This document shows positions 1 through 64,000 of a stretch of 64,000 bases of DNA, piece after piece. Every line of letters begins with the position of its first letter. Position 1 is the first letter of the stretch. The position numbers and the translations under genes were made by a program. The DNA comes from a virus, in IMG/VR virus record IMGVR_UViG_3300012964_000002, positions 1-64,000 of that record; one strand, 5' to 3'. The notes under the pieces were generated by a model, which worked only from the letters and a program-made list of their open reading frames with translations, was not told where the DNA came from and did no database searches.

Positions 1-31
1 CCGCGCGCGCGGCCGCCACGCCGTCCCTCAC
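1..31 (-). CDS. 5' end of a gene continuing leftward out of the window
   Basis: A GTG at 31 is preceded on the minus strand by GGAGGT at a good distance, and the reading frame is open to the window edge. Only ten codons are visible, so no function can be given. It would be the next gene of the leftward operon. Confidence 0.4.
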   Translation of the reverse strand, partial: MRDGVAAARA

Positions 32-32
32 G

Positions 33-623
33 CTACACCTCCACGACGCCGGAGACGGGGCGCAGCACCTCGAACGACACGACCAACGGCTCGTCGACGC
101 GGCCGTTCCTGAATTCGACCCACAACTTGGCGACGCCGTGATCTCGCATCGCCTCGCGGAGCATTTTGAGGGCCGCGATCACGTCTTGGGACAGCTGCTC
201 GTGCGTCATCTCCCTGAGTCCTGACGTTCCAGCTGGGATGGCCATTGCAGGTTCCTCCGCGGTCTTGGGTTGGTTTCCCGTCGCGCCGACCGTGGGCACG
301 GAGGGATTCGCGGAGACGGCCGCGAAGCCGGCGTTGATGAGCTGCTGACGAGCCGTCGACCATTTTCGCGAGATGCGGGCGCACGGGACTCCGACGGCGC
401 GCGCGAGGGCCGCCGCCTTGTCGTGCGCGTCGTGCCCCATGATCTCGTAGAGGATCACCACGGAGTCGGCGTCGTGCGGCAGCACGCCGTTCACGTAGGA
501 GCGGGACCTTCCGGCCTCCCAGTGGCCGACGAGCTCCACGCCGAAGTCGCGTCGCAGCTTCTGAGCGATCTCCCGGGCGAGGTCCGCCGGCCCGCCCACG
601 AGCAGCGCCTTGTGGGGCGTCAC
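33..623 (-). CDS. DUF2325-like protein
   Basis: A protein of 196 residues. The N-terminal half (about residues 1-100) has a Rossmann-like start (KALLVGG), then a stretch with ADSVVILYEIMGHDAHDKA and a GVPCARIS strand, which is the usual shape of DUF2325 proteins (a putative ligand- or nucleotide-binding fold of unknown role). The C-terminal half is a separate helical segment. The GTG at 623 was chosen because GAGAGGAG lies just upstream and it overlaps the preceding stop; a longer upstream extension has non-coding-like composition. Family assignment is from memory of the motif. Confidence 0.6.
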   Translation of the reverse strand: MTPHKALLVGGPADLAREIAQKLRRDFGVELVGHWEAGRSRSYVNGVLPHDADSVVILYEIMGHDAHDKAAALARAVGVPCARISRKWSTARQQLINAGFAAVSANPSVPTVGATGNQPKTAEEPAMAIPAGTSGLREMTHEQLSQDVIAALKMLREAMRDHGVAKLWVEFRNGRVDEPLVVSFEVLRPVSGVVEV

Positions 624-919
624 GGCGCGCTCCTCTCGTAGCAGACCACCTTCGTCCGCGGAGGAACCCACGACGGGCCGCGTCCCCGGAGCGGGTCTCC
701 TCTGGCGCGCTCCCGCGCGTCGAGGATCGTCACCTCGAGCTGCCTGGTCACGCGGGCGGGGGCCGCCTCCGTGGCGGGGGGTTCTCCCGCCGCCCGGACG
801 GCGTGCGCGACGGCTCCCAGCGCCAAGAGAGACGCGCTCGCCGCGCCGGCGAGGAACCACAGAACCCGGGAGGGTTGCTCCGGCCCGGGCAGGTCCGGGT
901 ACGTCTCCCGGCGCGTCAC
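620..919 (-). CDS. small single-pass membrane protein
   Basis: 99 residues. A hydrophobic helix at about residues 19-42 (VLWFLAGAASASLLALGAV) is followed by a charged C-terminal domain with the segment RQLEVTILDARERA. The N-terminus is short and polar, so it probably anchors in the inner membrane with one helix. The GTG start overlaps the stop of the upstream nuclease gene by four bases. Function unknown; a holin-accessory or spanin-like role is possible but not shown. Confidence 0.6.
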   Translation of the reverse strand: MTRRETYPDLPGPEQPSRVLWFLAGAASASLLALGAVAHAVRAAGEPPATEAAPARVTRQLEVTILDARERARGDPLRGRGPSWVPPRTKVVCYERSAP

Positions 920-1476
920 GGCGCCTCCGGAGGCGGGGGCGGCGGGAGATCCGCGGGCGAGGACGCCGGAACGGGGGCGGGCGGCTCGCCCGCCGGGCGC
1001 TCCCGAGCGGGAGGAGCCGGGGGGGTCTTCCGGCAAGGGGGCGGCCCGGCGCGAGGCTCTGCGGGCCTCCCAGGAGGTCGCCCGGGGGCCGGGCGGGACC
1101 TCCGACCCTTCCGGGGGCCGCCGGACCCGACTCGGAGGATCGAGGGGGCCGTCTTAGCCCAGGCGCGGAGGAGGTCCAGGCCGAGGTCCATTCGAACGGC
1201 CATCAGCGGGGGGCGGTTGTCCAGCTTGCAGAAGACGACGACGGGACGCCCGTCCGTTGCCGTCTCACCCTGCTCGAGCGCGGCGAACGGGTTCGCCTTG
1301 GACGTGGACGCCGCGTGCTTGCACTCCACCCAGAACGGCGTCCCCTCAACGTCCGTGACCTCCCCGCCGTCGCGGCTCTGGATGCCGCGCTTCACGAGTC
1401 CGCCGAAGATCGGACGCAGCACGCAGGCGACCTTCTGCTCCCACTTCTTGCCCTTCTCCCTGCTCCGCTTTCCCAT
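916..1476 (-). CDS. putative PDDEXK nuclease, Holliday-junction-resolvase-like
   Basis: The first 100 residues begin with a Lys/Arg-rich helix (GKRSREKGKKWEQKVA) and contain VTDVEGTPFWVECKH, fitting the D-x(n)-E-x-K core of PDDEXK enzymes, then a VVVFCKLDNRPPLMAVRMD strand and helix. This is typical of small phage nucleases annotated as Holliday junction resolvases. The last 70 residues are a Pro/Arg-rich tail that looks disordered. ATG at 1476 follows AGGAGG and overlaps the upstream stop as TGATG; a GTG three bases earlier is the alternative. Substrate not proven. Confidence 0.65.
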   Translation of the reverse strand: MGKRSREKGKKWEQKVACVLRPIFGGLVKRGIQSRDGGEVTDVEGTPFWVECKHAASTSKANPFAALEQGETATDGRPVVVFCKLDNRPPLMAVRMDLGLDLLRAWAKTAPSILRVGSGGPRKGRRSRPAPGRPPGRPAEPRAGPPPCRKTPPAPPARERPAGEPPAPVPASSPADLPPPPPPEAP

Positions 1477-1760
1477 CACTCGCCTCCTCGATCAGTGAAG
1501 TGCTCCAGCCCGGCCATCGTTGTTCCGAGCTGGACCATCGACATCATCGCCCCGACCTCCTCCTCCGTGAACAGCGGCGAGCCGCAGTACCGACACGGCG
1601 CCTCCAGGCCGTCCGAGATCGGGATGTTCTTCGCGCACTTCCCGCACACGATGTCGGCCTCCAGCCAGAAGAAGGCGACGCGCGGGTCCAGCCGCCTGAA
1701 CTTGGCGGCGCTCCCGCCGCGCTCCGGGTAGAACCGGAGGCGCGCGCCGCTCGCGCTCAC
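1476..1760 (-). CDS. small zinc-ribbon protein
   Basis: 94 residues. Two Cys pairs (CGKC near residue 42 and CRYC near 57) probably bind one zinc. A C-terminal helix is rich in Met and Glu (EEVGAMMSMVQLG). The GTG start overlaps the stop of the gene before it by four bases. Many small zinc proteins of this kind occur in the window; nothing here points to a specific partner. Confidence 0.6.
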   Translation of the reverse strand: MSASGARLRFYPERGGSAAKFRRLDPRVAFFWLEADIVCGKCAKNIPISDGLEAPCRYCGSPLFTEEEVGAMMSMVQLGTTMAGLEHFTDRGGE

Positions 1761-2092
1761 GAGTCGCGCTCCTGGACGAAGTCGCTGTCCTGCGGCGTGG
1801 CGAGCAGCGCCGCCGCGTCTCCGGCCGCGCGCATCTTCCCGCGTTCGGCGCCGGCGAGCGCGAGCCAGGTGTCCGGCCGCGGGTGGTGGATGCTCGGGTA
1901 CGCGGTGTCGTTCGGGTCTTGGAACTCGCGGCCGCAGATCGGGCAGCACTTCGCCGTCAGCTTCACGTAGAACGCGCGCTTGCCGTGATGACCCTCGACC
2001 TCCTTCAGCTTGTACCAGCCCGGACCCTTCGTCGCGGCGTCGCACCATCGGATCTTGTGCTCCATCCAGAGCACGGTCGGGTCACACGGCAC
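1757..2092 (-). CDS. conserved-looking hypothetical protein with a CxxC motif
   Basis: 111 residues. It has a tryptophan-rich start (WMEHKIRWCDAATKGPGWYK), a CCPICGREF zinc-knuckle-like motif and a helical C-terminus. GTG at 2092 is chosen because AGGAGG sits six bases upstream; the ATG at 2065 lacks such a site. It overlaps the upstream gene by eleven bases. No family recognised. Confidence 0.55.
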   Translation of the reverse strand: MPCDPTVLWMEHKIRWCDAATKGPGWYKLKEVEGHHGKRAFYVKLTAKCCPICGREFQDPNDTAYPSIHHPRPDTWLALAGAERGKMRAAGDAAALLATPQDSDFVQERDS

Positions 2093-2327
2093 GGCGCACC
2101 TCCTCCGTCTCCGGTCTTGCCTCCGGAGCCTCAGGGTTGGAGAGGCGGACCCGGAAGGATCCGCGCTGACGGTCCGCCTCCACGTCGAGCACGGCGCCGT
2201 GCGGGCGGCCGGCGGAGAGCCAGATCCGCCACGCCTCCTGCACGGCGTCATCGCCGTGCCACTCGAGGCCGGAGGCGACGACCTCGGCGCGCTCCCAAGC
2301 GTCGAACACCTCGACGCGCGTGGTCAC
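2082..2327 (-). CDS. hypothetical protein
   Basis: 81 residues with alternating strands and helices (TTRVEVFDAWERAEVVASG, then HGAVLDVEADRQRGSFRVRL). The GTG start is fused to the upstream stop (GTGA). Codon use matches its neighbours, which supports translation in this frame. No motif or family recognised. Confidence 0.5.
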   Translation of the reverse strand: MTTRVEVFDAWERAEVVASGLEWHGDDAVQEAWRIWLSAGRPHGAVLDVEADRQRGSFRVRLSNPEAPEARPETEEVRRAV

Positions 2328-2890
2328 AAGTCCCTCGGCAGGTTCTGCGGCGCATCGTAGTTGGAAGACAACCGCCCGCTCCGCGTGCCCTCGAGCCGCA
2401 TCGGCGACGGGCTCTCCGCCAGCATCTTCGCGGAGAGGATCGCGCGCTGCGCCGCCGCGTTCCCCTTCGCCTTCCTGAGCGCCCCGACCGCGCCCGCCGG
2501 GACGGCCACGACCCACCCCCGCACCCACAGGGAGCCGTTGGGTCCGCGCCGCACGCGCACGCCGGCCGCGGCGCAGTCCGCCACCGCGGAGGAGCCGGGG
2601 GCGACGTTCACCCAACCGGCCTCCCGCAGCTTCTTGATCCGCTCGTGCGGCGTCAGCTTCCGGCGCGCCGCGCGTCCGGCGACGTTCTCGACCTCGCGTT
2701 GGGACGAGATCCGCGGGAAGGAGTCGTCAACCGTCCGCCGCAGCTTGCGGATCGCCGCCGCGAGACGCGCCCGCGCGTTCCGCCGCGCGAGCCGTCCTTG
2801 CTCTGGATGCAGCTTCCGCGCGGCGCGCTCCAGCTCCCGGAGAGCCGCGCGAAGAACGATCTCCTGCTCCGTCACGATTCTGGCCGTCAT
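2324..2890 (-). CDS. helical basic hypothetical protein
   Basis: 188 residues, strongly basic. The first 90 residues form long Arg/Ala/Glu-rich helices. A short beta segment follows (VRVRRGPNGSLWVRGWVVAVP), then another helix. The layout would suit nucleic-acid or protein binding. ATG at 2890 is the first start after a ten-base gap to the exported protein upstream. Function unknown. Confidence 0.55.
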   Translation of the reverse strand: MTARIVTEQEIVLRAALRELERAARKLHPEQGRLARRNARARLAAAIRKLRRTVDDSFPRISSQREVENVAGRAARRKLTPHERIKKLREAGWVNVAPGSSAVADCAAAGVRVRRGPNGSLWVRGWVVAVPAGAVGALRKAKGNAAAQRAILSAKMLAESPSPMRLEGTRSGRLSSNYDAPQNLPRDL

Positions 2891-2900
2891 GGCTGTCTCC

Positions 2901-3272
2901 TCAGAACGAGAATCTGAGCCCGCCGAGAACCACCGCGTTGGATGTCACGGCGCTGATCTCCACCACGATGGTCGCGTGCTGCCACCAGCGCCGCCACGGG
3001 TTCGGGAGGAGGAGCGACGCCGCGGCGTGCCCCACCACCGCGCCGGTCACCATCGCGTCGAGCCTGGCCTGTGACGGGTGCGGTCCGATCACGGGGTTCT
3101 GCTCGGCGGCACCGCGCTTCAGCGACCAGCGTGTCTGCTGCCAGTCCAGGAACACCAGCCCGACGAACGCCGCCTCCCGCGCCGTGTCCGCCGTGGTCCA
3201 CTCCTCCGCCGTTGCCGGGAACGGCGGGATCAGCAGCGTCGCCACCGTCAGAAGTAGGATCGTCGATCTCAC
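2901..3272 (-). CDS. exported multi-helix membrane protein
   Basis: 123 residues. Begins with a signal-peptide-like segment (basic RS, hydrophobic ILLLTVATLLIPPFPATA, possible cleavage before EEW). The mature part has a FLDWQQTRW segment and a NPVIGPHPS motif followed by hydrophobic helices, a pattern I associate with small phage and bacterial membrane proteins of the DUF5658 sort. GTG at 3272 overlaps the upstream stop by four bases. A role in the envelope or lysis is possible. Confidence 0.55.
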   Translation of the reverse strand: MRSTILLLTVATLLIPPFPATAEEWTTADTAREAAFVGLVFLDWQQTRWSLKRGAAEQNPVIGPHPSQARLDAMVTGAVVGHAAASLLLPNPWRRWWQHATIVVEISAVTSNAVVLGGLRFSF

Positions 3273-3556
3273 GACCGCCCCCTCTCCGCGCGCCGGAGCG
3301 GCGCGCACGTCGAGCACACCTTCATGCCGTCGATTTCCTCGTCCGCCGAAGCCTTGTGGCAGCGTCCGCACATCGCCACCACCGGGAGCGGCGTCGGCGT
3401 CGTCCTCGCCGCCTCGACCGCGCGCTGGCAGCGGTCCGCGAGGCGCTGGAGGAACCGCGCGTGGCCCTTGTCGTCCTGCGCGTAGTTGTTCGCCTCGCGG
3501 GAGAGGGCCCAGCCCGCGTCGTTCAGGAGGGTGACGATGTGCTTGGGAACGGTCAT
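3269..3556 (-). CDS. small zinc-ribbon protein
   Basis: 95 residues. An N-terminal helical half (VPKHIVTLLNDAGWALSREANNYA) is followed by a zinc ribbon made by MCGRCHKAS and KVCSTCA at about residues 63-86, then a basic tail. ATG at 3556 was chosen; upstream sequence in this frame has no coding character. It sits just downstream of the AAA+/VWA pair and could be an accessory of it, but that is inference. Confidence 0.6.
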   Translation of the reverse strand: MTVPKHIVTLLNDAGWALSREANNYAQDDKGHARFLQRLADRCQRAVEAARTTPTPLPVVAMCGRCHKASADEEIDGMKVCSTCAPLRRAERGRS

Positions 3557-3567
3557 GACGATGATCC

Positions 3568-4941
3568 TCAGTCGTCCATCTCGAGCTGCTCGCCCCAGGA
3601 GCACGGGGCCCTGCGGTGCTTCCCGACCAGCAGCCAGATGACCCGGATCCCGACCGGCGGCCCCGCCGGGCAGGCGCCGTCGCCGTCCGTCACGAAGATG
3701 ATGACCTGCGGGCGCGGCTTGCGCGCGGAGGCCATCTCGAAGGCGGGCCGGAAGTCGGTGCCGCCTCCGCCCTTGAGCAGCGGGAGGATCTCCTGCCACG
3801 TCTTCACCGTCTTGACCTCGTGGACCGCCGCGTCGGCCGCGGCGAACGTGACGCGCGCGGAGGTGCGGTTCAGCACCCCCTTGATCTCACGCAGCCCCGC
3901 CGTGAGCTCGGAGGTCCCCATCGAGCCGGAGGTGTCGACCACGCACATCACGTCGGGCTTCGGCGCGACGAGCGCGGGGAGGACCGGGCGCCCGGGGCCG
4001 AACCCGACCCCGCCCTGGCGGCGGGACGGCGCCCGGTACTGGTAGTCGACCGCGCCGGACGCCCACTCGACGGCGCCGCGCGCGATCTTCGCCAGCTTCG
4101 TCTGCCACGGGATCTTCGGGGCCGCGAGCTGCGTCTCCGCCCAGCGCATCCAGCCGCCCGGCATGCTCCCGCGTCCCTTCGACGCCTCCGCCTTGATGGC
4201 CTCCGCGACGTCGCGGCGCACGCGCTCCAGCTCCGCCTGCGTGCGCCCCTTCCCGTCCGCCTCGGGCTCGTTCGGGAGCGGGCGGCCGGCCCCGGATCCG
4301 CACCACCCGGCGCCCGGCTTCTCGCCGGAGCCCCGATCCTCTCCCTCGCCATTCCCGCCGCCGTTCTGCGGGTCGTTGCCGCCCTTCCCCTTGCCCTTCC
4401 CGCCGCCGCGCTTCGGCGGCGGCTGCTTCTGCATCCGGTCCCGCAGGGCCTCCCAGTACGACTCGGCCATCTGGCCGTCCGGCATCCCGCCCGGCTCGTC
4501 GAAGATCCGGAACAGCGTCTTCGGGAAGACGGGCACGAACGGCCCGCCGGTCACGCCGACCTTGGGAAACTCCCAGACTCGCCCGTCGTCCGGGATGTCG
4601 TCGTTGATCTCGGCGTCCGCGGCGTGGTTCCACAGGAGGCGCTCGCCCGGGTCCTTGATGCCGTGGTGCTCGCAGCGCCCTCCGTGGCGGCGGAGGACGT
4701 GCCACGCCTCGTGGAAGAGGGCCGTCGCGCCCTGCTTCACGGTCCAGACGAGGCGGAGGTTCGGGTCGTAGACCATCTTGCCGTCGTCGGTGACGCCCAT
4801 CGTGCCGAGACCCTCCACCTCCCTCGGGACGAGGGAGAGGAGGACGGCCGTCATGCAGGAGGCGTTGCGCCGCGCGTAGAGACGGCAGGCCGCGAGCCAC
4901 TCGCGGCCGGTCTTGTAGGTGGTTGCCGGTGCGGTGCTCAT
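3568..4941 (-). CDS. metallopeptidase-like / VWA-domain protein (DUF2201 type)
   Basis: 457 residues. The N-terminal domain has a zinc-protease-like motif HEAWHVLRRH at about residue 77, as in the DUF2201 N-domain (COG3864). A Gly/Lys/Pro-rich linker follows (about 185-235). The C-terminal von Willebrand A domain carries a complete-looking MIDAS motif DTSGSMGTS near residue 335 and an IIFVTDGDG strand further on. The gene lies five bases downstream of a MoxR-type AAA+ ATPase. Such pairs are known in bacteria (compare RavA-ViaA), where the ATPase remodels targets presented by the VWA partner. Its target in this phage is unknown. Whether the HExxH-like site is catalytic cannot be told. Confidence 0.85.
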   Translation of the reverse strand: MSTAPATTYKTGREWLAACRLYARRNASCMTAVLLSLVPREVEGLGTMGVTDDGKMVYDPNLRLVWTVKQGATALFHEAWHVLRRHGGRCEHHGIKDPGERLLWNHAADAEINDDIPDDGRVWEFPKVGVTGGPFVPVFPKTLFRIFDEPGGMPDGQMAESYWEALRDRMQKQPPPKRGGGKGKGKGGNDPQNGGGNGEGEDRGSGEKPGAGWCGSGAGRPLPNEPEADGKGRTQAELERVRRDVAEAIKAEASKGRGSMPGGWMRWAETQLAAPKIPWQTKLAKIARGAVEWASGAVDYQYRAPSRRQGGVGFGPGRPVLPALVAPKPDVMCVVDTSGSMGTSELTAGLREIKGVLNRTSARVTFAAADAAVHEVKTVKTWQEILPLLKGGGGTDFRPAFEMASARKPRPQVIIFVTDGDGACPAGPPVGIRVIWLLVGKHRRAPCSWGEQLEMDD

Positions 4942-4945
4942 CGCG

Positions 4946-6106
4946 CTACCCCTGCCGTCCGGAGCGGAGGACCGGGAACAGCTTGGCGAGCACCGGGATG
5001 GCCTCCTTGGTGGTGTGCAGCTTCGCGTCGACCAGGGCAGTCGCGGCCGGCTCCGTGATGTCCGGGGTGGTCTTGGCGACCTCGCCGACGATGCCCCAGA
5101 GGCGCGCCGTCCGGTCCTTGCGGCGCTCCGCCTGCGCGGGGGAGACGAGCGCGGCGCAGGCGCCGAGGACGGCCACCGTGCGGTCCAGGCGGTCCGGGTC
5201 GTGCTCGAAGCTGACCTTGCCGTCGAGGACGGCCACCGGGTCCGGGAGGTTCGCCTTGGCGAGCCAGTCGGCGTACTGCGACGCGGCCGCCTGCCCGACG
5301 AACGCGGCGAGGAGGAGGTCCGTGTCGTCCTCGGAGAGCCCGTGGACGACGGCGCCGGCGAGAGCGCGCAGGCCCAGCTCCCAGGAGCGCGGGGACGGCC
5401 AGGCGCGGCCGCGGGCGGGGTCGCCGTCCGGCGGCTGCTTGTAGAGCAGGGACGGGTACGCGCGGAGGAACGCCGTGACGCGCCCGCTAGCGACCGCGAG
5501 CGCCTCGGGCCACGCCTTCATGACGCGCGCCTCCTCCTTCGCCGCGTCGAGCGGCTCCTCGTCGGCCGCGCCGCCGTTGCAGCCGGAGAGCGCCCAGGAG
5601 GTCCACTCCTCGACGCTGGGGGCCGGCCACTCGAGGTGGCCCATCCGGTTCGCCTCCGCCGGGTCCATCTCGTACACGCCGGGCGCCGTCTCGACCGGGT
5701 TCGCGGCCGCGACGACCCGGACGTGCCCGCCCAGGTAGGAGGAGCCGATCTGCAGCTCGTTCACGAGGCCGAGGAGCGGGGGCTGGATGGCGGGCGCCGC
5801 GCGGTTGATCTCGTCCACGAAGACGATACCGCGCGTCCCGTCCTTGAAGTGCTCGATCCAGTCGGGCGGCGGGTAGAGGAGGCGCGAGCCGTCCGGCGTG
5901 GGCATCGGGACGACGCCGAACGCACCCTCCCCGCGGGAGCCTGGGGAGAGGGTCTCGACGTGCGCGAAGCCGAACTCCGCGGCCGCGTGCTCGATGACCG
6001 TGGTCTTGCCGACGCCCGGGCCCTGCCACCAGCACACCGGGAGTCCCCAGCGACCGCGACGACCGGGGGTGAACCAGAGGGCCTTGAGGATCTGCTTGGT
6101 GCTCAT
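4946..6106 (-). CDS. MoxR-family AAA+ ATPase
   Basis: 386 residues. Walker A is GPGVGKTT (residues 29-36); Walker B and the following Asn/Arg are GIVFVDEINRA (93-103); a VVAAANPVE sensor-1-like segment lies near 150. These place it in the MoxR/AAA_5 group of remodelling ATPases. It is the upstream partner of the VWA/metallopeptidase gene (gap of four bases), so the two are almost certainly translated together and act as a complex. The ATG at 6106 starts right at the first conserved helix. Possible roles include maturing a metalloprotein or dismantling a host complex; neither is shown. Confidence 0.88.
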   Translation of the reverse strand: MSTKQILKALWFTPGRRGRWGLPVCWWQGPGVGKTTVIEHAAAEFGFAHVETLSPGSRGEGAFGVVPMPTPDGSRLLYPPPDWIEHFKDGTRGIVFVDEINRAAPAIQPPLLGLVNELQIGSSYLGGHVRVVAAANPVETAPGVYEMDPAEANRMGHLEWPAPSVEEWTSWALSGCNGGAADEEPLDAAKEEARVMKAWPEALAVASGRVTAFLRAYPSLLYKQPPDGDPARGRAWPSPRSWELGLRALAGAVVHGLSEDDTDLLLAAFVGQAAASQYADWLAKANLPDPVAVLDGKVSFEHDPDRLDRTVAVLGACAALVSPAQAERRKDRTARLWGIVGEVAKTTPDITEPAATALVDAKLHTTKEAIPVLAKLFPVLRSGRQG

Positions 6107-6146
6107 GTGCGCTGCTCCTGTTGGGTTGGTGCTGCGTGGGTGAGAC

Positions 6147-6452
6147 TTACCGCGACTGCCTGATCTTTCCGTGGATCTCCGCGTACTCGCTCGCGACCTC
6201 GTGGTACAGCTGCGCCGTCTCCGGAGTCAGCGCGCTCGCCCAGGCGTGGAGCGCCTGGCCGTAGCGTTGCAGGATCTCCAGGGACGTCATCTTCGCCGCC
6301 GCCGCGCGGAGGAGCGCGCGCTGCTCGATGGTCATGCCGGGCGCGGCGGCGCACGCCTCGTGGACGACCTCTCCGCTCCGGAAGACGACCGGCGTGCGGT
6401 CGTAGTCGTCGGACGGGAGAGGCTCGCGGCAGATGTGGCAGGTGTCGGTCAT
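6147..6452 (-). CDS. small protein with N-terminal CxxC
   Basis: 101 residues. It starts with TDTCHICREPL, has a second Cys in a VVHEACAAAPG segment (together a possible treble-clef zinc site), then a long helical C-terminus (SLEILQRYGQALHAWASAL). ATG at 6452 is preceded by a GGAGGA element. No family recognised. Confidence 0.6.
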   Translation of the reverse strand: MTDTCHICREPLPSDDYDRTPVVFRSGEVVHEACAAAPGMTIEQRALLRAAAAKMTSLEILQRYGQALHAWASALTPETAQLYHEVASEYAEIHGKIRQSR

Positions 6453-6466
6453 GTCAGTCTCCTCCT

Positions 6467-7030
6467 TCAGTGCGCCATGCCCGTTTCCCAGCACGACCCC
6501 TCGCCGGCGGTCACCCAGTCGCCGCACTCCTCACACTCGTAGCGCGTGCCGGGGCGGCGCTCGCCGTCATGCTCGCGCTGGTAGCGGTACTCCTCCGCGA
6601 GCCGGTCGAGCTTCGCGATCGAGAGCGGCTCCCGGTAGGTCTTGATGATCTGGACCTCGGGGCCGTCCGCCCAGAAGACCTTGCTTCCGTCGCGGAAGCA
6701 GAGCTTGGCGGCCGGGCCGCGCTTCGTCTCGCCAGACCACAGGAGCAGGTACGTCTTGCCCTTGTACGCGGCCTTCCCCCGGATCACGGCGGCGGACTTG
6801 TCCACGCCCTCCGTGCGCTCGCGCTCGTTCCGCTGCTCGATGGCCGTGTCAGCCGCGCCGATCGCCCCTTCCGCGACCTCACGCTTGGCGGTCCACCACG
6901 CTCGCTGCTCGGGGTCCCAGTGCGCCCCGGCGTTCCGGAGCCGGTCCTTGATCGGGTAGGTGTTCCCGCGCAGGTAGTGGCGGCGGCCCACGGTCTCGAT
7001 CGTCACGCTCGTCGTTGTCTTGATCGTCAT
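6467..7030 (-). CDS. hypothetical protein with a DUF5710-like N-terminus
   Basis: 187 residues. The N-terminal segment RHYLRGNTYPIKDRLRNAGA followed by WDPEQRAWW resembles the short module in which a nucleic-acid- or nucleotide-processing enzyme checks a G-x-x-Y-P-x-K stretch (DUF5710-like). The middle is mixed alpha/beta. The end has a zinc ribbon (ECEECGDW and a later Cys). The gene sits near the start of the leftward operon. Function unknown; the family comparison is tentative. Confidence 0.5.
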   Translation of the reverse strand: MTIKTTTSVTIETVGRRHYLRGNTYPIKDRLRNAGAHWDPEQRAWWTAKREVAEGAIGAADTAIEQRNERERTEGVDKSAAVIRGKAAYKGKTYLLLWSGETKRGPAAKLCFRDGSKVFWADGPEVQIIKTYREPLSIAKLDRLAEEYRYQREHDGERRPGTRYECEECGDWVTAGEGSCWETGMAH

Positions 7031-7034
7031 CGCG

Positions 7035-7199
7035 TCACTCCTCCTCGGCGTCTTCGGGCGCCCCGTCCCTGAAGTGGGGCATACGCGCCCCGTAGTGCTC
7101 TGCCTGCTCTGTCGCGTCGCTCGCGTAGGCGCGTGCCTCCTCCTCCGTGAGTCCCTCCTCGAGGGCTCCCTTGTGCGCCTCGAAGTACTCGGCGGTCAT
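7035..7199 (-). CDS. very small acidic protein, first gene of the leftward operon
   Basis: 54 residues, mostly helical and acidic (TAEYFEAHKGALEEGLTEEEA near the start, APEDAEEE at the end). The ATG at 7199 is chosen because everything upstream in this frame is the GC-rich repeat-bearing control region. Its ribosome site is weak (GGAACGGGAC). No function assigned. Confidence 0.5.
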   Translation of the reverse strand: MTAEYFEAHKGALEEGLTEEEARAYASDATEQAEHYGARMPHFRDGAPEDAEEE

Positions 7200-7303
7200 C
7201 GTCCCGTTCCGGGCCGCCGGTCCGTTCCGGCGCTCGCCCTTCCCCTTCCTTATACCGCCGTCCGGAACGGGAGGGAAGGGAGAAACGGGCGGGACGGGAG
7301 TAA

Positions 7304-7319
7304 TACCCCCAAAGGGGTA
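7304..7319. promoter_or_regulatory. possible operator: inverted repeat TACCCC-caaa-GGGGTA
   Basis: A perfect six-base inverted repeat with a four-base spacer, overlapping a TAATAC that could be a -10 element. The core CAAAGGGGT also occurs twice inside the replication initiator gene (14516-14524 and 14563-14571). A repressor or initiator site is plausible but unproven. Confidence 0.4.
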
Positions 7320-7377
7320 CAACGGGAGGGACGGGCGGAACGGCCGTCACGGGGGGCTAGCGCCGGGACGGAGGTTC

Positions 7378-7398
7378 GTAGTAGTAGTAGTAGTAGTA
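7378..7398 (+). repeat. (GTA)7 trinucleotide tract
   Basis: Seven perfect GTA units in the leader of the first rightward gene, about 57 bases before its start codon. Such tracts can change length by slippage. It is not in a coding frame. Confidence 0.9.
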
Positions 7399-7455
7399 GA
7401 GAAGGAGCCCCGTCGCGCGGCCATCCCGGCCCGGGGGCGAACAGGAGCAGCGCAC

Positions 7456-7962
7456 ATGGCCATCAAGACCAGCACGCAGCAGCAGCCGAAGCAGTCGTCC
7501 CTCGCCGCCGCCGCCGCGACCGCCGCGCCGTCGAAGCCGGAGGCCGCGAAGATCCCGCCCGCCAAGAAGGCGGCGATCAAGATCGCGAACGTCATCGTCC
7601 GCGCCGTCGGCCTGGAGGGCCGCTTCGGCGGCTACACGGAGGAGATGAAGACGGCGCTCCAGAACGCCCGGAAGTGGCTGGAGACGGCGAAGGGCCTCGC
7701 GGAGAAGCTGCCCGCCGACTTCCGCCCGGCGAAGCGGTCCGGCGGCGGCGCGGTGACCCTCGCGGTGGGCTCGAAGGTGACGCTGCGCGAGAAGCGCCGC
7801 GAGACCTACGCGGGCCTGCTCTCCGCGGAGGAGCAGAAGGCGGGCGTCGAGGTGGTCTCCCTCCACGGCCCGATGGTCGCCCTGAAGACCGAGAAGGGCA
7901 ACGTGTTCATCCCGAAGGCGCACCTCAAGATCGCCGGCGCGGACGCCCCCGCCTCGGCGTAG
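7456..7962 (+). CDS. early hypothetical protein, Lys/Ala-rich with a beta domain
   Basis: 168 residues. A low-complexity Gln/Ala/Pro/Lys N-terminus (about 1-45) leads into a helical region and then a small beta domain (VGSKVTLREKRRETYAG, VVSLHGPMVALKTEKG) reminiscent of an SH3-like barrel. ATG at 7456 follows AGGAG. As first gene of the rightward block it is probably expressed early. No named family. Confidence 0.6.
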   Translation: MAIKTSTQQQPKQSSLAAAAATAAPSKPEAAKIPPAKKAAIKIANVIVRAVGLEGRFGGYTEEMKTALQNARKWLETAKGLAEKLPADFRPAKRSGGGAVTLAVGSKVTLREKRRETYAGLLSAEEQKAGVEVVSLHGPMVALKTEKGNVFIPKAHLKIAGADAPASA

Positions 7963-7972
7963 GCGGGAGGAC

Positions 7973-8019
7973 GGGGCGGGAAGGAGAGGCGGCCCCGCGC
8001 CGCTTCCCCCTCCCGCCCC
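7973..8019. terminator. GC-rich imperfect hairpin between genes
   Basis: GGGGCGGG (7973-7980) pairs with CCCGCCCC (8012-8019), with further partial pairing inside. There is no T-run after it, so it may be an attenuator or an mRNA-stabilising hairpin rather than a classical terminator. Confidence 0.35.
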
Positions 8020-8098
8020 CGCCGCCCCGGGGCGCGAGCACGACTCGCGCCTCGCGGCGACGGGCATCCCGCCCGCTCAGAAGGAGGAGGTCACGCAC

Positions 8099-9010
8099 AT
8101 GACCCCAGCGCTCCAGGCAGGACAGATGCACGAGAGAGGCTCGACGATCAGCAAGGGCATCGTGGCGGTCACGGACGCATCGCTCGACGCGGCGGGCGCG
8201 ATGACGTACTGGAGCCTGTCCGGTGAGGTCAAGCACGACGCCCTCGCCGCCGCGTGGCGGGCGGAGGGGCTCGACGTGGAGAACCTCCCGGAGCTGGCCT
8301 CCCCGCGCGCCGCGCTCGGACGCGCCGTGAACGAGGTCCGCGCGCGGCACCGGCTGGGGCGCCGCGTCACCGGCGGCTGGGCCATCGTCGAGGAGACCGA
8401 GAAGGAGGCGGGGACGCTCAAGCACGAGCAGACCCTCCACGTCTCCCTCACGCTCACCGGCGGGCTGACCTTCGAGACGCCGACGCGCGGCTGGGACGAC
8501 GAGGCCCGGAAGCTGATCGAGGAGATCCGGCGCGCCTTCGAGCGCTCGCTGTGGAACCTCTCCACGGGGGACGTCGGCGGGTGGCTCTCCTCGCAGGTGT
8601 ACCGGCTCGGTGGGGTCTCGCTCCGCGACACCGGCGGGTTCTACTTCCTGCCCCACATCTCCGTCGAGGAGTGGCGGCAGGTCGTCCGCGCGCTCCGCGC
8701 CGTCTCCGCCGCGACGGTCTACGAGATCCCGGCGCTCCGGACCGAGAGCGTTCTCGACGCCGTGCTCGACGCCGTGGAGCGCGAGGCGGCGGCGGAGGCG
8801 GCGAAGATCGAGGCGGCCATGGAGGCGGGGGACCTCGGCGCGCGGGCGCTCCGCTCCCGCGAGGCCCTGACGTCCGCGATGGAGCAGAAGCTGTCCCGGT
8901 ACGAGAGCACGCTCGGGCGCGCGCTTCCCGCGCTCCAGTCCAGGCTCGAGACCCTCCGCGCCGGGCTCGCCTCGGCCATCCTCGCGGCCGAGGCAGAGGC
9001 GGCGCCGTGA
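8099..9010 (+). CDS. early hypothetical protein, helical C-terminus (possibly DUF6744-like)
   Basis: 303 residues. The N-terminal two thirds are mixed alpha/beta (TYWSLSGEVKHDALAAAWRA, RVTGGWAIVEETEKE, HVSLTLTGGLTFE). The last 90 residues form a predicted coiled coil rich in Ala and Glu. A strong AAGGAGGAGG ribosome site lies ten bases before the ATG. The overall shape reminds me of the DUF6744 phage family, but I am not certain. Followed by a GTGA-coupled gene. Confidence 0.55.
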   Translation: MTPALQAGQMHERGSTISKGIVAVTDASLDAAGAMTYWSLSGEVKHDALAAAWRAEGLDVENLPELASPRAALGRAVNEVRARHRLGRRVTGGWAIVEETEKEAGTLKHEQTLHVSLTLTGGLTFETPTRGWDDEARKLIEEIRRAFERSLWNLSTGDVGGWLSSQVYRLGGVSLRDTGGFYFLPHISVEEWRQVVRALRAVSAATVYEIPALRTESVLDAVLDAVEREAAAEAAKIEAAMEAGDLGARALRSREALTSAMEQKLSRYESTLGRALPALQSRLETLRAGLASAILAAEAEAAP

Positions 9011-9390
9011 AGATCGACCCGCTCGCGGCGCTGGCGGACCAGGCCCGGCGCCGCGAGACGCTCCAGACGCTCCAGACGCTCGTGCTCGACTGCGACGGGT
9101 CCGACCTCTCCGCCCTCTCCAGGATGATCCGCAAGCGTCGCAAGACGCTCAACATGCTCGACGACTACCGGGCGCTCGCGGAGCAGGAGTTCGAGGTGGG
9201 AGACCACGTGCGGGTCGTGAAGTGGCACGGGAAGCCGGCCGGCGTCGTGACGCACGTGGGCGAGCGCGTCGTGGCCGTGAGGCTGGACGACGGCTTAGAA
9301 GCGCGCTTCGACGCGCGCTTCGTGCAGCACGCGGATCGTCTGATCAAGGCGGCGCAGAAGGCCCATCATCAGGCGAGGGCGGGAGGCTAG
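9007..9390 (+). CDS. hypothetical protein with SH3/KOW-like domain
   Basis: 127 residues. The first half is helical; the second half has the beta pattern FEVGDHVRVVKWHGKPAGVV then ERVVAVRLDDGLEARFDARF, like a KOW or SH3-type small barrel that often binds nucleic acid or a partner protein. The GTG start overlaps the previous stop by four bases, so it is translationally coupled to it. Confidence 0.55.
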   Translation: MKIDPLAALADQARRRETLQTLQTLVLDCDGSDLSALSRMIRKRRKTLNMLDDYRALAEQEFEVGDHVRVVKWHGKPAGVVTHVGERVVAVRLDDGLEARFDARFVQHADRLIKAAQKAHHQARAGG

Positions 9391-9391
9391 G

Positions 9392-9982
9392 GTGTCCGTC
9401 GCGCGGCCGAGAGGCGGGAGGCGCCCCGGGGAGAACCTGCCCGGGGACGCCGTGGCGTTCCGGGAGACGGAGACCTGCGCGCGGTGCGGCGCTCCCGTCC
9501 GGAAGCTGGGGATGGAGGCGCACCTGCGGGGCGCGCCGTGCAAGCTCCGCGCGACGCGCCTCCGCATGCGCGAGAAGGGTTGGGCTCCCGTTCCGGAAGG
9601 CGAGACGCTTCGAGAGCACAAGCAAGCGCTCCGTGTGCTGGAGGCGGCGGACGTTCCCTTCGAGGTCGCGCCCTCCCACGAGGGGTTCGGGAACACGGTG
9701 ACGGAGTCCTTCTGGGCTCCGGAGTGGGCGTGCGTCGTGCTCCACGTGGCGCGGCGCTTCGTCGCCTCGACGTTCTCGCCCGGGCCCGAGCACGGCGGGG
9801 TGCCGCACGACGTCGTTCTTCTGCTGCGGGTCGTGGCGGAGGACGAGGAGCTGCGCGGGGCCGTCATGGCGGCGACGGAGCTGTCGTCGGAGAACGAGGA
9901 CGCGGTGCTCGCGCTGCTGGGAATCCCGCGCGAGGAGTTCAAGGGCATCGACTTCACCAAGCTGAGGAGGCACGGACGATGA
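9392..9982 (+). CDS. C2HC zinc-finger protein, paralogue of the gene at 22102
   Basis: 196 residues. An N-terminal zinc finger is formed by CARCG, His (MEAHL) and Cys (APCKLR). Further on are WAPEWACVVLHVARRF and then ELRGAVMAATELS. The protein at 22102 has the same order: CPACG...HLRRRC, WAPEWAVVL and ELRGAMMTAHLLG. The two therefore appear to be diverged copies of one gene. GTG start. Role unknown; the finger suggests nucleic-acid or protein binding. Confidence 0.6.
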   Translation: MSVARPRGGRRPGENLPGDAVAFRETETCARCGAPVRKLGMEAHLRGAPCKLRATRLRMREKGWAPVPEGETLREHKQALRVLEAADVPFEVAPSHEGFGNTVTESFWAPEWACVVLHVARRFVASTFSPGPEHGGVPHDVVLLLRVVAEDEELRGAVMAATELSSENEDAVLALLGIPREEFKGIDFTKLRRHGR

Positions 9983-10548
9983 GCGACGAGGAGAAGGTTC
10001 CGCCGATGTGGACGCCACCGCGGAAGCGCCGACGCAACGAGCGTGTGCTCCCGCCGCTCCCGGAGTCGGCGACGCGGCTCGCGCAGGAGATCCACGAGCG
10101 GGCGCAGCGCGCCCTGGCCGAAAAGCTTGCGACCGTTGAAGCTCAGGTGCGCTCCTGCGTCGACCAGGCGATCCAGAAGGCGGTCGGCGCCGCCATCGGA
10201 ATGAGCGACCCCTGGGGGCGGCTAGATCCGAACGGAAAAGTCGGGAAGGCCATTCAGGCGGCCGCGGAGGGGCGCATCTCGTCGGCCGTGAGCGCCGCCG
10301 TCGAGGTCTACTTCGCGGGGGCTCCCCTCGGCGAGCTTCTCGGCAAGGACGAGCTGGACAAGATTCGAGCGCGGATCCGCGCTGAAATGGCCAACGCCGT
10401 CGAGGTGCAGGCCAGGAAGCTGGCCGAGCAGCTCGTCGCCCCGGCGGCGGAGCGCCTCGCGCAAGAAGCGCTCGAGCAGCTGCAGGCGTACTACGGCGCG
10501 GCGAAGCTCGTCGCGGCGGAGGGGAAGGGAAACGGCGATGCCGAGTGA
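9979..10548 (+). CDS. helical hypothetical protein
   Basis: 189 residues. A basic, Pro-rich start (PPMWTPPRKRRRNERVLPPLP) is followed by almost continuous helix rich in Ala, Glu and Gln. ATGA overlap couples it to the zinc-finger gene before it. It ends eleven bases inside the sigma-factor gene. No family recognised; a structural or regulatory partner of the sigma factor is conceivable. Confidence 0.5.
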   Translation: MSDEEKVPPMWTPPRKRRRNERVLPPLPESATRLAQEIHERAQRALAEKLATVEAQVRSCVDQAIQKAVGAAIGMSDPWGRLDPNGKVGKAIQAAAEGRISSAVSAAVEVYFAGAPLGELLGKDELDKIRARIRAEMANAVEVQARKLAEQLVAPAAERLAQEALEQLQAYYGAAKLVAAEGKGNGDAE

Positions 10549-11164
10549 CATCCCCCCCGAGGACGTGATGGACATGGCGCTGGCCGCCGCGCTTCGATAC
10601 CGCAGGCGGTGCTGGTGGGCCGACGTGAGGGACCTCCAGGCGGAGGCGGCGCTGGCGATGTGCAGCGCGCTCCGCTGGGCCAGGCCGGAGGGGGACATGC
10701 GGGGCTACCTCTGGCGCGTGGCGGTGGTCGCCTGCCGGAACGCTCTCCTGCGCGCGAGCGCGCCCGTCTCCGCCGGCAAGAACAACCTCGACGCGCTCCG
10801 CGGGCTGCGCCGCGCGCCCGTGGGGGAGGCCGAGGCGGACCGTCACGTCGTCGTGCGCGGGGACGCGGGGGGCGACGTTCGCATCAGGGCCCGCCCGCGG
10901 CGCGCCGCGGCCCCCCCGGCGGACGAGACGCTCGACCGCGCGGCCTGGGAGGAGCGGGTCAGGAGCAGGCTTCGCGTCGTCCTTCAGACCGTGCCCGACG
11001 CGGACGCGGCGCGCGCGGTGCTGCTGGAGGACCGAAAGCCGAGGGAGGTCGCGGAGGAGGCCGGCGTGCCCGTGCGAAGCGTGTACCACGCGACGCGCAA
11101 GGCGCGAGAGGTCATAGCGCAGGATCTCGAGCTGTACGAGCTCATCGTTGCGGCGCGGGGCTGA
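10538..11164 (+). CDS. phage-encoded sigma-70-family (ECF-like) RNA polymerase sigma factor
   Basis: 208 residues, the usual size of an ECF factor. A region-2-like segment (DLQAEAALAMCSALRWA, then GYLWRVAVVACRNALLR) lies at about residues 31-75. A Pro/Ala/Arg linker follows. A region-4-like helix-turn-helix is at about 148-195 (VLLEDRKPREVAEEAGVP, then VRSVYHATRKAREVI). It would redirect host RNA polymerase to phage promoters. The position just upstream of the replication genes suggests control of the middle or late phase. It overlaps the preceding gene by eleven bases. Region 2 is divergent, so a DNA-binding regulator is the alternative. Confidence 0.65.
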   Translation: MPSDIPPEDVMDMALAAALRYRRRCWWADVRDLQAEAALAMCSALRWARPEGDMRGYLWRVAVVACRNALLRASAPVSAGKNNLDALRGLRRAPVGEAEADRHVVVRGDAGGDVRIRARPRRAAAPPADETLDRAAWEERVRSRLRVVLQTVPDADAARAVLLEDRKPREVAEEAGVPVRSVYHATRKAREVIAQDLELYELIVAARG

Positions 11165-11229
11165 GAAGGGGGCCGCCGGAACGTCCGAGACGTGATACAA
11201 GCGACGGAAACGGAGGAGGAGGAGCAAAC

Positions 11230-11865
11230 GTGCAGAGACTGACGCTGGACCCGGCCACGCTCGTCGAGATGCCCGGCAACGAGAACGTGATGGACCCGAG
11301 CGTGTACCGGAGCCTCGTGCGGTTCATCCGCGAGAGGGGGTTCAAGGAGCCGATCCTCGTGCGTCTCCTCCCCGACGGGCGGCACGGCATCGTCGGCGGC
11401 GTGCACCGGCGCAGGGCGGCGGTGGAGTTAGGCCTGCCGCTCGTCCCGTGCGACCTCGACGAGACCATCAAGACGGACGAGGAGGCCAAGATCGTCCGCA
11501 TCGGCATGAACAGGCACCGCGGCGACCTCGACCTCTCCGCGGTCGGACGCACGCTGGCGGAGATCATCGCGGAGGGGGTTCCGATCAACGAGGCGACGCT
11601 CTCCGGCTACTCCGAGGAGGAGGTCCGCGCGCTCGTGGAGTCGGCGCGCGGTGGCCCCTCCCCGGACGAGCTCATGGCGGGGGCGCCACCCCCGCCTCCG
11701 CCCCAGGAGCGCGAAGACGACGGAGGCGCGGGCAAGACCGTCGTCGTGCTCGAGGTGCCGTTCTCGCAGAAGCAGGACCACGACCGGGCGCGCCGCGCGC
11801 TCCGGCGAGCGGGAGGCGGAGACCTCGCGCGCGGGCTTCTGTCGCTGATCGACGGAGAGGACTAG
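11230..11865 (+). CDS. ParB/sulfiredoxin-fold domain protein
   Basis: 211 residues. The N-terminal 110 residues match the ParB-like nuclease fold: RFIRERGFKEPILVRLLPDG, then the GGVHRRRAAVELGLP motif and a later helical domain (VGRTLAEIIAEG, INEATLSGYSEEEVRALV) that looks like the ParB HTH. A Pro-rich linker leads to a short C-terminal domain. GTG at 11230 follows GGAGGAGGAG. Such phage proteins can cut or methylate DNA, bind DNA, or hydrolyse nucleotides. One of four ParB-like proteins here. Confidence 0.75.
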   Translation: MQRLTLDPATLVEMPGNENVMDPSVYRSLVRFIRERGFKEPILVRLLPDGRHGIVGGVHRRRAAVELGLPLVPCDLDETIKTDEEAKIVRIGMNRHRGDLDLSAVGRTLAEIIAEGVPINEATLSGYSEEEVRALVESARGGPSPDELMAGAPPPPPPQEREDDGGAGKTVVVLEVPFSQKQDHDRARRALRRAGGGDLARGLLSLIDGED

Positions 11866-11868
11866 GTC

Positions 11869-12111
11869 ATGAACCAGCAGGAGATGATGGCGGCGAGGGG
11901 CTACCTTACCATCAACGAGGCGGCCCGCCGCTGCGGGCTCTCCCCCGACGGCACGTACAAGCTCGTCGTGTCGGGCAAGGTCAAGAGCGTGAAGGTCGGC
12001 AAGTTCAGGTACGTGCTCAAGAGCAGCCTCGCGGAGCACTTCGGGCCGGAGGCGGCCGAGATCATGGGGCTCGCCGATCCGCCGCCTCCCCCGCGCCGGA
12101 GGACGCAGTGA
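11869..12111 (+). CDS. excisionase/MerR-like helix-turn-helix protein
   Basis: 80 residues. The segment YLTINEAARRCGLS through GKVKSVKVGKFRYV and LKSSLAEHF is the classic winged HTH_17 pattern of excisionases and MerR-type DNA binders. It ends in a Pro/Arg tail. It may regulate the adjacent replication genes. Its N-terminal pattern (LTINEAA) is also the pattern seen in the large paralogous array at 36.7-42.9 kb, suggesting a shared fold. ATG start, three bases after the ParB-like gene. Confidence 0.75.
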   Translation: MNQQEMMAARGYLTINEAARRCGLSPDGTYKLVVSGKVKSVKVGKFRYVLKSSLAEHFGPEAAEIMGLADPPPPPRRRTQ

Positions 12112-13505
12112 TCGTCGAGGTCGGCAACCTCAACGCGCGAGTCACGGCAGGCACCGACGCCGAGAAGCGCTGGGCGCGCGAGTACCTGTCGTTCGACGAC
12201 GTCGGCTTCAAGAGGCGCGGCGGGCGCGTCGACATGTACAACGTGATGAACGACTCGTTCCCCGCCGGCTTCCTGGGGATGGTCGAGAAGGCCGCGCGGG
12301 CGGCGCGCGTCTCGCTGAGCGTGGTGGACCGCCGCTCCGCCCCCGCCGCGCTCGACCCGGCGGCGGACCTCTCCTGGCTGCGCAAGGATCAGGTGGACGG
12401 CGTCGAGCTCGCCGCGACGCGGACGCGGGGGCTGCTCTGGCTCCCAACGGGCGCCGGAAAGACGGAGATCGCGGTCGGCCTGACCCGGCGCGTCCCGTGC
12501 CGCTGGCTGTTCCTCGTGCACCGCGCCGGCCTGATGGACCAGGCGGCCGAGAGGTACGAGAAGCGCACGGGACTCCCCGCCGGGCGCATCGGCGAGGGGA
12601 TGTGGACGGAGGAGCGGTTCACGGCGGCGACGTTCCAGACCGTGAGTCGCGCGCTCGAGGGCGGGGATCCGCGCGCGCTCGCCTTGCTGGAGAGGTCCGG
12701 CGGCCTGATGGTGGACGAGGCGCATGTTCTGCCCGCCGAGTCGTTCTGGGCCGTCGCCATGAAGTGCCGCGCCCACTGGCGGATCGGGCTCTCCGGAACG
12801 CCGCTCGCGCGGGGCGACCGTCGCTCGCTCCTCACGGTGGCGGCGCTCGGGCCGGTCATCTACCGGATCCGGCCGGACGTGCTCATCAAGGCCGGGATCC
12901 TCTCCCGCCCGAAGATCCGGCTCAGGAAGATCGCGCACCACGACATCAAGGGGAACCTGTGGCCCGCGGTGTACAGGGAGTGCATCGTCGGCTCCGCCGC
13001 GCGCAACCGCGCGGTCGTGGAGGACGTCAGGCGCGCGCGCAAGCCGTGCCTGGTCTTCGTGAAGGAGATCGATCACGGGAGGCTGCTCGAGAAGCTGATC
13101 CTGCGCGCCGGCCTCCGCGCGGAGTTCGTCTGGGGCACCGACTCAACGGAGGAGCGGAAGGCGGCGATCCGGCGGCTCGCGCGCGGAGACGCCGACGTGC
13201 TCGTCGCGAGCGTCGTCTTCAACGAGGGGGTGGACATCCCCGAGCTGCGGTCCGTGGTGGTGGCCTCCGGCGGCAAGAGCGTCATCGCGGCGCTGCAGCG
13301 GATCGGGCGCGGCATGCGAGTTCAGAAGGACGCGGCCGGGAACGTCGTCAAGGACGAGTTCCAGGTCTTCGACTACTTCGACGAGGGCGACAGGTGGCTG
13401 CGCCGCCACTCGAAGGCGCGCGTCAAGGCGTACACGAGCGAGGGGCACGAGACGGTGGTCGAGGACTTCCCGCAGAACCTGCCGAGCCTCGGAGGAGCGC
13501 CGTGA
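12108..13505 (+). CDS. SF2 DEAD/DEAH-box helicase
   Basis: 465 residues. Motif I is PTGAGKT (113-119), motif II DEAH (203-206), motif III-like LSGTP (about 228-232) and motif VI QRIGRGMR (397-404), in the normal order for an SF2 helicase of the UvsW/RecG-like phage group. The first 90 residues are a small N-terminal domain. It probably remodels forks or recombination intermediates or drives replication initiation. GTGA overlap with the HTH gene. T4 UvsW is the best-known comparable protein, but homology to it was not tested. Confidence 0.9.
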   Translation: MIVEVGNLNARVTAGTDAEKRWAREYLSFDDVGFKRRGGRVDMYNVMNDSFPAGFLGMVEKAARAARVSLSVVDRRSAPAALDPAADLSWLRKDQVDGVELAATRTRGLLWLPTGAGKTEIAVGLTRRVPCRWLFLVHRAGLMDQAAERYEKRTGLPAGRIGEGMWTEERFTAATFQTVSRALEGGDPRALALLERSGGLMVDEAHVLPAESFWAVAMKCRAHWRIGLSGTPLARGDRRSLLTVAALGPVIYRIRPDVLIKAGILSRPKIRLRKIAHHDIKGNLWPAVYRECIVGSAARNRAVVEDVRRARKPCLVFVKEIDHGRLLEKLILRAGLRAEFVWGTDSTEERKAAIRRLARGDADVLVASVVFNEGVDIPELRSVVVASGGKSVIAALQRIGRGMRVQKDAAGNVVKDEFQVFDYFDEGDRWLRRHSKARVKAYTSEGHETVVEDFPQNLPSLGGAP

Positions 13506-13726
13506 CGGAGGAGCAGCAGGCCAGGGCCGCGGCCGCGCTCCTGGGTGGCAACGGGTGCGTCGTCTGCGAGGGGTGCGGGGAATGGCTCTCCGACCGCGAC
13601 GCCCGATTCTTCAAGGACGGGCGCTGGTGGAGGTGCCGCAACTGCACGCCGTTCATGGACCGCCTGATGCCCTGGTGGCTGCTTCTTCTCGCGCTCGTCG
13701 GCGCCTCGGCCGAGCTCGCTCGATGA
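13502..13726 (+). CDS. zinc-ribbon protein with C-terminal membrane helix
   Basis: 74 residues. Four Cys pairs in sequence (CVVCEGCG, then CRNC) can bind zinc in the first 50 residues; the last 20 residues (PWWLLLLALVGASAELA) form one hydrophobic helix. It would therefore be a tail-anchored zinc protein, an unusual combination for a gene between a helicase and the initiator. GTGA-coupled on both sides. Confidence 0.6.
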   Translation: MTEEQQARAAAALLGGNGCVVCEGCGEWLSDRDARFFKDGRWWRCRNCTPFMDRLMPWWLLLLALVGASAELAR

Positions 13727-14028
13727 GACCGGGAGCCTGGGAGAGGCGCGAGAAGGAGCGCCACCTCGAGCGGGTTGCCACGCGCGCCACGTTCGGCCGG
13801 CGCACTCTGGAGAAGGCGGCCAACGCGGCCGCGGACGAGCTGAGACCCCGCGCCGTCGTCGACTGGGCGTCTCCGACCGTGCGGCAGCTGCACAAGGCGG
13901 CCACCTTCGCCGCGATCTACGGGAGCGACGGGAGCGTCATGTGCATCGACGAGGTGGCGAGCTTCGACTTCGCCGACTTGGAGCGCAAGGTGGTGTCGAC
14001 CCTAAAGAAGATGCGCGCGGGCAAGTAG
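13723..14028 (+). CDS. hypothetical protein
   Basis: 101 residues. A basic, helical first half (WERREKERHLERVATRATFG) is followed by a mixed region (AATFAAIYGSDGSVMCIDE) and a C-terminal Lys-rich helix. ATGA overlap with the zinc-ribbon gene. No family recognised. Confidence 0.5.
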   Translation: MRPGAWERREKERHLERVATRATFGRRTLEKAANAAADELRPRAVVDWASPTVRQLHKAATFAAIYGSDGSVMCIDEVASFDFADLERKVVSTLKKMRAGK

Positions 14029-14035
14029 GATCAAC

Positions 14036-15571
14036 GTGTCGCTGGCCCGCCGCCTGTGGAAGGTGAGCGCGAACGCCTCACGCCGCTGCTCCGGCGCGAG
14101 CTCGCTGCCGTTCGAGACGTTCCGAAGGAAGCTCGGCGAGCCGGCGCTCCTCGTCTGGGAGGCTCTGGTCAGGCACCGGGGGGAGGAGGGGTTGTGCTGG
14201 CCGTCGACCGCGCGCGTCGTGCAGTCGGTGGTCGAGTGCGGCGGCGCGGTGGTGACACGCCGCGTCGTGAAGCGCGCGCTGCTGCGGCTCCGGCGCCTCC
14301 GGCTGCTCGAGGACCACGGCTGGAGCGCGCGGCCCGACCGGCGCCCGGGCGACGTCTACCTCCGGACCGTGCGAGGATCTGTGCACCCGGACGGGGATGG
14401 TGGCTGGGCGGCGCGGATCCCGGGAGAGGCAGCGCGGGCGCTCCGCGCGGCCGCCTCCCGCGGCGGGAGGAGGAAGGGAACGGGGCGCCGCGCCGCAGGC
14501 ACCACGAGTCGAAATCAAAGGGGTCCCACTTCCCCGGAAAACGCACTCCCGGTGCGCGCAATCAAAGGGGTCCCCGGAATAGGATCTATGTCCTCTGAGA
14601 AGCTAGGTACTTCAGCGGTTCCTCCGGAACCGCGCGCCGCGCTCGCGGCGCCGCCCTGTCAGGGAGGAGGGGGACCGCCCGAGCCGGTCGCGGTCGAGTC
14701 CGCCCTCGCCGACCTCCTCCGCGGATCCCGCCCGCCGCCCGCCGCCGTCTGGGAGGCGTGGCCCGGGCGCGGCCCCGTTCCCGTGCGACCCTTCCGGGCC
14801 ATCTTCTACGAACCTGACGCGGAGGGGATCCCGCGGCGCGTGCTCGAGCACGTGCGCATCCCGGCCGCGCGCGCCCTGACCGCGGAGGAGCTCAGGGACG
14901 AGAATCGCGTGATCGACCGCATGTGGTCGGCGTTCAACGGCGCGGTGCGGGCCGTGGCCGGCCTGCCGTGGAGCGCGAGCCGCACGCCGCCGAAGGTCAG
15001 GAACCGCGGGTCCTCGAGGGAGCGCATGCTGGAGATGGCGCGGTGGCTCTCCGACCTGGGGCCGAAGTGCGACCGGTGCGACGGCGACGGGGAGGACGAC
15101 GCGGGCACCTGCGATCGCTGCCGGGGGCGCGGCATCCTCGCCGGCGTCGCCCCGGAGGCGTGGTTCGTCTTCTGGGCGAACAGGTGGGTGGTCTCCACGG
15201 GGCGGCGCCCGACGTCGATGCCGCTCCACTACGCGCTGTCGGAGCAGCACATGGCGAAGGCCAGCTGGTTCCTGCACGAGAAGGACGGATTCGTGGGCGG
15301 GCGCGAGATCCGCACGGCGACGCACGTCGCGATGGACGAGCGGCACGACCAGATGATGTGGTCGCTGCACGAGGAGGCCCCAAAGACGGAGGAGGAGGCC
15401 AAGGCCATCGTGGGCCGCTGCTGGCCGGACGGGCTCTGGAGGCGCATGGTGGCCCGCGCCCGCCGAGAGGTGCACGACGACCAGCTGAGGATCAACGACA
15501 TGGTGAGGCGCGGGGAGTGGGTCTGGTCGGTCGGCAGGGCCAAGAAGCAGCGCAAGGCGGGGGAGGTCTAG
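14036..15571 (+). CDS. replication initiator-like protein (winged-helix plus zinc centre)
   Basis: 511 residues. The N-terminal 110 residues look like a winged-helix domain of phage replication proteins (FETFRRKLGEPALLVWEALV, then CWPSTARVVQSV). A low-complexity linker follows (about 140-230). Near residue 345 is a DnaJ-like zinc motif (CDRCDGDGEDDAGTCDRCRG). The C-terminal part is helical. It lies immediately before the DnaB-type helicase, the usual place for a phage initiator or helicase loader (compare lambda O/P). The linker DNA carries direct repeats and a palindrome (see 14513-14633). GTG start with a weak ribosome site. Confidence 0.65.
   Translation: MSLARRLWKVSANASRRCSGASSLPFETFRRKLGEPALLVWEALVRHRGEEGLCWPSTARVVQSVVECGGAVVTRRVVKRALLRLRRLRLLEDHGWSARPDRRPGDVYLRTVRGSVHPDGDGGWAARIPGEAARALRAAASRGGRRKGTGRRAAGTTSRNQRGPTSPENALPVRAIKGVPGIGSMSSEKLGTSAVPPEPRAALAAPPCQGGGGPPEPVAVESALADLLRGSRPPPAAVWEAWPGRGPVPVRPFRAIFYEPDAEGIPRRVLEHVRIPAARALTAEELRDENRVIDRMWSAFNGAVRAVAGLPWSASRTPPKVRNRGSSRERMLEMARWLSDLGPKCDRCDGDGEDDAGTCDRCRGRGILAGVAPEAWFVFWANRWVVSTGRRPTSMPLHYALSEQHMAKASWFLHEKDGFVGGREIRTATHVAMDERHDQMMWSLHEEAPKTEEEAKAIVGRCWPDGLWRRMVARARREVHDDQLRINDMVRRGEWVWSVGRAKKQRKAGEV
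14513..14574 (+). repeat. pair of 15-base direct repeats inside the initiator gene (candidate iterons)
   Basis: AATCAAAGGGGTCCC occurs at 14513-14527 and again at 14560-14574, 47 bases apart and in different reading frames, so protein coding does not explain it. The surrounding 120 bases are poorer in GC than the rest of the gene. In lambda-like phages the origin lies inside the initiator gene as a set of iterons, which is the model suggested here. Confidence 0.55.
14615..14633. repeat. perfect inverted repeat GCGGTTCC-tcc-GGAACCGC
   Basis: An eight-base perfect stem with a three-base loop, 40 bases after the second direct repeat and in the same lower-GC patch. It could be part of an origin, or an mRNA hairpin. 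Confidence 0.5.
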
Positions 15572-15572
15572 G

Positions 15573-16961
15573 GTGGCCAAGGAGACAAAGGTCAACCCGT
15601 ACAGCTTCGAGCCTTCCCTGGAGCGCGCCCTCGCGCTGTTCTCGTGCTCTCGGCAGCGCTTCTGGGGGCGCGTCGGCCGCGTGCTCGACCCGGACGCGAT
15701 GGGGACGGAGGCGGCGAAGCTCGCGCTCCGCGCCGCCCGGGAAATCTTCGCGGAGACGGGGAACGGTCCCGAGTCGTGCGCGCAGGTTGAGCAGCGGCTC
15801 CGCTCCTGGGTGACGCTGGGTCGCGTCACCCAGGAGAGCGTTCACGACGTGGGCTCTCTCCTGCTCGACACGGAGGATGAGATCGACGCCGGGCGCTGGA
15901 CGGAGGAGTCGGCAGTCGCGGAGGCGGTGAAGATCCTCCGGCCTCGCCTCGAGCAGCAGGCGCTCGTCAAGGGCATGAGCGAGTGGTCGGCGCGTGGCGA
16001 CCTCGTGGCCGTGGCGGAGGAGCTGATCGCCGTCTCGCGCGTGGGAGACGCCGACTCGTCCGCTGGGCAGGTCTTCGGCCCCACGTCCATCGTTCCGTCG
16101 ACCGGGAACAGCGGGCTCAAGACGGGGATCGGCCCGCTCGACGACGCGCTCGGCGGCGGAACGCAGCGCGGCGAGCTCTGCGTGGTGGCCGGCGGCTCCG
16201 GAGACGGCAAGAGCATGTTCCTGAATCAGGTGCAGGCGCAGGCCATGCTCCAGGGCAAGTTCGTCGGCTACGCCACGCTGGAGGTCTCCCCCACCGTCCT
16301 CGACAGGCGCCTCGCCGCGAACCTCACGGCGATCCAGATCGACGTGATCAAGGACGGCACCGCGATCGAGAAGGTGCGCCGCTCGGTGGGGAAGATGCGG
16401 CTCGGGACCCGCTACGTGAAGGAGTTCACGGCGCACGCGACCACCGTGTCGGATCTGCGCGAGTGGGTTCGCACGCTGGAGCAGCAGGAGCGGCGCCGAC
16501 TCGACGTCCTCATCGTCGACTACGCCGACCTGCTCATCGCGCCGAAGCGCCACGACGACGGCTACCATGACATGAAGGAGGTGTTCACCGCGCTGCGCGC
16601 CTACGCGCGCGACAGGGACATCTGGCTGTGGACGGCCGCCCAAACGCAGCGCAAGAAGGACAAGCAGAAGAAGGTGACGGGGGAGAACGTGGCCGACTCG
16701 CTGCACAAGCTGCGCATCCCGGACACCATGGTCACCCTCAACTACGACGAGGAGACGAAGGACATCGAGCTGTACCTGGCGAAGGGCCGCGACATCGAGG
16801 GCAAGAAGACGGTCTGCACGCTGCCCGCCGCGTTCGACACCGGGATGGTGGTGCCCGTCTCCAGGCACGGGGCGAACGCTCCGCCGGAGCTGGGCGACGA
16901 AGAGGCGGACGCGAACCTCGCGGCGGGCGAGTCGCGGGACGGCGGCGTGTCCTTTCCATGA
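15573..16961 (+). CDS. dnaB: DnaB-type replicative helicase
   Basis: 462 residues. RecA-type core with Walker A GGSGDGKS (207-214) and Walker B LDVLIVDYADLL (about 310-321). The pattern SGLKTGIGPLDDALGGG just before Walker A is typical of DnaB/RadA-like ATPases. The N-terminal 170 residues are helical. It unwinds DNA ahead of the fork and would be loaded by the preceding protein and partnered by the primase at 17243. GTG start at 15573, two bases after the initiator gene. Confidence 0.88.
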   Translation: MAKETKVNPYSFEPSLERALALFSCSRQRFWGRVGRVLDPDAMGTEAAKLALRAAREIFAETGNGPESCAQVEQRLRSWVTLGRVTQESVHDVGSLLLDTEDEIDAGRWTEESAVAEAVKILRPRLEQQALVKGMSEWSARGDLVAVAEELIAVSRVGDADSSAGQVFGPTSIVPSTGNSGLKTGIGPLDDALGGGTQRGELCVVAGGSGDGKSMFLNQVQAQAMLQGKFVGYATLEVSPTVLDRRLAANLTAIQIDVIKDGTAIEKVRRSVGKMRLGTRYVKEFTAHATTVSDLREWVRTLEQQERRRLDVLIVDYADLLIAPKRHDDGYHDMKEVFTALRAYARDRDIWLWTAAQTQRKKDKQKKVTGENVADSLHKLRIPDTMVTLNYDEETKDIELYLAKGRDIEGKKTVCTLPAAFDTGMVVPVSRHGANAPPELGDEEADANLAAGESRDGGVSFP

Positions 16962-16976
16962 CGGACGGGGGTTGAG

Positions 16977-17246
16977 TTGGGCGACGAGCACGACGACGTG
17001 GCGCGGCGGATAGTGGACGAGACGCGCATGCTGGTCCGCGAGGCGATGCGGGGGCCGCGCCCGCGCGCTCCGCTGTTCCTGTTCGGGACGATCCCGGCGC
17101 GCGCGCTCGTGCTCTGGGAGGTGATGGACGCCGTGCGGAAGATCGACGACGGGGACCCCGTCGCGCGCGAGAGGTTCCCCCGCATGATGCAGGCGTTCGT
17201 GAAGGTCGTCATGGCGGTGGTCGAGGACGAGGTCCCGTTCCGGTGA
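16977..17246 (+). CDS. small hypothetical protein between helicase and primase
   Basis: 89 residues. Hydrophobic centre (PLFLFGTIPARALVLWEVM) flanked by charged helices. A TTG start is inferred at 16977 because no ATG or GTG is well placed. It ends with a GTGA overlap into the primase gene, suggesting it is translated together with it. No family recognised. Confidence 0.5.
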   Translation: MGDEHDDVARRIVDETRMLVREAMRGPRPRAPLFLFGTIPARALVLWEVMDAVRKIDDGDPVARERFPRMMQAFVKVVMAVVEDEVPFR

Positions 17247-18085
17247 GCGATCGGGACGCCCTGGTCGTTCGCACCCTGCGCGGCGCGCGCCCGTCCGGCG
17301 ACGGGTGGATGCGCGCGAACTGCCCGTTCTGCGAGTCGCGGATCGGGAAGGCGGACCGCAAGGCGTCGTTCGGGGCTCACACGTCGACGGGGTGGTGGCA
17401 CTGCTTCCGGTGCGGCGCGCGCGGGAAGGCGGATCTCGCGGTGATGCCGGCGCCGCCGGAGACGGAGGACGGGCCGCGCGAGCTCGAGATGCCGTCGTCG
17501 TACCTTCCGCTCTGGGAGGGGCCAGGAGGCGACGCCATTGTCACGCGCGAGGCGAGGTTCTACCTCGTCGGTCGCGGCATCGGTCCGAGCTTGTGGAAGC
17601 TGGCGCGGATCGGCGCGGCGGTGGACGGCAGGCACTTCGGGCGGGTGATCGTGCCGATGCTCGCGGACGGGCGCTGGGTGGGCTGGGTCGGGCGCGCGTG
17701 GACGCGGCGCGCCGAGATGCCGTACCTCTACCCGCGTGGGATGGAGCGCGCCGGGCTGCTCTACAACCGCGAGGCGCTGCTCCGGGAGACGGGCGATCCC
17801 GTCGCGGTGGTCGAGGGGGTCTTCGACACGTTCCCGTTGCTTCCGGACGCGGTGGCCGTGCTCGGGAAGCCGAGCCACCTGCAGGTGGCCGCGCTCGCCG
17901 AGGCGCGCCGTCCCGTGGCCGTGGTGCTCGACGGCGACGCCTGGATGGAGGGCTGGTCGCTTGCGATGCAGCTCCGGCTGGCCGGCCGCCGCGCCGGGGC
18001 CGTGCGGCTGCCGCCACGCACGGACCCGGACGAGGTGGACGTGGGGTGGCTCAGGGAGGAGATGCGACGATGCCTGGACGCGTGA
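17243..18085 (+). CDS. DnaG-type DNA primase
   Basis: 280 residues, short for a primase. The zinc-binding domain is made by CPFC (27-30) and CFRC (54-57). The Toprim core has Glu in VVEGVFDTF (E191) and the DxD of VVLDGDAW (D230, D232). A strand GRVIVPMLADGRWVGWVGRA precedes it, as in phage and plasmid primases with a compact catalytic core. It makes RNA primers for the lagging strand next to the DnaB-type helicase. No helicase domain is fused. GTG start. Confidence 0.85.
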   Translation: MSDRDALVVRTLRGARPSGDGWMRANCPFCESRIGKADRKASFGAHTSTGWWHCFRCGARGKADLAVMPAPPETEDGPRELEMPSSYLPLWEGPGGDAIVTREARFYLVGRGIGPSLWKLARIGAAVDGRHFGRVIVPMLADGRWVGWVGRAWTRRAEMPYLYPRGMERAGLLYNREALLRETGDPVAVVEGVFDTFPLLPDAVAVLGKPSHLQVAALAEARRPVAVVLDGDAWMEGWSLAMQLRLAGRRAGAVRLPPRTDPDEVDVGWLREEMRRCLDA

Positions 18086-18357
18086 CGAAGAAGCTTCCGA
18101 AGATCAAGGCTCCGCTCGTCGAGTGCTACGCCTGCGACGAGGTGGGGGACGCCTCGGTGCTGTTCACGGTCGGGGGGTCCGCGTTCGCGCCGACGTTCGC
18201 GCTCCCCCTGGGCTGGACGTTCCGCTTCGGCGCGCCGATCTGCCCGCTTCACCCCGCGTCGTGCTACCCTCGCGCGCTCCGGCCGCTCGTTCGCCTGGTG
18301 AAGGAGGCGCGGGAAAAGGCGCAGCGCGCGGGCAAGGCGCGGCGCAGGAGGTCGTGA
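18070..18357 (+). CDS. small Cys-containing hypothetical protein
   Basis: 95 residues. A basic N-terminus, ECYACDEVGDASVLFTVGG, a central hydrophobic stretch (FAPTFALPLGWTFRFG), CPLHPASC, and an Arg/Lys tail. Overlaps the primase gene by 16 bases. The Cys/His set could hold one zinc. No family recognised. Confidence 0.5.
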   Translation: MPGRVTKKLPKIKAPLVECYACDEVGDASVLFTVGGSAFAPTFALPLGWTFRFGAPICPLHPASCYPRALRPLVRLVKEAREKAQRAGKARRRRS

Positions 18358-18449
18358 TGGAAACCGTCCGTCCTGACGAAGTCGTGGCTGTGCTGTGGGG
18401 CGTGGTGCTGTTCTCGCTTCTCCTCGTGGCAAGGATGCTCGCGCCGTGA
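18357..18449 (+). CDS. 30-residue single-helix membrane peptide
   Basis: Starts with METVRPDEV and then one hydrophobic helix (VAVLWGVVLFSLLLVARML) to the end. AGGAGG sits six bases before the ATG, and both ends overlap neighbouring genes by one to four bases, which argues that it is translated. Function unknown. Confidence 0.5.
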   Translation: METVRPDEVVAVLWGVVLFSLLLVARMLAP

Positions 18450-18655
18450 GCGCCGCGCTCGTCGCGTGCCTGGAGTGCGAGGGCGGGACGGCGCGCTCGA
18501 GCTGCTCCCGCTGCGGGGGAGCGGGCGCCGTTCCGGCGTGCGCCGTCTGCGAGAAGCACGCGCAGGAGCCGGGCCTCGCCCCGTGCTGCTCGCGCGAGTG
18601 CCGGGAGGTCTGGGAGGCGCGAAACCCGGACCTGACCAGCGGAAAGGCGACATGA
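18446..18655 (+). CDS. zinc-rich small protein
   Basis: 69 residues with eight or more cysteines in CxxC-like pairs (CLEC, CSRCGG, CAVC, CCSREC), a DnaJ-type zinc centre followed by a knuckle. GTGA overlap before it and ATGA after it put it in one translational run with the HerA-like ATPase. Confidence 0.55.
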   Translation: MSAALVACLECEGGTARSSCSRCGGAGAVPACAVCEKHAQEPGLAPCCSRECREVWEARNPDLTSGKAT

Positions 18656-20379
18656 GCCAGATCGTCCTGTCGAAGGGCCTCAGGCTGCCGGCGGAGGTGG
18701 TCACCCAGACCATCGGCATCCTCGGGCGGCGGGGCTCCGGGAAGACCACGACCGCGAGCGTGCTCGTGGAGGAGCTGCTGCGCGCGAAGCTGCCGTTCGT
18801 GATCATCGACCCGACCGACGCGTGGTGGGGGCTCAAGGCGTCGAAGGACGGCAAGGACGAGGGGTTCCCCGTCACGGTGCTCGGCGGCGACCACGCCGAC
18901 GAGGTGCTCGAGGAGACGGCCGGCAAGATCGTCGCGGACCTCGTGGCGGAGGCGGCGCCGCCTCTCGTCCTCTCCCTGTCGGCCCTCTCCGGAGCGGCGC
19001 AGCGCCGCTTCGTGCGCGACTTCTGCGAGCGGCTCTACGAGAAGAACAGGACGGCGCTCCACGTCGTGATCGACGAGGCCGACGAGTTCGTTCCGCAGCG
19101 TCTGTTCCGGGACGCGCTCGCGGTCTTCGGCGCGGTCGACAAGCTCGTCCGGCGCGGGCGCAAGAACGGCATCGGCGTGACCCTGATCTCGCAGCGCTCG
19201 GCGGCCATCAACAAGGACGTCCTGAGCCAGTGCGAGGTGCTGATCGCCCACCGCGCCTCCCACCCGACCGACATCGAGCCGGTCCTGAAGTGGATGGAGG
19301 TGCACGCGCGGAGCCGCACGGAGGAGGTTCACGGGTCGATCGCGCACCTGGCGGACGGCGAGGCGTGGGTGATGAGTCCGGAGTGGCTCGGCGTCTTCGC
19401 GCGCGTCCAGATGAACGACCGCACGACGTTCAACTCCAGCGCGACGCCGAAGCCCGGCGTCAGGCTGGTCGAGCCCAAGAAGCTGGCGAAGCCGGACCTC
19501 GCCGTGCTCCGGGCGCGCATGCGGGACTCCATCGAGCGCGCGCGGGCGAACGACCCGAACGCGCTCAGGACGCGCATCGCGGAGCTGGAGCGCGCGGCCG
19601 CCGAGAAGGCGCCGCCCCCGCCTCCGGAGGTGAGGACCGTCGAGGTTCCGGCCCTCCCCGCGGCGGACCTGGCGCACCTCGACAAGCTGGCGGATCGGCT
19701 GATCGTGGCGCAGGACCGGCTGGCCCAGGCGCAGCAGGTCGTGGCGACCGAGCTCGGCAACCTCTCGAGCCGCGTCCTGTCGCTGAAGACCGCTCTCCAG
19801 GGCGCGCCGCGCAACGGCGCTCCGATTCCCCCCGCGCGGCCGCCGCCCGCTCCCCGCCTCGTGGCGTCGCGGCTCGGGACGCGCCGGGAGCGGGCGGCGG
19901 AGTCGGAGGAGGCGGGGGAGCTCAAGAAGGGGCAGCGTGTGATGGTCGCCGCCCTCGCCGGCGCGGGCGGGTCGCTCGATCGGCAGACGCTGGCGGTCTG
20001 GTCGTGCATGCGGCAGTCGGGCACCTTCACCGACTACCTCTCCAACCTCCACACGCGCGGGCTCGTCGAGAAGGGGGAAGACGGGCGGGAGCACCTGACG
20101 GAGGCGGGGCGCGCGTCCGGGATCTCCCCGTGGCGTCCGACCCCGGGCGAGATCGTCGCGGCTTGGAAGGAGCGCCACCTCAAGGGCGGGCAGGGCGCGA
20201 TGCTCGACGCGCTGATGAGGTTCGCTGGCGAGGGTGGGCTCGCGCGTCCCGCTCTTGCCGCCGAGGTGGAGATGGCCGAGAGCGGCACCTTCACTGACTA
20301 CCTCAGCTTCCTGCGGACCTCCGGCCTGGTCGAGAAGAGGGACGGGCGCGAGGCGCTGTCGCGGAGCGTTCTCGGGTGA
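18652..20379 (+). CDS. HerA-like (DUF87) DNA-translocase ATPase with duplicated C-terminal module
   Basis: 575 residues. Walker A GRRGSGKTT (25-33), Walker B ALHVVIDEADEF (about 137-148) and a later ISQRSAAIN sensor segment match the HerA/FtsK branch of DNA pumps. Residues 300-430 form coiled coil and Pro-rich linker. The C-terminus holds two copies of one module, SGTFTDYLSNLHTRGLVEK near 456 and SGTFTDYLSFLRTSGLVEK near 544, probably winged-helix DNA-binding units. HerA often works with the nuclease NurA in end resection; no NurA was seen, but SbcC/SbcD are encoded downstream. ATGA overlap with the previous gene. Confidence 0.8.
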   Translation: MSQIVLSKGLRLPAEVVTQTIGILGRRGSGKTTTASVLVEELLRAKLPFVIIDPTDAWWGLKASKDGKDEGFPVTVLGGDHADEVLEETAGKIVADLVAEAAPPLVLSLSALSGAAQRRFVRDFCERLYEKNRTALHVVIDEADEFVPQRLFRDALAVFGAVDKLVRRGRKNGIGVTLISQRSAAINKDVLSQCEVLIAHRASHPTDIEPVLKWMEVHARSRTEEVHGSIAHLADGEAWVMSPEWLGVFARVQMNDRTTFNSSATPKPGVRLVEPKKLAKPDLAVLRARMRDSIERARANDPNALRTRIAELERAAAEKAPPPPPEVRTVEVPALPAADLAHLDKLADRLIVAQDRLAQAQQVVATELGNLSSRVLSLKTALQGAPRNGAPIPPARPPPAPRLVASRLGTRRERAAESEEAGELKKGQRVMVAALAGAGGSLDRQTLAVWSCMRQSGTFTDYLSNLHTRGLVEKGEDGREHLTEAGRASGISPWRPTPGEIVAAWKERHLKGGQGAMLDALMRFAGEGGLARPALAAEVEMAESGTFTDYLSFLRTSGLVEKRDGREALSRSVLG

Positions 20380-20582
20380 GCGACTGGGGCGGAGACGGGG
20401 GGAGTGCCGTCAAGCCCAGGTGGCTCACGCGGGCGGAATCCGTGGCGTGGCACGGCGTGGACCCGGACGCGCTCCCGCACGGCGTCGCCATGAGCAAGCT
20501 GGTGCCGTGCGGCGTGTGGTGGGAGCGGGTGTGGCTCGCGGACGACGTGCTGGCGGAGGCGGAGAGGAGACGCAAGAGATGA
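20376..20582 (+). CDS. small hypothetical protein
   Basis: 68 residues. A Trp-rich body (WLTRAESVAWHGVDPDALP, WWERVWLADDVLAEAE) with a basic C-terminus. GTGA overlap with the ATPase gene and ATGA overlap with the methyltransferase gene. The WLT start recalls the large paralogous array but the C-terminal signature is missing, so it is not included there. Confidence 0.5.
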   Translation: MSDWGGDGGSAVKPRWLTRAESVAWHGVDPDALPHGVAMSKLVPCGVWWERVWLADDVLAEAERRRKR

Positions 20583-22105
20583 GACCCCCGGTGCTGAGGA
20601 TCGGGCTCGACGAGATCGTGGCGGACAACTTCGCCGGCGGCGGCGGGGCCTCCGCCGGAATCGAGATGGCTCTGGGGCGCGGTCCCGACATCGCGATCAA
20701 CCACGACCCGGAGGCCATCGCGATGCACCGCGCCAACCACCCGGGGACGCGGCACTTCTGCGAGAGCGTCTGGAAGGTGGACCCGGAGGAGGTCTGCGGA
20801 GGAAAGCGCGTCGCGCTCGCGTGGTTCTCGCCCGACTGCAAGCACTTCTCCAAGGCCAAGGGAGGGAAGCCGGTCGAGAAGAACGTGCGGGGCCTCGCCT
20901 GGGTCGTGATCCGCTGGGCGCGCGCGGTGAGGCCCCGCGTCATCGTCCTCGAGAACGTCGAGGAGTTTCAGGACTGGGGACCGTTGACGGAGGACGGGCG
21001 GCCGGACGCGCTCCGGCGCGGGCTCACGTTCCGGCGGTGGCTCGGGTCCCTCCGCAACGCGGGGTACGAGGTCGACATGCGCGAGCTCCGCGCCTGCGAC
21101 TACGGCGCGCCGACCACGCGCAAGAGGCTGTTCGTGATCGCGCGCTCGGACGGGCTGCCGATTGTGTGGCCGGACCCGACGCACGGTCCGCCGCTGACGG
21201 GGCTGCCGCCCTACCGCACGGCGGCCGAGTGCATCACCTGGGAGCTGCCCTGCCCGTCCATCTTCGAGCGCGAGAGACCGCTCGCCGAGAACACCCTCCG
21301 CCGGATCGCGCGCGGCCTCCGGCGGTACGTCATCGAGAGCCCGGACCCGTTCATCGTCTCGAACATGACGAACAACGTGCCGCGCCCGGTGAGCGAACCC
21401 ATCACGACGGTCCTGACCGGCAACCACAAGTTCCTAGTCGCGCCAGCGCTCGTTCAGCAGAGCTGGGGCGAACGGGAGGGACAAGCCCCGCGCGCTCTCG
21501 ACCTTCACAAGCCGCTCGGCACGATCATGGCCGGAGGTGTCAAGCACGCGCTCGTCGCCGCGTTCCTGGCGAAGCACTACGGGGGGCACGGGGCGACCGG
21601 CTCCAGGCTGGCCGACCCGATTGACACGGTGACTGCGGTCGACCACCACAGCCTCGTGGCGTCCCACCTCCTGAAGCTGCGCGGCGGGCTCGAGGACCAC
21701 CAGGTGACGGCGCAGGACCTTCGCGGCCCGGCGCCGGCGATCACGGCCGGCGGGACGCACCTGGCCGAGGTCCGCGCGTTCCTGCTCTCCTACTACGGCA
21801 GCCCGGTCGACGCGCGGCTCCGGTCGCCGCTTCACACCGTCACGTCCAAGGACCGCTTCGGGCTCGTGACGGTGCGCGGCGACGAGTACGTGATCGCGGA
21901 CATCGGGATGCGGATGCTCGTCCCGCGCGAGCTGTTCCGCGCCCAGGGATTCCCCGAGTCGTACCTGATCGACGTCGAGCTGGACGGACGGCCGCTCTCC
22001 AAGAGCGCGCAGGTGCGGATGGTGGGGAACAGCGTCTGCCCGCCGCTCGCGGCCGAGATCGTCCGCGCGCAGTTCCGGGCGCGAGGCGCTGCCGAGGTCG
22101 CGTGA
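20579..22105 (+). CDS. DNA cytosine-C5 methyltransferase
   Basis: 508 residues. Motif I FAGGGGASAG (18-27), motif IV as FSPDC (C87 is the catalytic cysteine) rather than PPC, motif VI ENV (125-127), motif VIII DYGAPTTRKRLFVIA (about 178-192) and motif X GNSVCPP (about 483-489) are all present, so it should be active. The SPDC variant is common in phage enzymes. A long region between VIII and X (about 270-440) would hold the target-recognition domain. It transfers a methyl group from SAM to cytosine. With the two TAGT-like genes at 35030 and 35800 it could supply 5-methylcytosine for further modification. ATGA overlap upstream. Confidence 0.9.
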   Translation: MRPPVLRIGLDEIVADNFAGGGGASAGIEMALGRGPDIAINHDPEAIAMHRANHPGTRHFCESVWKVDPEEVCGGKRVALAWFSPDCKHFSKAKGGKPVEKNVRGLAWVVIRWARAVRPRVIVLENVEEFQDWGPLTEDGRPDALRRGLTFRRWLGSLRNAGYEVDMRELRACDYGAPTTRKRLFVIARSDGLPIVWPDPTHGPPLTGLPPYRTAAECITWELPCPSIFERERPLAENTLRRIARGLRRYVIESPDPFIVSNMTNNVPRPVSEPITTVLTGNHKFLVAPALVQQSWGEREGQAPRALDLHKPLGTIMAGGVKHALVAAFLAKHYGGHGATGSRLADPIDTVTAVDHHSLVASHLLKLRGGLEDHQVTAQDLRGPAPAITAGGTHLAEVRAFLLSYYGSPVDARLRSPLHTVTSKDRFGLVTVRGDEYVIADIGMRMLVPRELFRAQGFPESYLIDVELDGRPLSKSAQVRMVGNSVCPPLAAEIVRAQFRARGAAEVA

Positions 22106-22662
22106 GGCCCGCCTTCGAGGAGCGTCGCGTGCTTCGCGTGAAGACCGCGGGGCATGGTCCGTGCCCGGCGTGCGGCGGGATCTACCGCATGACCCTGGCG
22201 CAGCACCTGCGGCGCCGCTGCCGAGGGGAGGGCGGGAAGAACGACATGCGGTTGGTGGAGCGCGCCCGCGCGCTCGGGGAGACGATGATCCGCCGGGGGT
22301 GGCGAGAGGAGGGGGCCGCCGCCCCGCTGCTCTCCCGGATGCGGAAGGAGATCCGGCAGCACAGGCGGCCGTCCGCTGATCAGTGCGGGCAGTCGGTCGC
22401 GTGGCGGTGGTGGGCGCCGGAGTGGGCCGTCGTGCTCGGCAGGCACAGCAAGAGCGCGGTCGTCCGGGCCATCAAGCGCGACAACAGCAGCACGCGGCAG
22501 GAGAAGGAGCACCTGTTCCAGCGCAGGATGATGCTGCTGGCGGCGCGTGACGACGAGGAGCTGAGGGGTGCGATGATGACGGCGCACCTGCTTGGGAAGC
22601 ACGAGATGGCGTGGGAGCTGTTCCTGGCGCGGCCGCGAACGGTAACGGAGAGCACAACATGA
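22102..22662 (+). CDS. C2HC zinc-finger protein, paralogue of the gene at 9392
   Basis: 186 residues. Zinc finger CPACGGIYRMTLAQHLRRRC near residue 21, then a helical region, WRWWAPEWAVVLGRH, and ELRGAMMTAHLLG near the end; the same order as in the protein at 9392. GTG start overlapping the methyltransferase stop. The pairing next to a DNA methyltransferase is noted but not explained. Confidence 0.6.
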   Translation: MRPAFEERRVLRVKTAGHGPCPACGGIYRMTLAQHLRRRCRGEGGKNDMRLVERARALGETMIRRGWREEGAAAPLLSRMRKEIRQHRRPSADQCGQSVAWRWWAPEWAVVLGRHSKSAVVRAIKRDNSSTRQEKEHLFQRRMMLLAARDDEELRGAMMTAHLLGKHEMAWELFLARPRTVTESTT

Positions 22663-22853
22663 GCAGGAGAACGGTGGAGTTCGAGGGCAAGGCTGTCAAG
22701 GAGACGGATGCCGCGCTGCTCGTCGAGATCGACGGGAAGGAGTGGTGGATCCCCAAGTCCCAGATCGACGAGTCGAGCGAGGTGCGGGCGGAGGACGACG
22801 AGGGGACCCTCGTCATCACGGAGTGGATCGCGACGGAGAAAGGGCTGATCTGA
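22659..22853 (+). CDS. small conserved-looking phage protein
   Basis: 64 residues. The sequence VEFEGKAVKETDAALLVEID followed by KEWWIPKSQIDE is a common small phage beta-barrel-like protein of unknown role that I have seen in many genomes. ATG start overlapping the preceding stop. Confidence 0.6.
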   Translation: MSRRTVEFEGKAVKETDAALLVEIDGKEWWIPKSQIDESSEVRAEDDEGTLVITEWIATEKGLI

Positions 22854-23131
22854 TGGCCACGAACGGGAGACGGGCGGACGGCTGGAAGACGTGGAAAACG
22901 GCGTGGGACGCGCTCCGCCGTCAGGTGGAGGCGGAGCTCAGGCGGGAGAAGCTGCGCACGGCCCCGCGGGGGCGGCAGCGGCACCCGCGGCGCGTCGCGC
23001 GCCTGAAGGCGGTCGTGTCGGTGCTGTACGCGCTCCGGGCGGCGGTTCGCGCGCACGGGCGCCTCGCCGCGCTGGACGCGGCGGCCACCGCGGCGGAAGT
23101 CGAGCGCCAGAAGGAGGAGGTGCGGTCGTGA
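22853..23131 (+). CDS. basic helical hypothetical protein
   Basis: 92 residues, very rich in Arg and Ala, predicted to be nearly all helix, with a Glu/Lys-rich end (EVERQKEEVRS). ATG overlaps the upstream stop by one base. No family recognised. Confidence 0.45.
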   Translation: MATNGRRADGWKTWKTAWDALRRQVEAELRREKLRTAPRGRQRHPRRVARLKAVVSVLYALRAAVRAHGRLAALDAAATAAEVERQKEEVRS

Positions 23132-23694
23132 TCACGGAGCTGACGGGGTTCAGGGCGCTGGCGGAGGTCATGGGGGAGATCCACGTCGTCGAGTACAAGG
23201 AGGGGGCGCTGCTGATCGCCGACCTGACGCTCGAGGACGTGGGTCGGATCCTCGACCTCGTGAGCGCTGGCAAGGTCGTGGGGGTGCGCGCGGTGGGAGG
23301 TGTTCCGCTCCCCGGAGGCGCCCCGGCGCCGCGCCGGCTGGAGGCCGCGCCGTCGCCCCCGTCGGAGGCGGCGGAGGCGCCTTCCGACGTTCCGCCCGCT
23401 CCTCCGGCGGATCCCCCGCCCGCCGCCCGGGCCGCGCCCGCGGAGGCGCCGCGCGACGCTTCCCCTCCCGCCGCGCCTCCGGCTCCCCCGTCCGGGAACG
23501 GCACGGCCCCGCCGGAGATCGTCGGCGCGCCTAACTTCCGCGCCATCGTGGCCCACATGCGGGACGCGATGGGGCTCAAGACGGTGGACGAGATCGTCGC
23601 CGCCTGCGAGGGGTTCCGCACCGCGAGCCCGATCCTCGGGCGCGTTCGCGACATGCGCGACCGCGTGCAGAGGACGATGGACACCCTGGTGTGA
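23128..23694 (+). CDS. hypothetical protein with long Pro/Ala linker
   Basis: 188 residues. An N-terminal alpha/beta domain (TGFRALAEVMGEIHVVEYKE, DLTLEDVGRILDLVSAG) is joined by about 70 residues of Pro/Ala-rich linker to a C-terminal helical domain (FRAIVAHMRDAMGLKTVDEI). It overlaps the polymerase gene by four bases and could be a polymerase accessory factor, but nothing proves that. Confidence 0.5.
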   Translation: MITELTGFRALAEVMGEIHVVEYKEGALLIADLTLEDVGRILDLVSAGKVVGVRAVGGVPLPGGAPAPRRLEAAPSPPSEAAEAPSDVPPAPPADPPPAARAAPAEAPRDASPPAAPPAPPSGNGTAPPEIVGAPNFRAIVAHMRDAMGLKTVDEIVAACEGFRTASPILGRVRDMRDRVQRTMDTLV

Positions 23695-26282
23695 GAGCGC
23701 GCCGCCTCTACCCTGATCCGTCCGCGCCGCTCGCGGCCGGGGGCCTCGCGCTCCCGGTCGCGGGCGGGCCGCGTCTGGACGTGGACCCCGGGTGCACGAG
23801 GTGCCCTCTCTCGAGGGCGGCGCGGAACCCGTGCGTGCCGGCGGAGGGGGAGCCGGGCGGCGTCGTGCTCGTGGGGGAGCACCCGGGCAAGGCGGAGGAC
23901 GCGGCGCGTCGTCCCTTCGTCGGGGGCTCGGGGAAGTACCTGCGTGAGCTCGTCGCCCGGTGGTGGAAGGGTCCCGTGGTGCTGGAGAACGCGGTGAAGT
24001 GCTTCGCCGCCGCCACGGCCCCGGAGCATGTTGCGGCCTGCCGCCCGTTCCTGGCGGCGACGCTCGACGAGGCGAAGCCGTCCCGGATCGTGGCGCTGGG
24101 CGCCGCGGCGTGGCTCTCGCTGACCGGGCGCTCGACGGCGCCGCTCACGCAGAGGCGCGCCTTCTGCTGGCACGGGGATGTTCCGGTCTTCTTGACCGTC
24201 AACCCGGCGGCGGCGCAGCGCAACCGCTTCGTGGCGCGGGACTTCGAGGAGGATCTGGAGTGGGCGCTGACGGCGGCCCCGCCGTTCCCGAGCCCGCGGG
24301 ATCTCGAGTGGCGGGAGGTGGAGACGGAGGCGGACGCGCTCCGGGCCGCCGCGGAGCTCAGGGCCGCGCCGTGGGTGTCCGTGGACGCCGAGACGAGCGG
24401 GCAGCAGTGGACGCCCGGGTTCCGCGTCGCGAGCGTCGCGGCCTGCTCGCCATCCGGCGATCCGTGCTGGGTGTGGGGGAAGGAGCAGATCGACGACGCG
24501 CGCGTCCGCGCGCCGCTCGCTTTGCTCCTCGGAGACCCGGCGGTCGGGAAGGTCGGGGCGAACATCAAGAGCGACCTCTCGTTCCTCGGAGAGAGGATCG
24601 GCCCGGTGCGGAACGTCCACGGAGACGTGCGGCTCTGGCGGAAGCTGGAGTCGCCGGAGGCGTCCGGCTACCTGGAGGACATCGCCGAGCTCGTCGGGAT
24701 GGGGGGCCACAAGGACGAGATGATGGCCGGCGTCACCCTGGCGGAGGAGGCGTTCAGGAGGCGGACGCGCGGGGGCGGCAAGGCGCAGATGTCGCTCGTC
24801 GCGGACGGCGCGCCGCGTCCGGTTCACGAGCCGGAAGACCTCGCCGAGCAGCTCAAGTCCGGTGCCGAGATGAAGAAGTTCTCGTACGCGCTCGTCCACC
24901 GCGACCTGCTCCTCCGCTACAACGCGCGCGACGCGGTGGCCGCCGCGTGGGCCGCCCGCCTCCTCGGGCCCCGGGTGCGCGCGCGGGACGGACTGGACCG
25001 CGTCTGGACCCGGGTCGTGCGCCCCATGAGCGAGGCGCTCGCCGGGATGGAGGCGGTAGGCGTCCCTGTGAGCGTGGACGCCATCGACGTCTTCGACGCG
25101 CACCTGTCCACGAAGATGACGGACGTGCGTCGCCGCCTCGACCAGTACGGCAAGGAGTTCAACCCGGACAGCCCGAAGCAGGTGCGCGAGCTCCTCTTCG
25201 ACAAGCTCAAGCTGCGGCCTCCGGAAGACACGGAGACCCCGAGCGGGCTTCAGAGCACCGCCGAGGAGGTGCTGGAGGAGCTCAAGGGCCATCACTCGGC
25301 GCCCAAGGACATCCTCGACTGGCGCGCGCTCGCCAAGCTCAAGGGCACGTACTGCGACGGAATGCGGCCGCACCTCCGCCCCGACGCCGCGGGTCTCCCG
25401 AGGATCCACCCGAGCATCCTTCCGGACGGCGCGCGCACCGGGCGCTGCTCCTGCGTCGAGCCGAACCTCCAGAACATCCCGCGGACCTCCACCGACGAGG
25501 GGAAGATGGCGCGCAACATCTTCGCCGCGCGCCCGGGCTGGGTGATGGTCCACTGCGACTTCGCGCAGCTCGAGTACCGCATCGCCGCCATGCTCTCCGG
25601 AGATCCGGAGATGCGCGCCATCCTGGACAAGGGGATCGACTTCCACACCGGCACCGCGATGGTGATCGCGCCCTACCTCTGGCACGTCACGTACACGGAC
25701 CCGGGCCAGGTCGCGAAGGCGCACAGGGACGACGCGAAGACCATCAACTTCGCGCTGCTCTACGGGCAGGGGGACGGGAGCACGGCGCGAAAGCTGCACA
25801 CGTCGCTCGCGGAGGCGGAGCGGGTGCGACTGGCGGTGCTCGGCAAGTTCCGCCTGCTCGCCCAGTGGATCAACCGCACGACGCGCGAGAGCAAGCTGTC
25901 GGGCTTCTCGCGGACGTGGTGGGACGGGGCTCCCGCGCGCTGGCGCCCGATCTACTCCCTCGGAGACCCGGACGAGGGGCGGCGCGCGGACGGGGAGCGG
26001 CGCGCCGTGAACAGCCCGATTCAGGGAACGGCGGCCGACTTCCTGAACGCCTCGATCGCGCTGGTCTCGGATTGGATCCGGGACAACGCGGCGCCGGCCG
26101 AGCTCTGCCTCGCCATCCACGACGCGCTCCTCCTCCACGTCCGCGAGGACGCCGTCGAGGAGGTGGCGTGGAACGTGCGCCGTCTCATGCTCTCGCACCC
26201 GAGCAGCGGGATCCCGCTCGACGTGGACGTGGAGGTCGGTCGGGCGTGGGGAAGCCTCTCGAAGATCAAGCTGGCGGCGTGA
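23691..26282 (+). CDS. polA: DNA polymerase I (family A) fused to an N-terminal uracil-DNA-glycosylase-like domain
   Basis: 863 residues. Residues 1-190 are a family-4-type UDG domain: four cysteines placed as for a 4Fe-4S cluster (C35, C38, C104, C117), VGEHPGKAED (61-70) and VALGAAAW; but the usual His of the HPS/A motif is Asn (TVNPAA, N171). Next is a 3'-5' exonuclease start VDAETSG (about 231). The polymerase domain has motif A DFAQLEYRIA near 623, motif B RDDAKTINFALLYGQG near 682 and motif C IHDALLLH near 810. It should replicate the phage DNA; the glycosylase domain may have lost or changed activity. Similar fusions occur in SPO1-type phages. GTG start. Confidence 0.93.
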   Translation: MRARRLYPDPSAPLAAGGLALPVAGGPRLDVDPGCTRCPLSRAARNPCVPAEGEPGGVVLVGEHPGKAEDAARRPFVGGSGKYLRELVARWWKGPVVLENAVKCFAAATAPEHVAACRPFLAATLDEAKPSRIVALGAAAWLSLTGRSTAPLTQRRAFCWHGDVPVFLTVNPAAAQRNRFVARDFEEDLEWALTAAPPFPSPRDLEWREVETEADALRAAAELRAAPWVSVDAETSGQQWTPGFRVASVAACSPSGDPCWVWGKEQIDDARVRAPLALLLGDPAVGKVGANIKSDLSFLGERIGPVRNVHGDVRLWRKLESPEASGYLEDIAELVGMGGHKDEMMAGVTLAEEAFRRRTRGGGKAQMSLVADGAPRPVHEPEDLAEQLKSGAEMKKFSYALVHRDLLLRYNARDAVAAAWAARLLGPRVRARDGLDRVWTRVVRPMSEALAGMEAVGVPVSVDAIDVFDAHLSTKMTDVRRRLDQYGKEFNPDSPKQVRELLFDKLKLRPPEDTETPSGLQSTAEEVLEELKGHHSAPKDILDWRALAKLKGTYCDGMRPHLRPDAAGLPRIHPSILPDGARTGRCSCVEPNLQNIPRTSTDEGKMARNIFAARPGWVMVHCDFAQLEYRIAAMLSGDPEMRAILDKGIDFHTGTAMVIAPYLWHVTYTDPGQVAKAHRDDAKTINFALLYGQGDGSTARKLHTSLAEAERVRLAVLGKFRLLAQWINRTTRESKLSGFSRTWWDGAPARWRPIYSLGDPDEGRRADGERRAVNSPIQGTAADFLNASIALVSDWIRDNAAPAELCLAIHDALLLHVREDAVEEVAWNVRRLMLSHPSSGIPLDVDVEVGRAWGSLSKIKLAA

Positions 26283-26332
26283 CCGCCAAAACGCGGCCGG
26301 CGCGGGCAAGCCCGGTAAGGAGGAGGAACACC

Positions 26333-26815
26333 ATGGTGGAGCAGAGGCAGATGACGCTTCCGGCGGACGACCCGGAGAAGTACCTGAGCGAGTGCACGAA
26401 GATCGAGCCGGTCGCCATCGACGAGGAGTTCATTCGGACGCCGTCGGACGTGGCGTTCTGGAACGCGCGGTTCGCGGACGCGCTCGAGGTCTACCTCAAG
26501 GCCAAGGCGCACATGGAGACGGAGTGGGCTCGCCTGCGCCTCCTCACGCGCGAGGAGCTGCTCGCCAAGGGAGAGAAGGCCACCGAGTCGGCCATCGACA
26601 ACAACACGGAGGTCCGGCCGGAGTGGGCGGCGGCGCGCCTGACCTTCATCGAGGCGGAGGTTCAGAAGGCGCGGATCGCTGGCTCGTGCGAGGCGGTTCG
26701 CACCAAGAAGGAGATGCTCCAGAGCCTCGGCGCGAAGCTCCGCATCGAGATGGGGAGCGACCCGATGGTGCGCGCGGAGCAGGCGGCGGCCAGCGGCGCG
26801 GCGCGCGGGAGGTAG
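26333..26815 (+). CDS. helical hypothetical protein between polymerase and SSB
   Basis: 160 residues, almost entirely helical, with a long coiled-coil-like segment (LEVYLKAKAHMETEWARLRL, TFIEAEVQKARIAGS). AGGAGGA precedes the ATG. Position suggests a replication accessory role; no family recognised. Confidence 0.5.
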   Translation: MVEQRQMTLPADDPEKYLSECTKIEPVAIDEEFIRTPSDVAFWNARFADALEVYLKAKAHMETEWARLRLLTREELLAKGEKATESAIDNNTEVRPEWAAARLTFIEAEVQKARIAGSCEAVRTKKEMLQSLGAKLRIEMGSDPMVRAEQAAASGAARGR

Positions 26816-26920
26816 GGCGTCAGACGTCCGCGGGAAAATGCGCGGAGGAAAGGCAAGTCAGGAACGGAAGCGAGAGGCCAGAAGCCAGACCACAGACCCT
26901 AGACGAGAGCGAGAGACGAG

Positions 26921-27685
26921 ATGGCGAACATCGTGAAGCACGGGACGTTCACGGCCGAGGCGGCGGAGAAGGAGGAGCAGGAGATCCAGACCTCCGGCGC
27001 CTTCCTGAAGTTGGGCGTCGGGAAGACGACGATCCGGGTCCTCCCGCCGCCCGCGGGGCAGAACCTCCCCTGGGTGAAGACTCAGGAGCACTTCATCAAG
27101 ACGCCGGGGGCGCAGCGCGCGGCGATCTTCGCCTGCCCGCGGGTGCTGGCGAAGCAGCCCTGCCCGGCGTGCGCGATCGCGGACAAGCTGAACAGCTCGG
27201 GCAACCCGGTGGACCGCGACCGCGCCTGGGAGTACCGCCCCAAGATGCGCGCGTACATGAACGTGATCGCGCGGAAGGAGCCCGAGAAGGGCGTGCAGGT
27301 GCTCGCGGTCGGCAAGACCATCCTCGAGAAGATGATCAAGATCCGGAAGGACGAGGACGCGGGCGGCGACTTCACCGACGTCGTCAACGGCTTCGACCTC
27401 ATCATCGACCGCACGGGGACCGGGAAGAACGACACCGAGTACGAGGTGATGGCGTCCCGCAAGATCACGCCGCTCGGGGACGACAGCTGGCTGGACCAGG
27501 CCCACGACCTCACGCGGCACACGAAGGTCCGGACGGCCGCCGAGATCCAGGCCGAGCTCTCGGGCGAGGAGGAGAACGTCGCCGCCTCCGGGGCCCGCGA
27601 CGTGGGCCGCGGCAGCACCGGCGGCGGGCAGCAGCGGCGCCGCACGGCGCAGGACGACATCGAGGATCCCGTCGACGCGACGTAG
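26921..27685 (+). CDS. gp32-like single-stranded DNA-binding protein
   Basis: 254 residues. Zinc-type motif CPRVLAKQPCPACAIA with a His nearby (EHFIKT), then YMNVIARKEPEKGVQVLAVG, DVVNGFDLIIDRTGTGKNDTE and a basic/acidic disordered tail (SGEEENVAAS, then QDDIEDPVDAT). The order (zinc-bearing OB-fold core, acidic tail) fits T4 gp32-type proteins. It would coat single-stranded DNA during replication and recombination, and sits just before RecA. About 105 bases without a gene precede it, with no clear promoter. Confidence 0.7.
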   Translation: MANIVKHGTFTAEAAEKEEQEIQTSGAFLKLGVGKTTIRVLPPPAGQNLPWVKTQEHFIKTPGAQRAAIFACPRVLAKQPCPACAIADKLNSSGNPVDRDRAWEYRPKMRAYMNVIARKEPEKGVQVLAVGKTILEKMIKIRKDEDAGGDFTDVVNGFDLIIDRTGTGKNDTEYEVMASRKITPLGDDSWLDQAHDLTRHTKVRTAAEIQAELSGEEENVAASGARDVGRGSTGGGQQRRRTAQDDIEDPVDAT

Positions 27686-27708
27686 TCGCGTCTCGGGCAG
27701 GGGTGCGC

Positions 27709-27757
27709 GGCCTCCCGCGCGCGTGGACAGTGTGCGCTGCTCCGCGCGCGGGAGGCC
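27709..27757. terminator. 15-base perfect hairpin before recA
   Basis: GGCCTCCCGCGCGCG (27709-27723) pairs perfectly with CGCGCGCGGGAGGCC (27743-27757); the loop is 19 bases and contains CAG-tgtgcg-CTG. No T-run follows, so it may be an attenuator, a stabilising hairpin for the SSB mRNA or an operator, rather than a rho-independent terminator. Confidence 0.5.
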
Positions 27758-27790
27758 CGCCCCGTTCTCTCAACCGCAAGGGAGGCATCC

Positions 27791-28834
27791 GTGGCCGGTC
27801 GTTCCGCTGGCGCGAAGGCGTTGAAGGACATCGCCGCCGCGATCAACAAGGCGTTCGGGAAGGGCGCCGCCCAGGTGCTCGGGGACGACGCGGAGGTCCG
27901 CGGCGAGGTGACGGACGTCATCCCTCTCGGCATCGGCGTTCTCGACAACTACGTGATCGGCGTGGGCGGGTTGCCCTGCGGGCGCGTCGTGGAGGTCTAC
28001 TCGGAGGAGGGCGGGGGCAAGACGTCGCTGCTGCTCGCCGCGCTCGCCGGCGCGCAGCGGGAGGGCGGGCTCGCCGCGCTGGAGGAGACCGAGAACGCGC
28101 TCCAGACCGACCGCCTCGTCGTCTTCGGCGTGGACAAGGAGCAGCTCCTCGTGGCCCAGCCGGACTCGATGGAGGAGGTGCTTCAGGAGATGCAGCTCAT
28201 CCTCGAGCACGCGCCGAAGGGCGGCGGGCCGATCCTGATCGGCTGGGACTCCGTGGCGGCCACGCCGACCGCGGCCGAGGTCGAGGGCGGGATCGCTCCC
28301 GACAAGGGGATGGACGTCCGCGCGAAGATCCTCTCCGCGGCGTTCCGCCAGCTCGTGCCGCTCGCCGCGGAGAAGCGGGCGTGCATCCTCGTCGTGAACC
28401 AGACGCGCGAGAAGATCGGCGTCATGTTCGGAGACAAGACGACGACGCCGGGCGGGAAGGCCATCAAGTTCGCGGCGAGCGTCCGCCTCCAGATCCTAGG
28501 CGGCAAGGCGGTGAAGCGCGGCGAGGGGCACGTCGGCAAGGACGTGACCATCATCGCGTCGAAGAACAAGCTCGCCCCGCCGTGGCGGAAGGCGCGCGTC
28601 CGGCTCTCCTACGACTCCGGCTGGGACGACGAGTGGTCGACGCTCGAGTTCGCCAAGGACTTGCAGATCATCGAGCAGGACGCGAGGGGGGAGCAGGCGC
28701 TCGCGGAGGCGCGCGAGAAGCTCGCCGCGTGCGGCTGGAGCCCCTCGCGCGTGACGCAGGAGATGCTCGTCGACCCGTCCGCGTCGCGGAAAAAGAAGGA
28801 CGACGAGGGCAAGAACACGGGACAGGAGGATTGA
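27791..28834 (+). CDS. recA: RecA-family recombinase
   Basis: 347 residues. Walker A SEEGGGKTS (71-79), a Walker-B-like ILIGWDSVAA near 150, VNQTREKIGVMFGDKTTTPG near 205 (RecA L1/L2 region and ATPase). The core resembles bacterial RecA and phage UvsX-type proteins. It performs strand exchange on ssDNA coated by the SSB encoded just upstream. The C-terminal 50 residues are Lys/Glu-rich. GTG start, following AAGGGAGG. Confidence 0.88.
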   Translation: MAGRSAGAKALKDIAAAINKAFGKGAAQVLGDDAEVRGEVTDVIPLGIGVLDNYVIGVGGLPCGRVVEVYSEEGGGKTSLLLAALAGAQREGGLAALEETENALQTDRLVVFGVDKEQLLVAQPDSMEEVLQEMQLILEHAPKGGGPILIGWDSVAATPTAAEVEGGIAPDKGMDVRAKILSAAFRQLVPLAAEKRACILVVNQTREKIGVMFGDKTTTPGGKAIKFAASVRLQILGGKAVKRGEGHVGKDVTIIASKNKLAPPWRKARVRLSYDSGWDDEWSTLEFAKDLQIIEQDARGEQALAEAREKLAACGWSPSRVTQEMLVDPSASRKKKDDEGKNTGQED

Positions 28835-28835
28835 C

Positions 28836-29708
28836 ATGGCGGCGAACGGACCTGGTTGGAAGATCGAGTGGGTGAAGTTCACGAAGGCCGACGCGCAGCA
28901 GGCGTTGGCGAAGTTCAAGGAAGATCGCGGCGTCGACGCGGCATGGGTTGACGCGCTCTCTCGCACGATGGACGCCGGGCTGTGGGAGGTCTACAGCCCG
29001 TCGCAGACGCCGATCGCGTTCGACCGTGGCGGCAACAGGCTGAACGGCAAGCACCGCCTCCTCGCGTTCATCAAGTCGAAGCTCGACGAGATCATCTTCC
29101 CCGTCGTTCGCAACCTCGACCCGGACGAGTTCCGCAACTTCGACCAGAACGTGAAGCTGCGGAAGCATACCAACGCCCACCCTGGGCACATCAACCTTTT
29201 CCGCGACGAGGCGCGCGTCGGCTGGCTCGAGGTGATCGTTTCGGCGGACAAGAGCGTCAAGATGACCACTCAGCTGTTCGACCACCTGTGCGGTGGGAAG
29301 TGGAAGCGTCAGGTCAGGTGGGCCACGGACAAGCTTCAGTCCCAGTCCAGGCAGGGCAAGGCTCCCTACGCCGCGGCCTTCATGTACGTTCATCGGCTGG
29401 ATCCGGTGTTCGCTGACAAGGTCGTCGAGATGTGGCGCGACGGTCCGGACGGGAGCAAGCATCCGCACCTTCGTCGGATCCGCGACCGCGCGATGTCCGT
29501 GACGAAGAACGGTCACGGGGGGCGCGGGGAGCGCGAGGTGGACATGCTTCGTCTTCTTGGTGTGCTCGCGTACATGCATCAGGACAGGCCGCTTCCTAAC
29601 AGGCTGTCGAACATTCTGGTCGGGATCCGCTACTTCTCCGAGAAGCTGCGGGACGGGGCTGCCGCCCGCTGGGAAAAGCGGACGATTGTCGGGGCGGATG
29701 AGGTGTGA
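28836..29708 (+). CDS. phage protein with ParB-like GNRLNGKHRL motif
   Basis: 290 residues. Contains FDRGGNRLNGKHRLLAFIKS at about residue 63, the core of ParB/sulfiredoxin-fold proteins, followed by VVRNLDPDEFRNFDQN and a long helical C-terminal part. Codon use is less strictly GC-ending than that of its neighbours (for example runs of CTT, GTT and GCT), which may mark recent transfer. ATG start just after recA. Specific role unknown; possibly a DNA-binding or modifying enzyme. Confidence 0.6.
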   Translation: MAANGPGWKIEWVKFTKADAQQALAKFKEDRGVDAAWVDALSRTMDAGLWEVYSPSQTPIAFDRGGNRLNGKHRLLAFIKSKLDEIIFPVVRNLDPDEFRNFDQNVKLRKHTNAHPGHINLFRDEARVGWLEVIVSADKSVKMTTQLFDHLCGGKWKRQVRWATDKLQSQSRQGKAPYAAAFMYVHRLDPVFADKVVEMWRDGPDGSKHPHLRRIRDRAMSVTKNGHGGRGEREVDMLRLLGVLAYMHQDRPLPNRLSNILVGIRYFSEKLRDGAAARWEKRTIVGADEV

Positions 29709-30463
29709 TCGTGGACTCCGGGCTCATCAGGATCGGGAACATCGAGGTTCATCCGGCGGCGCGCCTGTTTCCGGAGATGGGGGAGGATGACCTTCGCGAG
29801 CTGTACGAGAGCGTCAAGGTCAACGGTGTGCGGTCTCCCCTCCAATTCTTTGAGGGGAAGCTTCTCGACGGGCGAAACCGTGTCCGCGCGGCGCTCATGG
29901 CGGGTCTCGACGTCGCGAATCTGCCGCGTCGCAACCTCAGTCCTGACACGGATCCGTTTCAGTATGCGTGGGACGCGAACTGCGAGCGGCTCAACTACGC
30001 CCCGAAGACGAAGGCGGACATCGCCGTCAAGATCGCCGAGGCCTCCGGAGAGCTCGCGCGCCTGCGCGCCGGGGCGGCGGCGAGGGCGAACGCCTCCCGG
30101 TCGGAGAAGGCGAAGGCGCAGATCGCGGAGCAGCCGCGGGACGGCGCGGGGAAGGTGAGGCCGGGTGGAGCGCCACGTGACGCTCGACCCGGCCTGCCTC
30201 CCCCGCCGCGGAAGATCGCCAAGGAGATCGCGGAGAAGGCGGGCGTGAGCACGCGGACGGCGGAGCGCGCGCTGCGGCGGCGGAGGGAGGGCCCGGAGGC
30301 CCTCGACGGCGTCGCCGACGGGCCCCCCGCGCGCACCAAGCGGCGCCCCTCGAAGTGGAGCGTCCCGCGCGACGTCGGCGACATGGCGAAGTTTCTGCGC
30401 GAGCGGCTCACGCTGGCTGAGATCACGCGGCTCGTCAAGCTCCTGACGGAGAGCAAGTTATGA
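29705..30463 (+). CDS. ParB-like N-terminal domain protein with HTH-like end
   Basis: 252 residues. N-terminal ParB-type core: LYESVKVNGVRSPLQFF, LLDGRNRVRAALMAGLDV. A long basic/Pro linker follows, then IAEKAGVSTRTAERALRRRR (an HTH-like segment) and a C-terminal helix. Three other ParB-like proteins exist in this window. GTGA overlap upstream; the end is fused to the SbcD-like gene. Confidence 0.7.
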   Translation: MIVDSGLIRIGNIEVHPAARLFPEMGEDDLRELYESVKVNGVRSPLQFFEGKLLDGRNRVRAALMAGLDVANLPRRNLSPDTDPFQYAWDANCERLNYAPKTKADIAVKIAEASGELARLRAGAAARANASRSEKAKAQIAEQPRDGAGKVRPGGAPRDARPGLPPPPRKIAKEIAEKAGVSTRTAERALRRRREGPEALDGVADGPPARTKRRPSKWSVPRDVGDMAKFLRERLTLAEITRLVKLLTESKL

Positions 30464-31584
30464 GAGTGGGTCTGATCGCTGACGTACACCTCGGGAACCA
30501 CCGCCGGTTCGGCGGCCCGCTCGAGGCCGGCCTGAACCGCAGGTGCCGGCAGGCGGTGGCGGCGCTCCGGAACGCCGCGGAGGAGGCGGGCCGCCAGAAG
30601 TGCGACGCGCTCGTGGTCGCCGGCGACCTCTTCGACTCGGCGCGTCCGGAGCCGCAGGTGATCGCCGCCGCGATGCGAGCGCTCCGCGCCGGCCCGCCCG
30701 CTCTCGTCCTCAAGGGCAACCACGACAGCGTCAGCGACGCGCCCGGGGACAACGCGCTCGGCCCGCTGACGCAGGGGATGTTCGACGTCTTTGAGCGGCC
30801 GGCGCGCGTTCCGGGAGCGGGCGTGGACCTCCTCCTCGTGCCCTTCCGCGCGGGGGACGCGCGGGAGTGGCTGCCGTCCGCGGTCGACGAGGCGCTGGGG
30901 AAGATCAAGGTGCCGAGGCGGCGCGTCGAGCTGGCCCTGTTCGTCCACCTCGGGATCGCTGACGACGACACGCCGGAGTGGCTGCGCGGCTCCCGCGACT
31001 CCGTGGACGTCTCGACGCTGGAGAAGTTGTGCGCGGAACGCGGGATCTCCTTCGTCGGCGCCGGCAACTGGCACAACCCCGAGAGCTGGCAGATGGACGG
31101 GGGTGGTCAGATCGTGCAGGTCGGCGCGCTCTGCCCCACCGGGTTCGACAACGAGGGGCTCGACTGCGGGAGCCTGGCGGTCTGGGACTCCGAGACGGGG
31201 GAGGTCGCGCGGCACGAGATCCCCGGGCCGCGCTTTCTTCGTCTGAACGTTGGCTGGGCGAGCGCAGAGGCCGCGCGCCTGGCGACCAAGGCGGGGCACG
31301 GAGTCTACGCGGAGATCGTGCACTCTCCGGACCTCGCCGCCGAGGCGGCAACGCGCCTGCGGACGCTGATCGACGAGGGTTCGCTGATCGACGGCGAGCT
31401 CCGTCCGGACGGCGACGTGGCGGAGGCGGCCGCGCGGAGCGCCGCGGCCGCCGTGCGCGGGGCGGACACGCTCGACGCCGCGCTCGCCGGCTACGTGGGC
31501 GAGATGCAGCTCGAGGACGGCGTCGTGCGGACCGCCGTCTTGGAGCGCGCCAAGAAGTACCTGGCCGCCGCGGAGGAGCGATGA
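30460..31584 (+). CDS. sbcD: SbcD/Mre11-type exonuclease subunit
   Basis: 374 residues. Metallophosphoesterase motifs DVHLG (8-12), GDLFD (55-59), GNHD (86-89), VHLGIADDD further on and a GNWH near 205. It would form the nuclease of an SbcCD/gp46-47 complex with the ATPase at 32447, processing ends and hairpins in phage DNA. ATGA overlap with the ParB-like gene. Four small genes separate it from its partner. Confidence 0.85.
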   Translation: MRVGLIADVHLGNHRRFGGPLEAGLNRRCRQAVAALRNAAEEAGRQKCDALVVAGDLFDSARPEPQVIAAAMRALRAGPPALVLKGNHDSVSDAPGDNALGPLTQGMFDVFERPARVPGAGVDLLLVPFRAGDAREWLPSAVDEALGKIKVPRRRVELALFVHLGIADDDTPEWLRGSRDSVDVSTLEKLCAERGISFVGAGNWHNPESWQMDGGGQIVQVGALCPTGFDNEGLDCGSLAVWDSETGEVARHEIPGPRFLRLNVGWASAEAARLATKAGHGVYAEIVHSPDLAAEAATRLRTLIDEGSLIDGELRPDGDVAEAAARSAAAAVRGADTLDAALAGYVGEMQLEDGVVRTAVLERAKKYLAAAEER

Positions 31585-31817
31585 GCGGACGAAGGGGGTT
31601 TGGAGTCCTGCTGCTGGGAGACGGGGTGCCCGGCTTCCTCGCGCCCGACTTGCTCGCGGCAGGTGGGGAGGTCTTCGCAAGCGAGGCGGTCGCGGAGCGG
31701 TGGATTCTGGCCTCCGCCGACGCGCTGCGCAAGCTTCGCCTGAGCGCCCGCGTCGTGGCGGTGGCCCGGTGCGGGGAGTGCGGGCACGTCAGGCGCGTGC
31801 CGGAAGGGGGTGGATGA
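31581..31817 (+). CDS. small hypothetical protein with C-terminal CxxC
   Basis: 78 residues. A beta/alpha N-terminus (GFGVLLLGDGVPGFLAPDLL) and a C-terminal VARCGECGHVRRV. ATGA overlap with sbcD. No family recognised. Confidence 0.45.
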   Translation: MSGRRGFGVLLLGDGVPGFLAPDLLAAGGEVFASEAVAERWILASADALRKLRLSARVVAVARCGECGHVRRVPEGGG

Positions 31818-32002
31818 TGGAGCGCGGCGGCGACTTCGGCCACAGCAGCGCGTGCAGGTGCGGAGCGCAGGGCAAGTCCGTTCACGAGATGGGGAAGTGC
31901 CCGCACCTGTTCCACGCCTGCGCGGAGGCGTGCGGGAGGCAGTACGCGGCCGCGGCCAAGACCGGCTTCGCGGCGCGTGAGCTCGGCAAGGAGTGTTCGT
32001 GA
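31814..32002 (+). CDS. small Cys/His-rich protein
   Basis: 62 residues with CRCG, CPHLFHAC and CGRQ (at least six Cys/His), consistent with a small zinc-binding fold. Two adjacent ATGs exist; the first overlaps the upstream stop and is used. Function unknown. Confidence 0.45.
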   Translation: MMERGGDFGHSSACRCGAQGKSVHEMGKCPHLFHACAEACGRQYAAAAKTGFAARELGKECS

Positions 32003-32271
32003 TGCGTGTTCCGTTCGCGTTCGTGGTGACGGTGGACGACGGTGGCGTGTGGAGCGCCGCGCAGATCGAGGGTCCGGCTCTGTCGATGGGGACCGGCAGC
32101 AACATCCCGGGGCCGTGGCTGCACGAGCAGCCGCTCAACCTCAACTGCAACGGCTTGTCGATCCACTACCGCAACCGCCTCAACTCCTTCGAGGACGCGA
32201 TCGCGTTTCTGCGGGAGCGGGTCGCCGGCGAGGCCGCGAAGCTGCTCGGCACGAAGGGAGGTCAGGGGTGA
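32002..32271 (+). CDS. small beta-rich hypothetical protein
   Basis: 89 residues. FAFVVTVDDGGVWSAAQIEG, then GPWLHEQPLNLNCNGLSIHY and a helical end. AAGGAG ten bases before ATG supports this start. No family recognised. Confidence 0.45.
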   Translation: MRVPFAFVVTVDDGGVWSAAQIEGPALSMGTGSNIPGPWLHEQPLNLNCNGLSIHYRNRLNSFEDAIAFLRERVAGEAAKLLGTKGGQG

Positions 32272-32450
32272 GCTACGTGATTCAGCGGGAGGACGGGATG
32301 TTCGTGGCGCCGTCTGGCATGGCCAGGTCGTACACGTCGATGCTTCAGCGCGCGCGCCTGTTCCCGTCCAGGGAGGCGGCCCAGAGCGAGGCGTGCGGGA
32401 ACGAGCGGGTGCTCTCGCTGGAGGAGGCGGCCGCGGGGAGGCTTCCGTGA
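32268..32450 (+). CDS. small hypothetical protein
   Basis: 60 residues. YVIQREDGMFVAPSGMARSY and a helical C-terminus (REAAQSEACGNERVLSLEEA). GTGA overlap upstream and a GTGA overlap into sbcC. No family recognised. Confidence 0.45.
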   Translation: MSYVIQREDGMFVAPSGMARSYTSMLQRARLFPSREAAQSEACGNERVLSLEEAAAGRLP

Positions 32451-34120
32451 ACGTCCGCCGCCTCGAGCTCGTGAACGTGCTCGGCCACAAGAGGACCGAG
32501 CTGAACCTCCCGGAGCGCGGCGTGGTTCTCGTGACGGGCCCGAACGGCGCCGGGAAGTCGGCGCTGCCCGAGGCCGCCTCGTACGCGGTCTGGGGAAAGA
32601 CCCTGCGCGGCACGCCGCCCTGGCGCAAGGACGGGTCTCCCGGGACCGTGGCGTGCGCGGCGGACTCCGTGGACGTCACGCGGGAGCGCTCCGGCTCCCG
32701 CGTCGGCCTGAGCTGGAAGGTTCCGGGCGACGAGGACCCGGCCGAGTTCGACACGACCACCAAGGCGCAGGAGGCGCTGGAGCACGTCGTCGGCTCGTGG
32801 GACGTCTGGCGGCGAACGTGCGTGTTCTCCTCCGCGGACGCCTCCCACTTCTCCGGGGCGACCGACGGGGAGCGGAAGCGCTTGCTCGAGGAGATCCTGG
32901 GGCTGGGTCGCTTCGACGTCGCGCTCGCCGCGTGCCGCGCGGACCTCAGGGCGGTGGAGACGCGCCGCTCGGCGGCCGACGGTGACGCGCGGGTCTTGCG
33001 GGAGCGGGTTCAGCGGATGAAGGACAGCCTGGGGCAGGCCCGCGCCTCGCTGCGCGCGCTTCCGGCGGCCCCGCCGCTCCCGACTTCCGCGTCCGCGGAC
33101 CTCCTCCGGCTGAAGCTGGACAAGCTCAGGCAGAGCCGCGCCACCTGCGACCGCGAGCTCGCCACGGCGCAGGCGGCGCTTCGGTCCGCGGAGGCGCGCC
33201 GCGGGGCCGCCGAGAGCACGGTCGCCGCCCTGGAGCGGCAGGCGGCACGCACGAAGGAGAGCGTCTGCCACACCTGCGGGCAGACTATCAACGCGGGGCA
33301 GCGCGCGAAGATCGAGGCGGAGCTGGGCGCCGCGCGCGGGGAGGCGGCGAAGGCCGGAGGAGTCGCCACCGCCGCCGCGGACGAGGTGGCGGAGTCGGTC
33401 AAGGATCTGGAGGCGGAGCGTCAGGACATCGACGAGGCCCTCCACCGCGTCCAGAAGGAGCAGAGCGCCGCGGAGGAGGCGGCCCGCTCCGCGCGGGCGC
33501 GCGAGACCCTGACCGCGCAGGCGGACCAGGCGGAGAAGCACCTCAAGGGCGGGGAAGAGGAGCTGTTCAAGGCCGAGGCCGCGCTTGCCGTCGCCGTCTC
33601 CGAGGCGGCCGTCCTCGGCGCCGTCGAGCAGGTCTTGGGACTGCGCGGCGTGCGGGCGTCCATCCTCGGGCGCGCTCTCTCCGGGCTCGAGGTGGCGGTC
33701 AACGCGCGGGTCGCGCGCCTCTTCCGGGGTGGGGGCGTCGCGGTCGAGCTCAAGGCGTGGTCGGAGAAGAAGACGGGCGGGATCTCCGACGCCATCAGCA
33801 TGGCCGTCTCGGGAGTGGGGGACGGGCACGGGTACAAGGCGGCGAGCCAGGGGCAGCGGCGCCGCCTCGACGTGGCGATGCTCCTCGCTCTCGCGGACGT
33901 CGCGGCCGCGGCGCACGGCGCGCGCGCCGGAACCATCTGGATGGACGAGGTCTTCGACGCGCTGGACCCGGAGGGAGAGGACGCCGTCTGCGGGCTGCTG
34001 CCGGAGATCGCGGCGGAGCGCTGCGTGGTGGTGATCACCCACTCCCCCTCCCTCGTTCAGCGGCTCCCTGCTACGATGCGAGTTCAGGTGGCGGACGGCG
34101 GCAAGCTGTCCGTCTCGTGA
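32447..34120 (+). CDS. sbcC: SbcC/Rad50-type ATPase subunit
   Basis: 557 residues. Walker A GPNGAGKS (31-38); coiled coil at about 165-270 and 285-400; zinc hook CHTC near 274; a signature-like SQGQRRRLDVAM near 462; Walker B IWMDEVFDALDPEG near 500. This is the SMC-like partner of SbcD, shorter than bacterial SbcC. Together they would trim DNA ends. GTG start overlapping the upstream stop. Confidence 0.88.
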   Translation: MNVRRLELVNVLGHKRTELNLPERGVVLVTGPNGAGKSALPEAASYAVWGKTLRGTPPWRKDGSPGTVACAADSVDVTRERSGSRVGLSWKVPGDEDPAEFDTTTKAQEALEHVVGSWDVWRRTCVFSSADASHFSGATDGERKRLLEEILGLGRFDVALAACRADLRAVETRRSAADGDARVLRERVQRMKDSLGQARASLRALPAAPPLPTSASADLLRLKLDKLRQSRATCDRELATAQAALRSAEARRGAAESTVAALERQAARTKESVCHTCGQTINAGQRAKIEAELGAARGEAAKAGGVATAAADEVAESVKDLEAERQDIDEALHRVQKEQSAAEEAARSARARETLTAQADQAEKHLKGGEEELFKAEAALAVAVSEAAVLGAVEQVLGLRGVRASILGRALSGLEVAVNARVARLFRGGGVAVELKAWSEKKTGGISDAISMAVSGVGDGHGYKAASQGQRRRLDVAMLLALADVAAAAHGARAGTIWMDEVFDALDPEGEDAVCGLLPEIAAERCVVVITHSPSLVQRLPATMRVQVADGGKLSVS

Positions 34121-34131
34121 GGAGGTCCGAC

Positions 34132-34323
34132 GTGGACCAGCGCCCCGGCTTCTGCAAGCACGTCAAGGTGTGCCCCGGAGATCCCGAGGAGCGCGTCGTC
34201 AAGTTGCCGTGCGGGAACCACGCGCGGGATGGGGCGGACTTCTGCTACGTGCACGACCCGAAGACGAAGAGGCGGCGCGATGAGAGCGCGGCCCGCGTCT
34301 CGGTGCTGATGCGGGCGCGCTGA
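34132..34323 (+). CDS. small Cys/His hypothetical protein
   Basis: 63 residues with CKHVKVC, CGNHARDG and CYVHD, a possible zinc site, and a basic tail. GTG at 34132 is chosen because AGGAGG lies six bases upstream; the GTG at 34117 has no such site. No family recognised. Confidence 0.5.
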   Translation: MDQRPGFCKHVKVCPGDPEERVVKLPCGNHARDGADFCYVHDPKTKRRRDESAARVSVLMRAR

Positions 34324-34334
34324 GGAGGTGCATC

Positions 34335-35033
34335 GTGGAGCAGCCGAAGGTTCACTGGGTCCCGATCGAGCAGACGCGGCCCCACCCTCGCAACTACCGC
34401 AAGCACCCGGAGGACCAGCTCGAGCACATCGTCGCGTCGCTCCGTCAGCACGGGTTCTACCGCAACGTCGTGCTCGCCCGCGACGGGACGGTCCTCGCCG
34501 GGCACGGCGTGCGCGAGGCGACGGAGAGGATGAAGGGCACGCACCTTCCCGCCATCGTCCTCGACCTCGACCCGAACGACCCCCGCGCGCTGAAGGTGCT
34601 CGCGGGCGATAACGAGATCGGGAAGCTGGCCGAGACGGACGACCGCGCCCTGACCGAGCTCCTGAAGGAGGTTCTCCGGTCCGACGACGCGTTCGGGAAG
34701 CTCTCCGGGACCGGGTTCAACGAGGAGCAGCTCGCGGCGCTCGTCTTCACGACGCGGCCGGCCAGCGAGGTTCAGAGCATGGACGAGGCGGCCGCCTGGG
34801 TCGGGATGCCTGAGTACGAGGAGGGCGGCAGCACGATCAAGCTGGTCATCTCCTTCAAGTCGGACGAGGACCGCGCGCGCTTCCTCGCGGAGACGGGCAT
34901 CCGCATCGACAAGAGCGCCATCAAGGGCAGCACGTGGTCGACGCGCTGGCCGTGGACCGACCGCGAGGACTCCGCGTCCGTGCGCTTCGAGACGAAGGAG
35001 GAGCCCCCGCCCGCGCCTCCCGAGGCGGCGTGA
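34335..35033 (+). CDS. ParB-like nuclease-fold protein
   Basis: 232 residues. HPRNYRKHPEDQLEHIVASL, then TVLAGHGVREATERMKG and a KVLAGDNEIGKLAETDD segment, close to the ParB/SrxN domain of phage proteins that often accompany DNA methyltransferases. Directly followed by the two TAGT-like genes and, further on, a UDG-fold protein and an adenine/cytosine methyltransferase. TGAGGAGGTG lies before GTG. It may recognise or cut non-modified DNA, but this is inference. Confidence 0.7.
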   Translation: MEQPKVHWVPIEQTRPHPRNYRKHPEDQLEHIVASLRQHGFYRNVVLARDGTVLAGHGVREATERMKGTHLPAIVLDLDPNDPRALKVLAGDNEIGKLAETDDRALTELLKEVLRSDDAFGKLSGTGFNEEQLAALVFTTRPASEVQSMDEAAAWVGMPEYEEGGSTIKLVISFKSDEDRARFLAETGIRIDKSAIKGSTWSTRWPWTDREDSASVRFETKEEPPPAPPEAA

Positions 35034-35803
35034 CCGGGGCTCTCCCGCGCTACCCCGTGTACGTGCTCTCCAAGGGCAGGAGCGACCGCTGCCTGACGGC
35101 GAGGTTCCTGCTCCGCGACGGGGTGCCGTTCATCATCGCCGTGGAGCCGCACGAGGCCGACCTGTACGCCGCGGAGTTCGGGCGCGAGCGCCTGCTGATT
35201 CTCCCCTTCCGCGACGCCGGGACCGCCACGCCCGCGAGGAACGCCGTCAAGGAGCGCTCCGTCGCGGCTGGCGACGCGAGGCACTGGCAGCTCGACGACA
35301 ACATCCGAGGAATCCGAGGCTACGTCGACGGCAAGCGCGTCCGGGTGAGGGGCGGGCCGGCGCTCCGCGAGGTCGAGGAGCTGGTGGACGGCTACGAGAA
35401 CGTGGGCATCGCGGGCCTTCAGCACACCGTCTTCCAGGACCGCTCGCGGCCGTTCCTCGTGAACCGTCAGGTCTACTCGTGCGTGCTGGTGGACAACCGT
35501 CTGCCGTTCCGCTGGCGCGGGGTGGCGCACCACGACACCGACTACTCTCTTCAGGTGCTCGTGGCCGGCCACTGCACGATCCTCGTCTGCGCCTTCGGCA
35601 TCGAGAAGGCACAGACCATGTCGATGAAGGGCGGGATGACCGACGCCTACCTGGGCGACGGGAAGCTGCGGAAGGCCCACGAGATCCAGCGGCGGTGGCC
35701 CGGGCGCGGCATCAAGATCGTGCGGCGCAACGGCGTCCCAAGCGCCAGCATGGGGCGCGTCTGGTCGAAGTTCACCACCCCGCTGCGCCCGAGGTCCCCG
35801 TGA
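35030..35803 (+). CDS. TET-associated-glycosyltransferase-like protein (TAGT), copy 1
   Basis: 257 residues. LPRYPVYVLSKGRSDRCLTA at the start, HWQLDDNIRG near 86-95, VGIAGLQHTVF near 124, VYSCVLVDNRLPFRWRG near 147-163, and HDTD (167-170) with SMKGG near 190. These match what I recall of phage TAGT proteins, which add sugars to modified bases. A second copy follows at 35800, overlapping by four bases. This would suit glycosylation of 5-hydroxymethylcytosine or a related base. No TET/JBP dioxygenase was found in the window. Homology is recognised by eye, and the catalytic chemistry is not proven. Confidence 0.7.
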   Translation: MTGALPRYPVYVLSKGRSDRCLTARFLLRDGVPFIIAVEPHEADLYAAEFGRERLLILPFRDAGTATPARNAVKERSVAAGDARHWQLDDNIRGIRGYVDGKRVRVRGGPALREVEELVDGYENVGIAGLQHTVFQDRSRPFLVNRQVYSCVLVDNRLPFRWRGVAHHDTDYSLQVLVAGHCTILVCAFGIEKAQTMSMKGGMTDAYLGDGKLRKAHEIQRRWPGRGIKIVRRNGVPSASMGRVWSKFTTPLRPRSP

Positions 35804-36687
35804 CGCTCCCGCGCTACCCGGTGTACGTGATCTCGAAGGGGCGGCATGACTGCTGCCTGACCGCCCGCGCGTTCGTGAAGGATGGGGTGCCCTTCCGCCT
35901 GGTGGTGGAGCCGCAGGAGCGGGAGCTGTACGCGCGGGAGTTCGGGGGCGGCCCGCTGCTGGTGACGCCCTTCTCGAACCTCGGCCTGGGCTCGATCCCC
36001 GTCCGCAACTTTGTCTGGGAGCACGCGAAGGCTTCCGGCGCGGAGCGGCACTGGATCTTCGACGACAACATCTCCGGCATCTGGCGCCGCTGGAAGGCGC
36101 GGAAGATCCGGTGCGAGGCCGGCGTCGCGCTCGCCGCCTCCGAAGACTTCGTCGACCGCTACGAGAACGTCGCGATCGCGGGCCTCAACTACTACATGTT
36201 CTCGGTGAACAAGACGAAGCAGCCGCCCTTCTACCTGAACGTCCACGTCTACTCGGCGCTGCTGATCCTGAACGACCTGCCGTTCCGCTGGCGCGGCCGC
36301 TACAACGAGGACACCGACCTCTGCCTCCAGGTGCTCTCCGCCGGCTGGTGCACGGTCCTCTTCAACGCCTTCCTCGCGTGGAAGATGACGACCATGACGA
36401 TGAAGGGCGGGAACGCGGCCGAGCTCTACAAGGGCGACGGGCGCCTCAAGATGGCGCGGTCGCTCGAGCGGGCGTGGCCGGGCGTCGTCACGACGCGGCG
36501 CCGCTTCCGCCGCCCGCAGCACGTCGTGAAGGGAGCGTGGCGCGGGTTCGACACGCCGCTCAAGCTCAGGCCGGGCGTGGACCTTTCCGCGCTTCCGAAG
36601 GTGGACGAGCGGGGGATGGAGATCGTCCGCGTGAAGGAGATCCGGAGCGCGGAGCTCAGGCAGATGGTCGAGGAGCGGGAGAGGTGA
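35800..36687 (+). CDS. TET-associated-glycosyltransferase-like protein (TAGT), copy 2
   Basis: 295 residues. Same layout as copy 1: LPRYPVYVISKGRHDCCLTA, HWIFDDNISGI near 84, VAIAGLNYYMF near 124, LPFRWRGRYNEDTD with the acidic triplet at 169-173, and TMKGGNAAELYK near 203. A C-terminal extension of about 40 residues (FDTPLKLRPGVDLSAL onward) distinguishes it. The copies are clearly diverged, so they probably act on different substrates or steps. GTGA overlap upstream, and a GTGA overlap into the first array gene downstream. Confidence 0.72.
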   Translation: MTLPRYPVYVISKGRHDCCLTARAFVKDGVPFRLVVEPQERELYAREFGGGPLLVTPFSNLGLGSIPVRNFVWEHAKASGAERHWIFDDNISGIWRRWKARKIRCEAGVALAASEDFVDRYENVAIAGLNYYMFSVNKTKQPPFYLNVHVYSALLILNDLPFRWRGRYNEDTDLCLQVLSAGWCTVLFNAFLAWKMTTMTMKGGNAAELYKGDGRLKMARSLERAWPGVVTTRRRFRRPQHVVKGAWRGFDTPLKLRPGVDLSALPKVDERGMEIVRVKEIRSAELRQMVEERER

Positions 36688-36920
36688 GCTGGATTTCGCT
36701 GAGCGACGCGGCCGACCGCCTGGGGCTGCTCCCCGACGAGCTTTCCAAGATGATGCTCGTCACGCACCGGAACGGCACGTCCTTGGTGATGCATCCTCCG
36801 CGCAAGTGCTTCAGCGGCAAGATCCGGGTGACGCACGGGCCGCGCGTGTGGGAACCAGACTTGGAGCCGTGGGCCGCGGAAAGGGCGGCGGGGCTGATCC
36901 CGTGGGGAACAATCTCGTGA
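36684..36920 (+). CDS. array paralogue 1: HTH-like small protein
   Basis: 78 residues. First member of a family defined here by a W-I/V-x-L-x-x-A-A start (SWISLSDAADRLGLLPDELS), a variable middle and a helix with WEPDLEPWAAERAAGLIP. The N-terminus resembles the excisionase-type winged HTH; the last helix would complete the fold. GTG start overlapping the TAGT copy 2 stop. Its closing signature is the same as that of the last complete member at 42489 (VWEPDLEPWAA), so those two may be closest relatives. Confidence 0.6.
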   Translation: MSWISLSDAADRLGLLPDELSKMMLVTHRNGTSLVMHPPRKCFSGKIRVTHGPRVWEPDLEPWAAERAAGLIPWGTIS

Positions 36921-37420
36921 GCGGGCTCCGTCCTCTTCGTCCTGTGCTGGTCGGGCAGGCGCCCGGGCCGGGCGGCGCCCCGCTCGGCCCGCTGCGGGGC
37001 GGGCGCGTCGGGCGCCGCCTCGCGGACGCGGCGGGGCTTCCGGAGGAGCGGCTCGCGGAGGTCTTCGAGCTGTGGAACCTCCTCGGCGCCTGGCCGGGCC
37101 GCGCCGGCGAGAAGGGGGACCGCTTCCCGCTCCCGGCCGCCCGCGCGGCCGCGGCGCGCCTGCTGCCTCTCCTTGACGGGCACCACGTCGTCCTGCTGGG
37201 GTGGAACGTCGAGCGTGCGTTCGGGCTGGGAATCGAGGCGCCGCTCCGCTGGCTGCAGCACGAGTGGGCGGAGGGCGAGATGCTGGTCGCCGTTCTGCCC
37301 CACCCGTCGGGCGTGAACCTCTGGTGGAACCGGGCGGAGAACGTCGCGGCGGCGCGCGTGTTCATGCGCGGGCTCGTCGAGCACGCCGCCGACCTGCGCG
37401 AGGGCGCGCCCCGTGCTTGA
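36917..37420 (+). CDS. uracil-DNA-glycosylase-fold protein
   Basis: 167 residues. PVLVGQAPGPGG (motif at 13-17), LWNLLGAWPG, VVLLGWNVERAFG near 90-101 and LPHPSGVNLWWN near 127-138 form the classic UDG-superfamily set: a water-activating GQxPG loop and a HPSG recognition loop. In phages such proteins can act as base-excision enzymes or as enzymes that handle modified bases. It lies in a modification block, between the TAGT-like genes and a DNA methyltransferase. GTG start overlaps the array paralogue. Confidence 0.75.
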   Translation: MSGLRPLRPVLVGQAPGPGGAPLGPLRGGRVGRRLADAAGLPEERLAEVFELWNLLGAWPGRAGEKGDRFPLPAARAAAARLLPLLDGHHVVLLGWNVERAFGLGIEAPLRWLQHEWAEGEMLVAVLPHPSGVNLWWNRAENVAAARVFMRGLVEHAADLREGAPRA

Positions 37421-38201
37421 CGTCCTGCTCGACGCGGGGAAGGGGCAGGGAGCCGTCGTTGTCCACGGCGACGGGATGGAGCTGCTCCGCGCGCGCCCCG
37501 ACCGATCCGCCGGCCTCGTCCTGACCGACCCTCCCTACGACCCGCGGACGCACGAGGGGGCGCGCACGAACCGGGAGGGGGCGGGCGACAAGTCGCCCAT
37601 CCTGTTCGCGCCGTTCTCCGAGGAGCAGGTGCGCGAGCTGGCGCGCGAGGCGTGCCGCGTCACCCGCGCCTGGGTGGTGATGACGCTGGAGTACAGGATG
37701 GCCGTCCACTTGGAGGACGACCCGCCGCCGGGCGTGCGGTTCGTGCGCCTGGGGATCTGGGACAAGCTCCGCACCGGCGCGCCCCAGAAGTCGGGTGACC
37801 GCCCCGGGATGGGGTACGAGGCGGTCGCGATCCTCCACCGCGACGACGTCGGTCGGATGCGCTGGAACGGGCACGGGCGTGACGCGGTCTTCCGCCACGC
37901 CGTCGTGCGCGGCGGGCACCCCACGGAGAAGCCGGTCGGCCTGGGCGTCGAGCTCGTGCGGCTGTTCTCCGACCCGGGCGACGAGGTGATCGATCCCTTC
38001 TGCGGCTCCGGCGCGTTCTTGGAGGCCGCGAAGGTGGAGGGACGTCGCGCGGTCGGCGTCGAGCTCGACCTGGCGTGGGCCAGGAGGGCGGCGCGCCGGC
38101 TCTCCCAGGCGGTCATCGCCGCGCCCGCGGCGCCCCGCGCTGAGCAGCCCGATCTCCTCGTGGTGCCTCGGACGAGGCGCCCCCGTGCCGCCCTTCCTTG
38201 A
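37413..38201 (+). CDS. DNA adenine-N6 or cytosine-N4 methyltransferase
   Basis: 262 residues. The order of motifs is DPPY (39-42), then HPTEKP near 169, then DPFCGSGAF near 195, so it is a beta-class enzyme. DPPY with the FxGxG motif strongly indicates a SAM-dependent amino-methyltransferase; which base it modifies cannot be read from this. The C-terminal 30 residues are basic and Pro/Ala-rich. It starts with a GTG overlapping the UDG-fold gene by eight bases. No restriction partner is adjacent. Confidence 0.88.
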   Translation: MLDVLLDAGKGQGAVVVHGDGMELLRARPDRSAGLVLTDPPYDPRTHEGARTNREGAGDKSPILFAPFSEEQVRELAREACRVTRAWVVMTLEYRMAVHLEDDPPPGVRFVRLGIWDKLRTGAPQKSGDRPGMGYEAVAILHRDDVGRMRWNGHGRDAVFRHAVVRGGHPTEKPVGLGVELVRLFSDPGDEVIDPFCGSGAFLEAAKVEGRRAVGVELDLAWARRAARRLSQAVIAAPAAPRAEQPDLLVVPRTRRPRAALP

Positions 38202-38225
38202 CTTGTCAGAGGTCTCGGCTATGTT
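38198..38225 (+). promoter_or_regulatory. sigma-70-type promoter candidate
   Basis: TTGACT (38198-38203), 16 bases, TATGTT (38220-38225). The likely start site is near 38232, so the next gene (GTG at 38232) may be read from a leaderless or very short-leader mRNA. The -35 overlaps the stop of the methyltransferase gene. Confidence 0.55.
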
Positions 38226-38231
38226 GGTGAT

Positions 38232-38432
38232 GTGCTCGCCATGGGTGCCACCGTCTCCAGCTCCGCGCTTCCGCGCCTCCGCCTCGTGCCGAACGATCTC
38301 GAGGCGCGCCCGCACAACCCGCTGGCGCCGCTCGCGCACGTCGCGTTCTGCTACCGCTGCGCCCTCTTCTGCGTCCCGCTCGGGACGAAGGAGCGCTGCC
38401 CGGAGTGCCAGATGGTGTACCCGCGGGAATAG
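38232..38432 (+). CDS. small zinc-ribbon protein
   Basis: 66 residues (or 63 from the ATG at 38241). CYRCALFCVPLG and CPECQMVY give a zinc ribbon in the second half. The first half is basic. The start follows the promoter at 38198 by only a few bases, and there is no ribosome site, which fits leaderless translation. Function unknown. Confidence 0.5.
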   Translation: MLAMGATVSSSALPRLRLVPNDLEARPHNPLAPLAHVAFCYRCALFCVPLGTKERCPECQMVYPRE

Positions 38433-38459
38433 CGGCACGTTCCGGGCAAGTCTCAGTCC

Positions 38460-38942
38460 ATGAGCCTGCGTCGGAAGCACGGGCACTCTTACGGTTCTGA
38501 CGGCAAGCCGTCCCGCACGTACAAGAGCTGGCAGGCCATGATCGAGCGGTGCACGCGGCCGGCGCACCACGCGTGGTCTAACTACGGGGGGCGCGGAATC
38601 GAGGTCTGCGAGCGATGGCGCTCCTTCGAGGCGTTCCTCGCCGACATGGGCGAACGTCCCGTCGGGAAGACGCTGGACCGCTACCCCAACCGTGACGGAA
38701 ACTACGAGCCCGGCAACTGCCGGTGGGCGACGTGGGCTGAGCAGCGTAGCAACTCCAGGCAGAACCACATGCTGACGTTCCGGGGTGAGGAGTGCACGCT
38801 TACGGAGTGGTCTCGGCGCGTCGACATTGGCAAGTCCACAATACGGCAGCGCTTGCTGAAGGGGTGGAGCGTGGAGGCCGCGCTGACGACGGCACCGTTG
38901 CCGCACGAGCACTGCGGTAGCATCAGAAAGCGGACGTCGTGA
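38460..38942 (+). CDS. HNH-type homing endonuclease-like protein
   Basis: 160 residues. Pattern SWQAMIERCTRP, WSNYGGRGIEVCERWRSFEAF, DMGERPVGKTLDRYPNRDG and YEPGNCRWATWAEQRSN is that of the numerous phage endonucleases with a W-x-x-M start and a NCRWA motif. The C-terminal 50 residues look like a helical DNA-binding part. Codon use is a little less GC-rich than the flanks. It is a selfish nuclease that probably targets related phages. It has its own small gap upstream and a GTGA overlap downstream. Confidence 0.75.
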   Translation: MSLRRKHGHSYGSDGKPSRTYKSWQAMIERCTRPAHHAWSNYGGRGIEVCERWRSFEAFLADMGERPVGKTLDRYPNRDGNYEPGNCRWATWAEQRSNSRQNHMLTFRGEECTLTEWSRRVDIGKSTIRQRLLKGWSVEAALTTAPLPHEHCGSIRKRTS

Positions 38943-39268
38943 GGCAGCGCGGGGCCGTCGTCGGGCGTCTCCCGCGCGGGTGGGTATCGTTGGACGCAGC
39001 GGCCGCGCTCCTCTGCATGGAGCCGTGGCAGTTCTATAAGTGCCTGAGCGACCGCGAGATTTCATTTTACCCGCGGGGGGTTTCGCACTACCGCTGGGGC
39101 GCCGCCAACCTGCTCAACCGCCTGCCCGCGCTCGAGCTCGTAGGCTGGCGCGGCAGCAGGCACCTGTACGACTGGAACACGCGCGAGCACCGCGCGACGC
39201 ACGTGCGGAGGCGCGCCGTCGTGGAGTGGATCGCGCTGCGCGCAGCGCGGCTGCTCTCAGCCGGCTGA
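38939..39268 (+). CDS. array paralogue 2
   Basis: 109 residues. GWVSLDAAAALLCMEPWQFY at the start and THVRRRAVVEWIALRAARLL at the end match the family. The middle (SHYRWGAANLLNRLPALELV) is unlike any other member. GTGA overlap with the HNH gene. Confidence 0.55.
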   Translation: MRQRGAVVGRLPRGWVSLDAAAALLCMEPWQFYKCLSDREISFYPRGVSHYRWGAANLLNRLPALELVGWRGSRHLYDWNTREHRATHVRRRAVVEWIALRAARLLSAG

Positions 39269-39270
39269 GA

Positions 39271-39522
39271 ATGCGCGGCGCGGAGGGCAAGACCTCGGGC
39301 GTGACCGACGACGGATGGATCCCGCTCGAGGAGGCCGCGGAGCGCGCCGGGTTTGCCGACAAGAACGACCTCCTGCGTTCGCTCCCGTCCGTCCTCTTCG
39401 ACGACGCCAGCATGGACCAGGGGCCGACGGAGATCCTCGCAAGCTACCTGGAAAACTGGATGGCGCGCCGCGTCGTCCTGATGCTAGAAGTCGACGCTCC
39501 GGCGGTGAGGTCCCGTGGCTGA
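39271..39522 (+). CDS. array paralogue 3
   Basis: 83 residues from the ATG at 39271, or 73 from the GTG at 39301 (GGAGGG precedes the latter at a long spacing). DDGWIPLEEAAERAGFADKN gives the N-terminal signature; the closing helix is SYLENWMARRVVLML, a weak version of the usual WxARRAAxLL. Overlaps the next member by eight bases. Confidence 0.5.
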   Translation: MRGAEGKTSGVTDDGWIPLEEAAERAGFADKNDLLRSLPSVLFDDASMDQGPTEILASYLENWMARRVVLMLEVDAPAVRSRG

Positions 39523-39931
39523 CGAGTGGATCACGCTGGAGGAGGCGGCCGACGTCCTCCGGACCACGGTCGGGGACCTGGCAACGGAGCTGTCTCGCTC
39601 TGGATCCCTGCTGTCGAGTGGGCAGCTTCCGCCGTCTGTCGAGCTCACGCCGGCGTGGCCGAACGTGCGTGTGTGGCACATCTGGACGCCCAAAGGGATC
39701 GGTGCGCAGGGCAACCGGTTCGACGAGGTCAGCCTGCGGTCGCGCTCGCTCGGCGCGTTCAAGGCCACGCACGTCCACTCCGGGGACCTCGAGGTGTGGG
39801 CCGCCGACCGCGCCGCGCGCCTCGTGAGCACGTGCAAGGTGTGCTTCGGAAAGGGGTTCGTTCCGTCGAAGCCGCCGATGCGAGCGGTGGTTCCGTGCCC
39901 GATGTGCGGCGGATCGGCCAGGCGACCGTGA
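39515..39931 (+). CDS. array paralogue 4 with C-terminal zinc ribbon
   Basis: 138 residues. EWITLEEAADVLRTTVGDLA, then a long variable middle, THVHSGDLEVWAADRAARLV and a zinc ribbon (CKVCFGKGFV, then CPMCGGSA). One of the clearest members: all three modules are intact. GTG start. Confidence 0.6.
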   Translation: MADEWITLEEAADVLRTTVGDLATELSRSGSLLSSGQLPPSVELTPAWPNVRVWHIWTPKGIGAQGNRFDEVSLRSRSLGAFKATHVHSGDLEVWAADRAARLVSTCKVCFGKGFVPSKPPMRAVVPCPMCGGSARRP

Positions 39932-40281
39932 GCGAGTGGCTCACCGTGAAGGCGGCCGCGCGGGAGGCCGGGTACATCGACTGGGTAGACCTCGTGTTCG
40001 ACCTGGAGAGCTCGCTCGCGCCGCCGGGCATGATCTTCGACGTCTCGCTGGTGAAGACGGAGCTGCGCCGCGGGGTGGAGCAGTTCACCGGCACGTACCG
40101 GTGGAGCCCTTATGGGCCCAAGACGTTCATGTTCTCGCACCTGCACGCGGAGGACTTCAGCGCGTGGGTGGCGCGTCGCGCGGAGCGCATGCTGTCGAGC
40201 CGGTGCCGCCGATGCGGGGGAACTGGCCAGGTTGTCAACCAGGGGATCCGGGAGAGGTGCGAGTGCCGCGGCCTTCGATGA
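39928..40281 (+). CDS. array paralogue 5 with C-terminal zinc ribbon
   Basis: 117 residues. SEWLTVKAAAREAGYIDWVD at the start, FSHLHAEDFSAWVARRAERML near 68-90 and CRRCGGTGQVV, CECRG at the end. GTGA-coupled to paralogue 4 and ATGA-coupled to paralogue 6. Confidence 0.58.
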   Translation: MSEWLTVKAAAREAGYIDWVDLVFDLESSLAPPGMIFDVSLVKTELRRGVEQFTGTYRWSPYGPKTFMFSHLHAEDFSAWVARRAERMLSSRCRRCGGTGQVVNQGIRERCECRGLR

Positions 40282-40700
40282 TCTTCTCGTTCGACGAGGG
40301 AATGTGGCTGCGCTGCGTGTCGCCGAAGACGCCGTGGCACCGCCACGACGAGGGGATGTGGCTGTCGGAAGCGCGCGCGGCCGAGCTGCTCGACCTCGGC
40401 GACTGCGGGTGCCGAGGTGAGTGGAGGTGCGGGCCGTGGCCGAGGCACGCGCGGATGGCGGAGACGAGTCCCTTCAACGGGCGAGAGCTGGCCTTCCCGA
40501 AGGGGGTTGGCGGACCTCCGGAGCTGCGGTTCGCCTGGCAGCGCCGCGACGCTCTCGGACGCTGGAAGCCGCCCGGAGACGACTCCTACTTTTGGCGTCC
40601 GGACGTCGAGCGGTTCGTCGCGTGGTACGTGGAGCACCTGGCGGAGCAGTCGGCGCGGTTGCTGTCGAACGGCGGATCGGAAGAGGAGCTGGCCGGGTGA
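40278..40700 (+). CDS. array paralogue 6, with a duplicated N-terminus
   Basis: 140 residues. A 19-base DNA segment is repeated 54 bases apart (40292-40310 and 40346-40364, one mismatch), giving DEGMWLRC and DEGMWLSEARAAELL. The second copy begins the family-like WLSEARAAELL segment. CGCRGEWRCG adds Cys pairs; PDVERFVAWYVEHLAEQSARL ends it. The family-like start could be the ATG at 40356. ATGA overlap upstream. Confidence 0.5.
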   Translation: MIFSFDEGMWLRCVSPKTPWHRHDEGMWLSEARAAELLDLGDCGCRGEWRCGPWPRHARMAETSPFNGRELAFPKGVGGPPELRFAWQRRDALGRWKPPGDDSYFWRPDVERFVAWYVEHLAEQSARLLSNGGSEEELAG

Positions 40701-40963
40701 GCGCGAGCCACGAGCACGCCGGGACGTTGATGCTTCGCGTCGTTCTCGCCACCGCCAGAGGTTCCACGGAGCGTTGGCCGTCCGACACCTTCGTGGAGGA
40801 GATGACGGTGTGTGCGGAGTGCGGCGCGCTGTTCGTGCCGCCGGACCAGATCGAGGAGGTCGCCGCGCGCGCGTCGGAGCGCATCCTGCGCGACCGTCAG
40901 CAGCAGGTTCCCCGGACGGAGCACGAATCGACCGCGTCCGTCGGCCCTTGGAAGCGGCGATGA
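40697..40963 (+). CDS. small zinc-bearing protein inside the array
   Basis: 88 residues. VVLATARGSTERWPSDTF, then CAECGALFVPPDQIEEVAAR and a helical, charged end. It lacks the array N-terminal signature but sits between two members with GTGA and ATGA overlaps, so it belongs to the same transcript. Confidence 0.5.
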   Translation: MSASHEHAGTLMLRVVLATARGSTERWPSDTFVEEMTVCAECGALFVPPDQIEEVAARASERILRDRQQQVPRTEHESTASVGPWKRR

Positions 40964-41280
40964 CCGGCTGGCTGACCGTCAGGAAGGCGGCGGAGCGCGC
41001 GGGGCTTTCCCCAGAGGCGATGGCCGGCCTGCTGCTGGGGTACGCACCACTGCTTGAGCTCAGGGGGCCGGAGGGGAAGCCGCTGTTCTCCGACGTCGAC
41101 CGCTTCCTCGTGCGCGAGCGGGACGTGGATCGCGTGCTCGCCGACGGCGCCGCGCGAATGATGTCGTCGTGCAGGGTGTGCAGCGACACGGGGTCCGTCA
41201 CGGTGGAGGACATGAACGGGCCGCCCTACTCGGTGCTGTGCCCGAGCTGCCGTCCTGACAGGGGGTCGGCGTGGCGGTGA
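40960..41280 (+). CDS. array paralogue 7 with C-terminal zinc ribbon
   Basis: 106 residues. GWLTVRKAAERAGLSPEAMA, ERDVDRVLADGAARMMSSC and CRVCSDTGSV ... CPSC. The N-terminal helix-turn-helix resemblance is strong here (AAERAGLSPEAM). Followed by an overlapping gene. Confidence 0.6.
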   Translation: MTGWLTVRKAAERAGLSPEAMAGLLLGYAPLLELRGPEGKPLFSDVDRFLVRERDVDRVLADGAARMMSSCRVCSDTGSVTVEDMNGPPYSVLCPSCRPDRGSAWR

Positions 41281-41771
41281 ACGTCGATCTCGAGCTCTGG
41301 GTGCCACTCGACGAGGCGAGCGAGCTTCTCGCCTTGGACCTGGCGCGGGAGCTGGGGGACTCGCTGAACGGTTGGGTGTGGTTCGCGCGGCACTTCGTTC
41401 TCGGGACGACGCCGCCGGACATGCGGAGGCCGGACGGGATGACGCTTCTGCTGGCCAACGTGCCTGGCGTGTCCGCCTGGCCGGTTCGCGTCAGAAAGGG
41501 GAACGTGCGACCCACGCCTTCGTGGGGCGGCGACGTGCTGGTCTGCATGGTCAGCCACGTGTGGAGAGGCGACGTCGACGTGTTCCTCGCGGAGCGCGCC
41601 GCCGCGCTGCTCGGGACGGGGGGCGTCGCGGTGAGGAGGGGGCGAACGCACTACTTCTGCCCGGTGTGCCAGACGAACGTGATGCCGGTCCTGATTGGAA
41701 TAACCAGGGTGAACCTGCCGCCCGCGTGCTTTCGGTGCGGCGCGCGGTTCATCGGGGCGGAGCGCGGGTGA
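41277..41771 (+). CDS. array paralogue 8 with C-terminal zinc ribbon
   Basis: 164 residues. LWVPLDEASELLALDLAREL, a long middle, VSHVWRGDVDVFLAERAAALL near 97-117, then CPVC and CFRCGARF. GTG at 41277 (GTGA overlap) is used; an in-frame GTG lies six bases earlier. The part after AERAAALL resembles the zinc proteins at 46297 and 46563. Confidence 0.55.
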   Translation: MNVDLELWVPLDEASELLALDLARELGDSLNGWVWFARHFVLGTTPPDMRRPDGMTLLLANVPGVSAWPVRVRKGNVRPTPSWGGDVLVCMVSHVWRGDVDVFLAERAAALLGTGGVAVRRGRTHYFCPVCQTNVMPVLIGITRVNLPPACFRCGARFIGAERG

Positions 41772-42115
41772 GCTGGGTGCCGATCGAGGAGGCGGCCGCC
41801 GCGCGCGGCCTGTCCGGCGGAGACCTCGCCGACGTGCTTCAGCATCGGGTGGTGGTCAGGAACAGAAGGAACGCCAGGCTTCGCGGCGAGACGTGGGCGC
41901 GCGGGATCGTCGCGGTGAAGGAGGGCAGGCTTGGCGTGCCGTGGTGGGCCGTCAAGACCGGCGACGACGTGGCCTTCGTGTCGCACGTCTGGGGCCCGGA
42001 CGTGGACGGCGCCCTCGCCGCCGCGGCGGCCGAGCACCTCGAGGTGGACGCGCATCGCGCGCGCCTGGCCAAGGAGCTGAAGATGCTCCGCGAGAGCAAG
42101 ACGAGGCGGCGGTGA
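41768..42115 (+). CDS. array paralogue 9
   Basis: 115 residues. SWVPIEEAAAARGLSGGDLA, FVSHVWGPDVDGALAAAAAE and a basic, helical end (KELKMLRESKTRRR). No zinc ribbon. GTGA overlaps at both ends. Confidence 0.55.
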   Translation: MSWVPIEEAAAARGLSGGDLADVLQHRVVVRNRRNARLRGETWARGIVAVKEGRLGVPWWAVKTGDDVAFVSHVWGPDVDGALAAAAAEHLEVDAHRARLAKELKMLRESKTRRR

Positions 42116-42492
42116 GCTGGATCTCCTGGGACGAGGCGGCCGCGCGCGCCGGCGTGCCCGTCCTCGAGTTCGCGCGCTCCGTCGCGCGCACTTCCTGGAC
42201 GGTCTCGTGGTCGATCTTTTCTCCGCAGGACCGGGCGTTCAAGCAGGCGACGTCGTACAGCTGCTGGACGCAGGACACGGTGCGCGCCGTCGTCGTGCGG
42301 GTGGTGTCGTTCGACGGCGACACCTCGCTCGAGGCCGTCGCCAGAAGGGAGCGCGACTCCGGGGTGTGGCGCGGGGCGGACGGGTGGGCCGGGTCCCTGC
42401 TCGACTCGACGCACCTGTGGGACGAGGACGTGAACAGGCTGGCGGCCATGCTCGCCGCCGAGCTCGTCGAGGACGGGGCGAGGGCGCGATGA
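42112..42492 (+). CDS. array paralogue 10
   Basis: 126 residues. SWISWDEAAARAGVPVLEFA, a Ser/Trp/Asp-rich middle, STHLWDEDVNRLAAMLAAEL. No zinc ribbon. Overlaps the next member by four bases. Confidence 0.55.
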   Translation: MSWISWDEAAARAGVPVLEFARSVARTSWTVSWSIFSPQDRAFKQATSYSCWTQDTVRAVVVRVVSFDGDTSLEAVARRERDSGVWRGADGWAGSLLDSTHLWDEDVNRLAAMLAAELVEDGARAR

Positions 42493-42948
42493 GCTGGGTG
42501 ACCTTGGAAGAGGCGGCGGAGCGCCTCGGGCTGTCGAAGGAGGACTTCGCGCTGGAGCTGGCCGAGTCCGGCGCCGCCGAGCGCTGGTGGGCCAAGAGCG
42601 ATCCGAAGAATCCGAATCTGTTCCGCGGGGCGCTGCGCGTGACGACCCGGCAGGGGCCGACCGTTTCCCTGAGGAAGGGGATGCACAGGGGCACGCGCCT
42701 CGGGGCGATCGCCGCCTCGCACGTCTGGGAGCCGGACCTCGAGCCCTGGGCCGCCTGGTGGGCCGCCGAGCAGCTCCGGGACCGCTCGCTCGACTACGTG
42801 GCCGACTTCGCCGACGGCGACCGGCTCGACAGGGTGGCGCGCGACTGGGGGGTTCCTGCGCCACCCCGGGGAGGACGACGTCGCCTTCCGCGGCCGCCTC
42901 GCCGCCGCCTCGGCCCTCTTCGCCGGAAAGGGGCCCGACGTCCCCTAG
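42489..42948 (+). CDS. array paralogue 11 with frameshift and extra C-terminal domain
   Basis: Starts SWVTLEEAAERLGLSKEDFA and ends the shared part with SHVWEPDLEPWAAWWAA. Then comes SLDYVADFADGDRLDRVARD. At a run of six G (42847-42852) the original frame turns into Arg/Pro-rich sequence with no stop until 43349. Shifting by +1 gives WGFLRHPGEDDVAFRGRL and a TAG at 42946-42948 with normal GC-ending codons. The second frame is therefore the likely one. It is either a sequencing error, a real mutation or programmed slippage. The tail (LDRVARDWG, RHPGEDDVAFRGRL) recalls the LD-x-x-R-xPGE-x-D-x-xYRxRL motif of phage baseplate J-like proteins. Confidence 0.55.
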
Positions 42949-42966
42949 CCCGGGCCGGCCGCCCCC

Positions 42967-43046
42967 GGAGGTTCCCGGCACCTCCCCGGCGCCCCGGGGA
43001 GCCTCGCGCCGCCCCGCCCCCCTCCTCCCGCCCCTCCCCGGGGAGG
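42967..43046. terminator. GC-rich hairpin cluster before the packaging genes
   Basis: Three inverted repeats in 80 bases: GGAGGT/ACCTCC (42967-42972 and 42980-42985), CTCCCCGG/CCGGGGAG (42982-42989 and 42994-43001) and the palindrome CCTCCCCGGGGAGG (43033-43046). A transcriptional stop or a processing site between the middle and late regions is plausible. No T-run is present. The gap 42949-43117 contains nothing else recognisable apart from TTGACC at about 43079, which lacks a partner -10. Confidence 0.4.
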
Positions 43047-43117
43047 AAAGGCGCCCGCGCGGCCCGCCGGAACCTCCCCCTTGACCGCCGCCGCCCCTCG
43101 GAGGGAGAGTTTCCCGC

Positions 43118-43906
43118 ATGGGCTCAGGCCGCGTCCCCTACACCCGCGAGCTGTACGACATCCTCGTCGCCGCCTTCCGGGAGGCCCCCGGCAACTACGC
43201 GCACGCCCTCCGCAGGTCCGGCATGTCCGACAGGAAGGCCATGCGCCGCGTCTGGGAGAAGGGCTGGAAGAATCTCCCGTGGGCGCGCCCGATTCGGCTC
43301 GTGCTGGAGGAGGAGCAGAGGGACGCCCTGCTCGAGGTGGCGCGCCTGAAGGAGCGGGAGCGCGAGGAGCAGGAGAGGCGGCGCGAGGAGGTCAGGGCGG
43401 AGGCCATCAAGTCGCGCGTGGAGGAGGGGCAGGCGGCCGACCTCGCGCGGCGGAACAGCATCGCGGCCATGGCGTCGATGCGCCCGCTGCTCGTCGGCAT
43501 CCACAAGCTCGCGCCTCGGCTCGAGGCGGTGCTCTCGGACCCGCAGCTAAAGGTGGACCCGGAGAAGGCGGCGAAGCTCATCCTCGACATCTCGCGGGCG
43601 TCGAAGTTCGCGGGGGAGACGGCCCACCGCGCCATCGTGATGAGCCGCCTCATCCTCGGGAAGCCTACCGACATCCTCGGCATCGGCGGCGCGGCCGACG
43701 ACGTGGACGACATGTCCATGGAGCAGTGCCTGGAGGAGCTCAAGGTCATCGAGCAGGAGGCGCGCGAGGCGCTCACGACCGCGGCCGCCCCGCGCGAGCT
43801 CACCGTCATCCAGGGCGGGAAGCAGGCGGCGGACGGCACCCCGCCGCCCGACGACGACGGCAAGGGCCGCGGCGGTTCCGGGTCTCCGCCTCCGCCCGCA
43901 CCGTGA
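43118..43906 (+). CDS. terS: putative terminase small subunit
   Basis: 262 residues. N-terminal helix-turn-helix-like segment (LYDILVAAFREAPGNYAHAL, GMSDRKAMRRVWEKG), then a long coiled coil rich in Glu and Arg (about 60-110), further helices and a Pro/Asp-rich tail. The order HTH, coiled coil, oligomerisation helix is that of small terminases, and the large subunit follows 630 bases downstream. It would recognise phage DNA and start packaging. GGAGGGAG precedes the ATG. Assigned by position and layout, not by sequence family. Confidence 0.6.
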   Translation: MGSGRVPYTRELYDILVAAFREAPGNYAHALRRSGMSDRKAMRRVWEKGWKNLPWARPIRLVLEEEQRDALLEVARLKEREREEQERRREEVRAEAIKSRVEEGQAADLARRNSIAAMASMRPLLVGIHKLAPRLEAVLSDPQLKVDPEKAAKLILDISRASKFAGETAHRAIVMSRLILGKPTDILGIGGAADDVDDMSMEQCLEELKVIEQEAREALTTAAAPRELTVIQGGKQAADGTPPPDDDGKGRGGSGSPPPPAP

Positions 43907-43917
43907 AGGGAGAGGTC

Positions 43918-44184
43918 ATGACGCGGCTCAAGGCGTGGTTCAAGCGGCTTCGCGCGGCGCTCGCTCGATGGCAGGAGCGCCGCGAGCGCGCTCGCGCGGT
44001 GGAGCGGTGGGACGGGGAGCGGTGCTGGATGTGCCGCGCCAGGAAGGACGCGCACGTCGGGCGCATGGGTGAGACCTGCCCCGACGGCAGCGGGGGGTTC
44101 GTCGGGCAGCACATCAGGCGGCGGCCGGGCGCGGAGATCGAGCGGGCACTCGCTGCCCATCCCGTGCGGGGCGCGTGCCTGTGA
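43918..44184 (+). CDS. small basic protein with Cys pair
   Basis: 88 residues. A very basic amphipathic helix (LKAWFKRLRAALARWQERRE), then CWMCRARKDAHVG, a possible zinc site, and RRPGAEIERALA. ATG at 43918 preceded by GGGAGAGG is preferred; GTG at 43903 (GTGA overlap) is the alternative. No family recognised. Confidence 0.5.
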   Translation: MTRLKAWFKRLRAALARWQERRERARAVERWDGERCWMCRARKDAHVGRMGETCPDGSGGFVGQHIRRRPGAEIERALAAHPVRGACL

Positions 44185-44543
44185 GCCCCTGCGTGAGGGC
44201 GATCACCGTCAGGTTCGAGGTCGTGCAACAGAACGGTCTCGAGATCGAGTTCGACGAGACCTTCGCGACGGACTCGGTGGAGAGGGCGCTCGAGCTAGCG
44301 GAAGAGTACCGCCACGTTCCGCCGCTTCCGCTGGCCATGGCCGCCCGGGTCGTGGCTGACGACCTGTACGAGAACGGGAGGACGTACCCCAGGAAGAACT
44401 GGTGCGTCACGCACCAGCGACCGATGCCAGCTCACGACGTGACGTCGGCGTGCCGCACCCAGAAGCTGACCGAGGCGATGTTCGCCTCCGCCTCGGCGTC
44501 CATGCTGGAGGAGGACGCGCGTCGCCGCGCGCGCCGCTCGTGA
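44181..44543 (+). CDS. small hypothetical protein
   Basis: 120 residues. VRFEVVQQNGLEIEFDETFA, then a helix (ERALELAEEYRHVPP) and WCVTHQRPMPAHDV. GTG overlaps the upstream stop. Its end is fused to the start of terL. No family recognised. Confidence 0.5.
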   Translation: MSPCVRAITVRFEVVQQNGLEIEFDETFATDSVERALELAEEYRHVPPLPLAMAARVVADDLYENGRTYPRKNWCVTHQRPMPAHDVTSACRTQKLTEAMFASASASMLEEDARRRARRS

Positions 44544-46039
44544 ACCCCTCTGGCTTCGCCGCCACGGCCGTTCGCCGGAAGCTGCGCCACGCGCGGCAGC
44601 TGCGCGCCCGCGTCGCGCGGGACGACGTCAACGCCTTCATGCAGTTCGTGATGCGGGACGAGAAGACGAACGTCCCGATCCGCCAGGCACCCGTTCACAA
44701 GGCGTGGCAGTGGGAGGTGTCGCACCACAACCGGGTGCTGATCTGGTCCCACCCCGAGAGCGGGAAGACGCAGCAGCTGTCGATCGGCCGCGTGCTCTGG
44801 GAGCTGGGGAGGAACACCGCGCTGCGCGTCGCCGTCATCTCCAGGACGGACAACCTCGCCACGAAGATCGTGACGACCGTCGGGAACCTCGTCCTCAAGA
44901 GCGAGGAGCTCAGGGCCGTCTTCCCCCACCTCCGCAAGAGCACGACCGCGCGCGACTCGTGGACCACGCACGCCATCACCGTCGAGCGCAACAACCCCGG
45001 CATGAAGGAGCCCAGCGTCCAGGCGTTCGGCGCGAGCTCGCGGTCCCTCATCGGCAACCGCCTCGACCTCCTCGTCATCGACGACATCCTCGACGACCAG
45101 AACACCAACTCCGCAAAGCAGATGGAGGACATGTGGGTCTGGTACAACTCCCTGGTCGAGGGGCGTCTCGACACGAACGGGCGCGTCATCGTCGTGGGGA
45201 ACGCCTGGCACCCGCAGGACTTCCTCCACCGCCTCGCGCGCCAGCCGGGGTGGAAGGCGCTCCGCTACCCGGTGGTGGACGACGAGACGGGAGAGCCGCG
45301 CTGGCCGGAGCGCTGGCCCACGAAGCGCATCCTCGAGACGAAGACCAAGCTCGACTCCGCGCGCGCCGGCGAGTTCGCCCGCACGATGCTCTGCCTCGCG
45401 CGCGACGACGCGCAGAGCCGCTTCCACCAAAAGAGCATCGACGCCTGCAAGGCGCTCGGCGCCGGCATGCGTCTCTGGGGTGGCCTGCGAGAGGTTCCGG
45501 CGGGTCACCGCGTCTACACCGGGGTCGACCTGGCCGTGAAGCGCGACGCCAGCGCGGACTTCACCTGCCTGTTCACCATCATCGTGCACCCGGACGGCTC
45601 GCGACAGGTGCTCAACATCCAGACCGGGCGCTGGCGCAAGAGCGAGATCGTCAACCGCATCATCCACGTCCACGCCCGCTTCAACGGCATCGTCATGGTC
45701 GAGGACAACGCCGCCCAAGACTACATCTTGCAGGACGTCGTCGACCGCTCCTCCGTGCCGGTCAAGCCGTTCACGACGGGGCGCAACAAGATGAACATCG
45801 AGTACGGCGTCGAGTCCCTCTCCGCCGAGATGGACAACGGAAAGTGGATAATCCCGTCCGAGGGGGGCAAGTCTCATCCCGAGGTGGAAGCGTGGATCCT
45901 CGAGATGCTCTACTACGACCCGCGGAAGCACACGGGGGACCGCCTGATGGCCTCGTGGATCGCGCGGGAGGCGGCGCGGACCGGGGGCGGAGAGGGCGTG
46001 CGCGCGTGGGCCGGGTCTCTGGACACGATGGCTCGCTGA
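44540..46039 (+). CDS. terL: terminase large subunit
   Basis: 499 residues. Walker A HPESGKTQ (71-78), Walker B LLVIDDILDD (177-186) and a VVGNAWHPQDF coupling-like region near 216 make the ATPase. The RNase-H-like nuclease has YTGVDLAVKRDASAD near 327 and VEDNAAQDYI near 391. It pumps DNA into the procapsid and cuts it. The start is a GTG. Its last 34 bases also encode the start of the next gene. Confidence 0.9.
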   Translation: MNPSGFAATAVRRKLRHARQLRARVARDDVNAFMQFVMRDEKTNVPIRQAPVHKAWQWEVSHHNRVLIWSHPESGKTQQLSIGRVLWELGRNTALRVAVISRTDNLATKIVTTVGNLVLKSEELRAVFPHLRKSTTARDSWTTHAITVERNNPGMKEPSVQAFGASSRSLIGNRLDLLVIDDILDDQNTNSAKQMEDMWVWYNSLVEGRLDTNGRVIVVGNAWHPQDFLHRLARQPGWKALRYPVVDDETGEPRWPERWPTKRILETKTKLDSARAGEFARTMLCLARDDAQSRFHQKSIDACKALGAGMRLWGGLREVPAGHRVYTGVDLAVKRDASADFTCLFTIIVHPDGSRQVLNIQTGRWRKSEIVNRIIHVHARFNGIVMVEDNAAQDYILQDVVDRSSVPVKPFTTGRNKMNIEYGVESLSAEMDNGKWIIPSEGGKSHPEVEAWILEMLYYDPRKHTGDRLMASWIAREAARTGGGEGVRAWAGSLDTMAR

Positions 46040-46278
46040 CGTCGGAGGAGCTCGACGCGCGGCTGGCCGTCTTCGAGCTGCGCGAGGAAGCCGTCCTCCA
46101 TCACGCCTCTCGAGCAGGGTGGAGGTGCGAGTGGTGCGGCGTCGGGTTCGACCACCTGATCCGCGTCGGCAGCTCGCGCTTCGTGGACGAGGCGCGGACG
46201 GCGCGGGAGGTCGCAAAGGAGAATCACGGCAGCGTTCCCTGCTGGGAGCTCGTCGGAAGGGACGGCCCCCGTGGCTGA
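46006..46278 (+). CDS. zinc-ribbon trio member 1
   Basis: 90 residues from a GTG at 46006 that lies inside the end of terL and has GGAGAGGG upstream; no other start codon is suitable (a CTG at 46036 is the only one after terL). CEWCGVGFDHL and a closing SVPCWELVGRD. Related to the two genes that follow through the CxWC and CWE motifs. Confidence 0.5.
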   Translation: MGRVSGHDGSLTSEELDARLAVFELREEAVLHHASRAGWRCEWCGVGFDHLIRVGSSRFVDEARTAREVAKENHGSVPCWELVGRDGPRG

Positions 46279-46296
46279 CGCGCCCGAGGAGGCGGC

Positions 46297-46563
46297 TTGA
46301 GGATCGTCACGCGGAAGGAGGAGCGGGACCGCGCGTTTCGCGCCGCCGCGCTTCTCTCGCGCGTCGTCGTGGTGCACCAGCAGCCGGACCCGCCCACGCT
46401 CGAGGGGTGGTTCCGCTGTGGCTGGTGCGAGCGCATCGTGCCGATGAAGGAGATGCGGTCGCACGGCGGAACCGCGGTGTGGTCCGATCAGCCGAAGGAG
46501 AGGGTCGACGACCTCGGGCCCGGCGTCGTCGGCTGCTGGGAGATGTACCCGTCGGAGGCGTGA
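46297..46563 (+). CDS. zinc-ribbon trio member 2
   Basis: 88 residues. RAAALLSRVVVVHQQPD, WFRCGWCERIVPMKEMRSHG and GVVGCWEMYP. TTG start after GAGGAGG. Shares with member 3 the stretch MRSHGG and a closing G-C-W-E. The RAAALL helix resembles the end of the array paralogues. Confidence 0.55.
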   Translation: MRIVTRKEERDRAFRAAALLSRVVVVHQQPDPPTLEGWFRCGWCERIVPMKEMRSHGGTAVWSDQPKERVDDLGPGVVGCWEMYPSEA

Positions 46564-46847
46564 TGGGGTGTCACGTCGAGGTCGAGGAGCTGCGTCTGGC
46601 GCGGGAGGCCGCGGCGCTTCTGGTCGACAGGGATGTCGTTCACCAGCGGCCGCCCGGCGCGGCCGAGCTGCTGGCCGACTCACCCGACTCCTACTTCCAG
46701 TGTGACTGGTGCGGCCGCCTGGTCTTCATGCGCGAGATGCGGAGTCACGGCGGCAAAGGCGTGTGGTCGGAGATCACGCGCGAACGCCGGGAGACGGTGC
46801 TCGTCAATATGCGCGAGATCGGCTGCTGGGAGCTCGCGCCGCCGTGA
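46563..46847 (+). CDS. zinc-ribbon trio member 3
   Basis: 94 residues. EVEELRLAREAAALLVDRDV, VHQRPPG, QCDWCGRLVFMREMRSHGG and IGCWELAPP. ATG overlaps the previous stop. Closest relative of member 2. Confidence 0.55.
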   Translation: MGCHVEVEELRLAREAAALLVDRDVVHQRPPGAAELLADSPDSYFQCDWCGRLVFMREMRSHGGKGVWSEITRERRETVLVNMREIGCWELAPP

Positions 46848-47167
46848 GGATCACTCGCGACCATCCCGACTTCGAGCACATCTCCGTGCTCCTGCGCGGA
46901 GAGGAGCTGGGCTTCGAGGATGTCGCGGCCCTGCTCGAGGCGGACACCGGCGGCGGGTACGTGGTCGTCGAGGTGGAGCTCAAGCCACGCAACCCGCTCC
47001 TCGGTCCCATGCCGCGGATGCGCGGCGGCGACAGGCGCGTGCTGCGCGGCGAGGTTCGTCTCATCGACCGGCGCACGGGCGGTCCGTACGACCCGCTGCT
47101 CCAGGCCGCGGAGGAGGCGGCGAAGGAGGAGGCCCTGTCGTTCAACGGGAACAGGGGCTGGAAGTGA
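46844..47167 (+). CDS. hypothetical protein
   Basis: 107 residues. FEHISVLLRGEELGFEDVAA, a strand GYVVVEVELKPR and a basic middle, then a helix ending NGNRGWK. GTGA overlap. No family recognised. Confidence 0.45.
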   Translation: MRITRDHPDFEHISVLLRGEELGFEDVAALLEADTGGGYVVVEVELKPRNPLLGPMPRMRGGDRRVLRGEVRLIDRRTGGPYDPLLQAAEEAAKEEALSFNGNRGWK

Positions 47168-47460
47168 TCGCGCTCGCCGTCATCGTGGTCTGCGTCGCCG
47201 CCGCCGCCGCGACGCGCTGGGCGTACCGCCTGGGCAAGCGGATCGGGGAGTGGGACAGCGACGCCGCGGCGTCCGGCCACATCCTGTCGGAGCGCGCCGC
47301 GATGCTGGCCGAGCTCGAGACGGTCGTCGGGATCGCCGAGTGGCTGTCCGGCTCCGAAGACTTCGGTCCGGGGGGCAAGGCGGAGGAGGGTTGGGAGACG
47401 GCGCGACAGAAGCTGGACGAGACGCGCGCGCTGATCGTGTTCTGGAGGCATCATGGCTGA
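47164..47460 (+). CDS. small membrane protein
   Basis: 98 residues. A hydrophobic N-terminal helix (VIALAVIVVCVAAAAATRWA) then a soluble helical domain (LAELETVVGIAEWLSGSE). A single-pass protein with the bulk in the cytoplasm or periplasm; role unknown. GTGA overlap upstream. Confidence 0.5.
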   Translation: MIALAVIVVCVAAAAATRWAYRLGKRIGEWDSDAAASGHILSERAAMLAELETVVGIAEWLSGSEDFGPGGKAEEGWETARQKLDETRALIVFWRHHG

Positions 47461-47647
47461 CGAGGTGTGCATGGCCTGGGTAACCCCGATCCAAGAGCGC
47501 CGAGCCCGCGCCTGCGGGCGGCCGGCGACGCACATCGTGGGGTTCCAGCGGGTGCCGCGCTGCTCGAGGCACGCCATGATCGCTCGGAAGCGCGGCGAGC
47601 TCGTCGCGAAGATCCGGGACGGAAGGAAGGAGTCCGTCGGTGTCTGA
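47453..47647 (+). CDS. small basic Cys-containing protein
   Basis: 64 residues. MAWVTPIQERRARACGRPAT, CSRH and a basic end. Overlaps both neighbours by eight bases. No family recognised. Confidence 0.4.
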   Translation: MADEVCMAWVTPIQERRARACGRPATHIVGFQRVPRCSRHAMIARKRGELVAKIRDGRKESVGV

Positions 47648-47999
47648 CTGGCGCGTCGTCTTCGACGGGGTTCACCCCGTTCTGTTCGTCGTCGTCGCGA
47701 GCTGGCTGCTGGGCGTGGCGTGCCGGCACGGCGAGAAGAGGGGCGCCTTCGAGGAGCGGCAGCGGATCTGCTCGGAGGGCGCGGAGGCGGCGGCCGTCGC
47801 GTACATGCTCGACGAGCGGCACGCCATCCTGAGGGTCGCGGAGGAGATGTCGTCGCTCGCGCAGTCCCAGCTTGTGATGCTACCGTCTGTCCTGTCTAGC
47901 ACCATCGCCATCGCCGACCTGCCCAGCATCATCGCCGACCAGCAGGAGCGCGTCTTCGACGCGCAGCTCAAGATTCGCGCGTGGAGGTCCCGTGGCTGA
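47640..47999 (+). CDS. membrane-anchored hypothetical protein
   Basis: 119 residues. A hydrophobic helix near 14-27 (PVLFVVVASWLLGV), then helical soluble part (AVAYMLDERHAILRVAEEM, QLVMLPSVLSSTIAIADLP). GTG start. A second exported or membrane protein in this cargo block. Confidence 0.45.
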   Translation: MSDWRVVFDGVHPVLFVVVASWLLGVACRHGEKRGAFEERQRICSEGAEAAAVAYMLDERHAILRVAEEMSSLAQSQLVMLPSVLSSTIAIADLPSIIADQQERVFDAQLKIRAWRSRG

Positions 48000-48231
48000 C
48001 CTCGCCGCCGCGCTCGGCAGGAAGCGGGCGCCCCCGCGCTCGCGCGCTCCGCGCCCGCCGCGCGTCTTCGACGCCGACGGGAACGAGGTCTTCATCACGA
48101 TGCTCTGCCCGCGCTGCCGGAAGCTGCGGCCGCTGTGTCAGTTCGGGCTTCGGCGGATGGCCGGCGGGCAGATCCGCAACTGCCCGTGGTGCAAGACGTG
48201 CCGGAGCGGGCCGGCCAGGAGGCAAGCGTGA
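47992..48231 (+). CDS. basic zinc-ribbon protein
   Basis: 79 residues. Basic, Pro-rich N-terminus; LCPRCRKLRPLC and CPWCKTC make a zinc ribbon at residues 38-70. GTG start, overlapping the upstream gene. Confidence 0.5.
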   Translation: MADLAAALGRKRAPPRSRAPRPPRVFDADGNEVFITMLCPRCRKLRPLCQFGLRRMAGGQIRNCPWCKTCRSGPARRQA

Positions 48232-48470
48232 CCGTCGACTTCTCGCAGGCCGTCCACGCGCGGGACGGAGCCTGGGCGCTCTGCCGCGCCTACAGGCCGT
48301 GCATGGGGACCGAGACCCTGACGCTCCAGAAGCCAAAGCGCGGCCCGCGCACCGTCACCTGCCCGGCCTGCCTGAAGAAGCTGCGGCGGCGCGCGCTCCG
48401 CGGCGTGCTCGACGTCTCGTGGCAGGAGCGGCTCCGGGAGTTCCACTCCGTCACGACGAGGGAACCATGA
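48228..48470 (+). CDS. small Cys-containing protein
   Basis: 80 residues. WALCRAYRPCMGTETLTLQK, then CPACLKKLRRRALRG: four Cys suitable for one zinc. GTGA overlap. No family recognised. Confidence 0.45.
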   Translation: MTVDFSQAVHARDGAWALCRAYRPCMGTETLTLQKPKRGPRTVTCPACLKKLRRRALRGVLDVSWQERLREFHSVTTREP

Positions 48471-48748
48471 TGACGCCCGCGCGTGTCTTCGCTCTCTGCG
48501 TCGCTGGGATGGTGCTCTGCGTCCTGCTGGCCGTCGCGCTCGTCCCGCAGCCCGCTCCGGAGCGTCCGCCGCTCCCGGACGTGCTCGAGGACGCCGCCTT
48601 TCTCTCCCTGCGCGTGGACCGCCTCGCGGACGAGCTCGTCCGCTCCCGCCGGATCCTGAACGCGCAGCGGGAGTTCATGCTCGCCAGGACCAAGCGGGAG
48701 AGACGGGAGGCCGCGCGGGCGGCCATGGTGGCGTGGAGCGAGCCGTGA
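48467..48748 (+). CDS. small exported or membrane protein
   Basis: 93 residues. N-terminal hydrophobic helix (VFALCVAGMVLCVLLAVALV) followed by Pro-rich and helical charged regions. The arrangement suits an inner-membrane protein with a periplasmic domain, such as a spanin, but no partner was found. ATG overlaps the upstream stop. Confidence 0.45.
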   Translation: MMTPARVFALCVAGMVLCVLLAVALVPQPAPERPPLPDVLEDAAFLSLRVDRLADELVRSRRILNAQREFMLARTKRERREAARAAMVAWSEP

Positions 48749-48804
48749 GCGCGGAGCGACGACGCGCCAGCGCCAAGATCGCCGCGGCGCGGGCAAGGGA
48801 GTAA
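48745..48804 (+). CDS. possible 19-residue basic peptide
   Basis: VSAERRRASAKIAAARARE between a GTGA-overlapping start and TAA. It could be translated by coupling, but a sequence this short gives little support; it may be a spacer. Confidence 0.2.
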   Translation: MSAERRRASAKIAAARARE

Positions 48805-48806
48805 TC

Positions 48807-49904
48807 ATGCGCAGAGAATTCGAGATGACCGAGGACGAGGAAAAGGAGATCCTCTGGGCCGCCTGGAAGCCGGTCCCGTACATGGTGGTCGGGGGGCTCG
48901 AGCCCGAGTCGCCGCAGGAGCGCGCGAACCGTGCCTGGCAGGCTCTGGGGCGGAAGCGTGGCTTCGACGGCACGACGGCCGAGCCCGTGCCTGGGAAGGG
49001 GCAACGCTTCTTCTCGGCTGAAGTGGTCCCTAGTTGTCCGGAAGGCTGCCGAGGCGTCGAGATTGCGCCGGACGACTGGAGCGGCTGCGCTTGCCCGGGC
49101 ACCGCGACCTGCGACTGTCCTCAGCATCCGCGCGCGGAGGCGGCCCCGGACTCCCGTCTCACCTGTGGTGTGCCGAGGCGGGCCTGCGTGGACCTGTTCT
49201 CCCCGGCGGAGCGCGCCATCTACGACGCGATGGGATCGGTCGAGGCCGCGGGCGCCGACCTCGCCCTGACCGACGCCGTGGTGCTCCTCCAGGCGGCGCG
49301 CGAGCGCGTGGCCGACTTCGTGGACGGCGTGCCGGGGAAGCGGACGCTGCCCCGCGAGTACCTCGAGCCCGCCCCCTCCGCCATCGAACCCCCAGCGCAG
49401 CAACGAGGAGGTGATGCGTCTGAACACCGGACCGATCCCGCAACGGAGCCCGCTGGGCTACGACTGGAACCCGCCGGTCGTGCCTCAGTGACGATGGGGG
49501 CGGCGGAGTCGCCGGCCGTCGCCCCCTCCCCTGCGGAGGCGCCCGCGCGAGCCTGCAACGAAGACGGACACGGCGAGTACGGCAAGACGTGCTTCCACCA
49601 CGCCGCCAAGCCTGACGGCGCCGCGCCCCCTGCGGACGCGGGACCGAGCGACGAGGCGCTGATCAAGGCCCTGATCGCGACGGCGGCTCGGAACGGTCCC
49701 CAGGGGCCGCTCGTGGCCGCGGATCAACATGCCCTCCTCACCCGCCTGCGCGAGTACCGGGAGGCGCTCGACGCGCAGGCGAAGCGCGTGCTGCCGGACG
49801 GGACGCGGTGCTGGTGCCAAGAACCGCGCCTGCCGGTCGGTGGCGAACCCGCACACTGGCATCACTGCGAGAGCGCCCGCGCCCTCTCCCGGAGGAATCG
49901 ATGA
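48807..49904 (+). CDS. hypothetical protein with phage WQALGRK-type N-terminus
   Basis: 365 residues. The first 75 residues (WAAWKPVPYMVVGG, NRAWQALGRKRGFDGTT, QRFFSAE) are a common small phage protein of unknown role. The rest has a Cys-rich central part (CPEGCRGVE, CACPGTATCDCP) and a Pro/Ala-rich region before a C-terminal helix and CWCQEPRLP. It reads as a fusion of several modules. ATG start, close to the preceding stop. Confidence 0.5.
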   Translation: MRREFEMTEDEEKEILWAAWKPVPYMVVGGLEPESPQERANRAWQALGRKRGFDGTTAEPVPGKGQRFFSAEVVPSCPEGCRGVEIAPDDWSGCACPGTATCDCPQHPRAEAAPDSRLTCGVPRRACVDLFSPAERAIYDAMGSVEAAGADLALTDAVVLLQAARERVADFVDGVPGKRTLPREYLEPAPSAIEPPAQQRGGDASEHRTDPATEPAGLRLEPAGRASVTMGAAESPAVAPSPAEAPARACNEDGHGEYGKTCFHHAAKPDGAAPPADAGPSDEALIKALIATAARNGPQGPLVAADQHALLTRLREYREALDAQAKRVLPDGTRCWCQEPRLPVGGEPAHWHHCESARALSRRNR

Positions 49905-51043
49905 ACGACTACCTCGTGACGTGCGAGCACAACGCCTTCCCGCACTTGGTGGGCTCGTGTTCCCCCGCGTGCTTGAATCCGCACGGCCCTGTAGCGCCCG
50001 CCCCCGCCGCGTCGCAGGTGTCCGCGTTCGCCGCTCTCGTGGACGCCGTTCGGGAGGAGGGCCGCGAGTTGGGAATGGCGCAAGCTAAGGGGCACGCGCT
50101 TCTCTTCAAGGACTCGCGTCCCGCTCTCCTCGCCGCCCACCGGGCCGTCGAGGCGGAGCGGGACCGGGCGCGCCGGCACGAGCTCGCGTTCAGCCGGATG
50201 TACGACAGCATGCAGAAGGAGCGGGACGAGGCCCGGGCCGCCATCGCCGCGGCGACGAGGCGGGCGGAGGCCGCCGAGCGGTTCGTGAAGGACGCCGAGC
50301 TGGCCTACGTCGGAAGCGAGGTCATGACGGACGTGCTCGTCTTCTTCGAGGCCGCGGGCTGCGGCCGACCGGGCACGCCGAACACGCTGTGGTCGATGAC
50401 GCAGGAGATCATCGCGCGCGAGGCCGCGTCCCGTGCCGAGGCGGAGGAATTGCGGCGCCGGCTGGGTCCGGTTCCCGAGCGACGCGCGGTCCTGCGGTAC
50501 GTCTCGTGGGGGGACGCGCAGGACATCCACGCGCTGGCGCAGCCGCTCGTGGACCACGTCGAGGCGGGGAAGCTGGCGAAGCGCGTCTGCGACTTCCTGA
50601 CTCCGGGCGCCGTCCTCGACCTCGTTGCGCCCGCCGCCCCGGATGACGATGCTCCGGTCTGCGATCCGGAGCCGCGCTGCGGGGAGTGCGGCTCGCCGAT
50701 GGAGCTGCGGCTCTCCCGCTACGGGCGGTTCTGGGGCTGCGTCCGCTTCCCGACGTGCCGTGGGACGCACGGCGCGCACCAGAGCACCGGCGCCCCACTT
50801 GGCGTTCCGGCGGACAAGGCCACCCGGGAGGCGCGGGTCATGGCGCACGCCTCGCTCGACGCGCTGTGGAAGAAGGGCCTGATGAGCCGCCGCGCGGCCT
50901 ACCGCTGGCTGCAGGAGGCGATGGGTCTCTCCGTGGAGGAGGCGCACATCGGAAAGTTCACCACCGAGCAGTGCAACCGCCTGATCGAGTTGGCGCGCGG
51001 GCGTCAGCCGCGGGTCGCGCCGCTCAAGCCGAAGAAGTCGTGA
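49901..51043 (+). CDS. coiled-coil protein with topoisomerase-type zinc ribbon and DUF3268-like end
   Basis: 380 residues. An N-terminal Cys/His patch (TCEHNAFPHLVGSC), a long coiled coil (about 70-150), then the zinc ribbon CGECGSPMELRLSRYGRFWG at about 264 with a later Cys (FPTCRG), and a C-terminal segment (LWKKGLMSRRAAYRWLQEAM, HIGKFTTEQCNRLIELA) as in DUF3268 proteins. GGAGGAATCG precedes the ATG. Probably DNA-related; role unknown. Confidence 0.6.
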   Translation: MNDYLVTCEHNAFPHLVGSCSPACLNPHGPVAPAPAASQVSAFAALVDAVREEGRELGMAQAKGHALLFKDSRPALLAAHRAVEAERDRARRHELAFSRMYDSMQKERDEARAAIAAATRRAEAAERFVKDAELAYVGSEVMTDVLVFFEAAGCGRPGTPNTLWSMTQEIIAREAASRAEAEELRRRLGPVPERRAVLRYVSWGDAQDIHALAQPLVDHVEAGKLAKRVCDFLTPGAVLDLVAPAAPDDDAPVCDPEPRCGECGSPMELRLSRYGRFWGCVRFPTCRGTHGAHQSTGAPLGVPADKATREARVMAHASLDALWKKGLMSRRAAYRWLQEAMGLSVEEAHIGKFTTEQCNRLIELARGRQPRVAPLKPKKS

Positions 51044-51606
51044 GCGCGCTTGGCGAGCTCGCTTGGCAGTTCCGCGTCGCGTTCTCTCGGCGGTGGAACT
51101 GGGACGAGCTTCCGGAGGGCCTGCCGCCCGGCTGGCCGGACGGGGACCCGGCGCGTCGAGAGCGGCACGAGGCGCTGTCGGCCGCCGTCATGCTGGCGGG
51201 CTTCAGCCCGGGGCCCGTGCTCGAGGCGATGCGGATGATCGAGCGAGGGCGGTTCGTGCTCGTGGGGACCGCCGCGCTCCGCCTCCGCGGGCACGACGTC
51301 GCCGCGAGCGACCTCGACTTCCTCTGCGAGCACGCGCCGGGAGGGCTCGAGGACGGGACGGGCAGCGGCGGCTCCACGGTGCGGGAGGTCGTGCTTCCGC
51401 AGCTTCGCGGATTCGTCTCGCACTCGCGCGTCAAGGTCGACTTCATCTACGCGGACAGGCCGCGGCGTCCGTTCCTGACGCGGTTCCCGGACGTCATCCT
51501 TGGCGTGCCAGTGGCGAGCGAGGAGGACGTGATCGGCCTCAAGGCGTGGGCGAACAGGGACAAGGATCGTTGGTTCCTCGCCAGGTGGAGGGCCGGGTGT
51601 GCCTGA
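51040..51606 (+). CDS. nucleotidyltransferase-fold protein (AbiEii/MNT-like)
   Basis: 188 residues. RFVLVGTAALRLRGHDVAAS, then SDLDFL with the DxD pair near 89-91, RVKVDFIYADR, and a closing GVPVASEEDVIGLKAWANRD helix. This is the pattern of minimal nucleotidyltransferases such as AbiEii and MNT toxins, which nucleotidylate other molecules. No partner antitoxin was identified next to it. GTG start. Confidence 0.65.
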   Translation: MSALGELAWQFRVAFSRRWNWDELPEGLPPGWPDGDPARRERHEALSAAVMLAGFSPGPVLEAMRMIERGRFVLVGTAALRLRGHDVAASDLDFLCEHAPGGLEDGTGSGGSTVREVVLPQLRGFVSHSRVKVDFIYADRPRRPFLTRFPDVILGVPVASEEDVIGLKAWANRDKDRWFLARWRAGCA

Positions 51607-51949
51607 CGAGTGGATCTCCAGCGTGGAGTTCGAGCGGGACCTCCGCTCCGAGCTCCTGCCTCCTCTTCAGGTGGCTCACGGGACTCCGACGCCGGCGAGA
51701 GGCCCGAACGTCAAGGGGGAGCCCGTGATCCGCTTCCGCCTGCGGCCCGGCGCGAAGAAGATGTCGAGCAAGCTGGACTTCGAGTACAACGTCGCGGACT
51801 TCGAGCGCTGGAAGGCGTGGCGCGCGGCGCGGATGCTCCGCGAGGACATCGTGTCGATCACCCTGACGTGCGAGCACGGCGTCGCCTCGTCGCGCCCCTG
51901 CGACGAGTGCGTCTACACGTGGCTGCGCAAGCTGCGACCGACCCCTTGA
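51599..51949 (+). CDS. array paralogue 12, isolated member
   Basis: 116 residues. DEWISSVEFERDLRSELLPP, then YNVADFERWKAWRAARMLRE near 63-82 and a zinc ribbon CEHGVASSRPCDEC. The same modules as the main array, 9 kb away. GTG start overlapping the nucleotidyltransferase gene by eight bases. Confidence 0.5.
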   Translation: MPDEWISSVEFERDLRSELLPPLQVAHGTPTPARGPNVKGEPVIRFRLRPGAKKMSSKLDFEYNVADFERWKAWRAARMLREDIVSITLTCEHGVASSRPCDECVYTWLRKLRPTP

Positions 51950-51999
51950 CTCCGCGCTCGCGGAGCGCGACGAGTAGGTCTTCCCACCAGGAGGAGCAC

Positions 52000-52299
52000 A
52001 TGGCCAAGCCGCCCGTCGTCAACGTCCCGCCTCCCCCGCCCGTTCCGGGTGACCCCCTCCCCGCGACCGAGGCGCGGGTTCCGGAGCGTCCGCAGCTCTC
52101 CCCGGGCGGCGTCGTGGCCGCTCAGGTGTCCGGGCACGCCGCGGAGGTCACGCGGCTCTCCGCCGAGGTCGGCCGCCGCCACACGGACGTCGTCGCTCTC
52201 CGCCGCGCGCTCGAGGCGTGGATGACCACGCACGGCGCCGCCTGCGCCTGCGACCGCTGCGTCGCGACTCGTGGGGTCCTCGCGGAGACCCGCCTGTGA
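52000..52299 (+). CDS. Pro-rich hypothetical protein with C-terminal Cys pair
   Basis: 99 residues. A Pro-rich N-terminus, a helical middle (AEVTRLSAEVGRRHTDVVAL) and CACDRCVATRG. AGGAGGA precedes the ATG. No family recognised. Confidence 0.45.
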   Translation: MAKPPVVNVPPPPPVPGDPLPATEARVPERPQLSPGGVVAAQVSGHAAEVTRLSAEVGRRHTDVVALRRALEAWMTTHGAACACDRCVATRGVLAETRL

Positions 52300-52649
52300 C
52301 GGTGATCGGTCCGGACGGGAAGGTGGTAGCCGGCGCCTACCCGGAGATGGCGTCGATGTACAACGGCACGGCGACGTGCTGCCTCAAGGAATGCACGAAC
52401 CCGACGCGCTGGATGCCCGTCGTGGAGATCCGCCCGCGCGCTCCGCTCGAGGGCGTGATGCCGATGGGGCTTCTGGGGCTCGGCCTCTGCGACGAGCACA
52501 AGGCCACGTTCGGGCTCCCCGACGTGGAGGACGGCTCCGACCGCGGGATCTTGGCGCACGCGCGGAGAATCCTCGCGGCGCAGGGCAAGGCGGAGCCGGA
52601 CCCGGAGAGGACGACGGTGGTGTTCTGCCAGGTCGCCAAGGAGGCGTGA
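52296..52649 (+). CDS. hypothetical protein with Cys cluster
   Basis: 117 residues. YNGTATCCLKECTNPTRWMP, a beta region (VVEIRPRAPLEGVMPMGLLG) and CDEHKATFGLP, then a C-terminal helix. The Cys/His set could bind zinc. GTGA overlap upstream. Confidence 0.45.
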   Translation: MTVIGPDGKVVAGAYPEMASMYNGTATCCLKECTNPTRWMPVVEIRPRAPLEGVMPMGLLGLGLCDEHKATFGLPDVEDGSDRGILAHARRILAAQGKAEPDPERTTVVFCQVAKEA

Positions 52650-52650
52650 C

Positions 52651-53157
52651 GTGACGAACGGACAGGCGTCGGTGCACCTGCAGAAGCACCCCGTGGCCGT
52701 GGACGGCTGCCTGGAGTGCCTGGAGCTGGCGATCGTCCACGACGAGGCGCGGAAGGCGGCGGGGCGAGTGGCCGCGCCCGGTTGCGCGCACGCCCGCCCC
52801 ATGTTCGGGTGCATCCCCTGCTTCGAGCGACTGCTGCGCGAGCTCGCGTCCGACACGGCGCAGCGCGCGGTCGGGGACCCGCCCCCGGACCCGTTCCGTT
52901 CCCACATCGCCGGCGTGCTCGAGGCGCAGCGGCGTCCCCGCGATCCCGAGCCCGTCATCCTGTCGCAGGAGATCGAGATGGCGCAGGCGGCCAAGGAGGC
53001 GGCGCGCTCCTGCGCGGAGGCGGCCGCCGCCGCCGCGGCGAAGCTCACCACGGACCCGACGCAGGAGGGGGCGGGGCGGCTCGCCGACATCGTCACGCGG
53101 GCGTCGGAGGCGGCCCAGCGCCTCGACCACGTCGGCGACAAGATGCTCTCGCGGTGA
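52651..53157 (+). CDS. hypothetical protein with Cys/His pairs and helical end
   Basis: 168 residues. N-terminal CLECLELAIVHDE, GCAHARPMFGCIPCFER (a possible zinc centre) and a C-terminal Ala-rich helical region. GTG start one base after the previous stop. No family recognised. Confidence 0.45.
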   Translation: MTNGQASVHLQKHPVAVDGCLECLELAIVHDEARKAAGRVAAPGCAHARPMFGCIPCFERLLRELASDTAQRAVGDPPPDPFRSHIAGVLEAQRRPRDPEPVILSQEIEMAQAAKEAARSCAEAAAAAAAKLTTDPTQEGAGRLADIVTRASEAAQRLDHVGDKMLSR

Positions 53158-53330
53158 GCCGCTCCAACCGAAAGCGCCGCCTCCGGAGGCGGGAGAGGAC
53201 CCGCGCCGAGCGCGAGGAGCGCGCGTCGGCTGAGGCGGCCGCCGCTCTCCTGAAGGGCCCGAGGTTCCCGGACGGGATCATCGACCCGGCGAACGTGTGG
53301 CAGGCGCAGGTCAAGATCAGAACCCCGTGA
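53154..53330 (+). CDS. small basic protein
   Basis: 58 residues. An Arg-rich start (SRSNRKRRLRRRERTRAERE), a helix and PDGIIDPANVWQAQVKI. Followed by another basic start (VSIRSRKRRRWLRTERGRAE), so the two may be remote copies. GTGA overlaps at both ends. Confidence 0.4.
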   Translation: MSRSNRKRRLRRRERTRAEREERASAEAAAALLKGPRFPDGIIDPANVWQAQVKIRTP

Positions 53331-53521
53331 GCATCCGCTCCCGCAAGCGCAGGCGCTGGCTCCGCACCGAGCGCGGGCGTGCGGAGGCCGCGGTATTTAT
53401 TCTGCGCCCGCCGGGGACTATTTCCACGAGCATGCAAGGCGTCGACTGTTCAGAGTGCGAAGACGGCACGCCGCACCAACATGCTTCACCGTGGACAGGT
53501 GAGGTCTGGAAGTCGGTGTGA
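53327..53521 (+). CDS. small basic protein with C-terminal Cys/His patch
   Basis: 64 residues. An Arg-rich N-terminus and a C-terminal VDCSECEDGTPHQHASPW. The 204 bases after it (53522-53725) have no gene; they hold GC-rich partial hairpins and lead to the portal gene. Confidence 0.4.
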   Translation: MSIRSRKRRRWLRTERGRAEAAVFILRPPGTISTSMQGVDCSECEDGTPHQHASPWTGEVWKSV

Positions 53522-53725
53522 AGGTGAAGTCGTAGGCGTTCACGCGGGCGAGCTGCGGCGGAACGCGGGGCGGCCGACCGGAGCCCGCCGGGATCGGTAG
53601 CGGGCGGAGACCAGCCGAAGCGGCGGGAGGTCTCCGGCGGCGCCGGGAGGGTGGGGCCCGGCGCGGGACGCGCTGGCGGCGCGCCCCCGGTTCGTGGCAG
53701 AGTGCGGGGCGGAGGACCACCCCGC

Positions 53726-55402
53726 ATGAGCAGCGCGACGAAGGTCGAACCCTACGCCGCGAGGAAGCTCGCCGGCGCGGCCGGGCGCCAGGTGATGGAC
53801 GGCATCGCCCGCCTCGGCCTCTCCCCCCGGCAGCAGGCCCTGAACGACCTCTGGGCCTGGTACCGCTGCCAGCACTACGACGCGCGCGCGACCGACTGGG
53901 ACGGCTCGAAGAGGAGCGAGGGGCTCGACCGCGAGGTCATCGCGACGGCGGGGTTCATCCCGCCCGGCTTCTACGACGCCTCGAGCGCGATGCTGCCGCT
54001 GAAGTTCCGGCGGCCGAGCGCGCCCTACGCGCTCGCCAAGGTCATCGTCGACCGCTTCACCGGGCTGCTGTTCTCCGAGCGGCACCACCCGGAGGTTCGC
54101 GTCGAGGGGGACCCGAAGACCGAAGACTACATGCGCGCGCTCGCGGAGGAGGGGCGGCTCTGGCCGTCGATGGTCCAGGCGCGCACCTACGGGGGCGCGA
54201 TGGGCTCCGTCGCGCTCGGCTTCCAGCTCGTGGACGGCCGCCCGCGCTTCGAGGTTCACGACGCCCGTTGGTGCATCCCCGACTTCGCCGACCGCTCGAC
54301 GCTCCGTCTCCGCTCCATCGAGAAGCGCTACCAGTACCCGGTCGAGCGGCGCGACGAGTACACCGGGAAGTGGGAGGAGGTGCCTCACTGGTACCGCCGC
54401 GTCATCGACGAGGAGAACGACACGCTGTACGAGCCTGCCGAGGTTCCGGAGGACGGGTCCGAGCCGGAGTGGGTGGTGCAGGAAGAGGTCAAGCACGGGC
54501 TCGGCTTCTGCCCGGTGGTCTGGCTCCAGAACCTTCCGGTGCAGGACTCCGTAGACGGCGACCCCGACTGCCACGGGATCTACGACCTCATCGAGAGCAT
54601 CGACGCGCTCGTCGCGCAGGCGAACGTCGGCGTCATCGCGAACTGCGACCCGACCACCGTCATCACGACGGACGCCCAGATGCCGGAGGTCCAGAAGGGC
54701 TCGCGCCACGCCATCAAGCTTCCCGCCAACTCGAACGCGAAGTACCTCGAGCTCACCGGCTCCGGACCGGAGTCGGCGTTCAAGGCGGCGGACAAGCTCA
54801 GGGCCTACGCGCTCGAGGTCGCGCAGTGCGTCCTCGACAACCCCGACGACGCCGTCCAGAAGACGGCCACGGAGATCGAGCGCGTCTACTCCTCGATGCT
54901 CTCGAAGGCCGACGTGCTCCGCGAGCAGTACGGGCAGAAGGGCGTGCTGCCCGTGCTCGACATCGCGGTTCGCGCGGTCAAGCGGATCTCCAAGCCTCGC
55001 CCGGTGGCGGCGCCCGCGGACGGCGAGAAGCCGTCCGTCGTCGTGCAGACGGTCGCGCTCCCGCCGAAGCTGGAGCCCCAGCCGGACGGCACGGTCAAGA
55101 CCGTGAAGCGCGAGCTCGGGCCGGGCGGGAACCCGCAGCTCCAGTGGGGCCCCTACTTCCCGCCGTCGCTCACCGACGTCCAGAACGCCGTCACGGCGGC
55201 CGGCAAGGCGAAGGACTCCGGGCTCATCGACAGGGAGCACGCGAGCGGGTACGTCGCCTCGATGTTCCACATCGAGGACGTGCCCCAGATGCTCGAGAAG
55301 ATCCGGACGGAGAAGGAGGAGGAGGAGCGCCGCGTGATGGAGCAGATGCTGCCTCCCGGCGGCGGAGACTTCGGCGGCGGGCCCGAGGGAGGCAACGTGT
55401 GA
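53726..55402 (+). CDS. phage portal protein
   Basis: 558 residues. The layout is that of portal proteins: WAWYRCQHYDARAT and LPLKFRRPSAPYALAKVIVD near the start, a long central helical/beta region (ARTYGGAMGSVALGFQLV, DLIESIDALVAQANVGVI) and a basic-acidic C-terminus (EKEEEERRVMEQMLPPGGGD). It forms the dodecamer at the capsid vertex through which DNA enters. The ATG at 53726 is used; the in-frame extension upstream is Gly/Arg/Pro-rich and unlike protein. It is followed by an overlapping gene. The subfamily was not determined. Confidence 0.85.
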   Translation: MSSATKVEPYAARKLAGAAGRQVMDGIARLGLSPRQQALNDLWAWYRCQHYDARATDWDGSKRSEGLDREVIATAGFIPPGFYDASSAMLPLKFRRPSAPYALAKVIVDRFTGLLFSERHHPEVRVEGDPKTEDYMRALAEEGRLWPSMVQARTYGGAMGSVALGFQLVDGRPRFEVHDARWCIPDFADRSTLRLRSIEKRYQYPVERRDEYTGKWEEVPHWYRRVIDEENDTLYEPAEVPEDGSEPEWVVQEEVKHGLGFCPVVWLQNLPVQDSVDGDPDCHGIYDLIESIDALVAQANVGVIANCDPTTVITTDAQMPEVQKGSRHAIKLPANSNAKYLELTGSGPESAFKAADKLRAYALEVAQCVLDNPDDAVQKTATEIERVYSSMLSKADVLREQYGQKGVLPVLDIAVRAVKRISKPRPVAAPADGEKPSVVVQTVALPPKLEPQPDGTVKTVKRELGPGGNPQLQWGPYFPPSLTDVQNAVTAAGKAKDSGLIDREHASGYVASMFHIEDVPQMLEKIRTEKEEEERRVMEQMLPPGGGDFGGGPEGGNV

Positions 55403-55659
55403 CGCGCACCGCGTTTCCCAACAGGGACGCGATCCCCACGGTCATCCATCGGCCGCCCTACGGCCAGGGCTGGGGCAGGGAGGCGGAGGTCTACCTCGCG
55501 CACCCGACCGTCACGCCGGACGACGTCGCCCGCCTGCTCCACACCGGCAAGCTCCTCGTCTGGCGGGAGGAGCCCGCCGGCGTGATCTGGGTTCGCGCCT
55601 CCGTGTCCTGGGAAGAGGTCGAGGCAGAGCTCGCGCGCTCTCCGGGGCGCGCGCCGTGA
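55399..55659 (+). CDS. small hypothetical protein after portal
   Basis: 86 residues. PTVIHRPPYGQGWGREAEVY, a helix and AGVIWVRASVSWEEVEAEL. GTGA overlap with the portal gene. No family recognised. Confidence 0.45.
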   Translation: MTRTAFPNRDAIPTVIHRPPYGQGWGREAEVYLAHPTVTPDDVARLLHTGKLLVWREEPAGVIWVRASVSWEEVEAELARSPGRAP

Positions 55660-55880
55660 CGGATCCGACCGCCGGGTGGCTCACGGCGGCGGAGGCCGCG
55701 GCCGCGTTCCCCGGGCTGACCCCGGAGCGGCTCGCCGCCTTCGCCGCGCTCGGGGCGCTCCGGCAGAAGCTGCTGCACCTCGAGCCCGGGCGCCCGACCG
55801 TGCCGCTCTACGACCGGGACGAGCTCGAGGTGCTGGCGGCGGCGGACGCCGCCTCGCTCCTCGCGGGCCCGCGCGCCTGA
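55656..55880 (+). CDS. array paralogue 13, isolated member
   Basis: 74 residues. GWLTAAEAAAAFPGLTPERL at the start and LYDRDELEVLAAADAASLL at the end; the middle is the shortest of the family and has no zinc ribbon. GTGA overlap with the gene before it. Confidence 0.5.
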   Translation: MTDPTAGWLTAAEAAAAFPGLTPERLAAFAALGALRQKLLHLEPGRPTVPLYDRDELEVLAAADAASLLAGPRA

Positions 55881-55886
55881 CCCGGC

Positions 55887-55915
55887 TTGCCGGTCCCCGC
55901 GCGGGCTGGTACTGA
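55887..55915 (+). promoter_or_regulatory. sigma-70-type promoter candidate
   Basis: TTGCCG (55887-55892), 17 bases, TACTGA (55910-55915). It stands in the only gap between the array member at 55656 and the exported-protein gene at 55948, about 30 bases before that gene's start. Confidence 0.45.
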
Positions 55916-55947
55916 TCTTGTTCCGAACCCAACGGAGGAACACGCAC

Positions 55948-56310
55948 ATGATCAAGAGGATCCTGCTCGCGGCCGCGTCCTTGCTTCTTCTCGTCGGGAT
56001 CGTTCTCGCCGCGGACCCGTCGCAGTTCGCGTACCCGATCCAGGGGCCGCCCGTCGCGGGCGTCTCCGTCTCGGTCGTGAGCGCGAGCACGCCCACGCTC
56101 TCGGGCGGAACGTGCTACCGCGTCGCCTGCACCACCACGGTCTTCTGGCGCGTCGGGACCCTGCCGCTCACCGCGCTCATCACCGACAACCCGATGTTCG
56201 GGCCCGCCGTCGAGCTGATCTGCCTGCGCAACGGGTACAACGGCGTCGCCTTCATCACCGCCGCCGGCACCGGCACCTGCACGCTCAACTCCTACGCCCC
56301 GTCGCCGTAG
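55948..56310 (+). CDS. small exported protein
   Basis: 120 residues. N-terminal signal peptide (IKRILLAAASLLLLVGIVLA, cleavage likely before ADP), then beta-rich mature part (VAGVSVSVVSASTPTLSGGT, FITAAGTGTCTLNSY) with three cysteines. The fold is not recognised; it could be a surface or tail-associated protein. ACGGAGGAAC precedes the ATG. First gene after the promoter at 55887. Confidence 0.55.
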   Translation: MIKRILLAAASLLLLVGIVLAADPSQFAYPIQGPPVAGVSVSVVSASTPTLSGGTCYRVACTTTVFWRVGTLPLTALITDNPMFGPAVELICLRNGYNGVAFITAAGTGTCTLNSYAPSP

Positions 56311-56337
56311 GCTCGCCGTCCGGGAGGAGGTTCCATC

Positions 56338-58317
56338 ATGCGCGCGAAGCTTCTGCTTCTCGTCACCCTGCTCGTCCCGGCTCTCGTCTCGGCGCGCGCG
56401 TACCACGCGCTCCAGCCGCAGCCTGCCAGCCAGCTCCGCGGTTCCGCGTCGCTCGGCGGTGACACGCCCGTCGTCGTCAGTCTGCCGTTCTCCACGACGG
56501 GACGGATCCCCGACGACGCGAACGTTGTTTCACACGTCATCTTCGATGGAGCCAAGCTCGTCCCCATCATCGGTCCCGACTGGACGCAGAACGGCACCGT
56601 GCCGCAGAACGTCGCGTCGCCGTTCTACCCGAGCGGCTTCTCCGGAGCGCAGCAAAAGGGATCTGGTCCATATTCGACGCTCAACTACTACTCGATTCCG
56701 GCGACGAACCCGTTGCAGTTCACGGGCGACTACTCCTGCCACGCGGTGGTGATCCCGGCCACATTCGCCGCCGCGCCCACCATCGCCGCGAACTCGAACG
56801 CGACGCCCAACCTCGGGTGGATCGCGCAGTTCAGCGGGACGGGCGCGGCCAGGATCTGGAGCAACGGAGTTTTCACCGACACCGCCAACTCCGCGGTCGC
56901 GAATGCTCCGGCGGTCGTGTCGTGGGGCCGTTCCGGCACTTCGCACTTCATCAAGCTGAACCTCGGGACGACGGCGACGGCAGTCACGCCGATCACGGCG
57001 GCCGTCGCGAACCCCGCGACCATCGGTGTCTTCGGCGGGATCGGTGCGCCCTTCACCGGAACGATTGTGGAGGTGGCGTGCTCTACCACGCCGTTCGTGG
57101 AAGTGACCGCGGGGACGGTTCAGCAGCGCGTCTTCGGCATGCTCGCGACGAGCGGCGCGTCGATCTCCGTCGCGCGCGCCATGACGGGCACGTACACGAC
57201 GCCGGACGGGAACCTCTGGACCGCTCCTGCGGGCATCCTGCGCGTCGGTTGTGAGGACACCGCGGTGACGAAGTGCGGTGGGCTCGGAGAGCCCACGAGA
57301 ACGAACCTTGCGCTTCAGTCCGAGGCGCTAGACAACGTCGCGTGGACGACGTCCGGAACTTGCACCGTCACGGCGAATCAAGGAACGATTCCGGGCTGGA
57401 CTCCGGGCACGCTGGACAAGGTGCAGTGCACCGGGGCCGCGACGGACATTCGCTTTCAGACGGTGACGGTCGCGTCTTCCACCGGTCCGTTCACGTTCTC
57501 GTCGTGGGTGGCGGCCGACGCCGGGTCCAAGGTCGAGTCGATCAGGATGGGGGGGCTCACGGGAGGTGCCACTGGCTGTTCCTGCGCTCGCTCCGACGGT
57601 GGGGTCTGCACGACGGCCACGGCCACGACGGACGGATGGGCCTACGGAACGTTCGGCACGACGCCTGCGCGTTTGATGCTCACCTGCTCCTCGACGGCGG
57701 CGACGGTTTCTGTCACGCCGTCCGTTCACGACGGGCAGTTCACTGTTACGTTCAACGTCGGAGGAATCTTCGGAGGCGCGCAGTTCGAGGTTGGTTCCTA
57801 CGCCACGAGCTACGTCCCGACGACGACCGTCGCCGTCGCGCGCAACGCCGATGGTGTGACGGTCGCGAACCCCGCTACGGTACAAAGCGCCTTGTGCGGG
57901 GACGGCACGTTCACGCCAGAGAACGGTGGATCGTGGATTGTACTTCCTAGCGGAGATCACTGGCCTTGGATGATCGGAACGTATGGCGTGACTGGTGGTT
58001 CTGGTCTTTCGGCCTCTAGTTCGGGAAGCATTTTCGCAGCGGGGACAAACGCACCAAACAGTGTGTTTTTCTCTTCTGTGGTTACACCGTTCGCGGCGGG
58101 GACGCCGCACAGGATCGCGGCTGGTTTCGCGGTCGGTGCAGCACCGACCTTGGCATTCGACGGTGTGAGTCAGACGGTGCTTCCTGGAGGTTCAGTGCCA
58201 GAGGTCTCGCCGCCGTCTGGCACCATCACGCTCGGCGCGAGTGGCGCAGGCGCCAACGTGGGGAACTTCCCCGGGTACATCCGGAACCTCAAGATCCTGC
58301 GGAGCGTTTGCCGGTGA
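56338..58317 (+). CDS. large exported fibre-like / LamG-type protein
   Basis: 659 residues. Signal peptide RAKLLLLVTLLVPALVSARA, then beta-rich domains. The segment RTNLALQSEALDNVAWTTSG followed by FEVGSYATSYVPTT, and VARNADGV, is the pattern used by tail-fibre and surface proteins with carbohydrate-binding concanavalin-like folds. The end (SSGSIFAAGTNAPNSVFFSS, PGYIRNLKILRSVC) is a LamG-type unit. GC content drops sharply from about 57800. A signal peptide is unusual for a virion protein, so it may be sent to the host surface; a fibre is the alternative. GAGGAGGTTC precedes the ATG. Confidence 0.6.
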   Translation: MRAKLLLLVTLLVPALVSARAYHALQPQPASQLRGSASLGGDTPVVVSLPFSTTGRIPDDANVVSHVIFDGAKLVPIIGPDWTQNGTVPQNVASPFYPSGFSGAQQKGSGPYSTLNYYSIPATNPLQFTGDYSCHAVVIPATFAAAPTIAANSNATPNLGWIAQFSGTGAARIWSNGVFTDTANSAVANAPAVVSWGRSGTSHFIKLNLGTTATAVTPITAAVANPATIGVFGGIGAPFTGTIVEVACSTTPFVEVTAGTVQQRVFGMLATSGASISVARAMTGTYTTPDGNLWTAPAGILRVGCEDTAVTKCGGLGEPTRTNLALQSEALDNVAWTTSGTCTVTANQGTIPGWTPGTLDKVQCTGAATDIRFQTVTVASSTGPFTFSSWVAADAGSKVESIRMGGLTGGATGCSCARSDGGVCTTATATTDGWAYGTFGTTPARLMLTCSSTAATVSVTPSVHDGQFTVTFNVGGIFGGAQFEVGSYATSYVPTTTVAVARNADGVTVANPATVQSALCGDGTFTPENGGSWIVLPSGDHWPWMIGTYGVTGGSGLSASSSGSIFAAGTNAPNSVFFSSVVTPFAAGTPHRIAAGFAVGAAPTLAFDGVSQTVLPGGSVPEVSPPSGTITLGASGAGANVGNFPGYIRNLKILRSVCR

Positions 58318-58706
58318 GGTTCCTGATCGTCATCCTGGCGCTCGCCGCCTGCGCGCCCTGCCCTTCCCAGGGGGCGGGCCCGGTCACCCACGTCGGCGCG
58401 CCTCCGCCCGGCGCCGACGTGGTGGTCGCGGTCGCGCGCGAGCGATGCGCCTTCTCCGGCACGGTGACGTGGCAGGCCGGCCTCTTCGTCTGCGACTACT
58501 CGGGCATTCCCTACTGCTCCGGATGGCAGCGCGCGTACCCAGCTTGCGCGCCGCTCGACGCCTGGGTGGCCTACGCCGAGCCCGTCACGAGAAGCGCGCT
58601 CGCGTGGGAGGTCGGGAATTACTGCCTCGACAACGAGGATGGCCCACGGGTGGCGGAGTGGTCCGAGGCGGTCAACGCGGAAGCGTCGAGGAGGATGGCC
58701 CCGTGA
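58314..58706 (+). CDS. exported lipoprotein-like protein
   Basis: 130 residues. Hydrophobic start VRFLIVILALAACAP with LAAC as a lipobox, a Pro/Gly-rich stretch, then VVVAVARERCAFSGTVTWQA and a Cys-rich middle. It is likely a periplasmic or surface lipoprotein. GTG start overlaps the previous stop; a TTG six bases earlier is an alternative. Confidence 0.5.
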   Translation: MRFLIVILALAACAPCPSQGAGPVTHVGAPPPGADVVVAVARERCAFSGTVTWQAGLFVCDYSGIPYCSGWQRAYPACAPLDAWVAYAEPVTRSALAWEVGNYCLDNEDGPRVAEWSEAVNAEASRRMAP

Positions 58707-59161
58707 TCTTCGCGGTGGACTTCGACGGCACGATCGTCTCGATGGACCGCCGCTACGACGACGTGACGTCCCCGCTCCGCTTCCTCCCCGGGGCGAGGGC
58801 GGGCCTCCTCGCGCTCCGGCGCGCCGGGCACCACCTGCTGCTCTGGTCCGCCCGGGCCTCGCCGGCCCTCCTCGACTCCCCGGAGCTCGACCCGCTCGTG
58901 CGCGCCGGCGTGACTTCGCGCGGCGCCTGGGAGAAGATGCTGGCTGTGAACCGCGCCCGCCACCGTCAGATGCTCGAGTTCGTGGAGCGGGAGCTGCCTG
59001 GCGTCTTCGCCGCGGTCGACGACGGGCGCGGCGGGAAGCCGGTGAACGTGGACGTGTTCCTGGACGACAGGGCGGTTCGTCTCGGGCGCGGGGCCGGCGC
59101 CTTCTCCTGGCGCGAGGTCGCGCGAAGCTGGGGAGAGCCGGCGCAGAGGAGGAGCGCATGA
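58703..59161 (+). CDS. HAD-superfamily hydrolase
   Basis: 152 residues. Motif I DFDGTIVSM (5-13), a motif-II-like LLLWSAR (about 48-54), a helix and motif IV NVDVFLDDRA near 113-122. Probably a small phosphatase or nucleotidase of the HAD kind. GTGA overlap with the lipoprotein gene. Substrate unknown. Confidence 0.75.
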   Translation: MIFAVDFDGTIVSMDRRYDDVTSPLRFLPGARAGLLALRRAGHHLLLWSARASPALLDSPELDPLVRAGVTSRGAWEKMLAVNRARHRQMLEFVERELPGVFAAVDDGRGGKPVNVDVFLDDRAVRLGRGAGAFSWREVARSWGEPAQRRSA

Positions 59162-59367
59162 CGACGATGAACGTGCACAAGGTCCCGGCGAAGCAGTGGC
59201 GTCGCTGGGGAGATCGCGCGCGGCGGGTCTTCAACGCCGTGTACTCCAGCATGTCGGACCAGCAGCTGTTCGCCCACCCGAAGGCGGAGAAGATCAGGCC
59301 CGCGTTCTGGAAGACGACGCGCTGGAACGCGGCGTGGATCGCCGCGGACGCGGCGGAAGGCGCGTGA
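59158..59367 (+). CDS. small conserved-looking phage protein
   Basis: 69 residues. VHKVPAKQWRRWGDRARRVF, NAVYSSMSDQQLFAHPKAEK and TTRWNAAWIAADAA: the Trp- and Asn-rich pattern is a recurring small phage protein of unknown role. ATGA overlap with the HAD gene. Confidence 0.6.
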   Translation: MTTMNVHKVPAKQWRRWGDRARRVFNAVYSSMSDQQLFAHPKAEKIRPAFWKTTRWNAAWIAADAAEGA

Positions 59368-59531
59368 CGGGCGCCCGCCGCTCTCGCGCGCGCCCGCCCC
59401 GGAGGCGCTGGCTCGCCTGGCGCGAGGCGGCCGCGCCGCGCCCGGGGAGCCCCGCCGAGATGGAGAAGTTCAAGCGGTACAGGCGGATGTCCGGAACCGG
59501 AATCTCGTTCGGCTTCTGGTGGGAGCCGTGA
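59364..59531 (+). CDS. small basic protein
   Basis: 55 residues. RRSRARPPRRRWLAWREAAA, then a helix and SGTGISFGFWWEP. GTGA overlaps both neighbours. Confidence 0.4.
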   Translation: MTGARRSRARPPRRRWLAWREAAAPRPGSPAEMEKFKRYRRMSGTGISFGFWWEP

Positions 59532-59929
59532 GGGTGACGATGAGCGACGGCAAGATCATCCACGTCAAGAAGTTCGCGGGCGGGCGGGAGACGCCGCAGG
59601 AGATGCACGCGCGCGTCGCGTGGGCGGGGCGGCGCTGCGCCGCCTGCAAGGGGCCGCCGGCCATCCGCATCAAGGTCTTCGCGCCCGTCGCCGAGCTCGT
59701 GCAGCGAAGCCCCCAGCTGATGGGCGTGCTCGCCGCGCGGGCCGGCGGGAACCTTCCGGTCGTCCCGACGACGGCCGGGAACATGCTCAAGACCTCCGAT
59801 CTCTGCTTCTGCGCGCTCTGCGCGCCGACGGCGGAGCGCGTTGCCGCGAAGGGTCCGAGCTGGGCCATCGTCGAGATCGACCGCGGGCCCGACCCCACGA
59901 ACCGGGTCGCGACCGGGTACAGGGGCTGA
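59528..59929 (+). CDS. hypothetical protein with Cys pairs
   Basis: 133 residues. RCAACKGPPAIRIKVFAP, LMGVLAARAGGNLPVVPTT and LCFCALCAPTAE, a possible zinc site, with a beta end. GTG overlaps the upstream stop; the ATG at 59540 is an alternative. No family recognised. Confidence 0.45.
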   Translation: MRVTMSDGKIIHVKKFAGGRETPQEMHARVAWAGRRCAACKGPPAIRIKVFAPVAELVQRSPQLMGVLAARAGGNLPVVPTTAGNMLKTSDLCFCALCAPTAERVAAKGPSWAIVEIDRGPDPTNRVATGYRG

Positions 59930-59931
59930 GC

Positions 59932-60387
59932 GTGGGCGAGGCCGCCGTCAGGTACGAGAAGGCCCGGCGGCGCGCCGGGGACGGAGAGAAGCGTCCGAAG
60001 CGTTCTCCCGCGGACCGCAAGGCGCTCGACACCATGCGGCGGGAGGCGGACGAGCACGGCGTGGAGCTCGAGAACGACGGCGAGGGCGGGCTCCCTTCCT
60101 CGCTCGTGCTCGAGGTGATGCGGCGTGACAAGTACCGCTGCAAGCGGCACGGCGGGCGCGACAAGCCGATCACCGTCCACCACAAGGGCGGAATCGTCGA
60201 GTCGGAGTGGCTCTCGAAGAAGGGGCACAAGAACGAGGCGAACAACCTCGTCACCCTCTGCGCGGACTGCCACGACGACGTGCACGACGAGGCGCGCGAG
60301 GACGGGGTGGACTCCTCGCAGAAGACGGCGAAGGGCGACCGGGGCGATCCGAAGCACGACCCGGGCGCGCGGAAGGGAAAGGACTGA
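59932..60387 (+). CDS. HNH endonuclease
   Basis: 151 residues. A basic helical N-terminal half is followed by VMRRDKYRCKRHGG, HHKGGIVESEW, NNLVTLCADCHDDVHDE, which give the HNH core with zinc Cys pairs (CKRHGG and CADCH). It may assist DNA packaging or processing, as HNH proteins near terminases do, although this one is closer to the head genes. The start GTG follows the previous gene by three bases. Confidence 0.8.
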   Translation: MGEAAVRYEKARRRAGDGEKRPKRSPADRKALDTMRREADEHGVELENDGEGGLPSSLVLEVMRRDKYRCKRHGGRDKPITVHHKGGIVESEWLSKKGHKNEANNLVTLCADCHDDVHDEAREDGVDSSQKTAKGDRGDPKHDPGARKGKD

Positions 60388-60391
60388 GGTC

Positions 60392-60913
60392 ATGGCCGAC
60401 GCGAGGAAGCTGAAGGCGATGCTCGACACGATGAACCCGGTGCCCGGCGGAAGCGCCGACTACGGCGGCGCGGTGCTCGACCTCATGCACGAGGCCCGGG
60501 AGGAGGAGCACGGGGGCGAGGGGGCCGTGCCCGACGAGACGTCCGAGGAGGCGATCATCGTCCGGAAGATCGGCGTCGGGTACATGGAGATCGACGCCGA
60601 CGCGGGCGGGTTCTCCTGCGGGACCTGCCGCTATGTCGCGCCCGGTCCGAGCGAGGACGAGGGCAGCTGCATGCACATCCAGGTGCGCGCGCCCGTCTCC
60701 GCGACCCACGGCTGCTGCAACCTCTTCTGGCCGGACGAGGGCGAGGTCGTCTTCCCGGTCGGCGCGCTCGACCCCGACGGAGAGCCCCGGGAGCCTCGCG
60801 GCGAGCCCGGGGAGGGCGGGGAAGGGCGGGAGGGTCCGGAGGGGGGCGGGGACGCGGACGACGGCGGAGGGGGCGGCCCCGACGAGGACGATGGCGGCGG
60901 CAACCCGTACTAG
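60392..60913 (+). CDS. hypothetical protein with HiPIP-like Cys pattern and acidic tail
   Basis: 173 residues. CGTCRYVAPGPSEDEGSCMH and GCCNLFW near 74-112 resemble the four-Cys pattern of HiPIP-like phage proteins. The last 45 residues are Gly, Glu, Asp and Pro-rich. A role as a head-region structural protein is plausible. AAAGGACTGAGG precedes the ATG. Confidence 0.5.
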   Translation: MADARKLKAMLDTMNPVPGGSADYGGAVLDLMHEAREEEHGGEGAVPDETSEEAIIVRKIGVGYMEIDADAGGFSCGTCRYVAPGPSEDEGSCMHIQVRAPVSATHGCCNLFWPDEGEVVFPVGALDPDGEPREPRGEPGEGGEGREGPEGGGDADDGGGGGPDEDDGGGNPY

Positions 60914-60916
60914 GAC

Positions 60917-61873
60917 GTGCCCGCGGCGCGCAAGAGCCTGGTTCCGTTCTACGAGGCGCTGGCCGAGCACCGGCGGCGCCTCGCGCGCGTGGCGGACCGC
61001 CGCGCCCTCCCCCGCCTGAAGCGCCTCTACGACGAGGCCCACGACGCCCTGGCGCGCGCGCTCCGCACGCGGCTCCGCGCCGGCCTGGGGGACACGTTCA
61101 CGACCCACCAGCAGCGCATCGTCCTGGCGCAGCTCCGCCTCGGGCAGCGGGGTCTCGCCGCCGGGATGGCCGGCGAGCTCGCGGACGTGACCTCGGAGGC
61201 GAGCGTCGACTCGGTCCGCGCGCTCGCGCGCGGCATCGCCAGGCTCGAGAAGCACTTCACGGGCGCCGAGGTGACGGTTCCCATCGACTCGGCCTGGAAG
61301 CTGCGCGAGCTGGTCACGAAGCGGCGCGCCTCGCTCGACACGATGCACCGGAGGAGCATGGCGCGCTGGGGCGCGCGCCTCTTCACCAAGGTCCACGAGC
61401 AGACCTCGCTCGCCCTGGCGATGGAGAAGACGACGGCGCAGGCCATCGAGATGATCCCCGAGGCGGCCGCGGCGGAGTGGTGGCAGGGCGAGCGCATCGT
61501 TCGGACCGAGACCTCCTGGGCCATCAACTCCACGAACGCGGACGGCATCAAGGAGGCGGCGGACGTCCTGCCGGACATCAAGAAGCGCTGGTCGGAGCAC
61601 GTGGACGACGACACCCTCCAGCCCCTGGACGACCGCGTGGCGCCCGACTCGCTCGCCATGCACGGGCAGGTCGTGGACGCAGACGGCGAGTTCCGGTTCC
61701 CCGACGCGGACCCGGGCGAGGTCGGCGAGAAGGAGGCGGCGCGGCTCTCCGCGGCCGGACCGTGGTTCGCGCCGCCCAACCGCCCGAACGACCGCGCGAC
61801 CATCCAGCCGTGGCGGCGGGAGTGGGGAATCTCCGCCTGGATCTGGGACGGCGGCCGGAAGGTGTGGCTGTGA
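60917..61873 (+). CDS. MuF-like minor head protein
   Basis: 318 residues. N-terminal two thirds helical (YEALAEHRRRLARVADRRAL, EMIPEAAAAEWWQGERIVRT), then IVRTETSWAINSTNADG and the MuF-like C-terminus WSEHVDDDTLQPLDDRVAPD, SLAMHGQVV, WFAPPNRPNDRATIQPW. In many phages this protein sits beside the portal and helps assemble or eject from the procapsid. It is seven kilobases from the start of the portal gene, which is a wide spacing. GTG start. Confidence 0.75.
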   Translation: MPAARKSLVPFYEALAEHRRRLARVADRRALPRLKRLYDEAHDALARALRTRLRAGLGDTFTTHQQRIVLAQLRLGQRGLAAGMAGELADVTSEASVDSVRALARGIARLEKHFTGAEVTVPIDSAWKLRELVTKRRASLDTMHRRSMARWGARLFTKVHEQTSLALAMEKTTAQAIEMIPEAAAAEWWQGERIVRTETSWAINSTNADGIKEAADVLPDIKKRWSEHVDDDTLQPLDDRVAPDSLAMHGQVVDADGEFRFPDADPGEVGEKEAARLSAAGPWFAPPNRPNDRATIQPWRREWGISAWIWDGGRKVWL

Positions 61874-62157
61874 GGCGCCGCGGCCCGCTGACGGAGATCC
61901 CGGAGCTCGACGCGCGGGCGGCGCCGGAGCGCCTCGAGGCGGCGTTTCGCGTCGGGGACCTCGCCGCCGTCAGGACGCACCGGAACGTCCACTGCCCGCT
62001 CTACGACCGATGTCTCGACCACGTCGTCGCCGCCGACTGGACGAACTTCTCCTGCCGGAGCTGCGCGCTGTTCACCTTCTTGCCGGCAGGCGACGCGCGC
62101 GGTAGCCTCGACGCACCTCAGGAGGTCACATGTCTCGCATCCCCCCGAAGAAGCTGA
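61870..62157 (+). CDS. small Cys-bearing protein
   Basis: 95 residues. VHCPLYDRCLDHVVAADWTN, FSCRSCALFTFLPAG: Cys-pair pattern suited to zinc, then Ala- and Pro-rich. GTGA overlap upstream; its end overlaps the next gene by 28 bases and the promoter at 62080 lies inside it. Confidence 0.5.
   Translation: MRRRGPLTEIPELDARAAPERLEAAFRVGDLAAVRTHRNVHCPLYDRCLDHVVAADWTNFSCRSCALFTFLPAGDARGSLDAPQEVTCLASPRRS
62080..62108 (+). promoter_or_regulatory. sigma-70-type promoter candidate inside a gene
   Basis: TTGCCG (62080-62085), 17 bases, TAGCCT (62103-62108). The next ATG with CAGGAGGTCAC lies 22 bases after it, at 62130. Shares TTGCCG and spacing with the site at 55887. Confidence 0.5.
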
Positions 62158-62618
62158 AGGCGTTCGCCGAGCAGGGCAAGAAGGGCAAGAAGGGCAAGCG
62201 CCCGGACGAGGAGGACGAGCGCGAGGAGGACGAGGACGACGAGGAGCGTGAGGAGCGCGACGAGAAGGGCGAGGACGAGGGCGGCGGGGAGGACGGCGCG
62301 GAGGAGGACGAGACCGACGACGAGGACGAGGAGGAGGACGAGGACGACGCGGCCGTCGCGAAGTTCGTCCACGAGGAGGGGAAGCGGGTCAACGACGGGA
62401 AGCACGACGGTCAGCTCAAGAAGCTGATGGCCGGGTTCGACCCCGAGGAGAACCCGCCCGCCTGGGTCGGCGACGAGGCGAAGTGGGATCGCGCGAAGGA
62501 GGCGGTCGACCCCGAGGGCGACGGCGAGGAGAAGTACGACGACCCCTGGGCCGTCGTCGCGCACGTCTACAAGCGGATGGGCGGGAAGATCAAGGGCGGC
62601 GGGAAGGGGAAGGGGTAG
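62130..62618 (+). CDS. highly acidic protein
   Basis: 162 residues. A Lys-rich start (KLKAFAEQGKKGKKGKRP) is followed by about 55 residues of almost pure Glu and Asp, then a folded-looking C-terminal domain (AAVAKFVHEEGKRVNDGKHD, AKWDRAKEAVDPEGDGEEKY). The acidic part could be a scaffold, an internal head protein or a DNA mimic. It lies among the head genes. Strong ribosome site. No family recognised. Confidence 0.6.
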   Translation: MSRIPPKKLKAFAEQGKKGKKGKRPDEEDEREEDEDDEEREERDEKGEDEGGGEDGAEEDETDDEDEEEDEDDAAVAKFVHEEGKRVNDGKHDGQLKKLMAGFDPEENPPAWVGDEAKWDRAKEAVDPEGDGEEKYDDPWAVVAHVYKRMGGKIKGGGKGKG

Positions 62619-62621
62619 GTC

Positions 62622-63011
62622 ATGGCCGGCCGACGCTACGATCCTCCCGGAAGCTCCTTCCGCCCGTTCGGCGGGACCCCGCGGGTGAAGATGCCGGAGT
62701 CGGGTCCGCGCATCTACGAGGCGAGGCAGCAGAGCGCTCGCGCGCAGTCGCGCACGTCGCACGTCTCCGGCGGCATGTTCAAGCCGCCGGGGGAGAGCCA
62801 TCACCATCCCGACTCGCAGGTCGCGAGCATGCACGAGGCGAGCACGCACATGGCCGCGTCAGCGAGCCGCGCCGCGCGGGAGGGGTTCCCGAAGCTGGCC
62901 AGCGCGATGGCCGCGAAGTCGCGCGAGTACGGACGCGCGGCCCAGCAGCAGTCCGGTCCCCGTGGTGGCAGGTACGTGCTTCTGCCCGGCGGAGGCAAGA
63001 AGTACCTCTGA
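62622..63011 (+). CDS. head-region hypothetical protein
   Basis: 129 residues. Ser/Gln/His/Arg-rich; GMFKPPGESHHHPDSQVASM and helices rich in Ala and Ser (ASTHMAASASRAAREGFPK), then GRYVLLPGGGKKYL. Its composition is like that of small internal or decoration proteins. ATG start. Confidence 0.5.
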   Translation: MAGRRYDPPGSSFRPFGGTPRVKMPESGPRIYEARQQSARAQSRTSHVSGGMFKPPGESHHHPDSQVASMHEASTHMAASASRAAREGFPKLASAMAAKSREYGRAAQQQSGPRGGRYVLLPGGGKKYL

Positions 63012-63031
63012 CCCCCTCCTCCAGCCGAATC

Positions 63032-63060
63032 TTGCGCGCGCGCGCGTCTCCGCGTAGTCT
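63032..63060 (+). promoter_or_regulatory. sigma-70-type promoter candidate
   Basis: TTGCGC (63032-63037), 17 bases, TAGTCT (63055-63060). The next gene starts at 63082, after TGGCAGAGAGG. TGGCAGAG also lies before the portal gene (53695-53702). Confidence 0.5.
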
Positions 63061-63081
63061 TCCCTGGCAGAGAGGCGCGCG

Positions 63082-63321
63082 ATGGCCACCAAGCAGCTCT
63101 GGAACACCAGCATCCCCCACGACGAGCCGGTCCTCATCCGGCCCGGCGTGACGCACCGCGAGGCGGACTTCCACGGCAGCATGAAGCAGATCGCGCTCGA
63201 GCCGGAGCACCCGGAGCGCGCGGCCAAGGGTGACGTCGGGTTCGCCAGCATGAAGCCCTCCGACTACTCGTTCGAGTCCGAGGCGCCGTTCCCCTTCGCC
63301 AACCTCAAGAAGCAGCGGTAG
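63082..63321 (+). CDS. small head-region protein
   Basis: 79 residues. TKQLWNTSIPHDEPVLIRPG, HREADFHGSMKQIALEPEHP and SDYSFESEAPFPFANLKK. First gene after the promoter at 63032. Function unknown. Confidence 0.5.
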   Translation: MATKQLWNTSIPHDEPVLIRPGVTHREADFHGSMKQIALEPEHPERAAKGDVGFASMKPSDYSFESEAPFPFANLKKQR

Positions 63322-63330
63322 GAGGAGCTC

Positions 63331-63555
63331 ATGCACAAGGCCACCCCCGGCGTCCACCGCTCCCTCCGCCAGATCGCGGAGAAGCACGTTCAGCCGTCGA
63401 ACGTCCAGCCGCTCGAGGGGTACGACGTCGCGGCCGGCGTCCCGACCCCCGTCGCCGGTGGCACGTACAGCACCGCGGTCGCCGACCAGGCGCACGCGCG
63501 CAACGGCGCCCCCGCCCCCGCCACGAAGTCGCCGTTCAAGCTCGGAGGGAAGTGA
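63331..63555 (+). CDS. small head-region protein
   Basis: 74 residues. HKATPGVHRSLRQIAEKHVQ, GVPTPVAGGTYSTAVADQ and a basic end. Short proteins of this kind occur upstream of major capsid genes. Preceded by AGGAGG. Confidence 0.45.
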   Translation: MHKATPGVHRSLRQIAEKHVQPSNVQPLEGYDVAAGVPTPVAGGTYSTAVADQAHARNGAPAPATKSPFKLGGK

Positions 63556-63558
63556 GCC

Positions 63559-63732
63559 ATGCCGGACCAGCCCAACTGGAAGGAGCTCGGCCAGAAGGCC
63601 GGGCAGGGCCCGCAGAAGGACGTCACGCAGGTGTACGACGACAGGTACGGCCGGTACCAGGACCGCGCCGAGCACGAGAAGGGCACGAAGCCGCCCCCGG
63701 AGACGATCCCCCACCCCTTCGCCGCGAAGTAG
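63559..63732 (+). CDS. 57-residue head-region protein
   Basis: Starts PDQPNWKELGQKAGQGPQKD and ends HPFAAK. ATG at 63559 after the previous TGA; GGAGGGAAGTGAGCC lies just upstream. Codons end in G or C as in the neighbours. Function unknown. Confidence 0.5.
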   Translation: MPDQPNWKELGQKAGQGPQKDVTQVYDDRYGRYQDRAEHEKGTKPPPETIPHPFAAK

Positions 63733-63760
63733 GCGAGCGAAGAGATCGAGGAGAAGCAAG

Positions 63761-63973
63761 ATGAGCACGAAGAACAGCGAGCTCGCCTCCGGCGTCGGCG
63801 AGGGCAGCACCCCGGACGTCGTGACCAAGTACGACCGCGAGAACGGCTCGTACAAGGACGAGGTCGTGGCGATCCCGGAGGAGCAGCGGCTCCCGACGGT
63901 GAACATGCCGAAGGCGCCGGACCCCTCGCCCTTCACCCTCGGCTCGATGACCCCGGGCGGCCGCTCCGAGTAG
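63761..63973 (+). CDS. small head-region protein
   Basis: 70 residues. ELASGVGEGSTPDVVTKYDR, SYKDEVVAIPEEQRLPTVNM and SPFTLGSMTPGG. GAGGAGAAGC precedes the ATG. Function unknown. Confidence 0.5.
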   Translation: MSTKNSELASGVGEGSTPDVVTKYDRENGSYKDEVVAIPEEQRLPTVNMPKAPDPSPFTLGSMTPGGRSE

Positions 63974-63976
63974 CGC

Positions 63977-64000
63977 GTGAGCGACGCGTTCACGCTTCAG
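63977..64000 (+). CDS. 5' end of a gene running out of the window
   Basis: GTG at 63977 (MSDAFTLQ) is open to the edge. Three bases after the previous stop, as in the rest of the run. Might begin a major head gene, but only eight codons are visible. Confidence 0.3.

Follow-up and report, generated by a model that had tools for sequence, protein, structure and literature searches.

A MoxR-type ATPase and a DUF2201 protein encoded side by side in a contractile-tailed phage as a possible ATP-driven remodelling protease

NorQ-NorD, RavA-ViaA and CbbQ-CbbO are systems in which a MoxR ring works together with a VWA adaptor bearing a MIDAS, and in the portions of PMC13036017 and PMC9976466 available to us their substrates are respiratory or metabolic enzymes. 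For NorQ-NorD, the same portions describe a VWA protein whose hairpin "finger" inserts into the central pore of the hexameric MoxR ring, a VWA C-terminus that touches the ring, a MIDAS that is required for the target, and a rotation which strains the linker to the N-terminal domain. A word search of the NorQ/NorD paper did not find the term "metallopeptidase". Pairs of a DUF2201 protein and an AAA protein are encoded in genomes of Proteobacteria, Campylobacterota, Acidobacteriota and Euryarchaeota. These cellular pairs share the gene order described below and are usually close together, but the His-Glu of their HExxH motif is often lost (34/75).

Viral versions are also on record. In the sections of Iyer et al. 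2021 (PMC7824862) accessible to us, a fused arrangement, in which the vWA partner of MoxR has an N-terminal metallopeptidase, is described in group 2.2 jumbo phages and a role in virion assembly is proposed; Acidianus two-tailed virus is cited there for a tail-assembly role of its p618/p892, which is likewise a viral MoxR and VWA pair but, according to the same sections, is devoid of the peptidase domain. The jumbo-phage pair consists of the same two proteins as ours in the same domain order, whereas our carrier is an 89-kb phage and its VWA protein falls in a separate clade. The model of our VWA protein gave a weak match to ORF892 of Acidianus two-tailed virus (6e-6, TM 0.24). The best-known case of the pair is gp24/gp25 of phage N4, in which an ATPase is followed by a DUF2201 protein with HExxH and MIDAS, as here, at 21-22% identity to our proteins. 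The model host of N4 is E. coli K-12. As a difference from N4, no ORF of virion-RNA-polymerase size was called in our record, the largest called there being 863 aa. The available text of PMC4193335 counts gp24/gp25 with the 14 genes that make up the core of 25 N4-like phages, and that of a later panproteome (PMC7650795) has gp24 found by two of three methods and gp25 by one of three.

The stretch analysed here, hereafter the window, comprises bases 1-64,000 of a virus record of 89,426 bases (89.4 kb). The first and last 123 bases of the record are identical, forming a terminal repeat, so the record is probably complete. PHROG profiles identified a terminase (2e-55), portal (1e-10), major head protein (1e-13), tail sheath (3e-8), tape measure (3e-8) and a baseplate protein, and they named replication genes for a DNA polymerase, helicases, a primase, a RecA/UvsX-like protein, SSB and SbcC/SbcD. 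The carrier is a contractile-tailed phage. Among 50,697 phage records, its tail sheath had no match and its portal had two distant ones, and with these two proteins as probes no close named member of its lineage was found. The pair lies on the minus strand, within a leftward cluster of small genes and outside the rightward structural genes:

3269-3556, minus strand: small ORF directly 3' of the pair, 95 aa, CxxC...CxxC (start picked by eye; the ORF as listed begins at 3799)
3568-4941, minus strand: DUF2201 protein gene, 457 aa, ATG start, AGGGG upstream
4946-6106, minus strand: MoxR-type AAA+ ATPase gene, 386 aa, ATG start, AGGAG upstream
6147-6527, minus strand: small ORF 5' of the pair, 126 aa, no confident family
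6467-7030, minus strand: small ORF 5' of the pair, 187 aa, DUF5710 match below the cut-off

Both ORFs of the original prediction are thus present on the minus strand. The prediction had also placed the pair at the head of an operon, a position taken instead by two small ORFs of the same strand (6467-7030 and 6147-6527), which lie 5' of it. Four bases separate the ATPase gene from the downstream DUF2201 gene, and the AGGAG and AGGGG preceding them are ribosome-binding-like in sequence; scans for promoters and terminators gave nothing above chance. Local GC is 72-74%, and ORFs of 480 and 414 aa run antisense to the pair. Chance long ORFs are frequent at such a GC content, so ORF length proves nothing here. 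Chance ORFs in GC-rich DNA are ruled out for the pair by the Pfam domains described below, by a G+C of 0.97 at the third codon position in both genes, and by comparison with the nearest relative found, in which amino acid identity is 78% and 68% and dN is 0.18 and 0.26 against a dS of 1.01 and 1.16. NCBIfam returned no match for either protein in the window; the pair matched PHROG 1314 (2e-51) and PHROG 1297 (4e-31). The motifs of the two proteins are located as follows:

3685-3687, minus strand: MIDAS D419 of the DUF2201 protein
3757-3759, minus strand: MIDAS T395
3922-3936, minus strand: MIDAS DTSGS, residues 336-340 (D336-S338-S340)
3967-4047, minus strand: predicted beta-hairpin before the VWA core, P-[NS]-[RK]-[RK], residues 299-325
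4699-4713, minus strand: HEAWH, putative zinc motif, residues 77-81
5810-5824, minus strand: Walker B of the ATPase, ending in D98-E99
6002-6022, minus strand: Walker A GPGVGKT, residues 29-35

Judged by its motifs and predicted fold, the 386-aa protein is a MoxR-type AAA+ ATPase. Its Pfam AAA_3 match is borderline (4e-6, 27.0 bits at a cut-off of 27). A profile built from 13 ATPases found Midasin (9e-31), the MoxR-like 2r44 (3e-9) and RavA (2e-8) in the PDB, and the structural model (pLDDT 91.7) is nearest to 2r44 (Z 15.5, rmsd 5.2, 256 aligned), the Mg-chelatase BchI (14.2) and RavA (14.1), with MCM helicase folds within 1 Z of BchI and RavA and first in Foldseek's own ranking. The Walker A lysine K34 is found in 85/85 viral rows with a residue there, and in every other such row; the Walker B residues D98 and E99 are kept in 84/86 and 81/86 such viral rows, respectively. 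K34, D98, E99, N136, R154 and R240, which cover the Walker motifs and the sensor Asn and arginines of an AAA+ ring ATPase, are invariant across the 13 aligned ATPases. By analogy with its relatives, the ATPase would form a ring, presumably a hexamer.

The 457-aa protein contains DUF2201_N (PF13203; 5e-26, 92.3 bits against a cut-off of 23.2) followed by DUF2201 (PF09967; 4e-21, 75.7 bits against 26.4), giving a layout of an N-terminal HExxH metallopeptidase-like domain, a flexible linker and a C-terminal VWA domain. The model (pLDDT 79.6) falls below 50 at residues 131-148 and 192-219. The VWA half resembles integrin-type I domains and complement factor B (Z about 14), and its MIDAS is complete (DxSxS...T...D), with the Asp/Ser/Ser present in 93/93 viral, 80/80 cellular and 11/11 named-phage rows. 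In the N-terminal half, the model places HEAWH on a helix (68-83) after strands spanning 38-58; profile matches to the M48 peptidase 3c37 (2e-4) and BepA (0.0025) are weak, and H86 and D109, both conserved, are candidate third zinc ligands. This domain is probably a zinc peptidase, as far as sequence can tell, and it is what sets the protein apart from NorD. Other parts have candidate counterparts in NorD, namely the hairpin before the MIDAS, a conserved glycine close to the C-terminus and the low-confidence linker. The hairpin, with predicted strands at 299-303 and 321-325, carries R or K at residue 307 in 98% of 104 viral and named rows against about 65% of 80 cellular rows, and by analogy it is a candidate "finger" into the pore of the ATPase. 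The motifs, how well they are conserved, and the folds predicted for the ATPase and the VWA part support the original prediction that a MoxR ATPase is paired here with a VWA/metallopeptidase protein, and that both members are probably active.

A different identity has been attached to this family in annotation, PHROG 1314 being labelled an HNH endonuclease, as are N4 gp25 and others. We dropped this identity, since no Pfam HNH domain was found in the DUF2201 protein of the window (E<=0.1) or in five phage relatives (E<=0.01), and the label is probably wrong on this sequence evidence. In phage SBP1, the gene between the pair members does match HNH_3 (9.7e-13), and our guess is that the label may have spread from such an intervening gene. 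Many phage genes would be better annotated once the label is corrected.

The HExxH motif behaves differently in phages and in cells. Among rows with a residue there, the catalytic E78 is kept in 91/92 viral rows and 10/11 named phages, against 48/76 cellular rows; these relatives are the best 80 by similarity to an HExxH-bearing query, a choice that may favour retention in both groups, while the search patterns left out HExxH itself, and shared ancestry inflates the retention counts. In a tree of 164 rows, from which 20 loci were left out as truncated, same-contig or judged near-copies (L062, L149, L151, L157 and L163 having no residue at HExxH), the His-Glu is kept in 87/89 viral and 41/75 cellular rows. 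The 36 tree rows that lost it, 34 cellular and two viral (L030 and Littlefix), require at least 11 changes. Because the His-Glu is kept in viral rows and often lost in cellular ones, the peptidase is probably active in phages.

These losses also bear on another explanation, in which the pair would be a metal-insertion or cofactor chaperone for a phage metalloenzyme, with HExxH binding metal and no cutting taking place. NorQD, which inserts iron according to the accessible part of PMC13036017, is the precedent, and the ATPase model is indeed close to BchI and RavA. The cellular rows that lost the His-Glu fit such a role too, as H81, H86 and N113 remain in 76/76 cellular rows and D109 in 75/76. 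Metal binding alone, however, would not require the catalytic glutamate that is almost always kept in phages, and we regard this explanation as improbable for the phage pair.

The two proteins appear to evolve together. Pairwise distances of ATPase and VWA protein correlate with r 0.93 in 82 viral rows, where none of 1000 permutations was as high, and with r 0.95 in 70 cellular rows, as for co-diverging partners, general relatedness being uncontrolled in these values. The ATPase gene lies 5' on the same strand in 84/93 viral rows (two contigs being counted twice) and 70/80 cellular rows; of the other nine viral rows, six have no ATPase in the DNA covered, two have it downstream and one on the other strand, and the cellular "opposite strand" rows L149 and L157 are spurious low-score matches. 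In 12 of 14 annotated phage records, the two genes share a strand and the ATPase is the 5' one, either adjoining its VWA partner or with genes between. The pair of PVP-SE1 is divergent and about 4 kb apart, and phiKT1024 has no ATPase annotated within 4 kb of its VWA gene. For phage G, gp569 was considered as the VWA protein and dropped after alignment, gp576 being the homologue. Two further families, F1 (sub-threshold DUF3150) and F2 (sub-threshold Nmad5), often lie between or beside phage pairs, F1 in cells as well; neither has a match in our record (best E 0.6), and a third partner of this kind is not part of the machine there.

Such pairs are common in phages. With the Phosso proteins as tblastn queries, relatives of the ATPase were found in 787 and of the VWA protein in 699 of the 50,697 phage records, counts that include duplicate records and, for the ATPase, possibly other AAA+ paralogues. 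The window's own proteins as queries reached 89 (ATPase) and 166 (VWA protein) phage records, and at least 581 of 600 matched IMG/VR stretches encode relatives. The search for pairs in related phages that the original prediction had suggested was therefore strongly positive.

Closer to the window, a quick tree of the VWA protein groups it with L002, L098, L102, L099 and one Polyangiaceae MAG contig in a clade of six rows (support 100). A related portal occurs in eight records, the window included, and all four that reach the expected region (the window, G001, G003 and G005) contain the pair. The other four (G006-G009, of 11-40 kb) are without it, and the positions of their portal and polymerase suggest that they stop short of its place. 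G003 has structural and replication genes in common with the window, and its pair is divergent, yet still neighbours. G001 matches the structural module of the window (tail sheath 71%, major head protein 68%, portal 67%) and its pair (78% and 64%), the ATPase at 78% being the most conserved match in G001. At a tblastn threshold of 1e-5, no match was found in G001 to the DNA polymerase, SbcC, SbcD, helicase, primase, RecA or SSB of the window, while G001 has RecT, RecE-like and DnaC-like genes of its own. As G001 is possibly a fragment, a gene absent from it may simply be unsequenced. Overall, the distribution of the pair resembles that of core genes more than that of a patchily occurring accessory.

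This pattern bears on the suggestion of the original prediction that the pair is a takeover or anti-defence machine, which would remodel or destroy host proteins. Its place in a cluster of small unknown genes and the retained peptidase motif in phages would suit that role, but the distribution is broad and core-like and the same pair is found in cells. PADLOC, a library of defence rather than anti-defence families, gave no match for either protein at E<=0.1. No positive evidence came to light, and we consider a role of this kind improbable.

The evidence on the target points in two directions. That the pair stays with the structural module in G001, where no replication gene shared with the window was found, links it to the virion, although its persistence there may be plain linkage. 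In 121Q, S-TIM5, phiKT1024 and PVP-SE1, the 5 kb around the pair include genes annotated as structural or tail genes, and in N4 they include a head-decoration gene. In the Staphylococcus jumbo phage DC4, an ATPase described as MoxR-like has an adjoining metallopeptidase gene and was detected in virions by one LC-MS peptide, along with GroEL; its authors want confirmation. Pair homologues are absent from the virion proteins of RPP1/RLP1 listed in the part of the source available, and the corresponding part for rV5 does not name the pair among its virion proteins. A full-text search of mostly non-subscription literature met no published experiments on the phage DUF2201/MoxR pair beyond the DC4 peptide, and the main text of the CRISPRi-ART paper mentions neither "phage N4" nor MoxR.

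Alternatively, the same machine could act on a phage or host replication or transcription complex in the middle phase. N4 gp24/gp25 are middle transcripts, according to the consulted portion of PMC4193335. The pair is directly followed by a DNA helicase gene in XC38 and Littlefix, and in SBP1 such a gene comes second after it, with a DNA polymerase further on in two of these three phages, and thymidylate synthase, dCTP deaminase or MazG genes are close to the pair in five phages, dCTP deaminase being the next gene in N4. We scanned 105 neighbouring proteins from other contigs (taken from 171 at 78 viral loci, each 170 aa or longer, reduced to 130 by keeping at most four per cluster). The families named among the matches listed (25 of 94 for PHROGs, 25 of 41 for Pfam) were mainly nucleic-acid ones, such as exonuclease, sigma factor, helicase, thymidylate synthase and rII, none of them structural; one neighbour had a weak "minor head protein" match. 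The location of the window's pair outside the rightward structural genes likewise speaks against a virion target. Gene position is, however, weak evidence of function, and G001, though possibly a fragment, has the pair with no replication gene found in common with the window. We slightly favour virion morphogenesis over this middle-phase role, which we hold to be unlikely, if clearly less so than metal insertion or anti-defence.

Our preferred reading, which we put a little below an even chance, is that the pair constitutes one ATP-driven remodelling protease, with a virion morphogenesis protein as its most likely target. A ring of the MoxR-type ATPase, hexameric by analogy, would power the machine, and the DUF2201 protein would be its adaptor, its C-terminal VWA/MIDAS domain docking both on the ring and on the target. 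The ring would pull or twist the MIDAS-bound target and thereby present it to the N-terminal zincin-like domain, which, tethered by the flexible linker, would cut the target during remodelling. The least certain step is the target, in this lineage perhaps a phage protein of virion assembly or maturation. We infer ring formation, docking of the finger in the pore, zinc and proteolysis. Clp and FtsH are proteases that form a closed chamber, unlike a layout with the peptidase on a VWA adaptor.

The arrangement of the pair was reported earlier (Iyer 2021), and many phages have it annotated; the data on motif retention, co-divergence and the structural module are new here and go beyond the accessible sections of Iyer et al. 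2021 (PMC7824862). The literature searched gave no published function for the pair, although about 700 of the 50,697 phage records contain relatives of it, as does N4. The near-invariant motif in phages, set against its frequent loss in cells, makes a sharp prediction, namely that the peptidase matters in phages. It is possible, if doubtful, that hundreds of phages, including the N4-like ones, use an ATP-fuelled protease of a new layout, with its peptidase tethered to a VWA adaptor, to drive virion morphogenesis. If true, the MoxR-VWA chaperones, the workings of which are just beginning to be understood, would gain a variant that is proteolytic.

The gene of the DUF2201 protein, or VWA gene, and its MoxR-type ATPase partner are accompanied elsewhere by third genes, of which two families (F1 and F2) recur beside the pair; neither gave a match when looked for in the window's record. 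This record carries an exact 123-base terminal repeat, at window position 1 and at the record end (89426), and is probably a complete circularised assembly.

Third genes beside the pair, by locus
F1: L024, L105 and the cellular loci L170, L173 and L187; sub-threshold DUF3150 match, present in cells too
F2: L018 and L022; sub-threshold Nmad5 match

The label of PHROG 1314, the family matched by the window's DUF2201 protein, is 'HNH endonuclease', and concerns N4 gp25 (its homologue in Escherichia phage N4), S-TIM5, SBP1, XC38 and others. The domains found contradict this label. At a guess, it may stem from a gene of HNH type that inserted between ATPase and VWA genes.

Features of the related phage record G001 and of the window
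G001, L192:12112-12585, minus strand: ORF with its own HEFGH motif
G001, within L190:9623-12481: type IV CRISPR Cas7 (Csf2), 1.7e-44, and Cas11-like, 1.5e-6
Window, 20339-22105, plus strand: C5-cytosine methyltransferase gene
Window, 35761-36687, plus strand: TET-associated glycosyltransferase (TAGT) gene, PF20691, 9.5e-46

Between the VWA gene of G001 and the HEFGH ORF on its 3' side are about 0.85 kb; this ORF had no Pfam match at E<=0.01 and reads as lipoprotein-like. About 0.65 kb beyond the Cas genes stands a PAPS-reductase/CysH-like gene, and the three together form a module which we take to be type IV-B-like.

In the window's record a search for Tet_JBP found no match, and the control genomes of that search likewise had none. 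The TAGT and methyltransferase genes represent a possible DNA hypermodification pathway.
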